DNA of 64,000 bases from an uncultured Lachnospiraceae bacterium (GTDB taxonomy: Bacteria; Bacillota; Clostridia; Lachnospirales; Lachnospiraceae), in NCBI GenBank assembly GCA_947652735.1, contig CANTEG010000014.1, positions 1 through 64,000 of the forward strand. The letters are read 5' to 3'. Every line of letters begins with the position of its first letter. Position 1 is the first letter of the stretch. A model generated the notes under the pieces. It was given only the letters and a program-made list of their open reading frames with translations, was not told the origin of the DNA and ran no database searches. Shown piece after piece: positions 1 to 64,000 of the stretch. A program made the translations under genes and the position numbers.

Positions 1-1
1 T

Positions 2-1234
2 GCAATTAATAAGCCGATAGCCAAGTTACCTGTAACGGATGCAGATAAGCTGGAAGCGGCAAAGACGGTTGTTGAGAGCGTGCTTGCGAATTATACGGCA
101 ACCAATGAAAGTACCAAGCAGGACATACAGGACAAGATAAATGCGGTACTAACTGTAGCAGCACTCGGTAATGCAGGAATCAGCGATGTAACTGTAACAG
201 TAGGTGACTTAATTAAAACAGAAGCAACCAAAGAAGAAGCAGGAAGTATCAGCGGAAATATTTCCATCAAGTGCGGAAATGAGACGGAAACCATAACAAT
301 AAATAAGACGATTCCAAAAAAGGAAGATACAGAAGACAAGGGAGACAAAGACACTACAGAGGACCAAGGCACAACAGAAGACCAAGGCACAACAGAAGAC
401 AAGGTAGCAGGAACCATATCCACAGATATTCGTAAGGACAAAAAGGCTCCAACCACGAAGCTTTCTACATCTGCGAAGGAGTTGGAGGATATACTTCTGA
501 CAGACGAGGAAAAGAAGCATGTTGCAAATGGAATGGATATTGATATTATTCTTGATGTGAAAGATACATCAGACAGTGTCAGCAATGAAGATAAAGCAAA
601 GGTGATGTCTGTTTTACATGATTATACGGTAGGACAGTATATCGATATCAGCTTATATAAGCTGGTTGGCGAAAACCGCATGGACATAACGGAAACATCA
701 AAAAAGCTTACCATAACGATTTCCGTGCCGGACAGCCTCATGAATACCGATGGCATAGGGATAAGAAACTTTGCTGTCATCCGTGTACATGATGGCAACG
801 CTGACATTTTGAGTGATTTGGACGAAAATGACGATACCATTACCATAGAAACAAACCGCTTCTCCACTTATGCAATTATTTACAAAGATATATCAAGTGG
901 CGAAAATGACGGAAACAATAATAATGACAAGGATGGCAACCAGAATAAAACGGATCAGTCTCCTGATACGGGAGACGGTACGCCGATAGAAATCGTTGCG
1001 ACACTTGCCATGATTGCAGGTTTTACATACCTGCTCCTGTGGTTTTCAGACCATAAGAGGGGAATGACGGAAAAAACAAAGAAAGAGCTTGTTTCACGGC
1101 TTATTGAATGGGCAAGACAGGGCGGAAAGATAAGAAAGCTGCTTGCACTTGCGGCGATTTTCGTACTGCTGGCATATTACCACAGCATCGGTAAAAAGAC
1201 AGACGTAGAATGGCAAGAGGTTTATGTAAAGTAA
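2..1234 (+). CDS. Sortase-type cell-surface protein, 5'-truncated by the window edge
   Basis: The frame is open from the first bases, so the gene starts outside the window and only about 410 C-terminal residues are visible. The segment is hydrophilic and rich in Asp, Thr, Lys and Glu, with a short tandem repeat (TTEDQG units, about 352-400) that looks like a flexible linker. Near the end there is an SPDTGD motif (959-976), a plausible variant of the LPxTG sortase signal. It is followed by a hydrophobic segment (IVATLAMIAGFTYLLLWF) and basic residues. Unusually the protein does not stop there: about 60 further residues include a second hydrophobic segment (LLALAAIFVLLAYY) and a short charged tail. 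I infer a wall- or membrane-anchored exported protein; the ligand is unknown. A terminator follows directly. Confidence 0.75.
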   Translation, partial: AINKPIAKLPVTDADKLEAAKTVVESVLANYTATNESTKQDIQDKINAVLTVAALGNAGISDVTVTVGDLIKTEATKEEAGSISGNISIKCGNETETITINKTIPKKEDTEDKGDKDTTEDQGTTEDQGTTEDKVAGTISTDIRKDKKAPTTKLSTSAKELEDILLTDEEKKHVANGMDIDIILDVKDTSDSVSNEDKAKVMSVLHDYTVGQYIDISLYKLVGENRMDITETSKKLTITISVPDSLMNTDGIGIRNFAVIRVHDGNADILSDLDENDDTITIETNRFSTYAIIYKDISSGENDGNNNNDKDGNQNKTDQSPDTGDGTPIEIVATLAMIAGFTYLLLWFSDHKRGMTEKTKKELVSRLIEWARQGGKIRKLLALAAIFVLLAYYHSIGKKTDVEWQEVYVK

Positions 1235-1249
1235 GAAGTGCTATAAAAG

Positions 1250-1283
1250 CGGGTAAACGGATTTTTCGTTTGCCCGTTTTTTA
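1250..1283 (+). terminator. Rho-independent terminator after the surface-protein gene
   Basis: A 10-bp stem (cgggtaaacg with cgtttgcccg, one T-G pair) and a 7-nt loop are followed by six T residues. It begins 16 nt after the stop codon. Confidence 0.85.
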
Positions 1284-1354
1284 AAATGCAGGAAAGTATT
1301 TATGTGTTTTTTTTAAAATCCGTTTGTCTTGTTTACCCATAGGGGGAAATTTGT

Positions 1355-1383
1355 TTGATGAACATAGGAAAAGGGAGTATAAT
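1355..1383 (+). promoter_or_regulatory. Sigma-A-type promoter for the Fic gene
   Basis: TTGATG and TATAAT are separated by exactly 17 bp. They lie 39 nt upstream of the chosen ATG of the Fic-domain gene and downstream of a terminator, so the gene is probably its own transcription unit. Confidence 0.7.
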
Positions 1384-1421
1384 ATATATAACTATTTTCG
1401 TTGATACAGAAAGGGGCTTTT

Positions 1422-2039
1422 ATGATATTAAAGAATAAATTAGGTATTACTGACGAGTCGGAGCTTGCACGGCTTGAGGAAAAGATTAGTAAAACGAAAG
1501 CTCTTTTACTGTTTGAGACAGGGGAACTTGATGCCTTTGAGGTTGGAACCTTTAGTGGACTTTCAAAAATTCATAAATATTTATTTGAGGAGATTTATGA
1601 ATTTGCGGGAAAGCTGCGAACCGTAAATATTGCAAAGGGCAGCTTTCGTTTCGCTCCTGTTCTGTATCTTGAAGCTGCACTTTCAAGCATTGATAAAATG
1701 CCACAATCAACCTTTGATGAAATCGTTGAAAAGTATGTTGAAATGAATGTGGCACATCTGTTTCAGGAGGGAAATGGAAGAAGCATAAGAATATGGCTTG
1801 ACACCATGCTAAAAAAGGAACTCCATATGGTAGTTGACTGGAGCAGGGTAGATAAGGAGGATTATCTTCTTGCGATGGAACGCAGTCCAATAAAGGATGT
1901 GGAAATCAAGATACTACTTAAAGCAGCATTAACTGATAAGGTTAATGACCGTAAGGTATATATGAAAGGCATTGACGCAAGCTACCATTATGAGGGATAT
2001 AATGTTTATAGGACGGAAGAACTACACATGCAGAAATAG
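1422..2039 (+). CDS. Fic-domain protein (putative AMP transferase)
   Basis: Fic proteins transfer AMP or another nucleotide monophosphate to target hydroxyl groups. The 205-residue product has the Fic signature near residues 112-123, HLFQEGNGRSIR. The catalytic His112, the GNGR anion-binding loop and the closing Arg are all present; the usual Pro after His is Leu. I chose the ATG at 1422 over an in-frame TTG at 1401 because AAAGGGG sits 5-6 nt upstream of the ATG. No inhibitory (S/T)xxxE(G/N) helix is obvious in the protein and no antitoxin-like small gene precedes it. It could act alone as a housekeeping or stress AMPylator, or be the toxin half of a split pair. The family assignment is strong; the target is unknown. 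Confidence 0.85.
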   Translation: MILKNKLGITDESELARLEEKISKTKALLLFETGELDAFEVGTFSGLSKIHKYLFEEIYEFAGKLRTVNIAKGSFRFAPVLYLEAALSSIDKMPQSTFDEIVEKYVEMNVAHLFQEGNGRSIRIWLDTMLKKELHMVVDWSRVDKEDYLLAMERSPIKDVEIKILLKAALTDKVNDRKVYMKGIDASYHYEGYNVYRTEELHMQK

Positions 2040-2075
2040 CAATTTTATAAAAATGATAGTTGTTGATGAGTATTA

Positions 2076-2122
2076 AAAAGGAGTTGTTCCTTGACGGTTA
2101 TAATCGTTAAAGTAACAACTCC
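2076..2122 (-). terminator. Terminator for the small membrane-protein gene
   Basis: The perfect 9-bp arms ggagttgtt (2080-2088) and aacaactcc (2114-2122) enclose a 25-nt loop. On the minus strand the stem is followed by TTTTT. It may also slow plus-strand transcription from the Fic gene, with which this gene converges. Confidence 0.7.
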
Positions 2123-2137
2123 AAATATCAAGTATTC

Positions 2138-2383
2138 TTATGCCTTTTTGCGAAATACCATTGCGATTGCGACAACAAAAAATGCAATGCCAAAAACAAA
2201 GAAAGCAATGCAAAATGTGCTCCACATGGAAGCGTCCTTCAAGTAAATGCCAAGCAGTAAAAGCACCATGCCGACAATGCAGAGTAAAAGTGTTGTTAAG
2301 CTGTTTTTCTTGTTTCTTATAGAAAAAACTAAAATGCCAATTGTTATGATTGTTAAAATGATAGATGGTAAAATTAAATTCAT
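2138..2383 (-). CDS. Small membrane protein, 81 aa, unrecognised
   Basis: The product is almost wholly hydrophobic, with an estimated three membrane segments (residues about 3-20, 28-46 and 55-75) and a basic C-terminal end (FRKKA). A strong AGGGGGAG ribosome binding site precedes the ATG on the minus strand, and a rho-independent terminator follows, so it looks like a genuine single-gene unit. I do not recognise the family and give no function. Confidence 0.65.
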   Translation of the reverse strand: MNLILPSIILTIITIGILVFSIRNKKNSLTTLLLCIVGMVLLLLGIYLKDASMWSTFCIAFFVFGIAFFVVAIAMVFRKKA

Positions 2384-2581
2384 TAAAAGCTCCCCCTTTC
2401 AAATTCTTTTATGGTCGAATTATAGTATATTATCTCCAAAGTAACCAGAAAAAAATATATCTTCATACCTGTATATATTAAAGAATCTCCTATCCGTCAT
2501 TCTCCGTTCTGCCTTGTTTATTACATGAAAATATGGTAATATAATTTAGTCATTTTAAGGAGAGGCGGTAATAAGTATAAA

Positions 2582-3382
2582 ATGATTAAACTTATAGCAA
2601 GTGATGTTGACGGTACACTAGTTCCGGACGGCACATTTAAAATCAACCCTGAGATATATGACGTGATAAAACAGTTAAAGGAACGTGATATCACTTTCGT
2701 TGCGGCAAGCGGAAGACAGTACGCCAGTATAAGAAGACTGTTTAAGCCCGTATCTGATGACATATTATATATATCGGACAACGGCGGTTTTGTAATAGAC
2801 AACAAGGATAATACGTGGAAGGCAAATGCGATGGATAAAGACCTTGTCAAAGGCTTGGTGCAGGATGCCATGCTTCTTCCTGATATAAGCATCATGCTGG
2901 CAGGACGGGACTTTGTATATTTGGATAAACACAGTGAGACATTGTACAACTGGATTCACGACGAGTATAGGTTTGATGTTTTGTGTGTTGACAATCTTCT
3001 TGCGGTGGATGATGATATTGTCAAGGTTTCTCTGTATCATCCAAGTGATGCAGAAGCCGTTGTAAATGACTGGTTTATGGATAAGTGGAAAGACAAAGCT
3101 GCAATTGCATGTGCAGGAGTAAACTGGGTTGACTGCAACCGCGAGGATGTAAATAAGGGGAATGCACTCCGCATTATTATGGAAAAGCTGGACATTTCTT
3201 CAGAACAGGTTATGGTGTTTGGGGACAACATAAACGACATCGGGATGATAAAGTGTGCAAAGTATAGCTATGCAGTCGGAAGTGCAAGGCAGGAGGTAAA
3301 GGATGCCGCCTGTTTCGTTGCAGATACGATGCAGAATCAAGGTGTAATTAAGGCAATCAAAAAGGAAATTTTGGATAAATGA
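2582..3382 (+). CDS. HAD-superfamily phosphatase, Cof type
   Basis: A 266-residue HAD hydrolase of the Cof/IIB subfamily, which dephosphorylates small phosphorylated metabolites in the cytoplasm. Motif I is SDVDGTL with nucleophile Asp8 and acid/base Asp10. Motif II is in AASGRQY. The motif III lysine is in NKGNAL, and motif IV is GDNIND (about 214-219). The cap domain between motifs II and III is of the IIB alpha/beta kind. The length is typical for the family. The start is supported by AGGAG about 20 nt upstream and by the canonical N-terminus, although the spacing is long. Substrates in this family are broad and cannot be read from sequence. Confidence 0.9.
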   Translation: MIKLIASDVDGTLVPDGTFKINPEIYDVIKQLKERDITFVAASGRQYASIRRLFKPVSDDILYISDNGGFVIDNKDNTWKANAMDKDLVKGLVQDAMLLPDISIMLAGRDFVYLDKHSETLYNWIHDEYRFDVLCVDNLLAVDDDIVKVSLYHPSDAEAVVNDWFMDKWKDKAAIACAGVNWVDCNREDVNKGNALRIIMEKLDISSEQVMVFGDNINDIGMIKCAKYSYAVGSARQEVKDAACFVADTMQNQGVIKAIKKEILDK

Positions 3383-3548
3383 TATGCCTTATTTAACATA
3401 TAAAAAGGAATAAATTAAAAAGGCTTGAGCATCTGCCTATTCAATTAAGAAAAATGTATTTTTATGGGAAACTGTGTTTCTTATAGGAATGTTCTTAAAG
3501 GAAGTTGTAACGTAGTGGGATGATGCACAAATTAAGGAGGAAAAATAA

Positions 3549-4754
3549 ATGGAAAAAATTAAGATGACAACACCACTGGTAGAGATGGACGGAGACGAGA
3601 TGACAAGAGTTCTTTGGAAAATAATTAAGGAAGAGCTGATTTGTCCATTTGTAGACCTTAAGACAGAGTATTATGACTTGGGACTTGTCAGCAGAAATGA
3701 AACAGATGACAAGGTTACCTTTGACTCTGCATATGCTACCCAGAAGTATGGCGTCGCTGTTAAGTGTGCAACGATTACACCAAATGCCGCACGTATGACA
3801 GAGTACAATCTTAAGGAAATGTGGAAAAGCCCGAATGGTACAATCCGTGCCATTTTGGATGGAACAGTTTTTCGGGCGCCTATCATAGTAAAGGGAATTG
3901 AGCCATGTGTTAAAAACTGGAAAAAACCGATTACCATAGCAAGACATGCATATGGAGATGTTTATAAAAGTGTTGAGATAGATGTGCCGGGAGCAGGTAC
4001 GGCAGAACTTGTATTTAAAGGTACTGATGGAACGGTTATCACGGAAACCATACATAAGTTTGAGGGACCGGGCGTTCTACAGGGACAGCATAATGTTGAT
4101 GAATCAATTGAAAGCTTTGCAAGAAGCTGCTTTAATTATGCGTTAGACATAAAGCAGACACTGTGGTTTGCAACAAAGGATACAATTTCCAAGAAATATG
4201 ATCATTCCTTTAAGGATATATTCCAGGAAATTTTTGATAAGGAATATAAAGATAAATTTGAGGAAGCAGGTATTGAGTATTTCTATACCCTGATTGATGA
4301 TGCAGTTGCAAGGGTTATGAAATCAGAGGGCGGATATATTTGGGCATGTAAAAATTATGACGGTGATGTTATGAGTGATATGGTATCATCGGCATTCGGT
4401 TCCCTTGCAATGATGACCTCCGTGCTTGTGTCACCTGACGGAAAGTATGAATATGAAGCGGCTCACGGTACCGTTCAGAGACATTACTATAAGTACCTTG
4501 CAGGTGAGGAGACATCAACAAATTCAGTTGCAACCATATTTGCATGGTCAGGTGCTTTGAGAAAAAGAGGCGAGCTTGATTATATACCTGAGCTTATGGA
4601 GTTTGCAGATAAGCTCGAGGCGGCAACGATAAAGACAATTGAGGACGGAAAGATGACCAAGGATTTGGCACTGATTACAAGTCTTGAAAATGTCACGGTG
4701 CTTAACAGCGAAGATTTCATTAAGGCAATACGCGAAACGATGGAAGCAGAATAA
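3549..4754 (+). CDS. icd: NADP-dependent isocitrate dehydrogenase, eukaryote-like homodimer type
   Basis: Converts isocitrate to 2-oxoglutarate and CO2 with reduction of NADP, feeding glutamate synthesis. The 401-residue protein belongs to the type II family, which includes the cytosolic and mitochondrial eukaryotic enzymes, rather than the E. coli-like type. It starts with [12 protein letters not shown]. It carries the substrate loop [17 protein letters not shown], the metal-binding YDGDVMSD region and the NADP region [12 protein letters not shown] strong AAGGAGG precedes the ATG. The next gene begins 35 nt later, without a visible terminator, so co-transcription is possible. Confidence 0.95.
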
Positions 4755-4789
4755 AGTATAAAATACCCTTGGAAAAGGCAGGGATGGCA

Positions 4790-7700
4790 ATGAACATTTG
4801 GGGCATACTTGGAATTTCAGCAACAAAGGATAAGGATGAGTTAAAAAATGCATATAGGATAAAGTTGTCAACCGTGAATCCTGAGGACAATCCTGAGGGC
4901 TTTAAAGAGCTTAGAACGGCATATGAGGAAGCACTGAGGCTTGCTGATGTTTCTGATGATGAAAAGGAAGCAGAGAAAGATGATCCTTTGCGAAAGGCAA
5001 TTAGTGAGCTTTATTCAGATTTTTTTGCAAGAATACAGGTGGATAAATGGCGTGAGCTTTTGGACAGGGATGAGTTTGTATCGCTGGACAGCTCGGATCA
5101 GGCATTTGTCACGCTTATGACGTTTCTCATGGATAATTTTTGCCTGCCTAAAAAGGTGTGGTCTTACATTATTGAAACCTTTGATATAAAGGGCAGGAAA
5201 AAAGAACTGATAGAGGAATATCCAGAAGACTTTATCGAGTACATAATTAATAATGCAACCTATGAGGATATTATTAATTACTATTTGTTTGAGGGAGAAA
5301 CCGAAGATATTGATATATTTTTAGACAAATATTATAAGCTGGATTCCGACATCAGGAGACATGACATTGAAAATCAGGCAAGGCTGATTGAGGAGATGGA
5401 GCAGCTTGATGTATACCACCCGTATTTGGAACTCTGCGTTGTGAAGCATAAGCTTCAGAAGATGTATGATGAGAGTTTCGAGGAGCTTGAACAGGGAAAT
5501 GTAAATTTGTATGCCCTGCACAAAAACGAGATTGATGAGCTTAAGACAAATCTTGAGACTCTGTCAGGGGATTTCCCTGAGGATGCGGTTATATTAATGG
5601 CATATGGCGATATTATAATGGCGACAGAGGATTATGCAGGAGCAAAGGAGTGCTATGACAGAGCAGAGACTCTTGTGGAGGATAAGTACATAGTAAATGG
5701 TAAGCAGGCAGACATTGCGTATCATTTGGGCGATTTTGAAAAGTCCCGTGACATGTACATGGATCTTTTAAAGATTAATCATTATGATAACAGTGTCAGG
5801 GCAGGTATGATAAGAGCCAATCTGTCACTGATAGAGCAGTACAAGAAAAATATTGAAGAAAATCCTGAGGATAATAAGTCCAGAATGGAAATGGCATGGA
5901 GCTATTATCAAAGTTATAAGTTTGACGATGCAATTAATATACTGAACAGCTTTATTCCAGAGAATGAAAAAAGGTGTGAATATTTCAATGTAAAGGGTAG
6001 GACGTATCTTTGTCTGCTCAACTATGATGAGGCCTTAAGCTGCTTTTACGAGTGGAAAAATGAAATAGAAAAAATAAGCAGTGATGACAACAGTGAGGAT
6101 GCAGTTACAAAGAAAAAGAGATTTGAATATGTTAATTTTTTAATTGCAGATTGTCTCATAAAGACGAAAAAGCTTCAGGATGCAAGAAAGTATCTTGAGG
6201 TTGCACTTGCCAAAGAGCATGATGAAATCATTCTTTCTTATGAGGCGAGATGTGAGCTTGAGTATCTTGAGGGAAACTATGAGGCATGTATAGATGCATG
6301 TGAGGATTTAATAAGCAGGGATGAGAGAAACTATATAGCCTACAGTTTTATGGCAAAGTCTGCATACAAATTAGACTACACCAAGGAGACGATGAATGCC
6401 TGTGAACATGCCATTGCAATATATCCTTATGTGGCAGAGCCTTATGTTCAGGAAATACTGATATATTTTAAATATGAGCAGCTTGAGGGTGCCAGAAACA
6501 TTGTGGAACGGTACAAGGCATTTGAATTAGAGAGTGACAGCATAAGCTTTTATGAGGCACTCATATATAAGAAAGAGGGCAATATTGACAAGGCGGTAGA
6601 ACTCCTTGAAAAAATAGTGAAAAGCGGCAAACCTGATGAATCGGATATGGAAGAATTCGATGAAATATACATGGAGCTTGCAGGCATTTACTCAAAAAGT
6701 GAAAGATACAATGACGCAATTGCACTTTACGATAAAGTAATAGGACTTTGGCCTGAGCATAAGCATGCATACGGACAAAAAGCTTTAGTGCTGAAACAGC
6801 AGGGAAGATATTCGGATGCCATAAAGCTTCTCACAAAGCAGCTTGAGGTAATGCCACATTCGTTTTATTACATACACAGAGGAATATTAAACAGATTCCT
6901 TGCAAATTATAAAAGTGCTCTTGCAGATTTTAATGAGGCAGTTAAATATGAGCCGGACAATTATTACTGTCACAGCAGGCTCGGCCTTATATACGAACAG
7001 CACAGACAGTTTGAACAGGCGATAGAGTGCTATGACAAAGCATTGTCATGCATATATGATTTGGATGATGAAATGAAGGCACAGATATATTCATACAAGG
7101 CAAGAACATTGCAGTGTATGAACAAGTTTGAGGAAAGCAGGAAGGTATATGAGGAATATACGGAAGTCTTCGGCTTAAATGCAGACGTTATGTACGACTA
7201 TTCCGAGCTTTTGCTTAGAATGAATAAGCTTACGGAAGCTGTAACGGTTCTCAAAAAATGTATCGATGAATTACCTTATGACAGTGATATTCAGATGTGT
7301 ATCAGACAGCTTTGCTTTGTGTACGGAATGGAAGGATATATTGACAAGGCAAACGAAAGCTTCATGCTGGCAATCAGCAAGGATAAAAATGATAAACGTG
7401 CCTACGTCACGATGGCGGAAGTTCTTAAGGATCATGGAATTATGGACGAGGCGAGACGTCTGTTTGAAAAGGCAGTTCGGCTTGACAATGGAAACAAAGA
7501 AAATTATTATAGTGAATTAATAGAAACAATTTTAAGCAAAAAGACTTTGTTTAAACCGGATGTGAAGTCATATATGGGGCTTGCTACAATCAGCAGGGAA
7601 AATATGAACTCACCGATGGATTATATTAAGATGGCAAGATTGTACAGAGTAACCAAAAAGGCAAAGCAGGCGATTGCAATCGCTGACGAGGGCTTGAGAA

Positions 7701-7879
7701 TACTTCGGTGTGGAGGCTGTTTTTATGGGGAGTGCTATGAAATATGGTACGAGAAGGCACTTATTTATGAACAGCTAAAGGATTATGAGATGGCTAAAAT
7801 GTGTTACAAAAAAGCCATAAGTATATGCGGTCACAATGCTTTGTTCGAAGATAAACTAAAAAGGATAGAAAATAAATGA
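4790..7879 (+). CDS. J-domain-like protein with long TPR array, partner of HscC-type Hsp70
   Basis: About 1029 residues. The N-terminal 50-60 residues look like a compact J domain ([19 protein letters not shown]), but the loop that normally reads HPD reads [10 protein letters not shown], so the His is lost. The remainder is mostly alpha-helical and made of tetratricopeptide-like repeats, with clear units such as [16 protein letters not shown] and [16 protein letters not shown], consistent with a protein-binding scaffold. I chose the ATG at 4790, with AGGGA 6 nt upstream, over a TTG at 4769; this also gives the normal MNIW start. Its stop overlaps the Hsp70 start by ATGA, so the two are translationally coupled and probably act together. 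The client is unknown. Confidence 0.85.
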
Positions 7880-9570
7880 TAGTAGGAATAGACCTTGGTA
7901 CCACAAATAGTTTAATTGCATATTTTGATGATGATAAGGCTAAGGTCATACCAAACAAGCTTGGCGAGGCACTTACGCCGTCCGTGGTCAGTGTTGACGA
8001 GGACGGAACGGTATATGTGGGAAAGACAGCAAAAGAATACGGTATGACAAATCCGAATCGGACTGCGGCAGTGTTTAAGAGAAGTATGGGAACAGGAAAA
8101 ATGTTTACGCTTGGCGAAAGGGAGTTCACTGCGGAGGAGCTTTCAAGCCTTGTAATAAAATCACTGAAAGAGGACGCAGAGGTGTTTCTCGGCTGTGAAG
8201 TGACAGAGGCTGTTATCAGTGTGCCTGCATATTTTAACGATGCACAGAGAAAGGCAACAAAAAAGGCAGGAGAGATGGCAGGCTTTGTTGTGGAGCGAAT
8301 CGTAAGCGAGCCTACAGCGGCGGCAATTGCCTATGGCTTAAATAACAAAAATGCCGACACAAAATTTCTTGTTTTTGACTTGGGAGGTGGAACCTTTGAC
8401 GTGTCCATTCTTGAGCTTTACCAAAATATTATGGAGGTAAGGGCTGTTGCGGGCGATAATTTCCTTGGAGGAGAAGACTTTACGGAAATTCTTGAGCAGA
8501 TGTTTTTCAAGGAAAAGGATATTGACCAGGATGAACTGGATTCAAAGACACTTGCACACATAAGGAAACAGGCAGAGCTTTGTAAGCTTGGCTTTGAGGA
8601 AAGCAAGACATCTGTTTTCAAATGTAAAATAGGTGAGGAAAAATACGAGTACGAAATAAGTATAGACGATTACGAAAAGTCCTGCCAGCTATTGCTGGGC
8701 AAGATAAAAAAACCGATAGAAAGAAGCCTGAAGGACGCACACATAAAGCTTGCGGATATTGAGGAGGTCATTCTTGTCGGCGGTGCAACGAAGCTTTCCA
8801 TTGTAAGGCGGTTTGTAAGCCGACTGTTTGGAAGACTTCCGAATACAAGTATCAATCCCGATGAGGTTGTTGCGGTTGGAGCGGCAACACAGGCAGCCAT
8901 GAAAGAGAGAAATGAGGCGGTTAAGGAAATCATTCTCACAGATGTGTGCCCATTTACGCTCGGAACGGATGTTGTTGTGACAAGAAGCGGCGGATACAAG
9001 GAAAATGGTCATTATCTGCCTATTATAGAGAGAAATACCGTCATTCCTGTAAGCAGGACGGAACGGCTTTATACAGCGTCTGATAACCAGAGTCATATAC
9101 TTGTTAAAATACTTCAGGGTGAGAGCAGATATGCGAGAAATAATGTATATCTGGGAGAACTTGAGGTCCCTGTACCAATCGGGCCGGCAGGTAAGGAAGC
9201 AATAGATGTAACTTATACTTATGATGTCAATTCCATTTTGGAGGTTGAGGTTAAGGTTATCTCAACGAAAATATCAAGGAGAGTCATCATCAAAAATGAG
9301 GACACTGATATGAGTGACGAGGAGATAGAAGAGAGACTTGCAAGTCTTGCGTCACTGAAAATACATCCAAGAGAGCAGGAGGAAAACAAGCTTTTACTGC
9401 TTCGCGGTGACAGAATGTATGAGGAGGCAACGGGAGATACAAGGCACATTATCGAAATGCAGATGAATGTATTTGAGGAAGCCCTTGATAAGCAGGACAA
9501 AGCTAGGATAGAGGAAGCAAGAAGGGATTTTAAGGAATTCTTAGATACGATTGAAGATAGTATTATATAA
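7876..9570 (+). CDS. hscC: Hsp70-family chaperone, HscC type
   Basis: A 564-residue Hsp70 homologue, shorter than DnaK (about 610-640) because the C-terminal lid is reduced. The ATPase domain has GIDLGTTNS at residues 4-12, [12 protein letters not shown], the phosphate loop [10 protein letters not shown] and VGGATKL. The details match E. coli HscC closely, for example [21 protein letters not shown] and [13 protein letters not shown]. HscC is a specialised chaperone that works with dedicated J proteins, and here the adjacent overlapping gene supplies a J-like partner. Translation is coupled to that gene by a 4-nt overlap. I am confident of the family; the clients are not known. Confidence 0.92.
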
Positions 9571-9635
9571 GACATACTATGCTACAAATGCCTTTGCCTG
9601 ATGAACGACAGAAGTAAACAGGCAGGAGTAAGGAG

Positions 9636-11696
9636 TTGGGAAATTTTTTGAAGAATTTATATATAGCCGAGAAGCCAAGTGTAGCCAGGGAATTTGCAAA
9701 GGCTCTCGGCGTAAAGGGTGCGGATAACGCAGGTGCAAGGACAGGGTACATAGAGACGGAGGAGTCCGTTATTACTTGGTGTGTGGGACATTTGATAACA
9801 ATGAGTTACCCTGATGCATATAATTCTGAGTTGAAAAGATGGAGTATGGATACGATTCCGTTTATCCCTGATGATTTTAAATATGAGGTAATAAAACCTG
9901 CGGAAAATCAGTATAATGTTGTGAAAAAGCTTCTAAACCGCGAGGATGTGGGCTGTATATATGTTTGTACCGACTCCGGACGTGAGGGAGAGTATATATA
10001 CAGGCTGGTGGATAAAATGGCACAGGTAAGTGAGGAAAAATCCAAGAAACGTGTCTGGATTGACTCACAGACCGAGGAAGAAATACTAAGGGGTATCAAG
10101 GAAGCAAAGGATTTATCCTGCTATGACAGTCTGAGTGATTCTGCATATCTTCGGGCGAAAGAAGACTATCTTATGGGAATTAATTTTTCCAGGGTTCTCA
10201 CATTAAAATACAGCAATACAGTTAAAAATTATTTAAAGTGTGATAAATGTGTCATTGCAGTAGGTCGTGTAATGACATGTGTTCTTGGCATGATAGTAAA
10301 GCGTGAGCGGGAAATAAGAGAATTTGTCCCGACACCGTTTTACAGGGTAATTGCATCTATGGACGGAATAGAGGCAGAGTGGAAGGCTGTGGAAGGCAGC
10401 AGCTACTTTGAGTCTCCATTACTTTATAAGGAAAACGGATTTAAGAAGGAGGAATCGGCAAAGGAGCTGATACAAAAGCTTACCGCATCAGAGCCGATAA
10501 GTCTTTTGGTAGAAAAGGCAGATAAAAAGACGGAAAAAAAGGCACCTCCCATGCTGTATAACCTTGCAGAACTTCAAAATGACTGTTCGGCAATGTTTAA
10601 AATAAGTCCTACGGATACACTTAATATTGTGCAGGAGCTTTATGAGAAAAAGCTTGTCACATATCCAAGAACGGATGCCAGGGTATTGTCAACTGCTGTC
10701 TCAAAAGAAATATATAAAAACATAGGCGGACTTAAGAAATATACTCCTCTTGCCCCATATGCAGATAATATAATGAATCAGGGCGGATATAAGGGTATTG
10801 CAAAGTCAAAATATGTAAATGACAAGCAGATTACGGACCATTATGCCATAATACCTACAGGACAGGGCTTTGGTGCATTGGGAAGTCTCTCGGAAACTGC
10901 AAAGAAAGTATACGATATCATTGCAAGACGGTTCTTAAGCATATTTTATCCTGCCGCACAATATGAAAAAATCTCATTGACACTTACAAGGTCAATCATA
11001 GACGGGCAGGACAAAAAAACCGAACATTTCTTTGCAAGCTTCAAGCGTCTTGTCTCACCGGGATATCTTCAGATAGCCGTGTCAGGCAAAAAAGAATCTG
11101 AAGAAAAAATCTCACCTGAAAAAATGGAAATGCTGAATGGCATTAAAAAAGGTCAGTATATAGATGTTAAGGAATTTAATATCAAGGAGGGTGAGACTAC
11201 GGCACCTAAAAGATATTCCTCAGGAACGCTTATACTTGCAATGGAAAATGCGGGACAGCTTATAGAGGATGAGGAATTAAGAAGTCAGATAAAAGGAAGC
11301 GGTATAGGCACAAGTGCCACACGGGACAGTATCATTACAAAGCTTGTGACAAATAAATATATTAACCTGAACAAAAAAACCCAGATTGTAACACCTACAT
11401 TTATGGGGGAAATAATATACGATGTAGTGTACTATTCCATTAACAGCCTGCTCCGTGCTGAGATGACGGCAAGCTGGGAAAAAGGGCTTACAGGTGTGGC
11501 GGACGGAACCATATCAAAGGAAGAATACACAGAAAAAATGAACAGCTTTGTAATAAGCAACACGGAGCTTGTAAAGCGTCTTGATAACCAATACAAAATT
11601 AAGAACATCTTTGATTTGTCTAAACCGTATTATGAGGAAAAACAGCCAAAGCAAAGAAAGAAGTCAACAAAAAAGGAAAGCAAAATAAAGGAATAA
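9636..11696 (+). CDS. topB: DNA topoisomerase III (type IA)
   Basis: Relaxes and decatenates negatively supercoiled DNA through single-strand passage. The N-terminus is a TOPRIM domain (LYIAEKPSVAREFAKALG) with the metal-binding acidic cluster DSGREGE from residue 113. The active-site tyrosine is Tyr343 in TYPRTDAR. The 686-residue length fits TopB, without the zinc-finger tail of TopA, and the C-terminus is a lysine-rich tail. The start is uncertain. TTG at 9636 has AGGAG 7 nt upstream, and TTG at 9648 (12 nt after a second AGGAG) would give the shorter MKNLYIAEKPS. Neither is ATG. Confidence 0.93.
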   Translation: MGNFLKNLYIAEKPSVAREFAKALGVKGADNAGARTGYIETEESVITWCVGHLITMSYPDAYNSELKRWSMDTIPFIPDDFKYEVIKPAENQYNVVKKLLNREDVGCIYVCTDSGREGEYIYRLVDKMAQVSEEKSKKRVWIDSQTEEEILRGIKEAKDLSCYDSLSDSAYLRAKEDYLMGINFSRVLTLKYSNTVKNYLKCDKCVIAVGRVMTCVLGMIVKREREIREFVPTPFYRVIASMDGIEAEWKAVEGSSYFESPLLYKENGFKKEESAKELIQKLTASEPISLLVEKADKKTEKKAPPMLYNLAELQNDCSAMFKISPTDTLNIVQELYEKKLVTYPRTDARVLSTAVSKEIYKNIGGLKKYTPLAPYADNIMNQGGYKGIAKSKYVNDKQITDHYAIIPTGQGFGALGSLSETAKKVYDIIARRFLSIFYPAAQYEKISLTLTRSIIDGQDKKTEHFFASFKRLVSPGYLQIAVSGKKESEEKISPEKMEMLNGIKKGQYIDVKEFNIKEGETTAPKRYSSGTLILAMENAGQLIEDEELRSQIKGSGIGTSATRDSIITKLVTNKYINLNKKTQIVTPTFMGEIIYDVVYYSINSLLRAEMTASWEKGLTGVADGTISKEEYTEKMNSFVISNTELVKRLDNQYKIKNIFDLSKPYYEEKQPKQRKKSTKKESKIKE

Positions 11697-11709
11697 AGAG
11701 GTATTTGTG

Positions 11710-12399
11710 ATGGGTATGGTATCAGAAATAACAATAAAAAATATGTATAGTCTTGAACACACAATGGCAGGAAAATACTTGGCAGAGCTCGCTTATCCGT
11801 GGGAGGCACTTCCACATATCAAGTATTATATCATGGAGATAGGGAAAACGCTTAGCAGTGATGAGTATGACGAAGTTTCCCCAAATGTGTGGATACACAA
11901 AAGTGCAAAGGTATTTGACTCAGCATATATTGCAGGACCTGCAATCATAGGACCTGAGACAGAGGTAAGACAGTGTGCATTCATAAGGGGAAATGCACTT
12001 GTAGGCGCAGGATGTGTAGTTGGAAATTCCACGGAGCTTAAAAACGTAATCATATTTGATAATGTTCAGGTGCCGCACTATAACTATGTGGGAGATTCTG
12101 TGCTTGGATATAAATCACACATGGGAGCAGGCTCCATTACATCAAATGTAAAAAGTGACAAAACAATTGTACATGTAAAGGGAACAAACAAAGAGGGAAA
12201 CTTTGATATAGATACGGGCTTAAAAAAGTTTGGTGCCATGCTTGGGGACTTTGTGGAGGTAGGCTGTAACAGTGTCTTAAATCCGGGAAGCGTAATCGGA
12301 AGTCACACAAATATATATCCGCTGTCTCCTGTAAGAGGTTATGTACCGTCAGACAGCATATATAAAACTGGCGGAGTCATAGCTGCCAAGTCACAGTAA
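11710..12399 (+). CDS. Left-handed beta-helix (hexapeptide-repeat) nucleotidyltransferase/acyltransferase-like protein
   Basis: From about residue 60 to 200 the protein is built of imperfect hexapeptide repeats (for example SAKVFDSAYIAGPAIIG and VEVGCNSVLNPGSVIG) that form a left-handed parallel beta-helix, as in the C-terminal half of GlmU. No GlmU-type pyrophosphorylase domain is present; the first 60 residues are a short helical region. Members of this group are usually annotated as UDP-N-acetylglucosamine pyrophosphorylase-related. The catalytic activity cannot be fixed from sequence, and a sugar-nucleotide or acetyl-transfer role is only inference. I use the ATG at 11710, with AGAGG 8 nt upstream. 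It follows topB by 13 nt. Its last codons are duplicated downstream (see the tandem repeat). Confidence 0.75.
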   Translation: MGMVSEITIKNMYSLEHTMAGKYLAELAYPWEALPHIKYYIMEIGKTLSSDEYDEVSPNVWIHKSAKVFDSAYIAGPAIIGPETEVRQCAFIRGNALVGAGCVVGNSTELKNVIIFDNVQVPHYNYVGDSVLGYKSHMGAGSITSNVKSDKTIVHVKGTNKEGNFDIDTGLKKFGAMLGDFVEVGCNSVLNPGSVIGSHTNIYPLSPVRGYVPSDSIYKTGGVIAAKSQ

Positions 12400-12464
12400 G
12401 GCTTGCAGTAGGCGAAGTAGTATAACTGCCAAGTCGTAGTAGGGCTTGTAGTGTGCGAAGTAGT
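12379..12464 (+). repeat. Tandem 43-bp duplication across the 3' end of the beta-helix gene
   Basis: Two adjacent 43-nt units (12379-12421 and 12422-12464) match at 36 of 43 positions. The first unit contains the last codons and the stop of the beta-helix gene; the second lies outside it. Most differences are transitions. This looks like an old slipped-strand or recombination duplication. Confidence 0.8.
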
Positions 12465-12473
12465 ACAAAGTGC

Positions 12474-12620
12474 GCCTCTAGGATACAGCTTATACAGTAA
12501 TGTAAAAACCGTTTGAAGACGTCGGTATTTAGGTGCCGTATTTGGGCACTTATGTACCGCTACGTCTGAGACGAGTGAAAACGAGTTCTTATGTTACTGT
12601 ATAAGCTGTATCCTAGAGGC
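12474..12620. repeat. 147-bp element with perfect 27-bp inverted repeats and a structured interior
   Basis: The arms at 12474-12500 and 12594-12620 are exactly complementary over 27 bp. The 93-nt interior can fold further: agacgt/acgtct with cggta/taccg, an inner gtgcc/ggcac hairpin and a possible cgttt/aaacg pairing. There is no T-run after the stem, so it is not a simple terminator. It sits between two convergent genes. It could be a small mobile or REP-like element, or a structured RNA. No flanking target duplication is visible. Confidence 0.75.
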
Positions 12621-12635
12621 AGCATAAGTCCAACC

Positions 12636-13082
12636 TTATTTTACCTCGGCAGGAACAAGCGCCTGTTTTACCGCCTCCATGATAATGATGGAAGTATATT
12701 GTGTGTCACTGGAATAGGTGATTTCACTGAGTGAGTTGACACTGGTTATCTGAGAGTTTATTTCGTCAAGCGATGGAGTTATAAGCGGATACATTGCAGT
12801 TACGGTTTCGTCGAGATTTTTAATATCCACGTGAGAAATTGCATCCTTGTCAACGGTGACGCATACCTGAAGCTGGGCGCCTCCTAAATTGAGCGACGAG
12901 GTATAAATGCCGGGAGCATATGTAGTTACAGCTTCGGTACTTGATGTCTCATTTTCAGGTTTATCATTTGGACTGAACATGTAAAAAAGCAGGAGCACTA
13001 AAAGTACGCCAAGAATAATAAATATACCTGTGTAAATCAGCTCTTTTGACTTAAGGACAATTATTTTGGTATTAGAAGACAT
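12636..13082 (-). CDS. Membrane-anchored FMN_bind-like protein
   Basis: The 148-residue product has a cytoplasmic start, one membrane segment (about residues 16-38) and an extracytoplasmic domain of about 100 residues. That domain resembles the FMN_bind fold, in which a threonine of an SGAT-type motif carries covalent FMN. Here the corresponding stretch reads SLSEITYSS followed by EAVKQALV, so the flavinylation motif is degenerate and flavin attachment is doubtful. The start is the second possible ATG (13082), because GGGGAG lies 8 nt before it while the first ATG has no ribosome binding site. It lies 71 nt downstream of the phosphoribosyltransferase-like gene on the same strand and may be co-transcribed. 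Confidence 0.65.
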   Translation of the reverse strand: MSSNTKIIVLKSKELIYTGIFIILGVLLVLLLFYMFSPNDKPENETSSTEAVTTYAPGIYTSSLNLGGAQLQVCVTVDKDAISHVDIKNLDETVTAMYPLITPSLDEINSQITSVNSLSEITYSSDTQYTSIIIMEAVKQALVPAEVK

Positions 13083-13153
13083 AATAAAACTCCCCATTAA
13101 GATTATTATTAAATATATTCTCGATGAGGAGCTTTTATGCTTATATATGACAT

Positions 13154-13795
13154 TTAAAATTTTGCATAGCCAAAGCTGTTTACAATTGCATTAATTGAAT
13201 GGTTACCCTTGCACAGCGGACAATCGGATGCAGGATAAGTGGCATAATCAGGGATATCCGCACTTGTGAATATTGTATTTATCTTTTGACCGTAAATTTC
13301 ATTTGCGGCTGAGAAAATAGACGATACACCTGCAATGTGCCCACCGTAGTACTCTAAGCATTCAAGTGCTGTTCGTACAGTTTTGCCTGTGGTGGCAGTG
13401 GCAAGAAGGACAAGTATATTTTTGTCCTTAATCATTGGCATATAATTTTCTCTGAAAATCAATTGCCCTACAGAATTTTGTTCTGGTGTAATTATATAAA
13501 CTGTTTTATGCATGTTGGCAGAAAGAATTCCTGCACTTGTAAGCTCATCAGCAAGGTATGCACCTATGATGTCAGTACCGTCAAGGCAAATAATGGTATC
13601 GACAACTGTACTTGCCACATACTCCTGTACAAGAGCTTTTGCGGCAGCCTTTGCTTCATTTCTTCTTGTCTTTAGGGTGGTCATATCTATATAGTAATTG
13701 ATATGTGATGATGAAGTAACAAAGTGTCCCGGTGTAACCTTTAATGCAATCAGGTTGTTGTACCGGGAATAAATATTTAAATAGTTAGTGTTCAT
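13154..13795 (-). CDS. Phosphoribosyltransferase-fold protein with degenerate PRPP motif
   Basis: The 213-residue protein has the type I phosphoribosyltransferase layout, most like orotate phosphoribosyltransferase. The PRPP-binding motif, normally a hydrophobic stretch plus two acidic residues and TTG(K/G)T, reads ILVLLATATTGKT: the loop is kept but both acidic residues are replaced. A CPLCKGNHS motif near the C-terminus could bind a metal. With no acidic pair it may be a regulator or a non-canonical enzyme rather than PyrE. An AGGGGGA ribosome binding site and a good promoter precede it. Confidence 0.65.
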   Translation of the reverse strand: MNTNYLNIYSRYNNLIALKVTPGHFVTSSSHINYYIDMTTLKTRRNEAKAAAKALVQEYVASTVVDTIICLDGTDIIGAYLADELTSAGILSANMHKTVYIITPEQNSVGQLIFRENYMPMIKDKNILVLLATATTGKTVRTALECLEYYGGHIAGVSSIFSAANEIYGQKINTIFTSADIPDYATYPASDCPLCKGNHSINAIVNSFGYAKF

Positions 13796-13826
13796 AGCGT
13801 CCCCCTTATAATGGTATTATCAATTC

Positions 13827-13855
13827 ATTATACAATTTAAACGGACGTATGGCAA
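13827..13855 (-). promoter_or_regulatory. Sigma-A-type promoter for the phosphoribosyltransferase-like gene
   Basis: On the minus strand TTGCCA and TATAAT are separated by exactly 17 bp, 31 nt upstream of the start codon. The divergent addB gene begins 20 nt beyond the -35 box, so the two promoters may overlap. Confidence 0.75.
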
Positions 13856-13874
13856 GAATAAACGGAGGTGAAAT

Positions 13875-16800
13875 ATGTCTGTTCAGTTTGTGCTCGGAGC
13901 TTCAGGCTCAGGTAAATCAACGTTTATATATAATAAAATAATAGAGGATTCACTGAAAAATAAAGATATCAACTATATACTCCTTGTTCCTGAGCAGTCT
14001 TCGATGATGCTCCAAAGGAAGATAGTCGAGCTGCATCCGGCAGGAGGAACCATGAATATAGATGTGATAGGCTTTAACCGTCTTGCCTATAGAGTATTTG
14101 ATGAATTGGGAAAAAAGAACAGTAAGGTGCTTGAGGATTTTGGTAAGAGCATGCTGATAAGACAGGTGGCAGGGAGTATAAGGGACGAGCTTCAGATATA
14201 TGGGTCATCCCTTGACAAGCCTGGTTTTATTGATGAGGTAAAATCCCTTATGTCGGAGCTTTACCAGTATGATATTAAAAAAAATAAAATAGATGAAATG
14301 ATAGAGAGCCTGAAAAACGGGAGTGATGGGACATCGCTGCTTGAAAAAAAGCTGACGGATATGTCCCTTATTTACAATACATTTTCTAAAAGACTTGGAG
14401 ATGAGTATATTGTGGCAGAGGAGATAACGGAGCTTCTGGTACAGTGTATACCGTCATCTGAGCGTATCAAAAAAAGTGTTATTGTCATGGACGGTTTTAC
14501 GGGCTTTACACCAATTCAGCTTTTGGTAGTTGAGCAGCTTATGATTCATGCCATAAAAGTTTATTCTGTGCTTACGATAGACAGAGAGAACTGTGACAGA
14601 GAAAATGTAGCAGAACATGAGCTTTTTTATCTGACAACAAAGACAATAAAGAGTATTTGTGACAGAGCAAAGGCAAACAACATTTCCGTTATGGATGATA
14701 TATTTGTGGAAGGAAATACAGGTAAGGGCAGTGCTGAGCTGTCATGGCTGGAAGCGAACATATTCAGATATCCGTATAGGAAGTATGAGGGTAAGGTTGA
14801 AAATATTGCCATAACCCGTTATGAAAATATGAGGGAAGAAATTGTAGGAGCAGCCTCAATCATAAGAAATCTTGTCCGAAACGAAGGATACAGATATAAG
14901 GATTTTGCCATTATTACGGGTGCGCTGACTCAGGCGGAGGGGCTTGTTAATCAGCTCATGCCAAAGTACGATATACCTTATTTTTTGGATTACAGTATGC
15001 CCGTAAAAAATAATCCCTTTATAGATGGAATATGTCATGCGATTCGCTGCATTGATGACGGCTTTTCCTATGACAGTATGTTTGCATTTTTAAAGTCAGG
15101 GGCAGCAAATGAGCTTGATGACAGTGACATAGAGCTTATGGATAATTATGTGCTTTCCAAGGGAATAAAAGGACTTTGGATGTGGCAGAGAGAATGGGGA
15201 GAGGAGCTTGACTACGCAAGGGAGTGCGTCTTGGAGATATTTGCTCCGTTTATAAGAGACAAAGGATTGCTTAAATGTGCAACAATTGCAGATTTTGTAA
15301 ATGCAGTTTTGAGGTTTATGGAAAGGCTTGACTATGAAAATAGGTTGAGCCTTGCAGCAGCCAAATATGAGGAGGCAGGAAATCATGAGCTGGCAAAGCT
15401 CTACGAAAAGCTTAATGAAAAAATCGGGGAAATACTTGACAAAATGCTTCAGATTATGGCGGATGAAATAGTGTCCATAGATGAGTTTTATGAGCTGTTT
15501 GAGTTAGGGCTTAAGGATGTTAAAATGGGTATCATTCCGTCAACACTTGATATGGTTATCGTTGGTGACATAACAAGAACCAGACTTGACAGTATAAAGG
15601 TGCTTTTTATGCTTGATGCAAATGATGGTATTATTCCGTCTCAGGGAAATCCCGCACAGATAATCAGTGACAGGGATAAGGAAAAGCTTTTGGAACTTGG
15701 CTATGAACTGGCCCCTACGGATAAAATAAACGTGTATGTGGAACAGTTTTATTTGTATATGAACATGACAAAGCCACAGGATAGATTGTACATTTCTTAT
15801 GTGATGACTAACACGGATAATGAGACAATGCGTCCGTCCTATATCATAGAAAGAATATGTAACATTTTTCCTGCGCTTACGGTTGATGACGGAAAAAAGG
15901 CTTCGGAAATCGTAACGACAAGGGAAGCTTCCGTGGAAATACTGATATGTTTTTTGAAAAAACTTATGGAGGGAGATACCCAAAGCCTAAATAAGCTGAA
16001 CAGTCTATACAGGCTGTACAGTGATTTGGGAGAACATGAACTTCTTGATATTGTGAGGAGTGGGATTGAGTACAGTAATATCCCCAAGAGCCTTACCGAG
16101 GACGTTTACGGTCTGATACGGCTTAAGCTTTCTACCCAGTCGGTGTCAAGACTGGAACAATATGCAGGCTGTGCCTACAGCTATTTCTTAAAATACATAT
16201 TGGGACTTCGGGAACGGCAGATTAAGGAGCTCAATACTATAAGCATCGGAAATATACTGCACAGTGCTATGGAGCGGCTGTACAGGCATGTACACGACAA
16301 CATGGGAAATGACTGGGAGGGGCTTTCCTGTAATGAGAGGGATAAGCTTGTGGAAGCATTTGTTGGAAATGCATTTGAGGCAGAATTTGATGATGATGAC
16401 GGCAGGATAAAGTATCTGAAACAGGTTTTAATCCGCATAGGAAAAAGAACAGCGGAAATGTTGAAAAACATAACTTGTAAGGATATGCTTAAGCCTGAGT
16501 TTTTTGAATACAAATTTGAACAACCCTTGGAGCATGAAAATGCGGCACCTGTGACTCTCAAGGGTGTGGTTGACAGGGGAGATGTATTTTTTGATAAGGA
16601 ACAGGGGCTTGTAAGACTAAGAATCATAGATTATAAGTCAGGTGATTATGACTTTAAGATAAATGAGCTTTATGAGGGGCTTCAGCTTCAGCTTGCGGTA
16701 TACATGAATGTAATGGTTGAGCTTGTGAAAGAGCAGTACAGCAAAGGCAGTGCAGGAGAATTAAAAATAGTCCCCGAAGGAATGTATTATTACCAGTTTA

Positions 16801-17159
16801 AGGACCCGTATGTGGATGCCTCTGACGAGACTAAGGCACTGGCAGAAAGGGAAAAGAAGCTTATATTAAAGGGGATAGGCAATGCTGACGGTATGGTTAA
16901 TACCATAGCAGACTTTGCCATGAAAAAGGCAGGAGAGCTTGCTGATGAAATACTGGATGGCGATATAAGCAAAAACCCTGTTGTGAATAAGCAAAAAGCC
17001 GCCTGTGAATACTGTCCGTACAAATCGGTTTGTAGATTTGATGACAGGTATGGTGGAAATAAATATCGGCATATGAGATACGGAAGCAGTGACAGGGAGC
17101 TTGTATATAATAAGATTGTATCAAGCTTGGGAGGAAAACCAAATGGCATGGACGGATGA
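13875..17159 (+). CDS. addB: ATP-dependent helicase/nuclease subunit B
   Basis: Subunit of the AddAB complex that processes double-strand breaks for RecA loading, the Firmicutes counterpart of RecBCD. The 1094-residue protein begins with a Walker A motif (GASGSGKST, residues 8-16). It ends with a RecB-type nuclease domain (IIDYKSGD, Asp919 and Lys921). The four cysteines that bind the Fe-S cluster in this family are visible: Cys766 (YAGCAYSYF) and Cys1044, Cys1047, Cys1053 (CEYCPYKSVC). GGAGG precedes the ATG. The gene overlaps addA by 17 nt. Confidence 0.96.
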   Translation: MSVQFVLGASGSGKSTFIYNKIIEDSLKNKDINYILLVPEQSSMMLQRKIVELHPAGGTMNIDVIGFNRLAYRVFDELGKKNSKVLEDFGKSMLIRQVAGSIRDELQIYGSSLDKPGFIDEVKSLMSELYQYDIKKNKIDEMIESLKNGSDGTSLLEKKLTDMSLIYNTFSKRLGDEYIVAEEITELLVQCIPSSERIKKSVIVMDGFTGFTPIQLLVVEQLMIHAIKVYSVLTIDRENCDRENVAEHELFYLTTKTIKSICDRAKANNISVMDDIFVEGNTGKGSAELSWLEANIFRYPYRKYEGKVENIAITRYENMREEIVGAASIIRNLVRNEGYRYKDFAIITGALTQAEGLVNQLMPKYDIPYFLDYSMPVKNNPFIDGICHAIRCIDDGFSYDSMFAFLKSGAANELDDSDIELMDNYVLSKGIKGLWMWQREWGEELDYARECVLEIFAPFIRDKGLLKCATIADFVNAVLRFMERLDYENRLSLAAAKYEEAGNHELAKLYEKLNEKIGEILDKMLQIMADEIVSIDEFYELFELGLKDVKMGIIPSTLDMVIVGDITRTRLDSIKVLFMLDANDGIIPSQGNPAQIISDRDKEKLLELGYELAPTDKINVYVEQFYLYMNMTKPQDRLYISYVMTNTDNETMRPSYIIERICNIFPALTVDDGKKASEIVTTREASVEILICFLKKLMEGDTQSLNKLNSLYRLYSDLGEHELLDIVRSGIEYSNIPKSLTEDVYGLIRLKLSTQSVSRLEQYAGCAYSYFLKYILGLRERQIKELNTISIGNILHSAMERLYRHVHDNMGNDWEGLSCNERDKLVEAFVGNAFEAEFDDDDGRIKYLKQVLIRIGKRTAEMLKNITCKDMLKPEFFEYKFEQPLEHENAAPVTLKGVVDRGDVFFDKEQGLVRLRIIDYKSGDYDFKINELYEGLQLQLAVYMNVMVELVKEQYSKGSAGELKIVPEGMYYYQFKDPYVDASDETKALAEREKKLILKGIGNADGMVNTIADFAMKKAGELADEILDGDISKNPVVNKQKAACEYCPYKSVCRFDDRYGGNKYRHMRYGSSDRELVYNKIVSSLGGKPNGMDG

Positions 17160-20100
17160 ACAACAAAGTGCAATCAATTTACGGGATAAAAATATTCTTG
17201 TATCGGCAGCCGCAGGTTCAGGAAAAACGGCGGTGCTTGTTGAGAGAATATGTAACAGAATATTGGATGAGACAGAGCCTGTGGATATAGACCGCTTTCT
17301 TGTTGTGACCTTCACAAAGGCGGCAGCCGCCCAAATGCGTGACAAAATATCCACAAGACTTTGGAGTGAGCTTGAAAGACGACCTGACAACAGGCATTTA
17401 ACAAAGCAGCTTGCGCTTATAAACAGGGCGGATATAACCACAATCGACAGCTTTTGCTTAAGAATTGTGAAAGAATACTTTAGCCTGCTTGACATAGACT
17501 CGGATTTTGGCATAGGCGACAGGGGAATGATTGAGCTTTTAAAGGCTGACGTTATGGATGCACTCTTTGAAGAAAAATACAACGGAGAACAGGATGCGTG
17601 TTCTGCATTTTTAAGGCTTGTGGATTTGTTTGGAGGAGATAAGGATGACGGAAGCTTAAGAGAGCAGATTTTGAAGATATATAATATGGCGAGCTCATAC
17701 CCTGATCCGATGGAATGGCTTTGTTCGGCAGAGAATGCTTATTGCGTCAATAAGCCAGAGGATTTTGAACGCTTACCGTGGGTAAGGGAGCTTGTTAAAA
17801 TATCAGAAAAAACCGCAGAGGAAGCATGGGAGATGGTTTGCCTTGCGGATGATATTGCAGGTGAAAGTGGAGGACCATATAAAAATAAAGCGGCGGTGGA
17901 ACAGGACAAGGAACTAATAAAAAGGCTTTGTGATGCACATACATACGAAGATGTACATGAGGCGGTGCAGGGCATATCGTGGCAAAGGCTGAAGCCGTGC
18001 AAGGGTGATGAATTTGACGAGGGACTTGTTGCAAAATTTAAGGAGCTTCGTGACGGATACAAAAGCCGCATAAAGTCATTGGATATATTTAAGGCAAGCA
18101 GGCAGGAGGTCATCAGTGAGCTTTCTGAAACAGGCACATATCTTTTGGCACTGGTTCATTTGGTTCGGGAATTTTCCATAAGATTTATGGAGGAAAAAAA
18201 GAAAAGGCATACGATGGAATTTTCTGATATTGAGCATTTTGCCTATAAGCTTTGCTGTGCAGGCTACGAGGAGACACAGGAGAACGGATTTTATGTAAGG
18301 AGAGCCGTGCCTACGGAAATCGGGCGGAGCATCATGGAACGGTATGATGAAATATACATAGACGAATATCAGGATAGCAATTTTCTTCAGGAAGATATTT
18401 TGATGTCCGTTTCCGGTATGTGTGACGGAAAATATAACGTATTTCTCGTGGGTGATGTAAAGCAGAGTATTTATAAATTCAGAATGGCAAGACCTGATTT
18501 GTTTGTGGGCAAGTACGACAGATTTCCTGTGTACAAACAGGAGGAAACTGTGCCTGAGGTGAAAATTGAACTGAAAAATAATTTCCGCTCAAGAGCGGTG
18601 GTATTGGATGCGGTTAATTACTTTTTTTATCAGCTTATGGGACAGGACCTTGGGGGAATCGCATACAACAGTGATGTTGCACTTGTACCGTCAAAGGAAT
18701 ATCCGGTACCAACGGAGAACATGAACGTAAGTGACTGTGCAGAGCTGATGGTTGTTGATATGGATGCCGATGAAGAAGCTGATATGAGAAAGAATCCGCA
18801 AGCTGAAAACGGGGAACAGGTTGAAACCGACAAAATGAAGCTTGAGGCAGCCATGATAGGAAGAAAGATAAAGGAGCTTGTCGGCGGCACATCATCCATG
18901 TATGTGTTTGACGAGGAAAGCAGTGAGTATAGGAAAGCATGCTACAGGGATATCGTAATACTTGTGCGGAGTATTTCGGGATATGGAGATACGCTTTATA
19001 ATATATTATCCGCAATGAACATTCCTGTTTATGTGGAGGACCCGCAGGGGTACTTTGAGGCAACGGAGATAAGGGTTTTGATGTCACTGCTTTCCGTAGT
19101 TGATAATTCAAGACAGGACATTCCCCTTGCGGCAGTACTTATGTCTCCCATAGGGGGGCTGTGTGAAAATGAACTGGCTGTTATATGTGAATATGGGGAT
19201 ACGACACTCAAAAATACACCCCTGCTGTATGATAAATGTATTTGTTATGTGGAAGATAAGGCGGACGATATCAGCCGTAAGCTTGGTGCGTTTTTTGATA
19301 AGCTGAATGGATTAAAGCAGGACAAGATTAGTATGTCCATTTCGGAGCTTCTGCTAAAGGCACTGGATATAACAGGATATTATTATTATGCCCTTGCAAT
19401 GCCAATGGGTGAAAGAAGACGTGCAAATATAAATATGTTAATAGAAAAGGCGAGAAAATTTGAGGACGGAAGCTATAAGGGGCTGTTTAATTTTTTGCGC
19501 TATGTGGAGAAGCTTAAAATAAATGAGGTTGACTTCGGTGAGGCAAACACAATTGGTGATGACGAAGATGTGGTTCGGGTGATGACTATGCATAAAAGCA
19601 AGGGACTGGAATTTCCAATCGTGTTTGTCAGCGGACTTGGAAAGCAGTTTAACATGCAGGACATGAGGGATAATATAATTATCCATGCGGATTATTATTT
19701 GACATCAAAGCTGATGTACAGTGATAAGAGGTATAGAAAAAAGACGGTTATGCGGGATGCGGTAAGTCTCATTATGAAGCATGAGACGCTTGCTGAGGAG
19801 ATGAGAATACTTTACGTTGCCATGACAAGAGCAAAGGAAAAACTAATACTTACAGGTACGGTTGCCTCATATGAGGAAGTGAAAAGTAAGGCGGATACTG
19901 CAAAGCATATTCTCTTACCATACGGTGTAAGAACAGGCGAAAGAACCTTTCTTGGATGGATTTTTGCCTGTATGGAACGGTATGATAAGCTGTGGGATGA
20001 CGATAAGTATGGTGCAAAAATCAACACGGTTATCGTGAAGCCGTCAGAGCTTGTGGGAACAGGCATAAGCGAACAGGCAGAAAAAGCAGTGAATTTAGAT

Positions 20101-20871
20101 AATATAATAAATGGTGCGTTAAACAGCCCTGATGATGAGCTGTACAGGGAGTACAGGGAAAGCTTTGCGTACGTTTACCCATATGAAAGGCTTACGGAAA
20201 TTAAGAGCAAAATGTCCATTTCCGAAATAAAGAAAATGAAATCCTATGACGGGACTTCCTATGATGTGGCAGAGGAATATAAGGAAAAAGCCCTTGCGGA
20301 TGAAAAGCTTTTGGAGACGGCAGCAGACGGTGAAAATAAAAACAGGCTGACAGGTGCCGAGAGAGGAACACTTGTACATAAATTTATGGAGCTGCTTGAT
20401 TTTGCCGTGCTTCAGCCTGACTGTGATTACAGGGATATGATAGCAAAGAGCAAAGCAAGGCTTGTAGCGGATAACATATTTTCTGAGACTGAGGGACAGG
20501 CAATCAACGTGAGGAAGATAAACGATATGCTAAGGTCATCCCTGGGGCAGAGAATGATTTTGGCGGCAAAGACGGGAAATCTAAAAAAGGAACAGCAGTT
20601 TTCAATTGGTATACCTGTCAGTGAAATATATGAGGAAAGCGGAGATGATGTTGTTATTGTGCAGGGAATCATAGATGCGTTTTTCTATGAGGGAGATGAT
20701 ATTATTCTCATGGATTACAAGACGGACGCGGCAAGTGCGGACGAGCTTGTGGGACGTTACCATGCACAGCTTAAATATTATGGTGAGACTTTGGAAAGAC
20801 TTACAGGTTGCACTGTAAAGGAAAAACTTATATACTCTTTTTATTTAAATGAGGTGATTCCTATAGAATAA
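17143..20871 (+). CDS. addA: ATP-dependent helicase/nuclease subunit A
   Basis: UvrD-like helicase plus nuclease subunit of AddAB, 1242 residues. The order is Q motif (WTDEQQSAI), Walker A (AAAGSGKT, about 22-29), VVTFTKAAAAQM, Walker B IYIDEYQDSN, GDVKQSIYKFR, and motif V/VI regions MTMHKSKGLEFP and YVAMTRAKEKL. The C-terminal nuclease centre is ILMDYKTDAA. The start was placed at the ATG at 17143, preceded by GGAGG, rather than 54 nt further upstream inside addB; this gives the canonical MAWTDEQQ N-terminus. Translation is probably coupled to addB through the overlap. Confidence 0.96.
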   Translation: MAWTDEQQSAINLRDKNILVSAAAGSGKTAVLVERICNRILDETEPVDIDRFLVVTFTKAAAAQMRDKISTRLWSELERRPDNRHLTKQLALINRADITTIDSFCLRIVKEYFSLLDIDSDFGIGDRGMIELLKADVMDALFEEKYNGEQDACSAFLRLVDLFGGDKDDGSLREQILKIYNMASSYPDPMEWLCSAENAYCVNKPEDFERLPWVRELVKISEKTAEEAWEMVCLADDIAGESGGPYKNKAAVEQDKELIKRLCDAHTYEDVHEAVQGISWQRLKPCKGDEFDEGLVAKFKELRDGYKSRIKSLDIFKASRQEVISELSETGTYLLALVHLVREFSIRFMEEKKKRHTMEFSDIEHFAYKLCCAGYEETQENGFYVRRAVPTEIGRSIMERYDEIYIDEYQDSNFLQEDILMSVSGMCDGKYNVFLVGDVKQSIYKFRMARPDLFVGKYDRFPVYKQEETVPEVKIELKNNFRSRAVVLDAVNYFFYQLMGQDLGGIAYNSDVALVPSKEYPVPTENMNVSDCAELMVVDMDADEEADMRKNPQAENGEQVETDKMKLEAAMIGRKIKELVGGTSSMYVFDEESSEYRKACYRDIVILVRSISGYGDTLYNILSAMNIPVYVEDPQGYFEATEIRVLMSLLSVVDNSRQDIPLAAVLMSPIGGLCENELAVICEYGDTTLKNTPLLYDKCICYVEDKADDISRKLGAFFDKLNGLKQDKISMSISELLLKALDITGYYYYALAMPMGERRRANINMLIEKARKFEDGSYKGLFNFLRYVEKLKINEVDFGEANTIGDDEDVVRVMTMHKSKGLEFPIVFVSGLGKQFNMQDMRDNIIIHADYYLTSKLMYSDKRYRKKTVMRDAVSLIMKHETLAEEMRILYVAMTRAKEKLILTGTVASYEEVKSKADTAKHILLPYGVRTGERTFLGWIFACMERYDKLWDDDKYGAKINTVIVKPSELVGTGISEQAEKAVNLDNIINGALNSPDDELYREYRESFAYVYPYERLTEIKSKMSISEIKKMKSYDGTSYDVAEEYKEKALADEKLLETAADGENKNRLTGAERGTLVHKFMELLDFAVLQPDCDYRDMIAKSKARLVADNIFSETEGQAINVRKINDMLRSSLGQRMILAAKTGNLKKEQQFSIGIPVSEIYEESGDDVVIVQGIIDAFFYEGDDIILMDYKTDAASADELVGRYHAQLKYYGETLERLTGCTVKEKLIYSFYLNEVIPIE

Positions 20872-20923
20872 TAGAGACGAGTAAAACGAACCATTCATGG
20901 AATATATTGAAGGCGGCATACCG

Positions 20924-21020
20924 TATTATCGAAAAGTAGTTGCAGCGAAAGCGTGCCTTGTGGTGATATTGTGTATATTGTACAACGGACGTTCAAAAAA
21001 CAATGTTGTGCAGTTGACTA
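20924..21020 (+). repeat. Internally deleted copy of the MITE-like element
   Basis: A 19-nt block (20924-20942) and a 52-nt block (20943-20994) are identical to 54751-54769 and 54861-54912. The 91 nt that separate the blocks in the other copy are absent here. The right end then diverges (about 75 percent similar to about 21020). The outer left end is not clearly recognisable. It lies in the leader of queF, ending about 30 nt before the ATG. Confidence 0.8.
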
Positions 21021-21050
21021 AATATAGGATAACAGGAGGAGAAAATAAAT

Positions 21051-21545
21051 ATGGCAAGAACAGAAAATGAAACGGAGGGCATCAGCCTCCTTGGAAATCA
21101 GAAGGTGGAATATCCAACGGATTATGCACCAAAGCTTTTGGAGACATTTGTGAATAAGCATCAGGATAATGATTATTTTGTGAAATTTAATTGCCCTGAA
21201 TTTACAAGCCTGTGCCCTATCACGGGACAGCCTGATTTTGCAACAATATACATTTCATACATACCTGAAAAGCTTATGGTAGAGAGCAAGTCTTTAAAAC
21301 TTTACCTGTTCAGCTTCAGAAATCATGGGGACTTCCATGAGGACTGTGTAAATATTATTATGAAGGACCTTATAAAGCTGATGGACCCTAAGTACATAGA
21401 GGTTTGGGGAAAGTTTACGCCAAGAGGCGGAATATCCATAGACCCATATTGTAATTACGGCAGACCAGGAACAAAATGGGAGCAGGTGGCATATGAAAGA
21501 TTGGTACAGCACGATATGTATCCGGAAAAGGTGGACAATAGATAG
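21051..21545 (+). CDS. queF: NADPH-dependent 7-cyano-7-deazaguanine reductase
   Basis: Reduces preQ0 to preQ1 in queuosine biosynthesis. The 164-residue length matches the short unimodular QueF type of B. subtilis. The catalytic Cys55 lies in [13 protein letters not shown] with Asp62 beside it, and the substrate and NADPH motif [16 protein letters not shown] follows. AGGAGG precedes the ATG. The other queuosine genes are not in the window, and I see no preQ1 riboswitch in the leader, which instead holds a repeat element. folC starts 3 nt after the stop. Confidence 0.95.
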
Positions 21546-21548
21546 ACT

Positions 21549-22916
21549 ATGACATATGAGGAAGCAGTAGATTACATTTATAATATTCCAAGGTTCAATG
21601 ACAGAGGCAAGACAGGCAATGACAATTTGATGGGGATAATGAAAAAGACGGGAAATCCCTACATGGCACACCCTGCCATACATATAGCGGGAACAAACGG
21701 GAAAGGCTCCACGGCACAGTTTATCAAAGAAATTTTGGTCAGTGCGGGATATAATGTGGGAATATTCACATCACCACATCTTGTCAGGGTAAATGAAAGA
21801 ATCGCTATGGTTTGTAATGGAACTGAACGGCTGATTTCAGATGATGAATTTCTTGATACATTTTTACACATCAAGGCTGTTGTGGATGAGGAGACGGCAG
21901 CAGGTAAGGTGCATATTTCATTTTTTGAATTTGTATTTGCAATGGCGACACTTTATTTTGCGGATAAGAGCCTTGACTTTGTCATATACGAAACAGGTCT
22001 GGGAGGAAGACTGGATGCCACAAACATTCTTATGCCAAAGGTGTGTGTGATAACGTCAATCGGTCTTGACCATACCATGTATCTCGGCGACAGTATAGAG
22101 AAAATTGCGGCTGAAAAGGCGGGAATTATAAAAAACGGTGTGCCCGTCATTTACGGTACGGGGCATCGTGAAGCAGATGCGGTTATAGAGGAAATTGCTG
22201 CCAAAAAGGACGCAAATGCAATAAATGTCGCAAAAACAAAATATATAATAAATGAATTCACAGATAAAACCATTGATTTTTCTGTCCGCAATCGTTATTA
22301 TAATTATGATAATTTAAAGCTTGAAAATGGCAATGCATTATATCAGGTTGATAATGCTGTGTTGGCACTTAATGCGTGCTATGCCTTATTGGATGATGAC
22401 TGCGTGAAAAAGAAAGTTATGTCAGAGGACGTGGTAAAAAGAGGACTTTTGAAGTTTAAGTGGCAGGGCAGGATGGAGCGTTACGGCAGCCGTCTTGTGC
22501 TGGACGGAGCACATAATCCTGATGCCATAAAAAGATTTGCCGAAACGGTGAAAGCACTTTACGGCAATGGGGGCATATCCTTGTTTTTTGCTGTCAGTGG
22601 TGATAAGGACTACATAACAATGGCGGATATTCTTTGCCGTGAGATTAAGCTTAAAAATCTGTATGTGACAACGCTGCAAAATGAAAGAGGAACAGGTGCT
22701 AAGACTGTTGCAGATATTTTTAGGACACATACTAAAATCAGTGACACTGCTGTTTATGCTGATGACGATTTGCGGGAGCTGTTTAAAAGGGCATATGGTA
22801 AGGCGGCAGATGAAAATGATATACTGTTTTGTGCAGGCTCTTTATATCTTGTAGGAGCCATAAAGGAGCTTGTGGATGAGCCGGGCTTTTGTGAAAGCCT
22901 GTCGGAGGTAAAATAA
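21549..22916 (+). CDS. folC: Folylpolyglutamate synthase / dihydrofolate synthase
   Basis: Adds glutamate to folates (and possibly to dihydropteroate) using ATP. The 455-residue protein has the Mur-ligase-type P-loop IAGTNGKGSTAQ and the family motifs FTSPHLVRVNERI, YETGLGGRLDATNI, IGLDHTMYLGD and VLDGAHNPDA. Its length is typical. It is packed between queF and a 60-residue gene that starts at the next base after its stop, so the three form a unit. Confidence 0.93.
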   Translation: MTYEEAVDYIYNIPRFNDRGKTGNDNLMGIMKKTGNPYMAHPAIHIAGTNGKGSTAQFIKEILVSAGYNVGIFTSPHLVRVNERIAMVCNGTERLISDDEFLDTFLHIKAVVDEETAAGKVHISFFEFVFAMATLYFADKSLDFVIYETGLGGRLDATNILMPKVCVITSIGLDHTMYLGDSIEKIAAEKAGIIKNGVPVIYGTGHREADAVIEEIAAKKDANAINVAKTKYIINEFTDKTIDFSVRNRYYNYDNLKLENGNALYQVDNAVLALNACYALLDDDCVKKKVMSEDVVKRGLLKFKWQGRMERYGSRLVLDGAHNPDAIKRFAETVKALYGNGGISLFFAVSGDKDYITMADILCREIKLKNLYVTTLQNERGTGAKTVADIFRTHTKISDTAVYADDDLRELFKRAYGKAADENDILFCAGSLYLVGAIKELVDEPGFCESLSEVK

Positions 22917-23099
22917 ATGATAAATTTTGAGGAAGAGCTTAAGAGATTTAAACCGATACCTGAGGTAAATCAGGCTGAGGAAGCAATATACAGCAATGAT
23001 TTAAAGGATATAAGCGACATCGTAATGCAGATGACATCGGATTTAAGAGAAGCTGAGATGAGCAACATTAACCGTATTCAAAGCAGAGTGAGGAGATAG
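22917..23099 (+). CDS. Small acidic protein, 60 aa, unrecognised
   Basis: The start codon directly abuts the folC stop and is preceded by GGAGG inside folC, so it is very likely translated. The product is helical and charged with no membrane segment (MINFEEELKRFKPIPEV then DISDIVMQMTSDLREAEM). It is followed after 2 nt by the zinc-ribbon/TPR gene, so the two may function together. No family recognised. Confidence 0.65.
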   Translation: MINFEEELKRFKPIPEVNQAEEAIYSNDLKDISDIVMQMTSDLREAEMSNINRIQSRVRR

Positions 23100-23101
23100 A
23101 T

Positions 23102-24244
23102 ATGGCAGTTACAAGACCTGTTCTTTGTCCCATTTGCGGAGAAAGAGTCCTTAAAACTGGATATTGCAGTGGCTGTGGCATGCATATTGACGTGGCAAGA
23201 AAGGCGCATAATACGTCCAACTATCACTATAATATCGGCTATGACAAGGCAGTTGCCAGAGATTTGTCGGGAGCCATAGAGTCATTAAAGCTGTCGCTTC
23301 GTTATAACAAAAAGAATGTTATGACAAGAAATCTGCTTGGTCTTATATACTATGAAATGGGCGAAGTCGTGGAGGCAATCAGCCATTTTGTAATGAGTAT
23401 AAACTATGAGGATTCAAACAACATTGCGTCAAAGTACTTAAAGGAGCTGAAAAAAGATCCGTCAAGACTTGCGTTTGTGGACCAGATGACTAAAAAATAC
23501 AATATAGCCCTAGGCTATGCAGAGTCAGGAGATTACGACCTTGCAATCATTCAGCTTAAAAATGTGCTTGGCGAAAATCCGCACTTTGTAAAGGGATACC
23601 TTTTGCTTGCACTGATATATATTCATTCGGAAAATTATGAGAAAGCGGGAACAACCCTTAGGAGAGTGTTAAAAATTGACAAGGCAAATCCGCAGGCAAT
23701 CAGGTATTTGCATGAGATGGGACATACGGATGAAAATATTATGCTCATGTCCAAGGAGTCAATCGAGGATGACGGACTTTTGGATGACGTATATATGGAG
23801 GAGCTTGCAATCACGTCAGGCGGCGGGCTTCAAAGTGAAAGTGAAAATGATAAATCAAACATATTTAAGGAGTTTAAGAAGACAAAACTTGACAGTACCG
23901 TTAAGCTTGGTGAATACGGAGAAGTAAGTCTTGCGAGATATTCAGGGGCATATGTTCTTCTCGGACTTGTGATAGGGATATTGCTTTTGTTTTTTGTAAT
24001 CGTACCTGCACAAAAAAAGAAAATCCGAAGCGATAACGAGGAGCTTTTAAAGTCCTACAGCGAGGAACTGGCAACCAAAAACACAACAATCACTGAGCTT
24101 AATGAACAGATAGCTGCCTTAAATATTAAGGTTGAGGAATTGGAAAATAAGGCAACGATGGAGGATAATTCAGTACCTGATTACTCAAATGTAAAGACGG
24201 GAATGTCTGAGGATGATATAAGGGCAATGATAGAAAACGAATAA
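23102..24244 (+). CDS. Zinc-ribbon, TPR and coiled-coil membrane protein
   Basis: About 380 residues. An N-terminal zinc ribbon (Cys9, Cys12, Cys22, Cys25 in CPICGERVLKTGYCSGC) is followed by four to five TPR-like repeats (about 38-205). A charged linker, one membrane segment (about 284-303, VLLGLVIGILLLFFVIV) and a coiled coil (SEELATKNTTITELNEQIA) follow. By the positive-inside rule the TPR region is probably cytoplasmic. It precedes the spoIIA operon but is separated from it by a long hairpin, so a sporulation role is only a possibility. I do not know a named family with this exact arrangement. Confidence 0.7.
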   Translation: MAVTRPVLCPICGERVLKTGYCSGCGMHIDVARKAHNTSNYHYNIGYDKAVARDLSGAIESLKLSLRYNKKNVMTRNLLGLIYYEMGEVVEAISHFVMSINYEDSNNIASKYLKELKKDPSRLAFVDQMTKKYNIALGYAESGDYDLAIIQLKNVLGENPHFVKGYLLLALIYIHSENYEKAGTTLRRVLKIDKANPQAIRYLHEMGHTDENIMLMSKESIEDDGLLDDVYMEELAITSGGGLQSESENDKSNIFKEFKKTKLDSTVKLGEYGEVSLARYSGAYVLLGLVIGILLLFFVIVPAQKKKIRSDNEELLKSYSEELATKNTTITELNEQIAALNIKVEELENKATMEDNSVPDYSNVKTGMSEDDIRAMIENE

Positions 24245-24275
24245 AGAAAAAATATAATAACGTACATACAAATAT

Positions 24276-24382
24276 AAAGGGATTGTCACAATGGACAAGC
24301 CATATAGGAACGAAGGAACACAGAGATAAGTGTATAGGTTCACATATGGTTTTGATTTGTGGCAATCCCTTTTCGTTTTTAA
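24276..24382 (+). terminator. Long-stem terminator before spoIIA
   Basis: Arms 24276-24290 and 24358-24372 pair over 15 bp with one G-T pair, and the stem ends in TTTTCGTTTTT. The 67-nt loop extends the pairing imperfectly (gccatat/atatggt and ggaac/gttc). It could be a terminator, a processed RNA or a small repeat; the terminator reading is preferred because of position and T-rich end. Confidence 0.55.
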
Positions 24383-24442
24383 AAGGAAATAATTGCATTT
24401 GTTTGCAACACAAAATTAATTTAATGAAAAAGGAGTGTAATC

Positions 24443-24796
24443 ATGGATACATTTGAAATCAGCAATAATGTAATGATTTATTATCTGCCCAAGGAGCTGG
24501 ACCATTTTTCAGCAGACAGAATAAAAAGAAAAACGGAGAGTGTTTTTGAAAAAAATGATGTGAAATTTCTCATATTTGACTTTGAAAAAACAACTTTTAT
24601 GGACAGCTCGGGAATAGGACTTATTACAGGCAGATACAGAAAGGTTCACGATGACGGGGGAAGCGTATTTGTCATTAACGTATCCCCTGTTATAGACAAG
24701 GTTCTTACAATGTCGGGAATTTACAGAATCGTAAGCAAAAAAAATACAAAAGAGGAGATAATCGAGGAGTTATTAAAGGGAGGATATTATGAATAA
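24443..24796 (+). CDS. spoIIAA: Anti-sigma F factor antagonist
   Basis: STAS-domain protein of 117 residues. When unphosphorylated it displaces SpoIIAB from sigma F and starts forespore-specific transcription. The phosphorylatable serine lies in TFMDSSGIGLI (Ser55/56, equivalent to Ser58 of B. subtilis). AAGGAG precedes the ATG. It overlaps spoIIAB by 8 nt in the classical spoIIAA-spoIIAB-sigF order. Confidence 0.96.
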   Translation: MDTFEISNNVMIYYLPKELDHFSADRIKRKTESVFEKNDVKFLIFDFEKTTFMDSSGIGLITGRYRKVHDDGGSVFVINVSPVIDKVLTMSGIYRIVSKKNTKEEIIEELLKGGYYE

Positions 24797-25232
24797 TACA
24801 AACGAAATGATGGTGGAATTTTCAGGCATTGCTCAAAATGAAAGCTTTGCCAGAATGGTTGTGGCAGCGTTTATCACAAGGACAAATCCTACTTTGGAGG
24901 AGGTGTCGGACATAAAAACCGCAGTGTCTGAGGCTGTAACAAATTCAATTATACATGGATATGAGGAGAAAGTTGGGAAAATCCGCATTACGGCCAAAAT
25001 TGAGAAGCGGACAGTTTTTATCGAGGTAAAGGATGACGGAAAGGGGATAAGTGACATAAAAAAAGCGATGGAGCCAATGTATACAAGCAAGCCTGAAGAT
25101 GACCGGTCAGGAATGGGGTTTTCCTTTATGGAGGCTTTCATGGACAAGCTTACGGTTGAATCGGAGGCGGAAAAAGGTACCGTTGTAAGAATGTGGAAGG
25201 AGATAGGTGTTTCCAAACATCAGTATGAATAA
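24789..25232 (+). CDS. spoIIAB: Anti-sigma F factor / serine kinase
   Basis: GHKL-type kinase of 147 residues that binds and inhibits sigma F and phosphorylates SpoIIAA. Visible motifs are the N box EAVTNSIIHGYE, the G1 box EVKDDGKGISD and the G2-like DDRSGMGFSFME. AAGGGAGG upstream lies inside spoIIAA, indicating coupled translation. It is followed by sigF 4 nt after the stop. Confidence 0.96.
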   Translation: MNNTNEMMVEFSGIAQNESFARMVVAAFITRTNPTLEEVSDIKTAVSEAVTNSIIHGYEEKVGKIRITAKIEKRTVFIEVKDDGKGISDIKKAMEPMYTSKPEDDRSGMGFSFMEAFMDKLTVESEAEKGTVVRMWKEIGVSKHQYE

Positions 25233-25236
25233 ATAA

Positions 25237-25995
25237 ATGAATGAAATGAAACTATTTGAACTGGCACGAAAAGGAGATAAAGCAGCTAAGGAAAAGATAG
25301 TTTCGGACAATGCAGGACTAATCTGGAGCATAGCGAGAAGATATATGGGCAGAGGGTATGATGTGGAGGAAATATATCAAATCGGCTGTATTGGTATGCT
25401 AAAGGCAATCGAGAGGTTCGAGGCAGATTACGGGGTAAAGTTTTCAACCTACGCAGTACCGCTTATATCGGGGGAGATAAAGAGATTTTTAAGGGATAAC
25501 GGTATGATAAAGGTTTCGAGAATATTAAAGCAAAATGGATACCGAATCAGCATGGCAAGAGAACTTTTGGCAAATAAGCTGGGCAGGGAGGCAACGCTGG
25601 AGGAAATCGCAAAGGAAACTCACTTGGACATTGAAGATATCGTGATGGCAACGGAGGCAAACAGGGAGATAGAGTCACTGTACCAGACCGTTTACGGGCA
25701 CGACGGCAGGGAGACATACATCGTTGACCAGATAAAGGATGATGTAGAAAGCGAGATAGCAGCGGATGGTATGATAAATAAAATCATGGTGGAGCAGGCA
25801 CTGGATGGCTTGGAGGAAAAGCATAGAAAGCTGATAACAATGAGATATTTTTATGATAAAACCCAAAGCGAGGTGGCACGTGAGCTGGGAATCAGTCAAG
25901 TACAGGTAAGCAGACTGGAAAAGAAGCTGCTGGCACAGATGCGGGAAAGCATGGAAAGCGGGAAAAATAAATGTGTTGACAAAAAATCGAACTAA
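25237..25995 (+). CDS. sigF: RNA polymerase sigma-F factor
   Basis: Forespore-specific sigma factor (SpoIIAC), 252 residues. Region 2 is AGLIWSIARRYMGRGYDVEEIYQ with GMLKAIERFEADYGVKFSTYA. Region 3 starts at GEIKRFLRDNGMIKVSR. Region 4 has the helix-turn-helix TQSEVARELGISQVQVSRLE. Position and content identify it as sigma F rather than sigma G. No clear terminator follows before the TetR gene. Confidence 0.95.
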   Translation: MNEMKLFELARKGDKAAKEKIVSDNAGLIWSIARRYMGRGYDVEEIYQIGCIGMLKAIERFEADYGVKFSTYAVPLISGEIKRFLRDNGMIKVSRILKQNGYRISMARELLANKLGREATLEEIAKETHLDIEDIVMATEANREIESLYQTVYGHDGRETYIVDQIKDDVESEIAADGMINKIMVEQALDGLEEKHRKLITMRYFYDKTQSEVARELGISQVQVSRLEKKLLAQMRESMESGKNKCVDKKSN

Positions 25996-26167
25996 TAGTA
26001 CAATTATCAGTAATTTAGTTTAAAAATAAATATAGAAGTATATTATTCGATATATATATTTAATTTACGTACTTTATAATTTAAAATGTATGAAAATAAA
26101 ACTAATAGTTTGATTATTATACTTCAAGTATATAAAACGTACTATATGTATTGTAAACGGGGTTTAT

Positions 26168-26800
26168 ATGGGCGCAAGAAAAAAGGAAGCTTTGGAACAG
26201 TTTAATAGGGATAACATATTGACAGCCGCAAAAGAACTGTTCGATTCTCATGGTATAGAAAAGACGACCATGGATGACATAGCAAAATATGCGGATTACA
26301 GCAAATCAACCATATACGTTTACTTCAAGAGCAAGGAAGATATATTTAATTCTATTGTAGGAGAATATATGGATGTTCTTGCTATGCAAATCAGACAGAG
26401 TATTGCAAATGAAAGTGACTTTGAGACATGTTATTACAAATTTTGCGAGTGTATTGTTTCATTTGAAGAACGATATCCTAGATATTACTCAACTCTTGTT
26501 GGTGAAAGTCAGCCTACGGGAAGAAAGGGTAAAAACACTCTGATTAAGCATGATATGGGCAGGGAGATAAGGGAGCTTATCACAGAGCTTGTTGAAAAGG
26601 GAATTAAAAGCAAGGATATGCGGGATGATATAGAGCTTGAGGCCACAGTTTTATATATATGGTCGGCAGTAAGCGGAATTGTCCAGATAGCCAGTCGAAA
26701 GAAGGATTATATCGACAGCAGGCTAAATATGACAAAGGAAGAATATTTGAGATACTCCTTCCGGATGTTCTTTGATTCTTTGGTAGGAGGCAGACTATGA
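26168..26800 (+). CDS. TetR/AcrR-family transcription regulator
   Basis: A 210-residue one-domain repressor. The N-terminal helix-turn-helix has the typical signature TTMDDIAKYADYSKSTIYVYFKSKEDIF (quoted in part: IAKYADYSKSTIYVYF). The C-terminal ligand domain is unrelated to known ones by eye. It overlaps the flavodoxin-like gene by ATGA and so is the first gene of a three-gene operon it probably autoregulates. The AT-rich leader contains two similar acgtact.tat stretches (about 26067 and 26138), possible operator halves, but this is weak. The inducer is unknown. Confidence 0.9.
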   Translation: MGARKKEALEQFNRDNILTAAKELFDSHGIEKTTMDDIAKYADYSKSTIYVYFKSKEDIFNSIVGEYMDVLAMQIRQSIANESDFETCYYKFCECIVSFEERYPRYYSTLVGESQPTGRKGKNTLIKHDMGREIRELITELVEKGIKSKDMRDDIELEATVLYIWSAVSGIVQIASRKKDYIDSRLNMTKEEYLRYSFRMFFDSLVGGRL

Positions 26801-27477
26801 ACTACGTGTTTTATGTATGTGATATGGATGCCGTTCCTACAGCAGGACATTTCAGAAAGATGGATGAAGGACGGGAAATAGCGTCCCATATTAAAAAAGG
26901 TTTATCGGATTGTATCGTACAAAAATATACGGAATATGACGGAGGACTTATAGATGCAGAGAGTGTAGGAATTGTTGTTCCTGCGCACCGCTGGGGTGTA
27001 TCACTTGCAGTTTTTACTTTTATCAATAATCTTAAGGTGTCAGAAAATACATATTTATATGTGACCATTGTTGGGGAAACCCTGTCAGAGTGTTCCAGAG
27101 ACACCATAGATGTAAGACTTGGATTTATAAATTCACTCAGGAGAATGATAAAGCGAAGAAATTTGTGCTCCGACAATGATATATATGTCAGATGTATAGA
27201 TATGCAAAGGAGTCCGGATTTTACGGAAACACTGATAAAACATACGGACAGTATCAATGGATGTGTCAGATGTATTATGCAGGGACTTCTTATGTATGAT
27301 ATTGTATGTCTTGAAAATAGTAATGGTAACGGAAACAATAAAGAACAGGGGATGGACATTTTGATGACGGAGGAATTGTCTGGACAAAAGGCAGGCAGTG
27401 CGGTTCAAAGAAAAATCAGTAATGTTTATCTGGATGATGATATAATGGCAGGTGTCAGATTATGCCGGGTTATGTAA
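26797..27477 (+). CDS. Flavodoxin-like protein, EFR1-like without ferredoxin part
   Basis: The 226-residue product has a flavodoxin-type core: VGIVVPAHRWGVSLAVFTFI followed by YLYVTIVGET resembles the FMN-binding beta strands of the flavodoxin half of EFR1-type proteins. The first-strand phosphate loop is atypical (FYVCDMDAVPTAGHFRK), and no 4Fe-4S CxxCxxC cluster is present in the C-terminal region. An electron-transfer role is therefore inference. It overlaps the genes on both sides (4 nt upstream, 16 nt downstream), which argues for a functional set. Confidence 0.55.
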   Translation: MNYVFYVCDMDAVPTAGHFRKMDEGREIASHIKKGLSDCIVQKYTEYDGGLIDAESVGIVVPAHRWGVSLAVFTFINNLKVSENTYLYVTIVGETLSECSRDTIDVRLGFINSLRRMIKRRNLCSDNDIYVRCIDMQRSPDFTETLIKHTDSINGCVRCIMQGLLMYDIVCLENSNGNGNNKEQGMDILMTEELSGQKAGSAVQRKISNVYLDDDIMAGVRLCRVM

Positions 27478-28151
27478 TACATATGGCAACCGCAAATCGC
27501 TTTTTTGAGATTTGTGATATAAAAGATAAAGCTTATAAAAATGATTTTATGATTGGAAGTATCGCTCCCGATGTAAAAAGGGAGGGGCAAAAGAAAATGA
27601 GTCATTTTTGGTCAGACTATGCAATGGGAGACCTTGTGAGAAGACCTGAATTAAAAAGCTTTATTGAAAAATATGGTGAACGTCTTTCGGAACCTTATGT
27701 CTTTGGCTATTATTGCCATCTCTTGCTGGATGTGCGTTTTTTGGACGTATACTGGAAGCAGCATTTTCAATTTTTTAATAAAAACATGCATCCCGAAACA
27801 GGTTATGACAGAGTTTCGCATGTTAAGGTTGATGACAACGAAGTATATGACAGGAAAGCCTTTTTTTCTTCTGCACTTTATTATGGTGATTACAACAGAA
27901 TGAATCCTTACTTTGTAAAAAAATATAATATAGAACAGTTTGTTTTAACGGTTCCCACCGCAGTAATCGATGAGGTAAATCCCGTGAATGAAATTGAAAC
28001 GATAAGGGATATGGTTGATGTTATATTTAAACAAAAAGAGGAGGATGAGGAGGCACCAAAGGTGTTTTGCAGAAACGACCTTGATGACCTGATAGAGACA
28101 ACTGCGGAAATTATTGCAGAGATTTATTATAACGACATAAAAAAGATATGA
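27462..28151 (+). CDS. Zinc-dependent phospholipase C-like protein
   Basis: A 229-residue protein that resembles the zinc-dependent phospholipase C/S1-P1 nuclease-like fold used for small hydrolases in Firmicutes. It starts with PGYVIHMATANRF (His), and has GSIAPDVK, KKMSHFWSD and FGYYCHLLLDVRFLD, giving the His/Asp ligands expected for a metal site. No signal peptide is present, so it should be cytoplasmic. The substrate is unknown. It starts inside the flavodoxin-like gene (16-nt overlap) and belongs to the same operon. Confidence 0.65.
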   Translation: MPGYVIHMATANRFFEICDIKDKAYKNDFMIGSIAPDVKREGQKKMSHFWSDYAMGDLVRRPELKSFIEKYGERLSEPYVFGYYCHLLLDVRFLDVYWKQHFQFFNKNMHPETGYDRVSHVKVDDNEVYDRKAFFSSALYYGDYNRMNPYFVKKYNIEQFVLTVPTAVIDEVNPVNEIETIRDMVDVIFKQKEEDEEAPKVFCRNDLDDLIETTAEIIAEIYYNDIKKI

Positions 28152-28254
28152 GAAAATCTGAGGTTTGCAGAATAAGTTAGCAATTATAAGTTAAAAATTA
28201 CTAAGATATAACATTTTTTTCACAATTCATTTGTATACTGATGGTTGATTAGGG

Positions 28255-28283
28255 TTGTATTTAAATACCAATTTTGGTATAAT
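28255..28283 (+). promoter_or_regulatory. Strong promoter for the class A PBP gene
   Basis: TTGTAT and TATAAT are separated by exactly 17 bp, and TGG immediately before the -10 gives an extended -10. It is 44 nt upstream of the start codon. Confidence 0.8.
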
Positions 28284-28327
28284 TTCATCTGATTTAGTTT
28301 ACTTGTTGTAGGAAAGGGAGGATTTCC

Positions 28328-31270
28328 ATGGGATATGCGAAACAGGAGACAGAGAAAAAGCAAAGAAAATTAGTCTCCAAGGCACAGAGAAATCAAAGGA
28401 AAATACTTGTTAATGTTTTTAAAATAATCCTTGTATCGATGGTAACGGTTATTATAGCAGGGGCAGGAGCAGCGTTCGGGGCAATGAAGGGAATACTTGA
28501 TAATGCACCGAGTGTGAATGAGATAAATATTGTTCCAAAGGGCTTTAAAACAGTTATATACGATGATGAGGGAAAGGTTAAGAATGAGATATCAACCATA
28601 AATTCAAACAGAGTATATGTGTATTATGATGAGATACCGGAGGACTGGGTAAATGCTTTTGTAGCCATTGAGGACCAGCGTTTTTGGACACATAACGGTA
28701 TTGATATAAAGGGTATCTTCAGAGCAGCTTATCATGGCGTGAGTACAGGTGACTTTGACCAAGGTGCAAGTACAATAACACAGCAGCTTATCAAGAACCA
28801 TGTATTTAATGTCGGTATGGACGAGGACTCATTTATGGACAAGGTTGAGCGTAAGATACAGGAACAGTATCTTGCACTGGAGCTTGAGAAAAAGTACAGC
28901 AAAGAGTCTATACTTGAGTATTATTTGAATACGATTTATCTGGGAAGCGGTGTGCATGGTATTCAGGCGGCAGCGGAGGCATACTTTAATAAGGATATAG
29001 ACGAGCTTACGATTTCGGAGATAGCGGTTATCGCAGGTATCACGAAAAATCCGTATGCATTTGACCCAACATTATTTCCTGAGGAAAATGCACACAGACG
29101 TGAGGATGTGTTAGATAAAATGCTTGAGCTTGGCTATATTACACAGCCACAGTATGATCAGGCAATGGCTGATGATGTATATGCAAGAATAGAGGAAGTT
29201 GAGCGTATACAGGAGGCAAGCAGGTCTGTTAATTCATATTATACGGATGCGCTTTTGGACGCTCTTGAGGATGACTTTGTTGAGCTTTACGGATGTTCCA
29301 AGGCAGAAGCTTCCATGATGGTATTTACGGGCGGTTATTCCATTTATTCCGTTCAGGATGATGATATCCAGAGCATATGTGACAAGAGACTGAACGATAC
29401 AGAGTACTTCTACGAGGGTACCAGCGTGGGTCTTTCCTATGCACTGACCCTGATGGACGAAAACAAGGAGCCTATCAATTTCAGTTTGGAAAATCTGCTT
29501 TCCTATTATAAAGAGCAGACAGGAAACTCTAAATACGATAATATTTACCCGGATGAAACCTCGGCACGTGCCGCAGCGGATGAATTTAAGGAAGCGATGC
29601 TTGAAAAAACAGGTGCAACGTTCCATTCGGAAACATTTCAGGCAACACCACAGCCACAGTTTACGATGACCATCATTGACCAGCATACAGGATATGTCAA
29701 GGCCATTGTAGGAGGACGAGGAGAGAAAACGGTTGACCGTGGACTGAACAGGGCAACTGACTCAAGACGTCAGGCAGGTTCAACCTTTAAACCGCTTGCA
29801 GCATATACACCGTTTATAGATGCCTGCGGAGGCTCTCTTGCATCTCCGTTTTTGGATGAAGAATATTACTATACAAACGGAATCAAGGTAAGCAATTACT
29901 GGGGCGGAAAATACAGAGGCTACAATACGGTGAGAAAGGCAATTGAAGATTCCATGAACGTTATTGCCGTTAAGGCAATCACCGAGGCAACCCCTGAGGT
30001 AGCATTTAAATACCTGATTGACTATGGTTTTACAACTCTTGTTGAAGAGGAAACAGGTTCTGACGGAGTTATTTACTCAGACATAAACCAGTCAACGGCA
30101 CTGGGAGGTCTTACCTACGGTGTTACCAACCTTGAGATTACTGCCGCATATGCAACGATTGCAAATGGTGGTGTTTACAATAAACCTGTATTTTACTCAA
30201 AGGTAATTGACCATGACGGAAATGTTATCATAGATAATACAACACCTACATCCCATACGGTTATGAAGCCTACAACGGCATGGCTTTTAATTGATGCAAT
30301 GAGAACAACGCTTACGGTTGGAACAGGTAATATGGCACACTTAAGGTCAGGGGTTTCCTGTGCAGGTAAGACTGGTACAACATCAAGCAACTATGACCTT
30401 TGGTTCTGTGGTATGACACCGTATTATACGGGAGCTGTATGGATGGGCTGTGACTCAAACAAGGATCTTGCAAGATACGGAACGTCCGCTCCAAAATGTA
30501 TGTGGAGAGATGTCATGGACGATATAGCAGCACTGGAAGATCAGGATACCTCCAAGGTTATTATGGCACGTCCGGATGGCATAGGAACAATAACGCTTTG
30601 CCAGATTACGGGAGACTTGCCTCGGGAGGGATGTCCGACATTTACGGACTACTGTGCAGTCGGGACTTTCCAGGGCGGAACATGTCAGGGACATGAGGAA
30701 GTTAAGATTTGTAAGGAATCAAAGATGGTTGCAACAAATGCATGTCCAGAAACGATTTCCTTTGTAGTAAAGGTTAATGAAAAGACAGGTAAGAAGGAAT
30801 TTGTGGGAGATGATTATGAGGATTACCCATATACTGAAGATGTATGTACACTTCACCCTGAGGAAGCTGAAAAGGTTAGAATCAAAACATCAGCAGGCGA
30901 GGGCGGTACAATATCTTCTTCCGCATCCGTGGAAAAGGGTTCAACGGTGACAATCTTCATTACGCCATATGATGGTTATGTCATAGCGGATGTCAAGGTA
31001 AATGGAAAGAGCGTGGGTGCTGTCTCCACATACACCTTCGAGAACATAGATAAAAATCAAAAGATATCTGCAACCTTTAAGAAGAAAGGTGGAGGACAAA
31101 ACCCACCGACGACAGAACCGCCGTCATCGAAAACAACATCGGAGAAGCCTACGACGACAGAGCCACCAGCAACAGAACCGCCATCAACGGATCCACCGAC
31201 GACAGAACCGCCATCAACGGATCCACCATCAACGGATCCACCATCAACAGATCCGCCTGCTTCTGAGTAA
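28328..31270 (+). CDS. Class A penicillin-binding protein 1A/B type (transglycosylase/transpeptidase)
   Basis: Polymerises and cross-links peptidoglycan outside the membrane. It has a basic N-terminus and one membrane segment (about 30-50). The GT51 glycosyltransferase domain has Glu115 in AIEDQRFW and STITQQLIKN. The transpeptidase domain has the nucleophile Ser485 in STFK, an SMN motif and Lys681 in KTGTT. At the C-terminus there is a beta-type repeat of about 75 residues resembling the divergent InlB B-repeat (AGEGGTISSSASVEKGS), then a Pro/Thr-rich tail made of PPSTDPPTTEPP-like units. The tail probably spans the wall. Length 980. AGGAAAGGGAGG precedes the ATG. Confidence 0.94.
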   Translation: MGYAKQETEKKQRKLVSKAQRNQRKILVNVFKIILVSMVTVIIAGAGAAFGAMKGILDNAPSVNEINIVPKGFKTVIYDDEGKVKNEISTINSNRVYVYYDEIPEDWVNAFVAIEDQRFWTHNGIDIKGIFRAAYHGVSTGDFDQGASTITQQLIKNHVFNVGMDEDSFMDKVERKIQEQYLALELEKKYSKESILEYYLNTIYLGSGVHGIQAAAEAYFNKDIDELTISEIAVIAGITKNPYAFDPTLFPEENAHRREDVLDKMLELGYITQPQYDQAMADDVYARIEEVERIQEASRSVNSYYTDALLDALEDDFVELYGCSKAEASMMVFTGGYSIYSVQDDDIQSICDKRLNDTEYFYEGTSVGLSYALTLMDENKEPINFSLENLLSYYKEQTGNSKYDNIYPDETSARAAADEFKEAMLEKTGATFHSETFQATPQPQFTMTIIDQHTGYVKAIVGGRGEKTVDRGLNRATDSRRQAGSTFKPLAAYTPFIDACGGSLASPFLDEEYYYTNGIKVSNYWGGKYRGYNTVRKAIEDSMNVIAVKAITEATPEVAFKYLIDYGFTTLVEEETGSDGVIYSDINQSTALGGLTYGVTNLEITAAYATIANGGVYNKPVFYSKVIDHDGNVIIDNTTPTSHTVMKPTTAWLLIDAMRTTLTVGTGNMAHLRSGVSCAGKTGTTSSNYDLWFCGMTPYYTGAVWMGCDSNKDLARYGTSAPKCMWRDVMDDIAALEDQDTSKVIMARPDGIGTITLCQITGDLPREGCPTFTDYCAVGTFQGGTCQGHEEVKICKESKMVATNACPETISFVVKVNEKTGKKEFVGDDYEDYPYTEDVCTLHPEEAEKVRIKTSAGEGGTISSSASVEKGSTVTIFITPYDGYVIADVKVNGKSVGAVSTYTFENIDKNQKISATFKKKGGGQNPPTTEPPSSKTTSEKPTTTEPPATEPPSTDPPTTEPPSTDPPSTDPPSTDPPASE

Positions 31271-31327
31271 TTGTCTTAGAAAAAAGAAGTGGGATAGTGT
31301 TGACTGGATAGAAGGAATAAATAATTT

Positions 31328-31362
31328 AAGGGACATACCGCAATTGATATGTCCCTTTTTCT
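31328..31362 (+). terminator. Terminator after the PBP gene
   Basis: Arms aagggacat (31328-31336) and atgtccctt (31349-31357) are perfect, with a 12-nt loop, followed by TTTTTC. It separates the PBP gene from the convergent spoVA operon. Confidence 0.85.
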
Positions 31363-31518
31363 TTGTCAGGGAAATTGTTTCCCGTCAAAGAAAATCTATA
31401 TAAAAAGCATATGCTTGCAAGAAAAGTACTTACAATTTTGCTTTCTTATATACGGTAGTAACTACTGTTCCATGTTTAACCTATCCCAAGCGGAACCTGT
31501 AATATTTGAACTTTCAAG

Positions 31519-31878
31519 TTAATTCTTAGTCATTTTAGGTGGGAAAATCAGGGAGGCAAAGTAAGATATAATCAGTGCTGCCGAAGTACCTACCGCAGCC
31601 ATTGTAAAGCCGCCTCTGAATAATCCTATAAAACCATCAGTATCTACTGCTTCTTTGATTCCTTTCCAAAGATTATAACCAAATCCTGTGAGTGGAACAG
31701 ATGCACCTGCACCTGCAAATTCAAGAAACGGTTCGTATAGACCAACGGCGCCTAAAATTGCACCTGTACATACAAGAATAACCATTACCCTGCCTGGCAT
31801 GAGCTTCGTTGTGTCCATCAATATCTGGGCAAGGATACAAATAATTCCACCTATTATAAATGCCTTTATATAATCCAT
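31519..31878 (-). CDS. spoVAE: Stage V sporulation protein AE
   Basis: Membrane component of the SpoVA channel that carries calcium dipicolinate into the spore. The 119-residue product has several hydrophobic segments and the family stretch GAGASVPLTGFGYNLWKG, which is shared with SpoVAC as a related fold. AAGGAG precedes the ATG. It is the last gene of the operon; spoVAF and later genes are absent here, and the convergent PBP gene lies downstream. Confidence 0.93.
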   Translation of the reverse strand: MDYIKAFIIGGIICILAQILMDTTKLMPGRVMVILVCTGAILGAVGLYEPFLEFAGAGASVPLTGFGYNLWKGIKEAVDTDGFIGLFRGGFTMAAVGTSAALIISYFASLIFPPKMTKN

Positions 31879-31908
31879 TTTATTTCTCCTTTTAGAACTT
31901 ATTATTGT

Positions 31909-32940
31909 TTAGTGTTGCTCTATTACAAGGGCGTGTGCGATTCCAGGTATCGTCTGTCCCTCGTTGTAGCTTACAGTTGAAAGCAGGGCACCTGTAGGGA
32001 CAAATAATATTTTTTTCCATGTGTGCTGCTTGAGGTTGTGAAGAATATAGCCCGCCAATGTGACGGCAGAACAACCGCAGCCGCTTCCGCCGCTATGGGT
32101 ATCCTGTCTCTCGTTACTGTATATATTTACACCGCAGTCCATGTGCAGCTTGCTTATATCATGTCCGTTGTCATTTAACAGTTTTATGAGTATTTCGCTC
32201 CCGACCTTTCCAAGGTCACCTGTTATTATCTTGTCAAACTGGGTTGCCTTCATATCAAGGTCCTCGAAGCACTGGTATATGGTATCGGCGGCGGCAGGAG
32301 CCATGCAGGCACCCATATTCATACTGTCCCGTACACCATAGTCCATTATTTTTCCTGTTGTGACGGATGTTATGTGCGGATACTGAAGCATAGGTGTTTC
32401 TTCGGTTGTCTGGCTTACGACAAATGCGCCACTTCCTGTCACGGTCCATGTTGCACTTAAAGGACGCTGGTTTCCGTATTCAAGAGGAAAACGGAACTGT
32501 TTTTCCGCACCGCCATAGTGACTGCTCGTAACGGCAATTACATTTTCTGCATAGCCTGCCGCAACTGTCATGGCAGCAAGGGAAAGTGCTTCACCACATG
32601 TGGAACAGGCACCATAGAGACCAAACAGGGGAATATTAAAATCCTTTAATCCAAATGTTGTACCGATAAGCTGCCCTAAAAGGTCACCGCCAAAAATATA
32701 TTTTATTTTACTTTGCTCAATACCTGATTTTGTTATGGCAGTATTAACTGCGCGGCGAACCATTTCAGATTCACCAAGCTCCCATGACTCCTGTCCGAAG
32801 GTAGGGTCTGTTTCTATCTGGTCAAAAAATGAACCTAATGGACCTTGTCCTTCCATTTCGCCTACAACAGATGCCTGACTGATAATGACAGGAGGATTGT
32901 CAAATACAATGCTTTGTTTGCCGACTGATTGGTTTTTCAT
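31909..32940 (-). CDS. spoVAD: Stage V sporulation protein AD
   Basis: Soluble subunit of the SpoVA machinery that binds dipicolinic acid and has a thiolase-like fold. The 343-residue protein matches the family throughout, for example YIFGGDLLGQLIGT, YGACSTCGEALSLAAM and WTVTGSGAFVVS. AGGAGG precedes the ATG. It lies between spoVAC and spoVAE as in other Firmicutes. Confidence 0.96.
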   Translation of the reverse strand: MKNQSVGKQSIVFDNPPVIISQASVVGEMEGQGPLGSFFDQIETDPTFGQESWELGESEMVRRAVNTAITKSGIEQSKIKYIFGGDLLGQLIGTTFGLKDFNIPLFGLYGACSTCGEALSLAAMTVAAGYAENVIAVTSSHYGGAEKQFRFPLEYGNQRPLSATWTVTGSGAFVVSQTTEETPMLQYPHITSVTTGKIMDYGVRDSMNMGACMAPAAADTIYQCFEDLDMKATQFDKIITGDLGKVGSEILIKLLNDNGHDISKLHMDCGVNIYSNERQDTHSGGSGCGCSAVTLAGYILHNLKQHTWKKILFVPTGALLSTVSYNEGQTIPGIAHALVIEQH

Positions 32941-32953
32941 ATCAAAATTCCTC

Positions 32954-33415
32954 CTATATGATTCCTATTATTTTAATGACCCAGTAAATAAATCCAAGAA
33001 CAAAGCTTGTTATGATTCCAAAAAGAATAACCGGGCCAGCTATCGTAAATACTTTTACACCTTTTCCGAAAACCTCACCTTCCTTTTGATACTCAATGGT
33101 GGGAGAGGCTACGGAGTTGGCAAATCCCGTAATAGGGACTAATGCACCTGCACCACCGTATTTTGCGATTTTTTTATAAAGGTTGAAGCTGGTTAAGAGA
33201 ACACTTATCAGAACAAGTATAAGTGATGTATAGCTTCCTGCATCTTCTTTATTAAATTCAAAGTATGAGGACATAAAATTGTTGATTGCCTGCCCTAAAA
33301 GGCATATGAGTCCGCCTATCCAAAATGCATTCAAACAGTTTTTAAAGCAGTTGTGCTTCGGCGTTACGGCTTCAACGTATTTATTATATTCCTCATCATT
33401 TTGTTTTACTTTCAT
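32954..33415 (-). CDS. spoVAC: Stage V sporulation protein AC
   Basis: Integral membrane subunit of the SpoVA dipicolinate channel, possibly mechanosensitive. The 153-residue protein has multiple hydrophobic segments and the stretch GGAGALVPITGFANSVASP characteristic of SpoVAC. A strong AGGAGG lies before the ATG, and spoVAD begins 13 nt later. Confidence 0.95.
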   Translation of the reverse strand: MKVKQNDEEYNKYVEAVTPKHNCFKNCLNAFWIGGLICLLGQAINNFMSSYFEFNKEDAGSYTSLILVLISVLLTSFNLYKKIAKYGGAGALVPITGFANSVASPTIEYQKEGEVFGKGVKVFTIAGPVILFGIITSFVLGFIYWVIKIIGII

Positions 33416-33454
33416 ATATATACCTCCTATTTTTGAAGCAATATTTTGCTGTCT

Positions 33455-33871
33455 TTATTCAAGCAGCAAAAGCTGTATTGTGGAACCAAGTGCTTTTCCA
33501 AGAGCTGCCGCAACAAGGACATACGGAAGAAATTCCCTGATCTTGAGCCGCCTTGAAAGGATAGGGAAAACATTTAATGTTTCTGCAAGTGCTCCTGCAA
33601 GACATCCCGTAAATATGCCGCCAAGCAGAGTGAAAAAAATAAATCCGATAAGTCCTAAGGGTGGGGCAAGCTGGAATGTGTATACAAGGTTACCAAGCGT
33701 TACACCTATAATTATAAGTGTTTCTATTTTATAGCTGTATTTGTTTGCCTTATATTTTTCTGTCAGTTTTTCAAAAACTCCGAGAAGAGTGATAAATGCT
33801 ACATATCCTGCTGAAATTGCTCCCCCTGCAAATCCACAGAATAAAACAAATAATGCGACCTTAATCCACAT
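33455..33871 (-). CDS. spoVAB: Stage V sporulation protein AB
   Basis: Small membrane protein of the operon, 138 residues, with four to five hydrophobic segments (GGAISAGYVAFITLLGVF and LGLIGFIFFTLLGGIFTG). Its role in dipicolinate transfer is known genetically but not mechanistically. It starts within the last codons of spoVAA (11-nt overlap), with AAGGAGA as ribosome binding site, so the two are coupled. Confidence 0.93.
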   Translation of the reverse strand: MWIKVALFVLFCGFAGGAISAGYVAFITLLGVFEKLTEKYKANKYSYKIETLIIIGVTLGNLVYTFQLAPPLGLIGFIFFTLLGGIFTGCLAGALAETLNVFPILSRRLKIREFLPYVLVAAALGKALGSTIQLLLLE

Positions 33872-34502
33872 CTAAGGTCTCCTTATTCCTTGCACTGTCA
33901 ACAATAATACAGGTGTTGACATCCTGCTCGTACAAACGCATCTGAACCTGTAGGGGAGTAGGGTCATCGGTCTGTTTTTTATTGATTCCGTGATTAAAAA
34001 ATGTAATCATTCCAACACAAAGTCCGATGGAATACGCAACCATGCCCAAATTAAGTCCTATGGGCAGGCTCTCGGCTGTTTCTTTCGTGAACAGGGTATA
34101 AAGATTATTTAAAAGGTCTATGGAGCCTACATCACAGTTGTAGGACATGATGGAGTATGCAGTTCCGAAAAATGCAAGCACCATAAGTAATATGCTTTTC
34201 GCTTTTCCCTTAAACGAGGAAGCCGGTTTCAGGTTTTTATAGTACACAATCGTTTCAGGACAACCTATATTGACGATGCTTAACTCTTTAAAATCTCTTG
34301 ATATAAGCTCAACAAGCTTCATGGCAGATATGACAATCTGGTCCTGTTCCGTGTTTGAAAGAACCGTTACAAGTGTTTTTTCAACAGTATGGCTTATTTC
34401 TCTATCTGAACAGAAAACAGTGGCTATGTCACCGATATGAACCTGTCTTGATGAAACAAGTGTACTTTGTTCAAGGGAAAAGTACAGGGTTTTATTTTCC
34501 AT
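33861..34502 (-). CDS. spoVAA: Stage V sporulation protein AA
   Basis: First gene of the spoVA operon, 213 residues. The N-terminal half is a soluble region with a fold of about 90 residues (VHIGDIATVFCSD), and the C-terminal half holds two membrane segments (SILLMVLAFFGTAYS and LGMVAYSIGLCVGMITFF). It is present in Firmicutes that carry the long operon. GGAAG lies 9 nt before the ATG. A forespore-type promoter candidate is upstream. Confidence 0.92.
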   Translation of the reverse strand: MENKTLYFSLEQSTLVSSRQVHIGDIATVFCSDREISHTVEKTLVTVLSNTEQDQIVISAMKLVELISRDFKELSIVNIGCPETIVYYKNLKPASSFKGKAKSILLMVLAFFGTAYSIMSYNCDVGSIDLLNNLYTLFTKETAESLPIGLNLGMVAYSIGLCVGMITFFNHGINKKQTDDPTPLQVQMRLYEQDVNTCIIVDSARNKETLDVD

Positions 34503-34533
34503 GATAGTTCTTCCTTTTTTCTTGATTTTTAGT

Positions 34534-34562
34534 TAGTATTTCAAATATTCGGAAAAATATGA
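34534..34562 (-). promoter_or_regulatory. Candidate sigma-G/F promoter for the spoVA operon
   Basis: On the minus strand TCATA is followed after 17 bp by AATACTA, close to the forespore consensus (GHATR and CATHHTA). It lies about 30 nt upstream of the spoVAA start. spoVA operons are known to be transcribed by sigma G. The match is imperfect at both boxes, so this is a candidate only. Confidence 0.4.
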
Positions 34563-34754
34563 GCGGGAATGAAATATTAGTTAAAATTCAGGTTGCATTT
34601 TGATTTTAATAGGTATATATTAGAGTGTAGTTTTTTTGTGCCATGTGTACATATTATTAAGAACAAAGCGGCTTGGTGCAGGATGTTACTGATGGAAAGC
34701 TGAACGTTTTTTATTAAATAAATAAGGGGCTTTTTACAGGTTAGGAGTGATAAA

Positions 34755-35234
34755 ATGTTAGTGTTATTATTTTTAGCGTGGATTATTTTTAATGCGAATA
34801 TTACCCTTGAAATTGCAATTTTCGGAATTGTAATTACCGTGGTCATATTTGTTTTTTTATGCAAATGTATGAATTACAGCTTAAAAAAGGAATTAAACTT
34901 TTACAGGCTGCTTCCGTTAATTGTTGCATATTTTTTTGTGCTGATGTGGGAGATAGTTAAGGCTAATTTTGCGATGCTTAGGCTTGTGGTTCTTGATAAA
35001 TACGAAAACGAGCCGATGATAGTTAAGTTTAAAACCGACCTTAAGGATGATACATGCAGGGCAGTGCTTGCAAATTCAATTACCCTTACCCCGGGAACGA
35101 TAACGGTAGATGTTAAGGAAAATATTTATACGGTTCACTGCTTTGACAAGGATATGGCAGATGGGATGGAGGATTCCGTGTTTGTAAATCTGCTTACTAA
35201 AATTGAGAAGATAAAGAACGGAAGGGAGAGTTAG
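34755..35234 (+). CDS. Mrp/Mbh-type antiporter subunit E (MrpE/MbhA-like)
   Basis: First gene of a ten-gene operon. The 159-residue protein has two or three membrane segments followed by a cytoplasmic domain with the MnhE-typical stretch LANSITLTPGTITVD. In Mrp-type antiporters MrpE helps assemble the cation-translocating module. AGGAG precedes the ATG. The order E-F-G first, rather than A-B-C-D, is that of archaeal Mbh/Mbs clusters. Confidence 0.92.
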   Translation: MLVLLFLAWIIFNANITLEIAIFGIVITVVIFVFLCKCMNYSLKKELNFYRLLPLIVAYFFVLMWEIVKANFAMLRLVVLDKYENEPMIVKFKTDLKDDTCRAVLANSITLTPGTITVDVKENIYTVHCFDKDMADGMEDSVFVNLLTKIEKIKNGRES

Positions 35235-35237
35235 GAC

Positions 35238-35594
35238 ATGATAGATACAGCTTATAAAATTTTATATGTTGTAGCAATGAGTGCACTTGCGTTTTGTATT
35301 TTGTTCATACTTATAAGGGCAATCAGGGGACCGAGGCTGACAGACAGAATTGTATGCTCAAATATGGCAGGAACGGTCATTATTATGATAATAGCAATAC
35401 TTTCCCAGTGGATAAAGGAAGGATATCTGGCTGATATATGTATCATATATGCATCAATCAGTTTTGTGGCGGTTGTTGTGCTTTACAGAGTTTACACAAA
35501 CAGATACCGAATTGTTGATGTCGATAAGCTGGAACCGGTAAATGATAAAAAAGAGACGGAAAATAAAACGGAACATGCAGTGACGAAGAGCTAA
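35238..35594 (+). CDS. Mrp/Mbh-type antiporter subunit F (MrpF/MbhB-like)
   Basis: The 118-residue protein has three membrane segments and the MrpF hallmark IRGPRLTDRIV. It starts 3 nt after the MrpE-like stop. The last 20 residues are a charged extension not usual for MrpF. MrpF is part of the sodium-coupled module. Confidence 0.92.
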   Translation: MIDTAYKILYVVAMSALAFCILFILIRAIRGPRLTDRIVCSNMAGTVIIMIIAILSQWIKEGYLADICIIYASISFVAVVVLYRVYTNRYRIVDVDKLEPVNDKKETENKTEHAVTKS

Positions 35595-35625
35595 TGGATG
35601 ATGTTTATAGGAAGGAAGCAGGGAT

Positions 35626-35955
35626 ATGGAAATATTACAATGGATAAGGTTTATTATAGCGGCATTATTTATAGCCTGTGGAATCATAGTTGAAATTATG
35701 GCTATAGTAGGTGTTTATCGTTTTAAATATGTATTAAACAGGATGCATTGCTCTGCTATGGGAGATACATTAGGGCTTGATATGGTGCTTATTGGAATCA
35801 TTATAATATCGGGCTTTACGTATACGTCTTTGAAGCTTCTTGTTACACTTATTATATTTATGTTTACGTCGCCTGTGTCATCACATCTGATTGCGAAAAT
35901 GGAAATAGAGACAAATAAAGACTTTGAAAAGGAATGCGAGGTGAAGAGACAATGA
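35626..35955 (+). CDS. Mrp/Mbh-type antiporter subunit G (MrpG/MbhC-like)
   Basis: The 109-residue protein has three membrane segments and the family pattern VGVYRFKYVLNRMHCSAMGDTLG near the middle (shown in part: NRMHCSAMGDTLG). It overlaps the next start by ATGA. Together with the E- and F-like proteins it forms the small-subunit block of the antiporter. Confidence 0.92.
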   Translation: MEILQWIRFIIAALFIACGIIVEIMAIVGVYRFKYVLNRMHCSAMGDTLGLDMVLIGIIIISGFTYTSLKLLVTLIIFMFTSPVSSHLIAKMEIETNKDFEKECEVKRQ

Positions 35956-36266
35956 CGGTATTTCACATTATACTTCTGGGGCTTTTAATTGTTTGTGCCA
36001 TAGCAGCGTGCACATCAAAAAAACTTATAAACTCGGTCGTTATTTTTATGTCATTTTCTCTTGTCATGTGTGTTATATGGTTCCTTTTGGAGTCGCCGGA
36101 CCTTGCAATCACAGAGGCGGCAGTAGGTGCAGGAGTGACAAGTATATTATTTTTCCTGGTGTTAAGGAAAATCAATGCATTAAATGCATATGACGCTGAC
36201 GATGATGAGGAAATGGAAGACGCAGATGATAAGATAATTGAAAGTGAGAGTGATAGCCATGAGTAA
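35952..36266 (+). CDS. MbhD-like subunit (DUF4040 type)
   Basis: A 104-residue membrane protein with three hydrophobic segments and the motif SPDLAITEAAVGAGVTSI, which matches the MbhD-like C-terminal region of MrpA. In classical Mrp this is fused to MrpA; in Mbh/Mbs it is a separate gene, as here. The start was set to 35952, which gives a 4-nt overlap and a GAGGTG site 8 nt upstream, rather than 18 nt earlier. It ends in an Asp/Glu-rich tail. Confidence 0.85.
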   Translation: MTVFHIILLGLLIVCAIAACTSKKLINSVVIFMSFSLVMCVIWFLLESPDLAITEAAVGAGVTSILFFLVLRKINALNAYDADDDEEMEDADDKIIESESDSHE

Positions 36267-37215
36267 ATTAAAGGAAAATTACAAGGATAGCGCCAGTCAG
36301 AAATTTTCTGATTTTATGACAGGGGATTTGGAAATTCCTGATAGTCCCCCTGCAAGGAAAAAGCCTGATAAACAGGATAAAATTGTTGATGCTGACGAGT
36401 TCTTTTCTGAGTTTACTATTTCTGATGATATTCAGAGACGGGAGCTTTATCAGGCGTTCAGGCATAGAAGGTTTGTCAAGCATGCAAGCAAGCTTTACAG
36501 TATTATGTCAGCTGTTATAGGGCTTATTATTATTGTAATACTACTTATTACGGTGGCTTATTTGCCAAAATTTGGAAATAAAAGTAATCCTGACAACAAC
36601 ATTGTGTCACAGCGGTATATAGAAAATGGACTTGAGGAGACAGGAGCTGTGAATATAGTTTCAGGTATGATACTTGATTACAGGGCATTTGATACCTTTG
36701 GTGAATCGAATGTTTTGTTTATCGCCTGCTGTTGTGTTCTTATTCTTCTTCGGAATGACGATGACGAGCCAAAACCTGATGAGGACGTAATTGACTTTAA
36801 GAGGGATATTATATTGGAAAAGGCAGCAAAGTTTCTCGTGCCAGTCATTTTGGTGTTTGGAATATATGTGGTATTAAATGGTCATTTGTCACCGGGAGGC
36901 GGCTTTTCAGGCGGTGCAATCATGGGTGCCGGACTGATTTTGTTTGCAAATGCGTATGGCTTTGAGCGTATGGAACGGTTATTTTCATATGGTACATTTA
37001 AGAAAATTACGTTTGGGGCTCTGCTTTTTTACGGTTTGGCAAAAAGTTATTCATTTTTTACGGGAGCAAATCATCTGCACAGCATTATTCCACTTGGAAC
37101 GCCTGGAGCGATACTCAGCAGTGGACTTATTTTGTATTTAAATATCTGTGTTGGGCTTGTTGTTGCCTGTACGATGTATGGATTTTTTGCATTATTCAAA
37201 AGAGGGAGGATATAG
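36259..37215 (+). CDS. Fused MbhE-like and MrpB-like antiporter subunit
   Basis: A 318-residue fusion. About 75 hydrophilic residues at the start have no counterpart in MrpB. They are followed by a segment like MbhE or the extreme C-terminus of MrpA (VSGMILDYRAFDTFGE), then an MrpB domain (about 185-315) with LNGHLSPGGGFSGGAIMGAG. In archaeal Mbh clusters these are separate genes (mbhE, mbhF). The ATG at 36259 overlaps the previous gene by 8 nt. The Asp/Glu-rich loop RNDDDEPKPDEDVID links the two parts. Confidence 0.85.
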   Translation: MSKLKENYKDSASQKFSDFMTGDLEIPDSPPARKKPDKQDKIVDADEFFSEFTISDDIQRRELYQAFRHRRFVKHASKLYSIMSAVIGLIIIVILLITVAYLPKFGNKSNPDNNIVSQRYIENGLEETGAVNIVSGMILDYRAFDTFGESNVLFIACCCVLILLRNDDDEPKPDEDVIDFKRDIILEKAAKFLVPVILVFGIYVVLNGHLSPGGGFSGGAIMGAGLILFANAYGFERMERLFSYGTFKKITFGALLFYGLAKSYSFFTGANHLHSIIPLGTPGAILSSGLILYLNICVGLVVACTMYGFFALFKRGRI

Positions 37216-37218
37216 ACT

Positions 37219-37605
37219 ATGTTTAAAGAGCTTATAACAAATTTGTTTACAAACTATTATGAGACAGCGGCAGTTATTATTTTCGGCATAGGCTTTACAA
37301 CACTTCTTCTCAACAAAAATCTTATTAAAAAGATAATAGGGTTTAACCTTATGGATAATGCGGTATACCTTTTTCTTGCGGCAAAGGGATATGTTGCGGG
37401 CAGAAAGGCACCGATAGTAGTAAATAATGTTATGGACGTAAATGCATATATTAATCCGATTCCGGCAGGACTTGTACTTACAGGAATCGTTGTATCGGTC
37501 AGTGTCACGGCAATCATGCTTGCACTTACCGTAAAATTATACAGAAGATATCACACGCTCGATATAGATGAGATTGCAATCATATCCAGAAAGGGAGGAA
37601 TATAA
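37219..37605 (+). CDS. Mrp/Mbh-type antiporter subunit C (MrpC/NuoK-like)
   Basis: A 128-residue protein with three membrane segments. The sequence GIGFTTLLLNKNLIKKIIGFNLMDNAVYLF has the MrpC/NuoK pattern (excerpt: LIKKIIGFNLMDNAVYLF), and IPAGLVLTGIVVSVSVTA follows. It starts 3 nt after the MrpB-like gene. NuoK-like subunits sit at the interface between the antiporter-like subunits and the small-subunit block. Confidence 0.92.
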   Translation: MFKELITNLFTNYYETAAVIIFGIGFTTLLLNKNLIKKIIGFNLMDNAVYLFLAAKGYVAGRKAPIVVNNVMDVNAYINPIPAGLVLTGIVVSVSVTAIMLALTVKLYRRYHTLDIDEIAIISRKGGI

Positions 37606-37607
37606 GC

Positions 37608-39101
37608 ATGGAATTTTTGCGAAACATGCCGTTTTTCTGCATAATCCTCTCTATGGTTTCCGCAGTAATCATATCTATCATGAGTGACAAGGCGGCAAGG
37701 GTGTTTTCACTTATTGTTATAGGGGCGGTTGGAATCATGTCTAGTCTTACCCTGATTTATGTTGTATCAATCGGAGAGTCCTATACATATTATATGGGAC
37801 ATTTTCCTGCTCCGTGGGGAAACGAAATTCGTGTGGGTATATTGGAGGCGATGACTGCAACTCTCTTTTCAATTGTAATGTTTGCATCGGTGCTTGGAGG
37901 AATGAAGCGGGTTTTTATTGATGTTGCACCCAAAAAGAGAAATTTCTATTACATCATGGTTGATCTGCTGCTTGCAGCGCTTCTTGCCATGATTTATACA
38001 AATGACCTTTTCACGGGATATGTTTTTATAGAGATTATGACAATATCCGCATGTGCTCTCATAATGATTAAGGACAATGGGCACTGTCTTGTTGCAGCAG
38101 CAAAATATATGATAATGAGTCTTATTGGGTCAGGTCTTATTTTGCTTGGACTTTCCATGCTTTATGACCTTACCGGGCATCTGCTCATGTCAAACATAAA
38201 AGAGGCAATAGAGTTAAATGAGGCAAGTGGTTTATACCAGTTACCACTCACGGTTACGGTTGGAGTTTTGTGTGTCGGTATAGCAATAAAGAGTGCACTT
38301 TTTCCGTTCCACTCATGGCTGCCTGATGCATATGGCTATTCCACAGCAACATCAAGTGCCTTGCTTTCGTCCCTCATATCAAAGGGATATATATTTCTTC
38401 TTATAAAGATTATGTACAGAGTTATCGGAATGGATGTAATCAGGGAAACAAGAATCGGAAATGTATTTTTTGTATTTGGTGTTGTGGGAATGATTATGGG
38501 CTCGGTCAGAGCCATAGCGCAGACGGATGTAAGACAGATGATTGCTTATTCATCGGTTGCACAGATTGGATATATTTACATGGGTATGGGGCTTGGAACC
38601 GAGCTTGGAATGCTTGCAGCAATTTTCCATATATTTGCCCACTCCTCAGCAAAGTCCATGATGTTTATATCAGCGGACGGACTTTCTTATGTGTCGGATG
38701 ACAGTAAGGAATTCGATGACCTGGGAGGTTCGGCAATTAAAAATCCGATTGCAGGTATTACATTTACGGTAGGAGCCTGCTCCATGATAGGTATACCTAT
38801 GCTTGCAGGTTTTATTGCAAAGGTGTGTTTTGCGGATGCGGCAATCAATGCATCAACCATTAAGCTTGTTATCGTTATGCTTGCACTTGCATTTAGTACA
38901 CTGTTAAATGCAGTTTACTTTATGCGGGCAATTATATCAGTATACAGACCAATTAAGGAAGAAGACCAAATGAAAATATATCCGAGGAATCCAAAGTTTA
39001 TTGTGGCATGTCTCATTTTTATCGGATTAAATATTTATCTTGGTACAAATGCACAGCCAATACTGGATTTAATCCTTGAGGGCATCGGCATGTTTGCGTA
39101 A
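37608..39101 (+). CDS. Antiporter-like subunit 1 (MrpD/NuoN-like)
   Basis: A 497-residue protein of the NuoL/M/N family with about 14 membrane segments. The pair needed for proton movement is visible: the transmembrane Glu in FIEIMTISAC, and the lysine in IKSALFPFHSWLPDAYG with a second lysine in LISKGYIFLL. It is one of four such subunits in the operon. It follows the MrpC-like gene by 2 nt and has GGAGG upstream. Confidence 0.93.
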   Translation: MEFLRNMPFFCIILSMVSAVIISIMSDKAARVFSLIVIGAVGIMSSLTLIYVVSIGESYTYYMGHFPAPWGNEIRVGILEAMTATLFSIVMFASVLGGMKRVFIDVAPKKRNFYYIMVDLLLAALLAMIYTNDLFTGYVFIEIMTISACALIMIKDNGHCLVAAAKYMIMSLIGSGLILLGLSMLYDLTGHLLMSNIKEAIELNEASGLYQLPLTVTVGVLCVGIAIKSALFPFHSWLPDAYGYSTATSSALLSSLISKGYIFLLIKIMYRVIGMDVIRETRIGNVFFVFGVVGMIMGSVRAIAQTDVRQMIAYSSVAQIGYIYMGMGLGTELGMLAAIFHIFAHSSAKSMMFISADGLSYVSDDSKEFDDLGGSAIKNPIAGITFTVGACSMIGIPMLAGFIAKVCFADAAINASTIKLVIVMLALAFSTLLNAVYFMRAIISVYRPIKEEDQMKIYPRNPKFIVACLIFIGLNIYLGTNAQPILDLILEGIGMFA

Positions 39102-39114
39102 GGAGGGAAGAAGG

Positions 39115-40425
39115 ATGGAATATAAATTATCCGAGGAATTTATAATCAAATATCAGATTGATGCGCTTGGTGTTATATTTGCAATTCTCACCTCGTTACT
39201 GTATGTCTTAATTGCGGTATACCAAATAGGGTATTTTAAGAGGGAACAGCATAAAAAGTTTTATTATATTTTTTATGTTTTGAGTTATTTTTCAATTATT
39301 TCAGAGCTGTTTTCCGCAAACCTTATTACAATGTATATCAGCTTTGAGTTTGTATCACTTACAACATCTATGCTTGTTTTCCATTACCGAAACAAGGATT
39401 CAAGGAAAGGTGGTTTCAGAATACTGTATTTTTCAATTGCAGGAGCATTTACCGCACTATTCGGTGTGTTTACGCTCTATGCAAACAGGGGAGGAGACAT
39501 TCCTTTTGTAAAGGGCGGTTCCCTTGACATGGATTTTTTAAGCGGAAACTCAGAGCTTTATCTTATAGGGGCATTTTTGATGATAATAGGATTTGGTGTT
39601 AAGGCGGCAATACTTCCGTATCATGCGTGGCTTCCAGCCGCCCATCCTGTTGCACCGTCACCTGGTTCTGCGGCACTTTCAGGTATTATAGTTAAATGTG
39701 GTGCCTTTGCGGTTATAAGAACAGTTTTTTATGTGTTTGGTGCGGACTTTATAAGAGGAACATGGGTGCAGACCGTGTGGATGATACTGGCAATTCTCAC
39801 CATATTCCTTGGAAGTATGCTGGCATACCGCGAGAAAATATTTAAAAAGAGGCTTGCTTATTCAACAGTAAGTCAGATGAACTATATAATGTTTGGTCTG
39901 TCACTTTTAAATGTGACTGGATTTATAGGCGCAATGATTCATGTTGTTTTACATTCCATGGTTAAGATTACCTTGTTTCTTGTGGCGGGTACTATTATTC
40001 ATCAGACAGGAAAGAAGCTTGTGGATGAATATGACGGGCTTGGCAGATGTATGCCAATTACATTTTTCTGTTATACGATAGCTTCGGTTACCCTTGTGGG
40101 TATACCACCCGCAGGAACCTTTTTGAGTAAATGGTATTTGTGCCGTGGGGCGCTTAATCTTGGAGGTGCAAACCACATGGTAGCTGTTATTGGAATGATA
40201 GTCCTTATGGTAAGTGCACTTTTGACGGCAGGATATTTGTTTCCTATCTTTATCAGGGGATATATTCCGAGGGCTGAGTTTGCCAAAAAAGAATATGAAA
40301 AATGTGAGCCTGCGGCGTGGATGACCGTGCCGATTGTCATCTTGACAGTGCTTATACTTGTCTTGGGAATTTATCCTGATGTTGTTACTGATGTTTTTGC
40401 TGAGTTTGCGGCAACTGTAATGTAA
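39115..40425 (+). CDS. Antiporter-like subunit 2 (NuoM/N-like)
   Basis: A 436-residue NuoL/M/N-family protein. Key residues are Glu in MYISFEFVSL, Lys in GVKAAILPYHAWLPAAHP and Lys in IIVKCGAFAV. The start at 39115 has AAGGAGG upstream; an in-frame codon at 39076 lies within the previous gene and is less likely. It is not a duplicate of the neighbours, since the sequences differ strongly outside the conserved core. Confidence 0.92.
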   Translation: MEYKLSEEFIIKYQIDALGVIFAILTSLLYVLIAVYQIGYFKREQHKKFYYIFYVLSYFSIISELFSANLITMYISFEFVSLTTSMLVFHYRNKDSRKGGFRILYFSIAGAFTALFGVFTLYANRGGDIPFVKGGSLDMDFLSGNSELYLIGAFLMIIGFGVKAAILPYHAWLPAAHPVAPSPGSAALSGIIVKCGAFAVIRTVFYVFGADFIRGTWVQTVWMILAILTIFLGSMLAYREKIFKKRLAYSTVSQMNYIMFGLSLLNVTGFIGAMIHVVLHSMVKITLFLVAGTIIHQTGKKLVDEYDGLGRCMPITFFCYTIASVTLVGIPPAGTFLSKWYLCRGALNLGGANHMVAVIGMIVLMVSALLTAGYLFPIFIRGYIPRAEFAKKEYEKCEPAAWMTVPIVILTVLILVLGIYPDVVTDVFAEFAATVM

Positions 40426-40439
40426 GGCGGTGATATGTA

Positions 40440-41906
40440 ATGGAATTTTTAATGTGTTTTCCAATATTGTTTCCAATGTTATTCGGAATACTTGTTTCTG
40501 CCTTTCATTTTGATACGGACAGAAAAAGAAATATATATGTTGAAATCGGAGTAATCATAAATTCAATTGTCGTTGCATATTTGCTTTTGAATCCGCCGTC
40601 AGGCATATTTGTATTGTTTGACCTTACAAAAAATCTTACTATCGAGTTTCACATAGATAAAATGTCTATGGTGTTTGCAGGTATTGTTTCAATTTTATGG
40701 CCATTTGCCAGTTTGTATGCCTTTGAGTATATGGAAAATGAGCACAGAAAGGATTCTTTCTTTACCTTTTACACCATGACATATGGAATTACCATAGGTG
40801 TGGCATTTGCGGGAAATCTTGAGACCATGTATCTGTTTTATGAGATGCTTACGCTTGTAACGCTGCCCCTTGTCATGCATGAGGCAAACTTAGAGTCGAT
40901 TCAGGCGGCAAAAACCTATATGGTATATTCAATCGCAGGTGCCAGCTTTGGATTTATAAGCTTGATGTTCATACTGAATTATGGCGAAACCTCAGCCTTT
41001 GTGTGGGGAGGTGTTCTTAAAAATCTTCCTGCAAACAAGGAACAGCTTATGCGGGTATGGTATGCATTTGCATTTTTTGGTTTTGGTGTAAAGGCGGCAG
41101 TATTCCCGTTTCACGGTTGGCTGCCGAAGGCTTCGGTGGCACCTACACCGGTAACTGCACTTTTGCATGCGGTTGCGGTTGTTAAATCAGGAGCGTTTGC
41201 AATCGGACGACTTACTTATTTCAGTTATGGTACAGATATCCTTAAGGGTACATGGGTTCAGTATTTGGTTATGTCAGCGGCGCTGATAACGATACTGTTC
41301 GGCTCCTGTATGGCATATAAGGAGCAGCATATAAAAAGACGCCTTGCTTACTCTACGGTAAGTAATCTGTCCTACATTGTTTTTGGCTTTACACTTATGA
41401 GTGAGCAGGGACTTGTGGGAGGTATGGCACATATGCTGGCTCACGCATTTATGAAAATAGTTCTTTTTGCATGTGTCGGTGCCATTATGGTAAGAGGACA
41501 CAAGCAGTATGTATATGAAATTGCAGGAATAGGAAAAGTAATGCCATTTACGATGGTGTGCTTTGCAATATCGGCACTTGCCGTTACGGGTGTGCCGCCG
41601 CTCCCGGGCTTTATCAGTAAATGGAACCTGATAAAGGGCGCGGTATTAGAGGGCGGATTTGCATATGTGGGAGCGGTAGTTCTCCTTATTTCAGGATTGC
41701 TTACTGCCATGTATATTATTTCCGTTGCAATCAGGGCATTTATCGTTGATGAGGAAACGTATGATAAACATATATTTGATAATGTAACGGATCCGGGACT
41801 TAGAATGAAGATACCGTTTGCCGTTCTTACGGTTGTCGTTGTTGTTATGGGCATTTTTGCCGAGCCAATCGTTGGATTTTTACATCAAATGGCTCAGGGC
41901 TTATAG
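40440..41906 (+). CDS. Antiporter-like subunit 3 (NuoM-like)
   Basis: A 488-residue NuoL/M/N-family protein. Key residues are Glu in YLFYEMLTLVTLP, Lys in GVKAAVFPFHGWLPKAS and Lys in AVVKSGAFAI. The start is at the ATG with GGCGG a few bases upstream, 14 nt after the previous stop. Confidence 0.92.
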   Translation: MEFLMCFPILFPMLFGILVSAFHFDTDRKRNIYVEIGVIINSIVVAYLLLNPPSGIFVLFDLTKNLTIEFHIDKMSMVFAGIVSILWPFASLYAFEYMENEHRKDSFFTFYTMTYGITIGVAFAGNLETMYLFYEMLTLVTLPLVMHEANLESIQAAKTYMVYSIAGASFGFISLMFILNYGETSAFVWGGVLKNLPANKEQLMRVWYAFAFFGFGVKAAVFPFHGWLPKASVAPTPVTALLHAVAVVKSGAFAIGRLTYFSYGTDILKGTWVQYLVMSAALITILFGSCMAYKEQHIKRRLAYSTVSNLSYIVFGFTLMSEQGLVGGMAHMLAHAFMKIVLFACVGAIMVRGHKQYVYEIAGIGKVMPFTMVCFAISALAVTGVPPLPGFISKWNLIKGAVLEGGFAYVGAVVLLISGLLTAMYIISVAIRAFIVDEETYDKHIFDNVTDPGLRMKIPFAVLTVVVVVMGIFAEPIVGFLHQMAQGL

Positions 41907-41917
41907 GAGGTACTCAT

Positions 41918-44002
41918 ATGGATAACAATATTTTGCTGATTGTTCTTGTATGCCTGCCTTTTTTGGGAGCGGTTCTCTATTATGCGGTTAAAAAAACAGG
42001 TATTTTATATGCAGTGCTTGGGGGTATGACCCTGCTTATGGCGTATACATCCTATATTTATATAACGCAAGGGGAGCTTACGCTTTCTATCGACGGAATA
42101 TTTGGTACGGGTATCCTGTTTGTGCTTGACGGCTTCAGGGTAGTGTTTTGTTCGCTGGTGGTTATTATGTGGCTGGTTGCCATGATATACTCGAGGGATT
42201 ATTTCCGTCCGGGTTACGCGGACGAAATATCAGGAAAAGCGGACGGGGGAGCAGCTTCCTTTACATTTTTCGGATTACTTGTCCTTGGCGCAACACTTGG
42301 AATGGTACTTAGCAATGATATGCTTTCGGCATTTATCTTTTTTGAGGTAATGTCTCTTTGTTCCTATCCGTGGGTGTCGCATTTCGGCACGGCAAAGGAT
42401 ATGAAGGCAGCAACATCGTATCTGATATATGCGGTGATGGGCGGACTTGTCACCCTGACAGGAATTTTACTTTTACAGCATGAGATAGGCGGACTTGACT
42501 ACTCATATCTGCGTTTTGTCGGAGAACGTATGTTACATGACCGTCAAATGGAACTTTTTTTACCATGTGTATTGATTATATTGGGATATGGTGCAAAGGC
42601 AGGCATGTATCCTGTCCATACATGGCTTGCACAGTCGTATGAGGCGGCACCTGCCTGCGCTACGGCACTTCTTTCCACCGTGCTGTCCAAGGTCGGTGTG
42701 ATTGGTATGGCAGTTGTTTGCAGCAACCTTATGCAGGGCTGCTATGAATGGGGCATGATGATACTTATTGTGGGACTTGTGACAATGCTCGTGGGCGGTC
42801 TTTGGGCACTTCTTTCCATTAATATGAAGCGGATACTTGCCTACTCATCAATGTCACAGATTGGATATATCATTGTGGGACTTGGCACAGCCTGTATTCT
42901 CGGTGCTGCCGAGCAACAGAACGTTGCCGCAAGAGGAGCTTATTTGCATATGATAAATCACTCCGTATACAAAATGATATTCTTTGTGATTGTGGGAATT
43001 ATCGCTGTTGAGTGTGGAAGAAACCTTGACTTGAATAAGATTAAGGGCTGGGGCTATCATAAGCCGATTATCAAAATCATATTTACAATTGCTGTTTTGG
43101 GAATATCAGGTGTTCCGTTTTTATCGGGATATGTGAGCAAAACATATATACACGAAGGACTTGTAAAATATCTGGAGCTTGTAAGGGAAGGAATCACATG
43201 CGGCGGCACATCGAATGTGGCATTTGTCAAGATGCTTGAGATTCTGTTCCTTGTGGGTGGAGGATGTACCTTGGCATATATGTTAAAGATATATATTCCA
43301 CTGTTTTGGTGTAAACCAAAGATGCAGGATGAGATTGTAGTACAGAGTGAAACAGAAATGCAGGGCAGAGTTGAAATACAGGGTAAAACCAAAATACAGG
43401 GTAAAGAGGAATTTAAGGGTGAAGAAGAACCAGAGATTGAACCTGATAGAATGAAGCATACTACAGTTGCAGTTTACATAACACTTGGACTTTTGGCAGT
43501 ATGTGCTTTAGTGTGTGGTATTATTCCACAGTACACCATTGATAAGCTTGGAGATACAGGTGCAGACTTCTTTGCCGCTGAAAAGCTTACAGGTATATAT
43601 GATTATTTTTCCACTGAAAATCTTCGGGGGGCAGGAATATCCATTGCAATCGGACTTGTGCTTTACTTTGCAATCGGAAGAATCGTCAAGAAGAATGTAA
43701 TTCCGTCATGGTTCAGCCTTGAGAAGATTTTATATAAGCCAATATTGCTTACCATTCTTCCGACAATTGGAACGTTTTTTATGAGAATATGCGACTGGTG
43801 CATTGAGGGACCTGTATATTTTATAAGAAAAACAATCCTTAAGGATAACAGCATTGAACCAAAGCCACACAAGGAACATATCAAATTCCAGGAATTTATG
43901 GCAACAGGAAACTTGCTTGCCAAATCCGTATCCTTTGGACTGATTATGTTTGCGGCGGCATTTCTGGTGACGATGATATATTTGCTGTTTGCGATGATAT
44001 AG
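41918..44002 (+). CDS. Antiporter-like subunit 4, long NuoL/MrpA-like form
   Basis: The last and longest subunit, 694 residues. Key residues are Glu in FIFFEVMSLCSYPW, Lys in GAKAGMYPVHTWLAQSYEA and Lys in TVLSKVGVIGM. Between two membrane segments it carries a charged insert made of short QGK/QGR repeats (about 43320-43440, for example QGRVEIQGKTKIQGKEE). The C-terminal extension has further hydrophobic segments separated by a long hydrophilic region. This is the position where NuoL and MrpA have their lateral helix, but homology there is not clear by eye. A terminator follows. Confidence 0.9.
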   Translation: MDNNILLIVLVCLPFLGAVLYYAVKKTGILYAVLGGMTLLMAYTSYIYITQGELTLSIDGIFGTGILFVLDGFRVVFCSLVVIMWLVAMIYSRDYFRPGYADEISGKADGGAASFTFFGLLVLGATLGMVLSNDMLSAFIFFEVMSLCSYPWVSHFGTAKDMKAATSYLIYAVMGGLVTLTGILLLQHEIGGLDYSYLRFVGERMLHDRQMELFLPCVLIILGYGAKAGMYPVHTWLAQSYEAAPACATALLSTVLSKVGVIGMAVVCSNLMQGCYEWGMMILIVGLVTMLVGGLWALLSINMKRILAYSSMSQIGYIIVGLGTACILGAAEQQNVAARGAYLHMINHSVYKMIFFVIVGIIAVECGRNLDLNKIKGWGYHKPIIKIIFTIAVLGISGVPFLSGYVSKTYIHEGLVKYLELVREGITCGGTSNVAFVKMLEILFLVGGGCTLAYMLKIYIPLFWCKPKMQDEIVVQSETEMQGRVEIQGKTKIQGKEEFKGEEEPEIEPDRMKHTTVAVYITLGLLAVCALVCGIIPQYTIDKLGDTGADFFAAEKLTGIYDYFSTENLRGAGISIAIGLVLYFAIGRIVKKNVIPSWFSLEKILYKPILLTILPTIGTFFMRICDWCIEGPVYFIRKTILKDNSIEPKPHKEHIKFQEFMATGNLLAKSVSFGLIMFAAAFLVTMIYLLFAMI

Positions 44003-44053
44003 TGTTTCAGGTCTTGGAAAAAAAGGTTACTATCAACACAATAAAGTAAAACA

Positions 44054-44090
44054 GGCAGGTGGTTGAAAAATATTCAACTGCCTGCCGTAT
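44054..44090. terminator. Bidirectional terminator between the antiporter operon and the Rpn gene
   Basis: The 14-bp stem 44054-44067 with 44073-44086 contains two G-T pairs and a 5-nt loop. T-rich sequence follows on both strands (gtattatttt; tgttttactt). Confidence 0.8.
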
Positions 44091-44156
44091 TATTTTAGAA
44101 AAATTTAGTTTAAAAGCGTAATCGTAGAATTTTGCTTTGTTAACAACCCCCTTATA

Positions 44157-45035
44157 TTATTTTGCCTGAGCGAGTATATCTTTAGCGTTCTCAGGAGAAA
44201 ACTTAAAATCATTTATAAGTGCTTCCGTGATTTGAGTATCGGAAAAGCCGTTTTTTCTAAAAAGGGAAATAGTAGTTGTGATTGTTTGTTCACGTCCGAT
44301 ATCTATGCCTTCACTACGACCTTGTTCTAAACCTTGTTCCAGACCTTGTTCCAAACCTTCCTCAAAACCCTGTTCTAACAATTCCTTATAACGCATCTCC
44401 AAAGTCATATAGTCCAGCCTCCATTTCTCATTATTTCTCACAGATTCAACCGCAGTTTCCAGTTCTCTTGTAAAGTCATCTGTTGCCGCCTGTCCGTCTA
44501 TGTAATCTAGCAGCCGTTTCATTTGAGGTGTTACATCGTCCAGCGTTCCTTTTGTGTTTAATATAATTTTTGTTGTCTCATCACCGAAACCGATTTCATA
44601 GTCCTGTAAGCACCTGTTTTCAAACGTGTAAATATGCCGCCCCTTGCCGAATAAATCAAAGGTACAGATAAAGATTACAAAGCTTCGTTTCAGGTGTTTG
44701 TAGTCCTCGCCTTTTTCCAGTACATTCAGGTCTATCATGCCCTGATAGTATCTTGACCGCTTCGGCAGGTTTTTATTTACGGTTACTTGCATTTCTATAT
44801 TATAAACGGTATTTCTTTCGTCTTCAACATAAACATCAAGTCTTACACCTTTTGCATTTGCCGTAATGTCAATGGTTTCTTGTGTTTTCGGGTATGTTAT
44901 GTCTGATATTTTTATGCCGAGTATTGTCTCCAGAAACGGCTTGCAGTATTTGGGGGTTCTCATAATAACCCCAAACATAAAATCATCCCTAAATTCCAGT
45001 TCCTCATAGTTTTTAACAGTTGTATTTTTGTTCAT
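44157..45035 (-). CDS. Rpn-family recombination-promoting nuclease / PD-(D/E)XK transposase-like protein
   Basis: A 292-residue member of the Rpn/PDDEXK_2 group, often annotated as putative transposase. The N-terminal nuclease core shows FRDDFMFGVIM, the metal-binding pattern RLDVYVEDERNTVYNIEMQV (shown in part: LDVYVEDERNTVYNIEMQ) and the RSRYYQGMID region. The C-terminal part has an EQGLEQGLEQGRSEG repeat, typical of the flexible linker in these proteins. The start at 45035 is supported by AGGGAGGAG 7 nt upstream; a longer in-frame start 36 nt further up lacks one. No terminal inverted repeats were found around it, so I do not call a complete element. Confidence 0.88.
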   Translation of the reverse strand: MNKNTTVKNYEELEFRDDFMFGVIMRTPKYCKPFLETILGIKISDITYPKTQETIDITANAKGVRLDVYVEDERNTVYNIEMQVTVNKNLPKRSRYYQGMIDLNVLEKGEDYKHLKRSFVIFICTFDLFGKGRHIYTFENRCLQDYEIGFGDETTKIILNTKGTLDDVTPQMKRLLDYIDGQAATDDFTRELETAVESVRNNEKWRLDYMTLEMRYKELLEQGFEEGLEQGLEQGLEQGRSEGIDIGREQTITTTISLFRKNGFSDTQITEALINDFKFSPENAKDILAQAK

Positions 45036-45683
45036 ACAATCTCCTCCCTTGTATTTTGAGTATTGTTTCACATCAGACAGAGAGGATTATTGAACAAGTA
45101 TATTTCGTAGTTAAGGTCTAAACAATATATACACAATTGTTTTAAGTCTCAACACGGAGCACCGCTTTGCTCCTTAAACATTGTATGTATTTTTGCTTTT
45201 CCTGAACCGTTCTGTAAATGCACTTTGTTTCCTGTCGGCACGTTCCTGTGGAACCTGTCAACTGCAAGCCATGTCCCCAACAGCACCCCGCTGCCCTTTT
45301 TGTGAAATAACTCTCAATGTTTTATCTGTATGGTTAACAATGTCAGTTTATTTACCGATATAAATAATAAATTATAATATTTCAAAGGGATTTGAACGTC
45401 AACACTTCAAGGATGAGGTAAATATATCTAAGGTATAGGATGCTATGCCTGATTTCTGTTATATTTTTGCCCTTGTCGTGGGCTCATTTTCCTATAAATC
45501 GTGGAGATAGTATTATTTTTAAGTATACTTATATATTATTGACGTAACAGGACAACAAAAATGTAAAAAATTGCTTATTTTCCATTGGTATTAGCACATA
45601 AGTGTGTTAATATATATATGTAAAATTGTCAGGCTGGGTTAGTTATGACGATTAAAAAAATTTAATCAAGGAGGATGATAAAT
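45036..45683. other. 648-nt intergenic stretch between the Rpn gene and the next coding unit
   Basis: Nothing here is clearly a complete gene. The minus strand holds an open frame with a coding-like feel (about 54 codons, 45149-45313) but no ATG start: KKGSGVLLGTWLAVDRF and NKVHLQNGSGKAK. It may be a remnant or part of a dispersed repeat. A short hairpin ggagca/tgctcc lies at 45156-45172. The last 130 nt contain AT-rich promoter-like sequence for the following gene. Confidence 0.5.
45585..45613 (+). promoter_or_regulatory. Candidate promoter for the 218-aa protein gene
   Basis: TTGGTA and TAATAT are separated by 17 bp, with an interrupted inverted repeat (ttagcac...gtgtgttaa) in the spacer. 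It lies 71 nt upstream of the start. Weak -10; candidate only. Confidence 0.4.
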
Positions 45684-46340
45684 ATGGCAATTCAAGTAGG
45701 CGACAGCCAGGTAACACAGGCAGCATATAATTATGCAACAGCCGAGCCGTATAGCGTAAATTCACAGGGAAGTGGAAGCAGCAGTGTAGAGGATATATCC
45801 GATTTAGGAAATAAAAGCAACAATGTAGCTGCTACATACGACAAATCAAATGAAAATGCAAAGAAAGCCACTTACTCTGTAAATAAAATGAGCGCTGAGG
45901 ATAGGGCTAATTTAGTAAGTCAGCTTAAAGCTGACCAGGAGGCTAGACAGCAGAGTCTTATAAACCTTGTACAAAATACTATAGGTAAGCAGGCAAAGGC
46001 ATATGGCATTGCAGATGGCAGTGACAGTATGTGGAGGTTTATTGCAAGCGGAAACTACACTGTGGATGCTGCAACGAAGGCACAGGCACAGAAAGACATT
46101 TCTGAGGATGGATATTGGGGCGTAAAGCAGACCTCCCAGAGATTGTTTGATTTTGCAAGTGCTCTTGCAGGTGACGATGTAGAGAAGATGCAGGAAATGC
46201 AGAAGGCTATGCAAAAGGGCTTTAAGCTTGCTACTAAGTCATGGGGCAGAGAGCTTCCAAGTATAAGCAACTCTACATTAGATGCAGCAAATAAGCTTTT
46301 TGAGGATTATTATGCATCAAAAAACCAAAAGGTTGAGTAA
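45684..46340 (+). CDS. Uncharacterised soluble protein next to the FliD-like gene
   Basis: A 218-residue helical protein with a low-complexity Ser/Asn-rich N-terminus. It has no signal peptide and no membrane segment. A conserved-looking middle (SEDGYWGVKQTSQRLFDFA) and an end (LPSISNSTLDAANKLFEDYY) resemble hypothetical proteins I associate with Lachnospiraceae. No function assigned. The ATG at 45684 is preferred over one 9 nt earlier because AAGGAGG is better spaced. It is 63 nt upstream of the FliD-like gene. Confidence 0.65.
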   Translation: MAIQVGDSQVTQAAYNYATAEPYSVNSQGSGSSSVEDISDLGNKSNNVAATYDKSNENAKKATYSVNKMSAEDRANLVSQLKADQEARQQSLINLVQNTIGKQAKAYGIADGSDSMWRFIASGNYTVDAATKAQAQKDISEDGYWGVKQTSQRLFDFASALAGDDVEKMQEMQKAMQKGFKLATKSWGRELPSISNSTLDAANKLFEDYYASKNQKVE

Positions 46341-46403
46341 AGGTAGTCTTTATAAAGACTGACATTCGTTTTGTAAATCAGAGTAAAAAAAGGAGGAATA
46401 AAA

Positions 46404-47480
46404 ATGGCAGGAATAGATTTTAATACTTTTTTAGGAAGCAATAACAATACTACATCAACAATGAATTTTGGAATTGATTTGGGAGATTATGCAGCAATTC
46501 AAAATGGCACATATTATAAGCTTGCCAAGGCAAATTATGCAAAGCAGGCTTCTGATGAAAAAAGTGAGAAGGCGGTTGATTCAAAGGTTTCCCTGTCTTC
46601 CATGAAGTCAAGTGGTGATGAACTTAAGGCAGCAGCAGAAAAGCTTTCTAACAGAAGCTTGTGGCAGAAGAAGACGATAAAGTCAAAGGATGAGGCTACA
46701 GGCGAGATTATTGAGAAAGAGGATTATGACAGGGCTGCAATCAACAGTGCAATTCAGGACTATGTTAAAGCTTATAACGACATGATTGAAAATGCAGGAA
46801 ACGCAGAGACAAAATCAGTGTTAAGAACTGCAACAACAATGATAGGTGACACTGCATCTGTATCAAAGCTGCTTGATAGGATAGGAATTAAAATTGGTTC
46901 AGATAATAAGCTTAGCATAGATGAAGATAAGCTTAAGGACGCATCGATTGGAGAACTTAAAACATTATTTGAGGGCGCTGGTTCCTATGCTGACAAGGTT
47001 GCAGGCAGGGCAAGTTCAATATCAAGAAGTGCAAAGGAAGCAACGGATAACTATACAGGTGAAGGAACATATGCAAAGAAGACATCAGGAAGCTCCTCCA
47101 CAGGCACTTCTACAAGCGGTAAGGCAACATACCAGCTTACTGCTGATATGCAGAAGGCAATATTGGATCAGGTGCAGCTTGATTTCTATATGTATGGCGG
47201 CAATAACAAGACAAATTCATCTTCACTCACAAAGAAAATCAATAAATTCCTTGAGTCTGTAGACAGTGACAAGAAGGATGATGCTAAGGCTTCTATAAAC
47301 AAATTCAGAGACGAATTATCTGACTTGGTTGTTAAGGCAATCAAGGCTGAGGACAGTAGCTTTAAGCTCGGAGACACTGTTGACGCCAGCATCCTTAGCA
47401 AAATATTTGCAAATGATGATGAGTTGCTTAGAAAGGCTGCTGCCCAAACATATGGTAATAGTTTTAACTACGCAATATAA
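46404..47480 (+). CDS. FliD-like (flagellar cap-like) protein
   Basis: A 358-residue helical protein without a signal peptide. The stretch INSAIQDYVKAYNDMIENAG, then KLLDRIGIKIGSDNKLSIDEDKLK (shown in part: GIKIGSDNKLSIDEDKLK), matches the C-terminal D0/D1 pattern of FliD, the hook-associated filament cap. Region about 200-230 continues like the FliD coiled-coil end. The N-terminal D0 helix of FliD is not evident, and no flagellar genes are near. It may be a paralogue exported with the flagellum or a non-flagellar protein. The gene has AAAGGAGG upstream and a terminator downstream. Confidence 0.65.
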   Translation: MAGIDFNTFLGSNNNTTSTMNFGIDLGDYAAIQNGTYYKLAKANYAKQASDEKSEKAVDSKVSLSSMKSSGDELKAAAEKLSNRSLWQKKTIKSKDEATGEIIEKEDYDRAAINSAIQDYVKAYNDMIENAGNAETKSVLRTATTMIGDTASVSKLLDRIGIKIGSDNKLSIDEDKLKDASIGELKTLFEGAGSYADKVAGRASSISRSAKEATDNYTGEGTYAKKTSGSSSTGTSTSGKATYQLTADMQKAILDQVQLDFYMYGGNNKTNSSSLTKKINKFLESVDSDKKDDAKASINKFRDELSDLVVKAIKAEDSSFKLGDTVDASILSKIFANDDELLRKAAAQTYGNSFNYAI

Positions 47481-47505
47481 ATAAGGTTGTATTAAGGTAT
47501 TATTT

Positions 47506-47542
47506 CTCCCTGTGGTTATTATGTGACCACAGGGAGTTTTTT
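47506..47542 (+). terminator. Terminator after the FliD-like gene
   Basis: An 11-bp perfect stem (ctccctgtggt with accacagggag) and a 9-nt loop, followed by six T residues. Confidence 0.9.
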
Positions 47543-47839
47543 GATTTATAGGAAATTCCTCTGAAATTACCATAGGTACACCTTTAAATTTACAGAGTGA
47601 AAGCAAGCGATTCATAACAAACTGATGGAAAAGATAATTATATAATGATATAATTTTAAATGTGTTGTTGGGAAAATGATGAGTGGGATAAAATATGCGG
47701 GAATTGGTTTATCAATGACAGACCCTGACAGATTTGACAGAGTAAAATGGAAAGGTCAGAATTTGCTTGGATATGCTTTGACGATGGTGCGCGAAAAGTT
47801 GTAAATACCTGTTTTATGTGATTTTATGGAGGATTATAG
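47543..47839 (+). other. 297-nt leader and possible tiny ORF upstream of the membrane-protein gene
   Basis: A 42-codon ATG frame (47676-47804, ending MVREKL) has no good ribosome binding site and no family match by eye. TATAAT sequences near 47640 could be a promoter, but no convincing -35 was found. Otherwise I see nothing in this stretch. Confidence 0.3.
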
Positions 47840-48859
47840 ATGGAATATCTGGGACTTGAATCTGAAGTGTTATGTATGTTATTTCCAGGCAACCGGACGG
47901 GACATTGGGGAGCTGTGTGCGGTTTGGGAATTATTATAGGTTTATATCTTGCAAGCTTTATTGGTGCACTGCTTGGACTATTTGTGACAATGATAAATGG
48001 ATTTAAATTCAAATATTTCAGAACGCTGTTTTTTGATATTTCTGACGTGAATGGGAAAATAAAATTTACAATAAGAAAATTCACCCCTATATCTGAGTAT
48101 CAAACGATAAAGCCCGGTCTTACGGATAAAGAAGATATAATAGTTTCCGTTATGGGAATTGCCATTATGTGGGCGGTGTCCATATTGATATTTGTTCTGG
48201 CATTTTTCAATGGACAGGGACAGACTGATTTATATGCAGATATTATGTATAACTTATTTCAAGGGATTGCGTGTGCAATCATATTTCACAGTTTGTTTGT
48301 AACTGTTTCTACAATATACTTTTATGTAAATGCAAAGAAAAGCCTAAGAGGATGGATAAAACAAGTTGTCAAGGCATGGATAAACGGAAAACGGCTTGAG
48401 GATATGGAACTTCCGCCCCATGAACAGCTTAGCCTGAAAACCACAAGATATGATTTATTACTCTATGAAAACCTCAGGTTCATGCAGAAGCTTTCTCTTG
48501 GACTTTATAACGAGCTTTTGCCTATCGTTGAGTTTCTTGAGGATAATTTGATGCAAGGGTATATGAGGTCAGAGGGTTCGGTATATGGTGCTATTATATT
48601 CTATTACTCTTACATAAACCGTAATGAAAAAAAGGCAGCTTATTATTTTGGCAAGGCAGAGGATGACCTGAGGCATGATATGGAAAGTGATGGGAGAAGG
48701 GTTATGGCGTATTATGAGTATTATATTTTAGGACAAAAGGAACAGGCTGTAAAGACAGCTATGGATGGGCTTAAGGTGATTGACAAATTCTCCATATGTG
48801 ATGAGGAAAGAAAAATGGAGAGAAAACTGTTGGAGTACATCCTTTATGAGGCAGAGTAA
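47840..48859 (+). CDS. Uncharacterised membrane protein with soluble C-terminal half
   Basis: A 339-residue protein. The first half carries about four hydrophobic segments (for example GLGIIIGLYLASFIGALLG and VSVMGIAIMWAVSILIFVLA) separated by a charged loop. The second half (from about residue 165) is soluble and helical, with a TPR-like look (NRNEKKAAYYFGKAEDDL). GGAGG precedes the ATG. No named family was recognised; an M50-type metalloprotease was considered, but no HExxH is present. Confidence 0.6.
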   Translation: MEYLGLESEVLCMLFPGNRTGHWGAVCGLGIIIGLYLASFIGALLGLFVTMINGFKFKYFRTLFFDISDVNGKIKFTIRKFTPISEYQTIKPGLTDKEDIIVSVMGIAIMWAVSILIFVLAFFNGQGQTDLYADIMYNLFQGIACAIIFHSLFVTVSTIYFYVNAKKSLRGWIKQVVKAWINGKRLEDMELPPHEQLSLKTTRYDLLLYENLRFMQKLSLGLYNELLPIVEFLEDNLMQGYMRSEGSVYGAIIFYYSYINRNEKKAAYYFGKAEDDLRHDMESDGRRVMAYYEYYILGQKEQAVKTAMDGLKVIDKFSICDEERKMERKLLEYILYEAE

Positions 48860-48989
48860 TTGTGCAAGCAGAAGTCTAAAAATAGTTAAGGGGAATATCA
48901 TGCAGCCCAAGAACAGCTTTAATGTTTAACTCATCTATTTTTTGGGCATATTATAAATGTGATTTACGTAAAATATACACACTTATAAT

Positions 48990-49508
48990 ATGGGGGCGGG
49001 GACAATCAAACGGTTTATAGTATATGATGCTGACAACTTTGATGAGGAATTTAAGGATGTAATTTCCGAGGGGGATTTTGTGCTTCCTGCAAGAAAGGTC
49101 AAGGAATATTGCGTCGGCTGTTTTGGATGCTGGATTAAAAATCCCGGGAAATGTATCAAGGATGACGGGTTTGAAAATATTTCATCTTATATTGGTGCCT
49201 GTCAGGAAATGATTATAATCAGTCCGCTGACGTTCGGCGGTTATTCTCCATGTATTAAAAATGTAATAGACAGAAGTACAGGCTTTCACCTGCCTTTTTT
49301 CAGGTTAATAAAAGGGGAAATGTTCCACAAAAAGAGGTATGATGAGAGCTTTAAGCTCAGCGTGTTTTTTTATGGTGGTAAAGTAATCTATCAGGAAAAT
49401 GCATTGAGACTTGTCAATGCAAATATAAGAAATCTGGGTGTTACGGATTACAGAATTAAATTTTATAAGGAAAGCCCTGAAATAAAGGAGGAATTATCAT
49501 TAATATAA
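48990..49508 (+). CDS. Flavodoxin/FMN-reductase-like protein with CxxC motif
   Basis: The 172-residue product resembles the NADPH-dependent FMN reductase family. It contains YCVGCFGCWIKNPGKCIKDD, a cysteine-rich loop seen in flavoproteins of this type, and ISPLTFGGYSPCIKNVIDR in the FMN-binding region. The N-terminal phosphate-binding strand is unusual (IVYDADNFDEEF). The start is doubtful: the ATG used here lacks a ribosome binding site, and an ATC at 49005 follows GGGGCGGGG closely. It overlaps the next gene by 10 nt, so both are probably co-translated and may form a heterodimer. Confidence 0.65.
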   Translation: MGAGTIKRFIVYDADNFDEEFKDVISEGDFVLPARKVKEYCVGCFGCWIKNPGKCIKDDGFENISSYIGACQEMIIISPLTFGGYSPCIKNVIDRSTGFHLPFFRLIKGEMFHKKRYDESFKLSVFFYGGKVIYQENALRLVNANIRNLGVTDYRIKFYKESPEIKEELSLI

Positions 49509-50119
49509 CAATGCTTTGCGGCAGTCCGAGAATGAAAAGGAGTAATTCGAAAGTACTGCTTGATTATCTGGAATATGAGATTGGCTGTGGGGAAACGATA
49601 AAGCGGTATGATATGGAATCCTTTCAGTCTGAAAATTTAAGAAATTGTGATGTATTTGTAATTGCCTGTCCCCTTTATATGGATGGCATTCCTGCAAAGC
49701 TAATGTCAATTATGGAGGATATTTTAAACAGGGGTATTGATGTGTCCAAGCGGGATTGCAGGGTTTACCTTATTATAAACAGTGGGTATTACAATCCTGA
49801 GGTATGTAAAACTGCAATAGCACTGTTTCGTACATGGTGCAATGAATGTGGGTTTATCTTAAGTACGACGGTTGCAGTAGGTGCAGGCTCCCTTGTTAAA
49901 TTTTTAAAGCTGTCCCGTGGTATGCTTTCGCAGACAGGGCATGCCATTACACTTCTTGCAAATGATGTAAGGGAATCCAATTGTTCTGGCGTTATGTTAA
50001 CGAAACCGCATATTCCACAAAGACTATATATTTTTCTCGCCCATATGGGATGGCTTCATATGGCAAGGTCAAATAAACTGAATAGGAAATCACTTAAAAT
50101 CAAGTATACCGATATATAA
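49499..50119 (+). CDS. NADPH-dependent FMN-reductase-like protein, probable ATT start
   Basis: A 206-residue flavodoxin-fold protein. The N-terminal strand and phosphate loop read NITMLCGSPRMKRSNSK, a classical FMN-reductase start, and CPLYMDGIPAKLMSIMED forms the second flavin region. The first ATG (49511) would cut the beginning of the beta strand. The ATT at 49499 lies 7 nt after AAAGGAGG and restores it, so I infer a rare ATT start that overlaps the previous gene. The two genes resemble two halves of a split reductase. Confidence 0.7.
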   Translation: MNITMLCGSPRMKRSNSKVLLDYLEYEIGCGETIKRYDMESFQSENLRNCDVFVIACPLYMDGIPAKLMSIMEDILNRGIDVSKRDCRVYLIINSGYYNPEVCKTAIALFRTWCNECGFILSTTVAVGAGSLVKFLKLSRGMLSQTGHAITLLANDVRESNCSGVMLTKPHIPQRLYIFLAHMGWLHMARSNKLNRKSLKIKYTDI

Positions 50120-50138
50120 GCAAAACTTTCCTTTTTAC

Positions 50139-50167
50139 TTGTGACATCAGAAAAAATATGGTAGAAT
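50139..50167 (+). promoter_or_regulatory. Promoter for the EAL-pyr cluster
   Basis: TTGTGA and TAGAAT are separated by 17 bp, with TG(G) immediately before the -10 (extended -10). It is 49 nt upstream of the EAL gene, the first of a tight gene run through pyrF. Confidence 0.7.
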
Positions 50168-50215
50168 TAAAAGTAATTTTAATGAACGGTTAATAAGAAG
50201 GGAAGGGGGGTAAGT

Positions 50216-51880
50216 ATGTCGTTTTCTGATGATTTTATGAGCGTTATTCTATCCATGGAAAATGTTATGATGATTTTTTTTGATGAAGAAAACGGATGTC
50301 AGCTTATATGTAATAAAACGAAGCTGGACATTGATGCTGCTTCATCAGAATCATGGGTGGATTTGTTTGATAATATTGTTTTTGATGAGGATAAGGAAAG
50401 CTTTTTGGTATTTACCAATAAGGTACTAAATGGTATGCGTGGGAGCACAGATTTTGCGGCAGTAAGCGATGACAGGGTTGGGGTTTCGGTGAGACTTAAG
50501 AAAAACAATTCCGTATACTCTTACCACAATATCGTATGTTATATATCCAAGGACGGTGACGGATATATTACAAGGATGACAATCGTTGCGTCAGAAATGA
50601 CTGCTGAGGAGCTTTATCGGTTGCAGCTTGCACAAAATGTTACCAATGACAGAACACCAACGATGTTTATTCGTGTGGCAAACGAGATAGTCAAACAGCA
50701 CCCGGAAAGGAAGTATGCACTTATCCAGTTTGATGTGGCAAAATTTAAGGCAATCAACGAGTTGTATGGAGAGCCTTTTGGAGACGAAATATTAAACTTC
50801 TTTATAGAGTCCATGAATGTCCTTTGTACAAGTGAACAGATTTTTGTAAGACTTACGGCTGATGTATTTATGGTTATGCTTACATATGAAACAGATAAGG
50901 ACTTGTTGGATTTTGTTGAGCTTGTACGTGCAAATCTCCTTGGCTACAAAAATATTGAGTACAGGCTTGTATTCGGAATTGCATACATAAAGGATATAAA
51001 CGCAAAAATTCGAAAATACGGTGACAGAGCCGCCCTCGCAAGACAGAGCATAAAGTCAAATGCGGTTGAGTATGTTGCGTTTTATGATGAGAGCATGAAG
51101 AATAACGTGCTTTCAAGTAAATACGTTGAGGATCACATGAGTAAAGCACTTGAAAACCATGAGTTTGTCATGTATCTTCAGCCTAAGTTTGACATGGATA
51201 CCGAAAGCATAGTCGGTGCGGAGGCACTTGTACGGTGGGTTCAGCCTGAGCGGGGTGTGATATCTCCGTCAGAATTTATTCCTGTGTTTGAAAAAAATGG
51301 TTTTGTTACAAAGCTTGACGCGTATATATGGGAAGAAGCCTGTAAAACAATACGCACATGGATTGATAAAAAAATCAAGCCGATTCCTATTTCGGTAAAT
51401 ATGTCCAGGGCACATTTAAAAAATGAAAAATATTTGAATGTGCTGGATAATCTTGTTGAAAAATATGATATTCCAAAAGAACTTCTTGAGATAGAAATGA
51501 CGGAGACAATAGAGGGAGATGAGGTTGCAAAAGGCATTGCAAGCCTTAAGGAGCATGGTTTCACCCTTTTGATGGATGACTTTGGTTCGGGATATTCCTC
51601 ACTGAATACCCTGAAAGATACCCAGTTTGATATCATTAAAATAGACAGGGAGTTTTTGCAGAATTTTGTAGGTTCGGACAGGGGCAAAATAATCGTTGAG
51701 CATACGATTCAGATGACCAAATCAATCGGGCTTGATGTTGTGGCTGAGGGTGTTGAAAGTATTGAACAGGCTAAGTTCCTGATTGGGAGCGGTTGTAAGG
51801 TTGCACAGGGATTTTATTATGCAAAACCTATGCCTGTAACGGATTTTAACAATATGCTTGATGAAAACAGGAAGAAGTAA
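50216..51880 (+). CDS. Degenerate-GGDEF plus EAL-domain protein, c-di-GMP phosphodiesterase-like
   Basis: A 554-residue protein with a PAS-like N-terminal segment (about 1-130), a GGDEF-like domain and an EAL domain. In the GGDEF domain the signature is replaced by TADVF, so cyclase activity is very unlikely; it may act as a sensor. The EAL domain keeps the metal and catalytic residues: GAEALVRW, SVNMSRAHL, EIEMTET, LLMDDFGSGYSS, KIDREF, VAEGVE and QGFYYAKP. I infer hydrolysis of c-di-GMP. No membrane segment is present. It is the first gene before the chorismate-mutase-like and pyr genes. Confidence 0.88.
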   Translation: MSFSDDFMSVILSMENVMMIFFDEENGCQLICNKTKLDIDAASSESWVDLFDNIVFDEDKESFLVFTNKVLNGMRGSTDFAAVSDDRVGVSVRLKKNNSVYSYHNIVCYISKDGDGYITRMTIVASEMTAEELYRLQLAQNVTNDRTPTMFIRVANEIVKQHPERKYALIQFDVAKFKAINELYGEPFGDEILNFFIESMNVLCTSEQIFVRLTADVFMVMLTYETDKDLLDFVELVRANLLGYKNIEYRLVFGIAYIKDINAKIRKYGDRAALARQSIKSNAVEYVAFYDESMKNNVLSSKYVEDHMSKALENHEFVMYLQPKFDMDTESIVGAEALVRWVQPERGVISPSEFIPVFEKNGFVTKLDAYIWEEACKTIRTWIDKKIKPIPISVNMSRAHLKNEKYLNVLDNLVEKYDIPKELLEIEMTETIEGDEVAKGIASLKEHGFTLLMDDFGSGYSSLNTLKDTQFDIIKIDREFLQNFVGSDRGKIIVEHTIQMTKSIGLDVVAEGVESIEQAKFLIGSGCKVAQGFYYAKPMPVTDFNNMLDENRKK

Positions 51881-51892
51881 CGGGAGATTTTT

Positions 51893-52435
51893 ATGGACTT
51901 GGACAAGGTACGGAGTGACATAAACAAAATAGACGAGAGCATGAAACAATTGTTTCTAAACCGTCTTGACTGTTCTGCAAGAGTTGCGGAGATTAAGCTT
52001 GAAAACAATGATACGGTTTACAAGCCCGTCCGTGAGAAGGAAATTTGTGAAAAATTTGCAGATGACAGGGATTATCTGACATTTATAAAAAAAATAGTAC
52101 AGATAAGCAGAAAATTCCAGTATGGGATATTTTATGATAATGGGGCAATTTCAGATGGCTTTTATGCCAGCCTTGATGAACAAGGCAAACAGGCACTTGA
52201 GTCAGGTGGTATCCTGTCCCTTAGACTGGCGGCTGACAGCGGAGCCAAACAGGGATTAAATGCACATGATATTTTATCGGTAGTAGCAGATTCTTCCCTG
52301 AAAATAAAAGAGCTAAATGCTTCAGAGAATATGGTTTGCGTAAGCCTTTTTGTGGAGGCAGACAAGGAGTCGCGCCGCGAGGCACTCATACTTGCTTACA
52401 TGCTTTATGCTGAGACAATGGAGGGTATATGTTAA
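51893..52435 (+). CDS. AroQ-type chorismate-mutase-like protein with extra C-terminal domain
   Basis: The first 55-60 residues match the AroQ family: VRSDINKIDESMKQLFLNR, then YKPVREKEICEKF. The Arg, Lys and acidic residues of the active site are in the expected positions. The remaining 110 residues (about 70-180, LSVVADSSLKIKELNA) have no clear family and contain no prephenate dehydratase or dehydrogenase signatures. The gene ends in the first codons of pyrC (7-nt overlap), which argues for coupling to pyrimidine synthesis rather than aromatic synthesis. Function not proven. Confidence 0.7.
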   Translation: MDLDKVRSDINKIDESMKQLFLNRLDCSARVAEIKLENNDTVYKPVREKEICEKFADDRDYLTFIKKIVQISRKFQYGIFYDNGAISDGFYASLDEQGKQALESGGILSLRLAADSGAKQGLNAHDILSVVADSSLKIKELNASENMVCVSLFVEADKESRREALILAYMLYAETMEGIC

Positions 52436-53727
52436 TAATAAATGGACATGTTGTTGACCCTGAAACAGGATTAAATGAACCTGCTGACATATTGGTGGAA
52501 GACAATAAAATTAAAAAAATATATGTAAAAAGCAAAAATGAAAATGCGGATGCAGTACAGTCCGGGCAGGAAGTGATAGATGCTGCGGGCTGTTATGTTA
52601 TGCCCGGATTTATAGATTTGCATGTACATTTCAGGGATCCGGGGCTTACCTACAAGGAGGATATTGCAACCGGAGCAGCCGCTGCGGCAAGAGGAGGCAT
52701 CACAACCGTTTGTGCAATGCCAAACACCAAGCCGGTTGTAGATTCGACAGACACATTGCAGTATGTGATTGATAAGGCTGATAAAGTGTCACCTGTTCAT
52801 GTGAAGCAGCTCTCCTCTATAACAAAGGGTATGGAGGGTACATCGCTTGTTGATATGCAGGCAATGCTTGATGCTGGGGCAGTCGCATTTTCCGAGGACG
52901 GAAAGAGCGTTATGGATATCAGGCTTTACAGGGAAGCCATGAAAAATGCGGCAAAGCTTGGAACGGTTATCATGGCACATTGTGAGGATAAGGACTTAGT
53001 CGGAAATGGCGTCTTAAACGAGGGCGTGGCATCGGAAAAATATCATGTTGACGGCATATCAAACAGTGTTGAGGATGTGATTACCGCAAGGGATATTCTG
53101 CTTGCCGCGGAGACAGGAGCAAAGCTTCACATCTGCCACTGTTCCACAAAGGGAACCGTGGAGCTTATGCGCATGGCAAAAAGACTTGGCGCGAATGTGA
53201 CGGCTGAGGTATGCCCGCATCATTTTACGTTGACTGATGCTGACATTAAGACTGCGGACAGCAACTACAAAATGAATCCGCCGCTTCGGACAAAAGAGGA
53301 TGTGCAAAGCTTGATTGAGGGACTTGTTGACGGTACAATGGATTGTATTTCAACCGACCATGCACCTCACTCTGACGAGGAAAAGAAAGGGTATTTTGAT
53401 AAAGCTCCGTTTGGAATCGTGGGGCTTGAGACATCGGCTGCACTTACATATACGAAGCTGGTCGACACAGGGCTTATGAATATTATGGATATGGCGAAGA
53501 AAATGAGTCATAACCCAGCAAAAGTGATAGGAATTGATGGTGATTACGGAAAGCTTACGGAGGGGGCAGTGGCAGATATCGTTGTGTTTAACCCTGACGC
53601 AGAGTGGACCGTTGATGTAAATGATTTTGCCTCCAAGGGGCATAATACACCTTTTAACGGAATGCTGTTAAAGGGGAAGGTAATGGCAACGATATGTGAG
53701 GGAAAGCAGATATATAAGGCAAATTAA
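52429..53727 (+). CDS. pyrC: Dihydroorotase
   Basis: Converts carbamoyl aspartate to dihydroorotate in pyrimidine synthesis. The 432-residue protein is of the amidohydrolase type I class: zinc ligands in FIDLHVHFRDPG, then AMAHCED-like (MAHCEDKDL), HICHCSTKGT and STDHAPHS. Length typical. It starts within the chorismate-mutase-like gene stop. pyrF follows 57 nt later. Confidence 0.96.
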   Translation: MLIINGHVVDPETGLNEPADILVEDNKIKKIYVKSKNENADAVQSGQEVIDAAGCYVMPGFIDLHVHFRDPGLTYKEDIATGAAAAARGGITTVCAMPNTKPVVDSTDTLQYVIDKADKVSPVHVKQLSSITKGMEGTSLVDMQAMLDAGAVAFSEDGKSVMDIRLYREAMKNAAKLGTVIMAHCEDKDLVGNGVLNEGVASEKYHVDGISNSVEDVITARDILLAAETGAKLHICHCSTKGTVELMRMAKRLGANVTAEVCPHHFTLTDADIKTADSNYKMNPPLRTKEDVQSLIEGLVDGTMDCISTDHAPHSDEEKKGYFDKAPFGIVGLETSAALTYTKLVDTGLMNIMDMAKKMSHNPAKVIGIDGDYGKLTEGAVADIVVFNPDAEWTVDVNDFASKGHNTPFNGMLLKGKVMATICEGKQIYKAN

Positions 53728-53784
53728 GTATTGTGGTAAAGCAGCCAAGTAATGAAGCGATATTGAAAGATAAGGAGATATACT

Positions 53785-54711
53785 ATGATTAACAAGCTGA
53801 TTAAAAATATTGAGGAAAAGGATGCACCTATCGTTGTAGGGCTTGACCCAATGATGGATTATATTCCTGAACATATAAAGAAAGAAGCATTTGATGAATA
53901 TGGCGAGACCTTAGAGGGTGCGGCAAGTGCAATATGGGTATACAACAAGGGAATCATTGATGCAACCCACGACCTTATTCCCGCAGTTAAGCCGCAGATT
54001 GCAATGTATGAGCAGTTTGGTATCGAGGGTCTTAAGGCATACAAGAAGACATGTGACTATGCAAAAAGTAAAAATCTTGTTGTTATAGGAGATATAAAAA
54101 GAGGAGATATCGGTTCAACGTCAGCCGCATATGCAGTTGGTCATTTGGGCAAGGTTACGGTTGGAGAAAAAACGTACGCTCCGTTCGATGAGGATTTTGT
54201 TACCGTAAATCCGTATTTGGGAACGGATGGTGTAAAGCCATTTGTGGATGTTTGTAAGGAGTGTGGTAAAGGTATTTTCGTGCTCGTAAAAACCTCTAAC
54301 CCATCGTCAGGAGAGTTTCAGGACAGGCTTGTTGATGGCAGACCGCTTTATGAGCTTGTGGCAGAGAAGGTTGTGGAATGGGGCGAAGTCTGCATGGGTG
54401 ACACGTACAGCAATGTAGGCTGTGTCATAGGTGCAACTTACCCTGAAATGGGCAAGACTTTAAGAAAGCTTATGCCAAATACATATATTCTTGTGCCGGG
54501 TTACGGGGCACAGGGCGGTAAGGCATCTGATTTGGTTCATTATTTTAATGCAGACGGACTTGGTGCAATTGTCAATTCATCAAGAGGAATCATAGCTGCC
54601 TATAAGCAGGAGAAATATACATCATTCGGTGATAAGGCATACGCTGATGCAAGTCGTCAGGCTGTTGTGGATATGCTTGCGGATATAAACGGAGCACGTG
54701 CGGCAAGGTAA
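53785..54711 (+). CDS. pyrF: Orotidine-5'-phosphate decarboxylase, type 2
   Basis: Last step in UMP synthesis. The 308-residue length and the core GDIKRGDIGSTSAAYA mark the longer type 2 subfamily, and VPGYGAQGGK is the phosphate-binding region. AAGGAGA precedes the ATG. A MITE-like element lies directly downstream before pyrK. Confidence 0.96.
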   Translation: MINKLIKNIEEKDAPIVVGLDPMMDYIPEHIKKEAFDEYGETLEGAASAIWVYNKGIIDATHDLIPAVKPQIAMYEQFGIEGLKAYKKTCDYAKSKNLVVIGDIKRGDIGSTSAAYAVGHLGKVTVGEKTYAPFDEDFVTVNPYLGTDGVKPFVDVCKECGKGIFVLVKTSNPSSGEFQDRLVDGRPLYELVAEKVVEWGEVCMGDTYSNVGCVIGATYPEMGKTLRKLMPNTYILVPGYGAQGGKASDLVHYFNADGLGAIVNSSRGIIAAYKQEKYTSFGDKAYADASRQAVVDMLADINGARAAR

Positions 54712-54731
54712 AGGGCAGAAGTAACAATAAT

Positions 54732-54938
54732 AGGCAATTGAGAAACGCCATATTATCGAAAAGTAGTTGTACAATATACACAATATCGCAAGCAAGGTGC
54801 TTTGGAGCCGCCGGTGCTTAGCAAGGTATTTTCGAGCTTAGCACCGTTGCGAGCGACAAGCAGCGAAAGCGTGCCTTGTGGTGATATTGTGTATATTGTA
54901 CAACGGACGTTCGGAAAAACAACGTTTCGCAATTGTCT
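54732..54938. mobile_element. MITE-like element with 56-bp terminal inverted repeats
   Basis: The ends (54732-54787 and 54883-54938) are inverted repeats matching at 43 of 56 positions, with a perfect 22-bp inner block (54766-54787 with 54883-54904). The element is flanked by the 12-bp direct repeat agtaacaataat at 54720-54731 and 54939-54950, as expected of a target duplication. Inside, cggtgcttagc and gcttagcaccg (54812-54822 and 54836-54846) make another stem. There is no coding capacity, so mobility would need an unlinked transposase. A related, internally deleted copy is at 20924-21020. Confidence 0.8.
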
Positions 54939-54963
54939 AGTAACAATAATTACAGGAGGAAAT

Positions 54964-55728
54964 ATGGGAAAGGTTAAGATAAGTGCAGATATTGTAAGGC
55001 AGGAAAATATTGCAACTGATATTTTCTCATTGATTATAAGGGCGGAGGAGATAGCAGCTTCGGCAAAGCCAGGGCAGTTTGTCGATTTGTATTCGTCAGA
55101 CGGAAGCAGGCTGCTTCCAAGACCGATTAGTATTTGCGGTATAGACAAAGATGCAGGCACATTAAGACTTGTGTATCGTGTGGCAGGGAAAGGAACGAAA
55201 GAGTTTTCGACACTTACCTCAGACCATCAGATAGATGTGCTTGGACCGTTAGGAAATGGGTTTACGCTTTCTGACAAAAAAGCAATCATTATAGGCGGAG
55301 GAATTGGCATTCCGCCTATGCTTCAGCTTGCAAAATCCCTTGATTGTGAAAAAAGCATTGTCCTCGGTTACAGGGATGAAGAATTTTTAAGCACAGAGTT
55401 TAAAAAGTACGGAACAGTATATATGTCAAGTGATAACGGTGCTTTTGGCGTTAAGGGAACTGTTATGGATGCCATAAAGGAATATGGGATAACGGGAGAT
55501 GTAATATATGCATGTGGACCGTTACCGATGCTTCGGGCAATTAAAGAATATGCAGCCGAAAATAATATTGATGCACAGATTTCCCTTGAGGAGCGTATGG
55601 CATGTGGAATCGGGGCATGTCTTGGCTGTGTATGCAGCTCCACTGATGTGGATGACCACTCAAAAGTAAAAAATAAAAGAGTCTGCAAGGATGGACCTGT
55701 TTTTTATGCTGAGGAGGTGGAATTATAA
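54964..55728 (+). CDS. pyrK: Dihydroorotate dehydrogenase B, electron-transfer subunit
   Basis: FAD and [2Fe-2S] protein that passes electrons from dihydroorotate oxidation by PyrD to NAD. The 254-residue protein has the ferredoxin-reductase-like FAD and NAD domains (LLPRPISICG, IIGGGIGIPPMLQLA) and the cluster cysteines in MACGIGACLGCVC plus RVCKDGPVF. The start was set at 54964 by AGGAGG, 4 nt after which the ATG lies; 54 codons of open frame further upstream run through the MITE-like element and are not protein-like. Its stop overlaps pyrD by one base. Confidence 0.96.
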   Translation: MGKVKISADIVRQENIATDIFSLIIRAEEIAASAKPGQFVDLYSSDGSRLLPRPISICGIDKDAGTLRLVYRVAGKGTKEFSTLTSDHQIDVLGPLGNGFTLSDKKAIIIGGGIGIPPMLQLAKSLDCEKSIVLGYRDEEFLSTEFKKYGTVYMSSDNGAFGVKGTVMDAIKEYGITGDVIYACGPLPMLRAIKEYAAENNIDAQISLEERMACGIGACLGCVCSSTDVDDHSKVKNKRVCKDGPVFYAEEVEL

Positions 55729-56630
55729 TGAATACGAAGGTAAATATAGCTGGTGTAGAGCTTAAGAATCCAATTACTGTTGCGTCGGGAACCTTTGGTT
55801 CAGGAATGGAATATGATGAGTTTGTTGACTTAAATATTCTCGGTGCAGTGACGACAAAGGGAGTTGCAAGTGTACCGTGGGAGGGAAATAAAACGCCCCG
55901 CATTGCAGAAGTCTACGGTGGTATGCTCAATGCAATTGGTCTTCAGAATCCGGGCATTGATACATTTATTGAACGGGATATTCCGTTTCTGAAAACGAAG
56001 GATACAAAGGTCATTGTAAATGTGTGTGGCAAGAGTGTTTCGGATTATGTTTCTGTTGTGGAACGTCTTTCAGACTGTGATATAGATTTGCTTGAGATTA
56101 ATGTTTCCTGCCCTAACGTAAAGGAGGGCGGTATTGCCTATGGACAAAATCCAAAGTCTTTATATGAGATAACAAAGGAGGTCAAGGCAAAGGCGAAGCA
56201 GCCTGTTATTATGAAGCTTAGCCCGAACGTTACAGATATTACCGAGATGGCTAAAGCGGCGGAAGCAGGTGGAACAGATGCACTGTCACTCATTAACACA
56301 CTTACAGGAATGAAGATAGATGTCAAAAAAAGAGCATTTGCAATTGCAAATAAGACGGCTGGTTTATCAGGACCTGCGTTAAAACCTGTGGCAGTACGGA
56401 TGGTATATCAGGTAGCAAACGCAGTAAAGCTTCCTATCATTGGAATGGGAGGATGTATGTGTGCGGAGGATGCACTTGAGTTTATTATGGCAGGAGCTAC
56501 GGCAGTGGCAGTTGGAACGGCAAACTTTAATAATCCGTATGCAACAAGGGATATTATTCGTGGTATAGAAGATTATATGACTGACAATAATATTGAAGAT
56601 ATTAACGAATTGATTGGGTGCGTGAAATAG
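55728..56630 (+). CDS. pyrD: Dihydroorotate dehydrogenase B, catalytic subunit
   Basis: FMN enzyme that oxidises dihydroorotate to orotate, class 1B, working with PyrK. The 300-residue protein carries the catalytic Cys in EINVSCPNVKEGG, the FMN-binding KLSPNVTDI and NTLTGMKID, and GGCMCAEDALEF near the C-terminus. The gene shares one base with pyrK (TAATG). Confidence 0.96.
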   Translation: MNTKVNIAGVELKNPITVASGTFGSGMEYDEFVDLNILGAVTTKGVASVPWEGNKTPRIAEVYGGMLNAIGLQNPGIDTFIERDIPFLKTKDTKVIVNVCGKSVSDYVSVVERLSDCDIDLLEINVSCPNVKEGGIAYGQNPKSLYEITKEVKAKAKQPVIMKLSPNVTDITEMAKAAEAGGTDALSLINTLTGMKIDVKKRAFAIANKTAGLSGPALKPVAVRMVYQVANAVKLPIIGMGGCMCAEDALEFIMAGATAVAVGTANFNNPYATRDIIRGIEDYMTDNNIEDINELIGCVK

Positions 56631-56694
56631 GCATACCTCATTTGTAGAAAGAAAATCTTGGATGGGTTAATGCATAAAGATAGGATATAATTAA

Positions 56695-57009
56695 ATGAGT
56701 TTATTTAAAAAAAGAAGATATTACTTTACAGATACGTCAATAGCAGTAGATACGGTAATCGCATATATCATGGCTATAGTTGCCCTGATTATTGAGATTT
56801 CAGGAATCGTAAGTTCCATTGCGACAAGAGGGCATGTACCTGGGATATATGGTGTTTTGTACCTTTCTGCAATTATTCTTTCTGCTGTGGGAATTATATT
56901 TTCACTTTGGGGAAATAAGGCGGAAGAAGGCGGCGTAACAGGTAAGCATGTGTCCATACTGCTAAATATTTTGGCACTCGTGATACCTGTAGTTATCATT
57001 GTTTTTTAA
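56695..57009 (+). CDS. Small membrane protein, 104 aa (DUF6142-like)
   Basis: Three hydrophobic segments (about 18-40, 50-69 and 84-103). Its first residues (LFKKRRYYFTDTSIAVDT) fit my recollection of DUF6142 proteins from Lachnospiraceae, but I could not confirm this. Ribosome binding site is weak (AGATAGGATAT). Function unknown. Confidence 0.6.
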   Translation: MSLFKKRRYYFTDTSIAVDTVIAYIMAIVALIIEISGIVSSIATRGHVPGIYGVLYLSAIILSAVGIIFSLWGNKAEEGGVTGKHVSILLNILALVIPVVIIVF

Positions 57010-57043
57010 ATGGTCATAGGATGGAAGTTATAATGTATCATAT

Positions 57044-57114
57044 AAAAGGCGTTTGAGGATGCCGGTAGTTTGTTTGTCGGTTTAGGACTAGCTGTGCAGA
57101 TGGTCCTAAACCGA
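57044..57114 (+). repeat. Structured leader upstream of the M29 gene
   Basis: A perfect 12-bp hairpin (57077-57088 with 57103-57114) with a 14-nt loop. It is preceded by a stretch (57044-57071) that matches 12504-12530 of the 147-bp element at about 22 of 28 positions (both have cgtttga.ga.g.cggta.tt). No T-run follows, so a terminator is not supported. It may be a cis-regulatory RNA or a decayed repeat. Confidence 0.5.
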
Positions 57115-57231
57115 TAACTGTTCGTGCAGATGATATTGACATGTACGTTAACCCGTTTGGTGCAGGTGAAATTTGTTTCTTACGGAAGCTGCTGGGTTAT
57201 GGGCTGACGTTCAAACAGGGAAGGAAGTATT

Positions 57232-59316
57232 ATGGAAGATATATGGGAGAGAATCATGCTTGCCATAGAGCGGCTTGGTGAGATAGAGGATGAGGAATGG
57301 GCGTGTGGTTCATTCGATAAAGACAAACAGGTTCTTTTGCAAGAGATAAAACAGTATTTTAATAAGGTTTCGGCATTTATTCTTTATTTGTATGATGTCT
57401 CCCAGATTGATATAAAGGACCTTGAAACGGATGCACTTCGGGAAATAAACGATAAGCTGTATGAAGACATTTTACCGCAAAATTACGATTTGAGCTACGG
57501 TAACCCTGATTATGCCGTGGAAAGACTGGGTGGGGAATACGGAAGGATTTTGTCATTTTTGTATTCTGAAATCAGGGCGTGTATCGCTTATGTATATGAA
57601 AGTAAGTTTCAGGAGTTTGTGGCAGTCGTTGAACTGTTTCTTCAAATATACGGCATGTTTGCACAAGGGACGGAATGTCCTGAAGAAAAATATATAAGGG
57701 AAGCAATCTATTATCATATGTATGACTATGCAGATGTGATGGTTGAGGGAAGAACAAGGGAGACAATTGACAGCTCATTTACATTTGCAACGGATATCAT
57801 TATGAATAGCGATTTAAGTGATATCAGATATCTGTATTTGTATGGTGAGTACATTGGTGAAAATGAAATAATAACCGCAACTTTTTTAAATAGTCTCCCA
57901 GAGGATAAGGTACGGGCAATGGCGGCTACCTATGTCCGCGGCTTTATCAAAGGCTTTGAGGTAATGAGAATAGACATTAAGCCTAAAAAAACGGTTAACA
58001 TAAGATATTCAATCGGGCAGGAGAGAATGGTGAAGTACGCCATTGAAATGTTCCGTGCAGAAGGGCTTTCGCCTGTTATATTCAGGTATGCAACAAGCCG
58101 TATCAACAGAAAACAGACCTTGCGGGTAGGATATGTGGCAACACCTGCAAACAAGCAGTACGATTATGACCATCGTATGGACGATGCACTGTTTTTGGAT
58201 AAAGCATTTGCCAAAAGAAAGCTTGAGGTGATTGAGGAGACCTATGAAAAATATAAAGATTTGGCGGCTGCTTATGCGGGACCTGCGGTTATAGAAAGCT
58301 TTGGTGAAAATCCCTTTAAGCCAGCTATCAAAGATACGGTAAACAAGCTTGATGAAAAGCAAAGGGAAATCTCCCTTTGGTATTCATCCAAGTCGGCTGA
58401 CCTGTCAAACAGGTATATGCCACGGGACAAATACAGTTTCACAATTATAGCTTACCCAATACCGGAGATAGGCGAAAAATTTGAGGAAATATTTGATGAG
58501 ATTGTAAGGGTAAATACTTTGGATAATGAATTGTATCAAGGAATCCAGCAAAGTATTATCGATGAGCTTGACAAGGCAGAGTATGTTCACGTTATTGGAC
58601 GGGGAGATAACCAAACAGACATTAAGGTTATGCTGCATACCATTCATGACCCTGCAAAGGAGACAAAATTTGAAAATTGTCTTGCAGATGTAAACATTCC
58701 TTTGGGTGAGGTGTTTACTTCCCCTACGCTTTTGGGGACAAGCGGGACATTAAATGTAAGTCAGGTTTATTTAAACGAGCTTAAATTCAGTAATTTAAAA
58801 ATTGAGTTTGAGGATGGAAAAATAAAGCGGTATACCTGTAATAATTTTGATAATGAAAAAGAAAATCAGGCATTTATAAAAGAAAATCTCATGTTTAACC
58901 ATGAGACACTTCCAATCGGTGAATTTGCCATCGGAACAAACACGACAGCTTACGTTATGGCACACAAATATGATATTTTGTATAAGCTGCCGATTCTTAT
59001 CGTTGAGAAAATGGGACCGCATTTTGCAGTGGGAGATACATGCTACAGTTACAGTGAGGACAGTGCCGTTTATAATCCGGATGGCAAGGAAATTATTGCC
59101 AGAGACAATGAGTGTTCAATCCTAAGGAACAGTGAGGACAGCGGACTCAGGGAACAGGCATATTTTAACTGTCACACAGATATTACAATACCTTATGAGG
59201 AAATAGGCGGAATTTACAGTGTTCACGAGGACGGAAGCAGAATTCCTGTTATTTTGGACGGACGTTTTGTACTTTCGGGGACTGAGGAGTTAAATCAGCC
59301 ATTCGGTAATAATTAG
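57232..59316 (+). CDS. M29-family aminopeptidase with N-terminal extension
   Basis: Metallo-aminopeptidase of the AmpS/AmpT type, in the C-terminal half (about 410-690). The ligands seen are Glu in GEVFTSP, Glu in IGEFAIGTN, His in MGPHFAVGD, Tyr in CYSYSED, then His and Asp in CHTDI. The first 250-300 residues are helical and charged with no clear match, so the 694-residue protein is longer than the usual 400-residue enzyme. No signal peptide; cytoplasmic peptide degradation is likely. AAGGAAG precedes the ATG. Confidence 0.85.
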   Translation: MEDIWERIMLAIERLGEIEDEEWACGSFDKDKQVLLQEIKQYFNKVSAFILYLYDVSQIDIKDLETDALREINDKLYEDILPQNYDLSYGNPDYAVERLGGEYGRILSFLYSEIRACIAYVYESKFQEFVAVVELFLQIYGMFAQGTECPEEKYIREAIYYHMYDYADVMVEGRTRETIDSSFTFATDIIMNSDLSDIRYLYLYGEYIGENEIITATFLNSLPEDKVRAMAATYVRGFIKGFEVMRIDIKPKKTVNIRYSIGQERMVKYAIEMFRAEGLSPVIFRYATSRINRKQTLRVGYVATPANKQYDYDHRMDDALFLDKAFAKRKLEVIEETYEKYKDLAAAYAGPAVIESFGENPFKPAIKDTVNKLDEKQREISLWYSSKSADLSNRYMPRDKYSFTIIAYPIPEIGEKFEEIFDEIVRVNTLDNELYQGIQQSIIDELDKAEYVHVIGRGDNQTDIKVMLHTIHDPAKETKFENCLADVNIPLGEVFTSPTLLGTSGTLNVSQVYLNELKFSNLKIEFEDGKIKRYTCNNFDNEKENQAFIKENLMFNHETLPIGEFAIGTNTTAYVMAHKYDILYKLPILIVEKMGPHFAVGDTCYSYSEDSAVYNPDGKEIIARDNECSILRNSEDSGLREQAYFNCHTDITIPYEEIGGIYSVHEDGSRIPVILDGRFVLSGTEELNQPFGNN

Positions 59317-59384
59317 GGTTTTCAAACATCAAAACCTATTATATAATTGAGTATAAATTACGATTATGTGGAGGAAACAGTAAG

Positions 59385-60218
59385 ATGGGCGTAAAGAAAA
59401 TGTCGGCTGTCATTAAAGGAAACATGGCAGTGTATGAGGCAAAGACAAAATCATCACTTGGCAGGTTGATTCTTTTGGGAATATTGGCAGGTGTTTTTAT
59501 AGCAATCGGCGCTTCGAGCAGCAGTGCCGCTACATACGGAATATCAAATACGGGAGTGGCAAAGACGCTGGCAGGAATTATATTCCCTGTAGGACTTATG
59601 CTTGTGGTAATTGTCGGGGCTGAGCTTTTTACGGGAGATAACCTTATGATTTTAGGCGTTATGGACAAAAAGATTAAGCTTATGTCAATGCTTCGGGTTT
59701 TGATAGTTGTATTTGTGAGCAACCTGATTGGTTCGCTTATAGTGGTTTTACTGGTAAACCAGTGCGGGCAGCTTGATTATGGAAATGGAGCACTTGCGGT
59801 TGCGGCAATAAAAACCTCATACTCTAAAATGAATTTGGGATTTTTGAAATGCTTTTGTTCAGGAATTATGTGTAATATACTTGTGTGCTTTGCCGTACTG
59901 TTTGCGGGGGCAGCAGAAAGTATCATGGGAAAAATCTGGGGTATTTTCTTCTGTATCTGGGCATTTGTTATAGCAGGATATGAGCACTGCGTTGCCAACA
60001 TGTATTACATCCCTGCGGGGCTTCTGGCAAAGACAAGCACGACATATTACGATGCGGCAGTTTCAGCGGGAATGACAGCATCACAGCTTGATTCCATGAC
60101 AATAGGAGGATTTTTGGTAGACAATCTTCTTCCCGTGACACTTGGAAATATGGTGGGAGGAATGTTGTTTGTGGCAATTCCTCTTTACATAGTTAATAAA
60201 CATGAAATACAAGATTAG
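59385..60218 (+). CDS. Formate/nitrite transporter-family channel
   Basis: Pentameric FNT channel, 277 residues with six membrane segments. Family patterns: VGAELFTGDN, GIMCNILVCFAVL and AGYEHCVANMYYIPAG (the central His is in YEHCVANM). The substrate could be formate, nitrite or hydrosulphide; the family does not fix it, and the neighbours (aminopeptidase, purE) do not either. GGAGG lies 11 nt before the ATG; an in-frame ATG 15 nt downstream is an alternative. Confidence 0.9.
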   Translation: MGVKKMSAVIKGNMAVYEAKTKSSLGRLILLGILAGVFIAIGASSSSAATYGISNTGVAKTLAGIIFPVGLMLVVIVGAELFTGDNLMILGVMDKKIKLMSMLRVLIVVFVSNLIGSLIVVLLVNQCGQLDYGNGALAVAAIKTSYSKMNLGFLKCFCSGIMCNILVCFAVLFAGAAESIMGKIWGIFFCIWAFVIAGYEHCVANMYYIPAGLLAKTSTTYYDAAVSAGMTASQLDSMTIGGFLVDNLLPVTLGNMVGGMLFVAIPLYIVNKHEIQD

Positions 60219-60233
60219 ATAAGGAGAGAACGT

Positions 60234-60722
60234 ATGAGAACAGCTATTATAATGGGTTCAACAAGTGATTTGCCAAAGATTGAGCCTGCGATACAAATAT
60301 TAAAGGACTATGGCGTTACAGTTGATGTAAGATGCCTTTCCGCCCACAGGGCACATGAGGGCTTGGCAGCATTCATAAGAGAGGCAAATGAGAACCAAAC
60401 GGAAGTTATTATAGCAGCAGCAGGAATGGCGGCGGCACTTCCGGGAGTGGTGGCGTCACAGACAGTTATACCTGTCATAGGCGTTCCTATTTCAGGCTCT
60501 GTGCTTGATGGAATGGACGCACTGTTATCAATTGTCCAAATGCCACCGGGAATTCCAGTTGCAACAGTTGCAATCAATGGAAGCAAAAATGCGGCACATC
60601 TTGCGCTTCAAATTATGGCTAACGGTAATACTGAACTTAAGCAGAAGCTTACCGATGCGAGAAAAGAGATGGAAGATGCAGCATTAAAAGCAAATGAAGA
60701 AATAATGGCAAAATATAATTAA
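60234..60722 (+). CDS. purE: N5-carboxyaminoimidazole ribonucleotide mutase
   Basis: Purine biosynthesis enzyme, class I. The 162-residue protein has the start MGSTSDLPKIEPA, the active-site His in CLSAHRAHEG and GMAAALPGVV. It is the usual small form that works with PurK, which is not in the window. It starts 15 nt after the FNT gene and is followed by purC at 21 nt. Confidence 0.96.
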   Translation: MRTAIIMGSTSDLPKIEPAIQILKDYGVTVDVRCLSAHRAHEGLAAFIREANENQTEVIIAAAGMAAALPGVVASQTVIPVIGVPISGSVLDGMDALLSIVQMPPGIPVATVAINGSKNAAHLALQIMANGNTELKQKLTDARKEMEDAALKANEEIMAKYN

Positions 60723-60743
60723 TTTAAAGGAGATATAACAAAG

Positions 60744-61448
60744 ATGGCTAAATTACTTTATGAAGGAAAAGCAAAGCAGGTATACGAGACAGAGAAGACT
60801 GATGAATACCTTATTCATTACAAGGATGATGCAACGGCAGGAAACGGTGTAAAGCACGACCAGTTTGAAGGCAAGGGTGTGCTTAATAATACAATATCAT
60901 GTATCATTTTTGACATGCTTGAGGAGGCAGGAATTAAGACTCACATGATTGAAAAGATAAATGAGAGGGATATTCGCGTAAAAAAGGTTTCCATATTCCC
61001 ACTTGAGGTTATTATCAGAAATATTACGACAGGTTCTTTTTGTAAGAGACTGGGTGCACCTGAGGGAGTAGTTTTAGATGAGCCTATATTTGAGATAAGC
61101 TATAAAAATGATGATTATGGCGATCCGCTTATCAATGAAGACCATGCAGTGGCACTTAAGCTTTGCAACCGTGATGAGTATGCATACATTAAAGAAACAA
61201 CCCTTAAGATAAACGAACTGCTCAAGGAGTTTTTCCTTAAGTTTAACCTGAAGCTGGTTGATTTCAAGATTGAGTTTGGAAAGACCGAGTCAGGAGAAAT
61301 TCTTCTTGCTGATGAAATATCACCTGATTCATGCAGACTTTGGGATGTTGATACAAACCAGAAGTATGATAAGGACGTATTCAGACAGGATATCGGCGAT
61401 TTGATAGAGACGTACAAGGAAGTTCTTGCACGTATGCAGGGCAAATAA
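60744..61448 (+). CDS. purC: Phosphoribosylaminoimidazole-succinocarboxamide synthase
   Basis: SAICAR synthetase of purine biosynthesis, 234 residues. Motifs: LLYEGKAKQVYET at the start, IIRNITTGSFCKRLG, and DEISPDSCRLWD. It forms a pair with purE; other pur genes lie elsewhere. AAAGGAGA precedes the ATG by 10 nt. Confidence 0.96.
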   Translation: MAKLLYEGKAKQVYETEKTDEYLIHYKDDATAGNGVKHDQFEGKGVLNNTISCIIFDMLEEAGIKTHMIEKINERDIRVKKVSIFPLEVIIRNITTGSFCKRLGAPEGVVLDEPIFEISYKNDDYGDPLINEDHAVALKLCNRDEYAYIKETTLKINELLKEFFLKFNLKLVDFKIEFGKTESGEILLADEISPDSCRLWDVDTNQKYDKDVFRQDIGDLIETYKEVLARMQGK

Positions 61449-61523
61449 CAGTCTCACACTGCTATCGTTCAAAAAGAAAACGATATGGACATTGAATTTT
61501 AACAAATATATTAAAAACATATA

Positions 61524-61552
61524 TTGCTTAACGAATGACCATTCGCTATAAT
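61524..61552 (+). promoter_or_regulatory. Promoter of the PspA gene with a palindrome in the spacer
   Basis: TTGCTT and TATAAT are separated by exactly 17 bp. The spacer contains the 14-bp palindrome cgaatg-ac-cattcg (61532-61545), placed so that a bound regulator would block RNA polymerase. The regulator is not known. Confidence 0.7.
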
Positions 61553-61587
61553 TTATTTAAAATTTACTTTAGGAGGTAAATAGTGTT

Positions 61588-62271
61588 ATGGGTATTATCA
61601 GTAGATTTAAGGACATTATGTCAGCAAATATCAATGCGCTTCTTGACAAGGCAGAGGACCCGGAGAAGATGATTGATCAGACTATGAGAAATCTTACAAA
61701 AGATTTGGGCAAGGTGAAGGAAGAAACAGCGGCCGTTATGGCTGACGAACAAAGATGCAAGAGAGAGCTTGATGAGTGCAACAAGGAAATTGCAAAGATG
61801 CAGTCCTATGCTGAAAAGGCACTTCTTGCAGGCAATGAGGACGATGCAATGAAGTTCCTCTCACAGAAAAACCAGCTCACTGCAAAGCAGACAAGTCTTC
61901 AGCAGACATATGATGTGGCATCTGCAAATGCGGTTAAGATGCGACAGATGCATGACAAGCTTGTAAATGATATCAATCAGCTCAATGCAAGACGTGATGC
62001 AATTAAGGCAAAGATGAAAGTTGCAAAGACGCAGGACAGACTGAATAAGCTTAATTCTTCAATCACTGATTCTTCCAGCAGTTTCAGTGCGTTTGAGAGA
62101 ATGGAAGCAAAGGCAAACAGTATGCTTGATAAGTCAAATGCAATGTCAGAGCTTAATATTTCTATCGAGGAGAGCGGAGTTGATTCTTTAGCAGCTAAGT
62201 ATGATTCCGTTCCTGATGTATCTGTGCAGGATGAGCTTGAGGCTCTCAAGTCACAGATGGGACTTAAATAA
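61588..62271 (+). CDS. PspA/IM30-family membrane stress protein
   Basis: A 227-residue, almost wholly helical coiled-coil protein of the PspA/Vipp1 family, which binds the inner face of the membrane and helps keep it intact. The start GIISRFKDIMSANINALLDKAEDPEKMIDQ is typical (shown in part: MSANINALLDKAEDP). AGGAGG precedes the ATG. pcrA starts at the next base after the stop. Confidence 0.93.
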   Translation: MGIISRFKDIMSANINALLDKAEDPEKMIDQTMRNLTKDLGKVKEETAAVMADEQRCKRELDECNKEIAKMQSYAEKALLAGNEDDAMKFLSQKNQLTAKQTSLQQTYDVASANAVKMRQMHDKLVNDINQLNARRDAIKAKMKVAKTQDRLNKLNSSITDSSSSFSAFERMEAKANSMLDKSNAMSELNISIEESGVDSLAAKYDSVPDVSVQDELEALKSQMGLK

Positions 62272-64000
62272 TTGGTAGGATTAAATGATAAGCAGTCAGA
62301 GGCCTGTTGCTATACCGATGGGCCTCTGCTTATTCTTGCAGGTGCAGGAAGCGGGAAGACCCGCGTTATTACTCACAGAATCGCATACTTAATGGGAGAA
62401 CTTAAGGTTAATCCATATAATATATTGGCAATTACATTTACCAATAAAGCTGCAAAAGAGATGCGGGAACGAGTAGATAAAATAGTAGGAAACGGTGCGG
62501 AAGGAGTATGGATAAGCACATTTCATTCCATGTGTGTGAGGATACTCAGAAAGCATATTGAATGTATCGGGGGTACAAGAGATTTTAGTATTTATGATAC
62601 GGATGAGCAGAAAGTTGTTATCAAAGAGGCGGTTAAGTATTTAAATCTTGACCCCAAGCTCTATCCGGAACGGGCAATGATTGCTGCCATATCGAAGGCA
62701 AAGGAACAATATATGTCGCCTGATGATTATGAGAAAGCAAATGCAACAAGCTTCAGGGAGCAGCAAATCGCCAACATTTACAGAGAATATCAAAGACGTC
62801 TAAAATTAAGTAATGCCTTGGATTTCGATGATCTGATTTACCAGACCATTTTTTTATTTGAGACAAATCCTGATGTCCTTGCTGAATATCAGGAGAGATT
62901 TAAGTACATAATGGTTGATGAGTACCAAGATACAAATCACACCCAGTTTTTGATTGTAAAACAGCTTGCGGCAAAATACAGAAATTTATGTGTAGTAGGT
63001 GATGATGACCAGAGTATCTATAAGTTCCGTGGTGCAAATATATACAATATATTGAACTTCGAGGAGGAATATCCTGAGGCAAAGGTAGTAAAGCTGGAAC
63101 AAAATTACCGTTCCACAGGAAATATCTTAAATACTGCCAATGCGGTCATTGCCAACAATGAGGGGCGAAAGGATAAAACGCTTTGGACAGACAAGGAAGA
63201 TGGAGAAAAGATTTCCTTCAACAAGTACACGGATGAGTACAAAGAGGCTGAGGGCGTAGTATCGAAGATTAAGCAGATAAAACGGACAGGTGTGGACTTA
63301 GACAACATTGCCATACTCTACAGAACGAATGCCCAGTCAAGAGTATTTGAAGAAAAGCTTATTTATGAAAATGTTCCTTACAAGCTGGTTGGGGGAACAA
63401 ACTTTTATGCAAGGAAAGAAATAAGGGATATTGTAAGCTATTTAAAAATTCTTGCAAATCCAAGTGATACCAATGCGGTGAAACGTATTATAAATGTACC
63501 AAGACGTGGTATCGGTGACACTACGGTTGCAAGGATTTCAGATTTTGCATCAGATAACGAAATGAGCTTTTATGATGCCCTTCTCGATATAGAGGAGGTG
63601 CCGGGAATGGCTCGTTCTGCTGAGAAAATCAAAAAGTTTACAGAGATGATGGAAAGCATCAGGGAAAAAACATTTGACGGTTCATTTTTGACAGAAATAT
63701 TTGATGATATTGTTGAAAAAACAGGATATATCATGGAGCTTAACGCCGAGGGAACTGATGAGGCAAAGGCAAGAATTGAAAATATAAACGAGCTTAAAAA
63801 TAAGGTTGCAATTTATGAACAGGAGCAGCAGGATAATGGAGAAGAAGCAACTCTGACAGGATTGTTGGAGGAGATTGCACTTGTTGCGGACCCTGATGCA
63901 TCTGATGATGACGATTGCAGTAAGGTTACCCTTATGACGCTCCATAGTGCTAAGGGACTGGAATTTCCGTATGTGTTTATTGGTGGTATGGAGGAAGGGC
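62272..64000 (+). CDS. pcrA: PcrA/UvrD-type DNA helicase, 3'-truncated by the window edge
   Basis: Superfamily 1A helicase for excision repair and replication restart. About 576 codons are visible before the window ends. Motifs: Walker A LILAGAGSGKTRVITHRI, ITFTNKAAKEMRERV, STFHSMCVRI, Walker B YIMVDEYQDTNHTQ, GDDDQSIYKFRGA and LEQNYRSTGNI; the last visible part is TLHSAKGLEFPYVF. The TTG at 62272 directly follows the PspA stop and gives MVGLNDKQSEA; no in-frame ATG is near, and the ribosome binding site is weak (TGGGA), so the start is uncertain. Confidence 0.93.
   Translation, partial: MVGLNDKQSEACCYTDGPLLILAGAGSGKTRVITHRIAYLMGELKVNPYNILAITFTNKAAKEMRERVDKIVGNGAEGVWISTFHSMCVRILRKHIECIGGTRDFSIYDTDEQKVVIKEAVKYLNLDPKLYPERAMIAAISKAKEQYMSPDDYEKANATSFREQQIANIYREYQRRLKLSNALDFDDLIYQTIFLFETNPDVLAEYQERFKYIMVDEYQDTNHTQFLIVKQLAAKYRNLCVVGDDDQSIYKFRGANIYNILNFEEEYPEAKVVKLEQNYRSTGNILNTANAVIANNEGRKDKTLWTDKEDGEKISFNKYTDEYKEAEGVVSKIKQIKRTGVDLDNIAILYRTNAQSRVFEEKLIYENVPYKLVGGTNFYARKEIRDIVSYLKILANPSDTNAVKRIINVPRRGIGDTTVARISDFASDNEMSFYDALLDIEEVPGMARSAEKIKKFTEMMESIREKTFDGSFLTEIFDDIVEKTGYIMELNAEGTDEAKARIENINELKNKVAIYEQEQQDNGEEATLTGLLEEIALVADPDASDDDDCSKVTLMTLHSAKGLEFPYVFIGGMEEG

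Follow-up and report, generated by a model that had tools for sequence, protein, structure and literature searches.

A MITE with a conserved structured core between pyrF and pyrK of an uncultured Lachnospiraceae bacterium

Miniature inverted-repeat transposable elements (MITEs) are common, and the element that we describe here, from between two pyrimidine genes of an uncultured Lachnospiraceae bacterium, resembles them in being short and without a gene of its own, in its terminal inverted repeats (TIRs), duplications, many copies and empty sites, and in the existence of an insertion sequence (IS) with the same TIRs as one of its two forms (type B, below). It is unlike them in that two TIR types enclose one covarying interior, which is also found without either TIR. 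The nearest analogue that we have seen is the bcr1-bcr3 repeats of the Bacillus cereus group, a different bacterial group, which are MITE-like and often lie within UTRs or operon intergenic regions (PMC3446304); the likeness is an analogy in description, and the passages considered do not mention the varying paired stem or the GNRA mini-hairpin of the present element. The REP/REPIN elements with RAYT transposases are, like it, short and palindromic repeats that occur between genes in high copy number (PMC3116915, PMC2817692). Set against what we take the RAYT systems to be, the element differs in having TIR-bounded copies with duplications and a DDE-type IS that shares their ends.

Neither the window stretch nor 15 diverse loci matched Rfam 15 at gathering score; sub-threshold hits to snoZ161_228 (E 0.25, window stretch) and MIR810 (E 0.008, 33 bits where gathering requires 170, diverse loci) were taken as chance. 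A literature search, with most subscription journals outside its coverage, returned no paper recognisable as dealing with this element, which does not prove it unpublished.

The pyrF-pyrK element and its empty sites

The window (the whole 64,000-nucleotide stretch analysed, taken from the start of contig 14) reads as pyrF at 53785-54711 followed by pyrK, with its ATG at 54964 and AGGAGG at 54954-54959. A first-pass annotation had proposed a MITE-like element in this gap, and the repeats on which it drew are present: the exact direct repeats AGTAACAATAAT at 54720-54731 and 54939-54950, and inverted arms (54728-54787 and 54883-54942) that are 77% complementary across 60 nt, including a perfect 22-bp pairing of 54766-54787 with 54883-54904. 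Because other copies end at TAG...CTA, we set the element at 54731-54939 and the strict duplication at 10 bp (Table 1). The 12-bp flanking repeat of that annotation is thus exact, but its left copy consists of one flank base, the 10-bp duplication and the first element base, one base of the element being included at each end; similarly, what had been called a 56-bp TIR is a real inverted arm, but is made up of a conserved 16-bp TIR plus an arm of an internal hairpin. The view that the element parts pyrF from pyrK, with the pyrK ribosome-binding site directly behind it, agrees with the coordinates. The predicted RNA fold has a free energy of -101.1 kcal/mol (z -11.2), equalled by none of 200 shuffles.

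Table 1. Features of the element between pyrF and pyrK (positions in the window)
Feature	Position	Strand	Description and basis
Whole non-autonomous element (MITE)	54731..54939	+	209 bp, TAG...CTA; copy comparison
Target-site duplication, left	54721..54730	.	GTAACAATAA; sequence
Target-site duplication, right	54940..54949	.	GTAACAATAA; sequence
Left TIR, type A	54731..54746	+	TAGGCAATTGAGAAAC, common form TAGNCAATTGCGAAAC; shared ends
Right TIR, type A	54924..54939	-	TAGACAATTGCGAAAC on the minus strand; shared ends
Long internal stem, left arm	54766..54789	+	fold
Long internal stem, right arm	54880..54904	+	fold
Conserved structured core	54790..54879	+	covariance-model match 54775-54895, 127.5 bits (a seed member's score, as this copy belongs to the model seed)
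GNRA mini-hairpin of the core, GC-GAAA-GC	54863..54870	+	loop parsing
pyrK ribosome-binding site and ATG, beyond the element	54954..54966	+	sequence

Empty sites in relatives, named beforehand as a check, were found. PyrK was located in 36 of the 37 same-genus genomes and 30 loci, our own genome included, were examined, the gap being all that separates PyrF's final codon from the start of PyrK, stop codon included. At 28 of these 30 the gap is 3-102 nt and holds no match to the covariance model described below, a screen for the modelled core as distinct from short TIR-only remnants. The element lies within the gap only in our genome (255 nt) and in G025 (299 nt, 59.3 bits), and we read the latter as an independent insertion because its flanks differ; the model also matches one further pyrK locus of the 30, G008, at a place outside its 86-nt gap. 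Two congeners whose PyrK is 91% identical have gaps of 45 nt (G011) and 17 nt (G028). Two named records, L031 (an uncultured Lachnospiraceae) and L032 (whose label, Bacteroides sp., we think a misnomer), have junctions identical to those of G011 and G028; they are probably the same genomes and therefore provide no extra evidence. Across 54 named PyrK loci, 46 of whose junctions were inspected, a model search of all 54 placed the core in L045 only, about 2.3 kb beyond pyrK.

Copies, two types of end and a transposase

Searching our genome (2.77 Mb, 40 contigs) by blastn at E<=1e-3 gave 57 matches, a count that takes in fragments as well as places matched a second time on the opposite strand; 13 of them, the window's copy among these, span at least 150 of the 231 query positions, so the several copies expected of a MITE are there. 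A scripted survey of loci turned up 56 distinct elements bounded on either side by a type-A end. They measure 51-266 bp, and the window's copy and some orthologs are among them. Their flanks also bear out the prediction of differing duplications: the direct-repeat score is 8 or more in 26 of the 56, against 4 of 1100 re-paired flanks, and below 8 in the other 30. Exact type-A duplications of at least 10 bp reach 13 bp, the limit of the scoring, as in TTGTCCTTACA (L003), AATAATGTTATA (L112) and AAAAGTGTTAAT (L299). Type-A ends also enclose pieces of 50-100 bp, several of which have no core. The exact type-A TIR pattern occurs in 9 of the 37 same-genus genomes (a reversed control gave 2 matches), and G379, of another genus, has by our count 20 type-A end pairs with about 200-210 bp between their outer limits. 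These elements are short and without a transposase gene, with common TIRs, differing duplications and empty sites, and the earlier reading as a MITE is supported by TIRs, copy number, duplications and empty sites alike.

In other copies the same interior is enclosed by ends of a second type, type B (TAGNNATGAGCAAAAC); of 118 genus copies, 38 have type-A ends, 14 type-B and 66 neither. A direct-repeat score of 8 or more was reached by 9 of 15 type-B elements (four of the nine being IS copies or an IS derivative) and by none of 550 re-paired flanks. The two types agree, by eye, at 12 of 16 TIR positions, variable ones counted as agreeing, from which we infer that related transposases serve them both.

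The DDE_Tnp_1 domain (PF01609) was absent from our genome and from all but one of eight more that were searched; the single match in those eight, in G015, lies between two type-B ends. In a protein search that covered 397 genomes of the family, the transposase was matched in 6 (E<=1e-20), with fragments among the matches. The IS in G177 is 1558 bp long; its type-B TIRs agree at 14 of 16 positions, its flanks carry the duplication GAAATACAA, and its 435-aa frame is uninterrupted. The copies in G624 and G015 are broken and have 8-bp duplications. The G177-type transposase matches DDE_Tnp_1 at 51.3 bits (cut-off 23) and DUF772 at 28.4 bits; this pair of domains, and IS1182 as the best NCBIfam match, make the IS IS1182-like, but at 92.7 bits the transposase falls far under the curated IS1182 cut-off of 270. 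As type B bounds both MITEs and DDE_Tnp_1 IS copies, mobilisation in trans is likely. The IS link was found for type B only: genome searches for type-A end pairs gave no IS or transposase with type-A TIRs. Candidates for an autonomous type-A element, namely spans of 4.3-4.4 kb in G001 and G028 (L233, L234) and of 4.2 kb in G379 (L289), were rejected, being ordinary genes between separate MITEs.

Several further copies may be recorded here. At L313:1471-1949, type-B ends enclose a transposase remnant in an element of 479 bp, which seems to have arisen from the IS by internal deletion. The window itself holds a degraded 149-bp copy at 20872-21020, with most of the core missing, a type-B-like left end (TAGAGACGAGTAAAAC), a type-A-like right end and an imperfect duplication (TATAGAATAA / TATAGGATAA), and has the look of a hybrid between type A and type B. 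It also holds, at about 12470-12630, a divergent core copy with its own long near-perfect stem (model match 12489-12605 on the plus strand, 44 bits, E 1.5e-8), between the convergent frames 11707-12399 (+) and 12636-13097 (-). The plasmids and phages searched gave no match; a pattern scan of viral contigs gave 36 stretches with one match each.

The structured core and its fold

The interior of the element is a core of about 90 nt on a long stem whose sequence differs among copies: the near-perfect part is mostly 24-35 bp and its sequence is unlike in most non-orthologous copies. BLAST matches in other congeners are confined to the element's middle, about 110 nt at most. A covariance model built from 20 seed copies matches all 37 same-genus genomes, our own included, with 1-55 matches in each. 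In samples of the order and the class it matches at least 66 of 392 genomes (at least 33 of 173 genera) and at least 11 of 391 genomes (at least 7 of 222 genera); these are lower bounds, as scoring was limited to 9 candidates per genome and the filters were stricter. All positives in both samples belong to one family, the number of other-family genomes sampled not being given. A record titled Lactobacillus rogosae has one core copy, at 81 bits. The core is present without either TIR type in the genus and in others of the family, and we read the interior as an undescribed, RNA-folding cargo.

That the core has a conserved fold is well supported. Among 45 distinct sequences (of 46 rows, 32 of these rows being from other genera), both partners vary in 43 of 46 pairs and covariation is 0.771, against 0.200 when shuffled and at most 0.116 when slid, and in a second alignment of 59 distinct genus sequences both partners vary in 37 of 46 pairs; both alignments were fitted to the model, and related copies in them are not independent. 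Among the 138 copies parsed, the mini-hairpin loop conforms to GNRA in 136 (all loops: GAAA 55, GAGA 51, GCAA 18, GGGA 4, GGAA 4, GTAA 2, GCGA 2, GTCA 1 and AAAA 1), all 20 seed copies of the model having GNRA-type loops; the 11 loops of 149 that went unparsed, their closing pairs being different, are all GNRA by eye. Across 157 distinct rows, likewise fitted to the model, the core pairs comprise 3980 Watson-Crick, 475 GT, 58 AC and 232 other, with a few weak opposite-strand matches among the rows and much of the GT excess carried by a small number of conserved positions.

These figures bear differently on the core and on the stem. In the stem arms beyond the model nearly all pairs are Watson-Crick; the genus has 13 GT and 6 AC in 52 copies, and the other genera 8 GT and 18 AC in 28 copies. 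With so few G-U pairs there, a DNA-level process may be what keeps the arms complementary, and the stem arms might then owe their pairing to correction between inverted repeats, by template switching, and not to selection for an RNA fold. The occurrence of copies in both orientations is consistent with this. A comparison of orthologs at 17 locus pairs is mixed: the 7 pairs that were totalled (at least 22 of 26 positions paired, unequal arms) have 33 double Watson-Crick changes, 7 GT, no AC and 5 other, and among the 10 omitted the arms are equal in 4, while the remaining 6 fall short of 22 of 26 paired, with one-sided changes (GT 10, AC 7) that favour correction and some register problems. Correction does not account so readily for loops that vary in sequence yet stay GNRA, for core wobbles that lie mainly on the sense strand, or for a core that is a branched fold with covarying internal helices and not a simple palindrome. 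We consider DNA-level correction unlikely, if worth keeping in view; the reading of the stem as sense RNA is not settled.

A different account would make the core the non-coding RNA of a retroelement, of an intron or of an RNA-guided element, and not the cargo of a DDE transposon. Its RNA-like nature, its high copy number, the variation of its stem sequences and the 66 genus copies without recognisable TIRs would all fit such an origin; TIR-bounded copies with 10-13-bp duplications, TIRs in common with a DDE_Tnp_1 IS and the lack of any Rfam match at gathering score argue against it, and we hold it to be most improbable.

Some arrangements of copies deserve mention in their own right. Copies that precede one and the same gene in sister species have stems changed on both arms that remain largely paired (L092/L224; L198/L211; L196 (3203-3318)/L227; L113/L204). 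In other genera, L173-L179 and L182 hold inverted pairs of cores 45-470 bp apart with different stems, L173-L179 having been chosen because a core pair had been seen there and L182 not so chosen. At L173:900-1110 a core is nested among GGGGACGG/GGGGACAGT repeats, which presumably resemble REP-type palindromes.

Orientation, the pyr transcript and significance

The site just upstream of pyrK, the strong fold and the covariation invite the view that the hairpin is a cis-regulatory RNA, a riboswitch or attenuator, of the pyr operon. Such an RNA would be expected to keep its place and orientation before pyr genes, and this was not found: the element is absent between pyrF and pyrK at all but two of the 30 same-genus loci, and its copies adjoin many different genes. 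The first-pass annotation had also suggested that the hairpins may alter expression of pyrKD; no terminator-like or promoter-like site was found between pyrF and pyrK, and the pyrK ribosome-binding site lies outside the hairpin. Orientation was scored after omitting 28 of 185 matches, across which a crude gene caller had put a frame. A gene start lies within 120 nt downstream in 63 of the 118 genus copies and on the other side in 38, both being possible for one copy. Sense and antisense copies number 55:35 in the genus (p 0.045), 8:14 in other genera and 63:49 overall (p 0.22). The genus copies without recognisable TIRs lean to sense (34:16, p 0.015, as one of several comparisons), which favours regulation; the TIR-bounded genus copies are balanced, at 15:14 and 6:5, and this argues against ordinary cis-regulation. 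With these balanced counts and the overall 63:49 we dropped the idea, prompted by the copies first inspected by eye, of a general bias toward the next start codon, and with it the reading as a general regulator; cis-regulation of the pyr operon seems to us very hard to sustain.

We propose with considerable confidence, as a joint account, that a type-A MITE inserted between pyrF and pyrK with a 10-bp duplication, was probably moved in trans, carries a core that probably folds as RNA and would give the mRNA a tolerated hairpin. In this scheme a MITE with TAGNCAATTGCGAAAC ends would have entered the gap in the organism's own lineage, duplicating 10 bp of target; type-A MITEs are, or were, presumably moved in trans by a related transposase, itself not found. 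The structured core on its long stem would be maintained by base pairing and not by sequence, exists beyond both TIR types, and, upon transcription of the host operon, most probably folds as RNA. Within the pyr mRNA we would expect a tolerated hairpin that leaves the pyrK ribosome-binding site free and is not a terminator; it might perhaps serve as an RNase III processing site.

More tentatively, and with rather less than even confidence, we suggest that the core represents a mobile structured RNA of a new class, observed to date in one bacterial family. Its fold (GNRA mini-hairpin, branched core and a long stem free to change in sequence) would be kept while more than one type of transposon end spread it, and it would act at the RNA level, either on the transcripts in which it lies or in trans. 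For a MITE it is unusual to find heavy compensatory change in the interior together with presence in every one of the genus genomes and in so many genera of the order sample (37/37 and at least 33/173), and this suggests that, within a transposon assumed to be passive, selection acts on a fold. For annotation, intergenic hairpins of this kind could be mistaken for terminators or riboswitches. Elements of this kind could also serve to test if the insertions of bacterial MITEs are rendered tolerable or useful by RNA that the MITEs carry.
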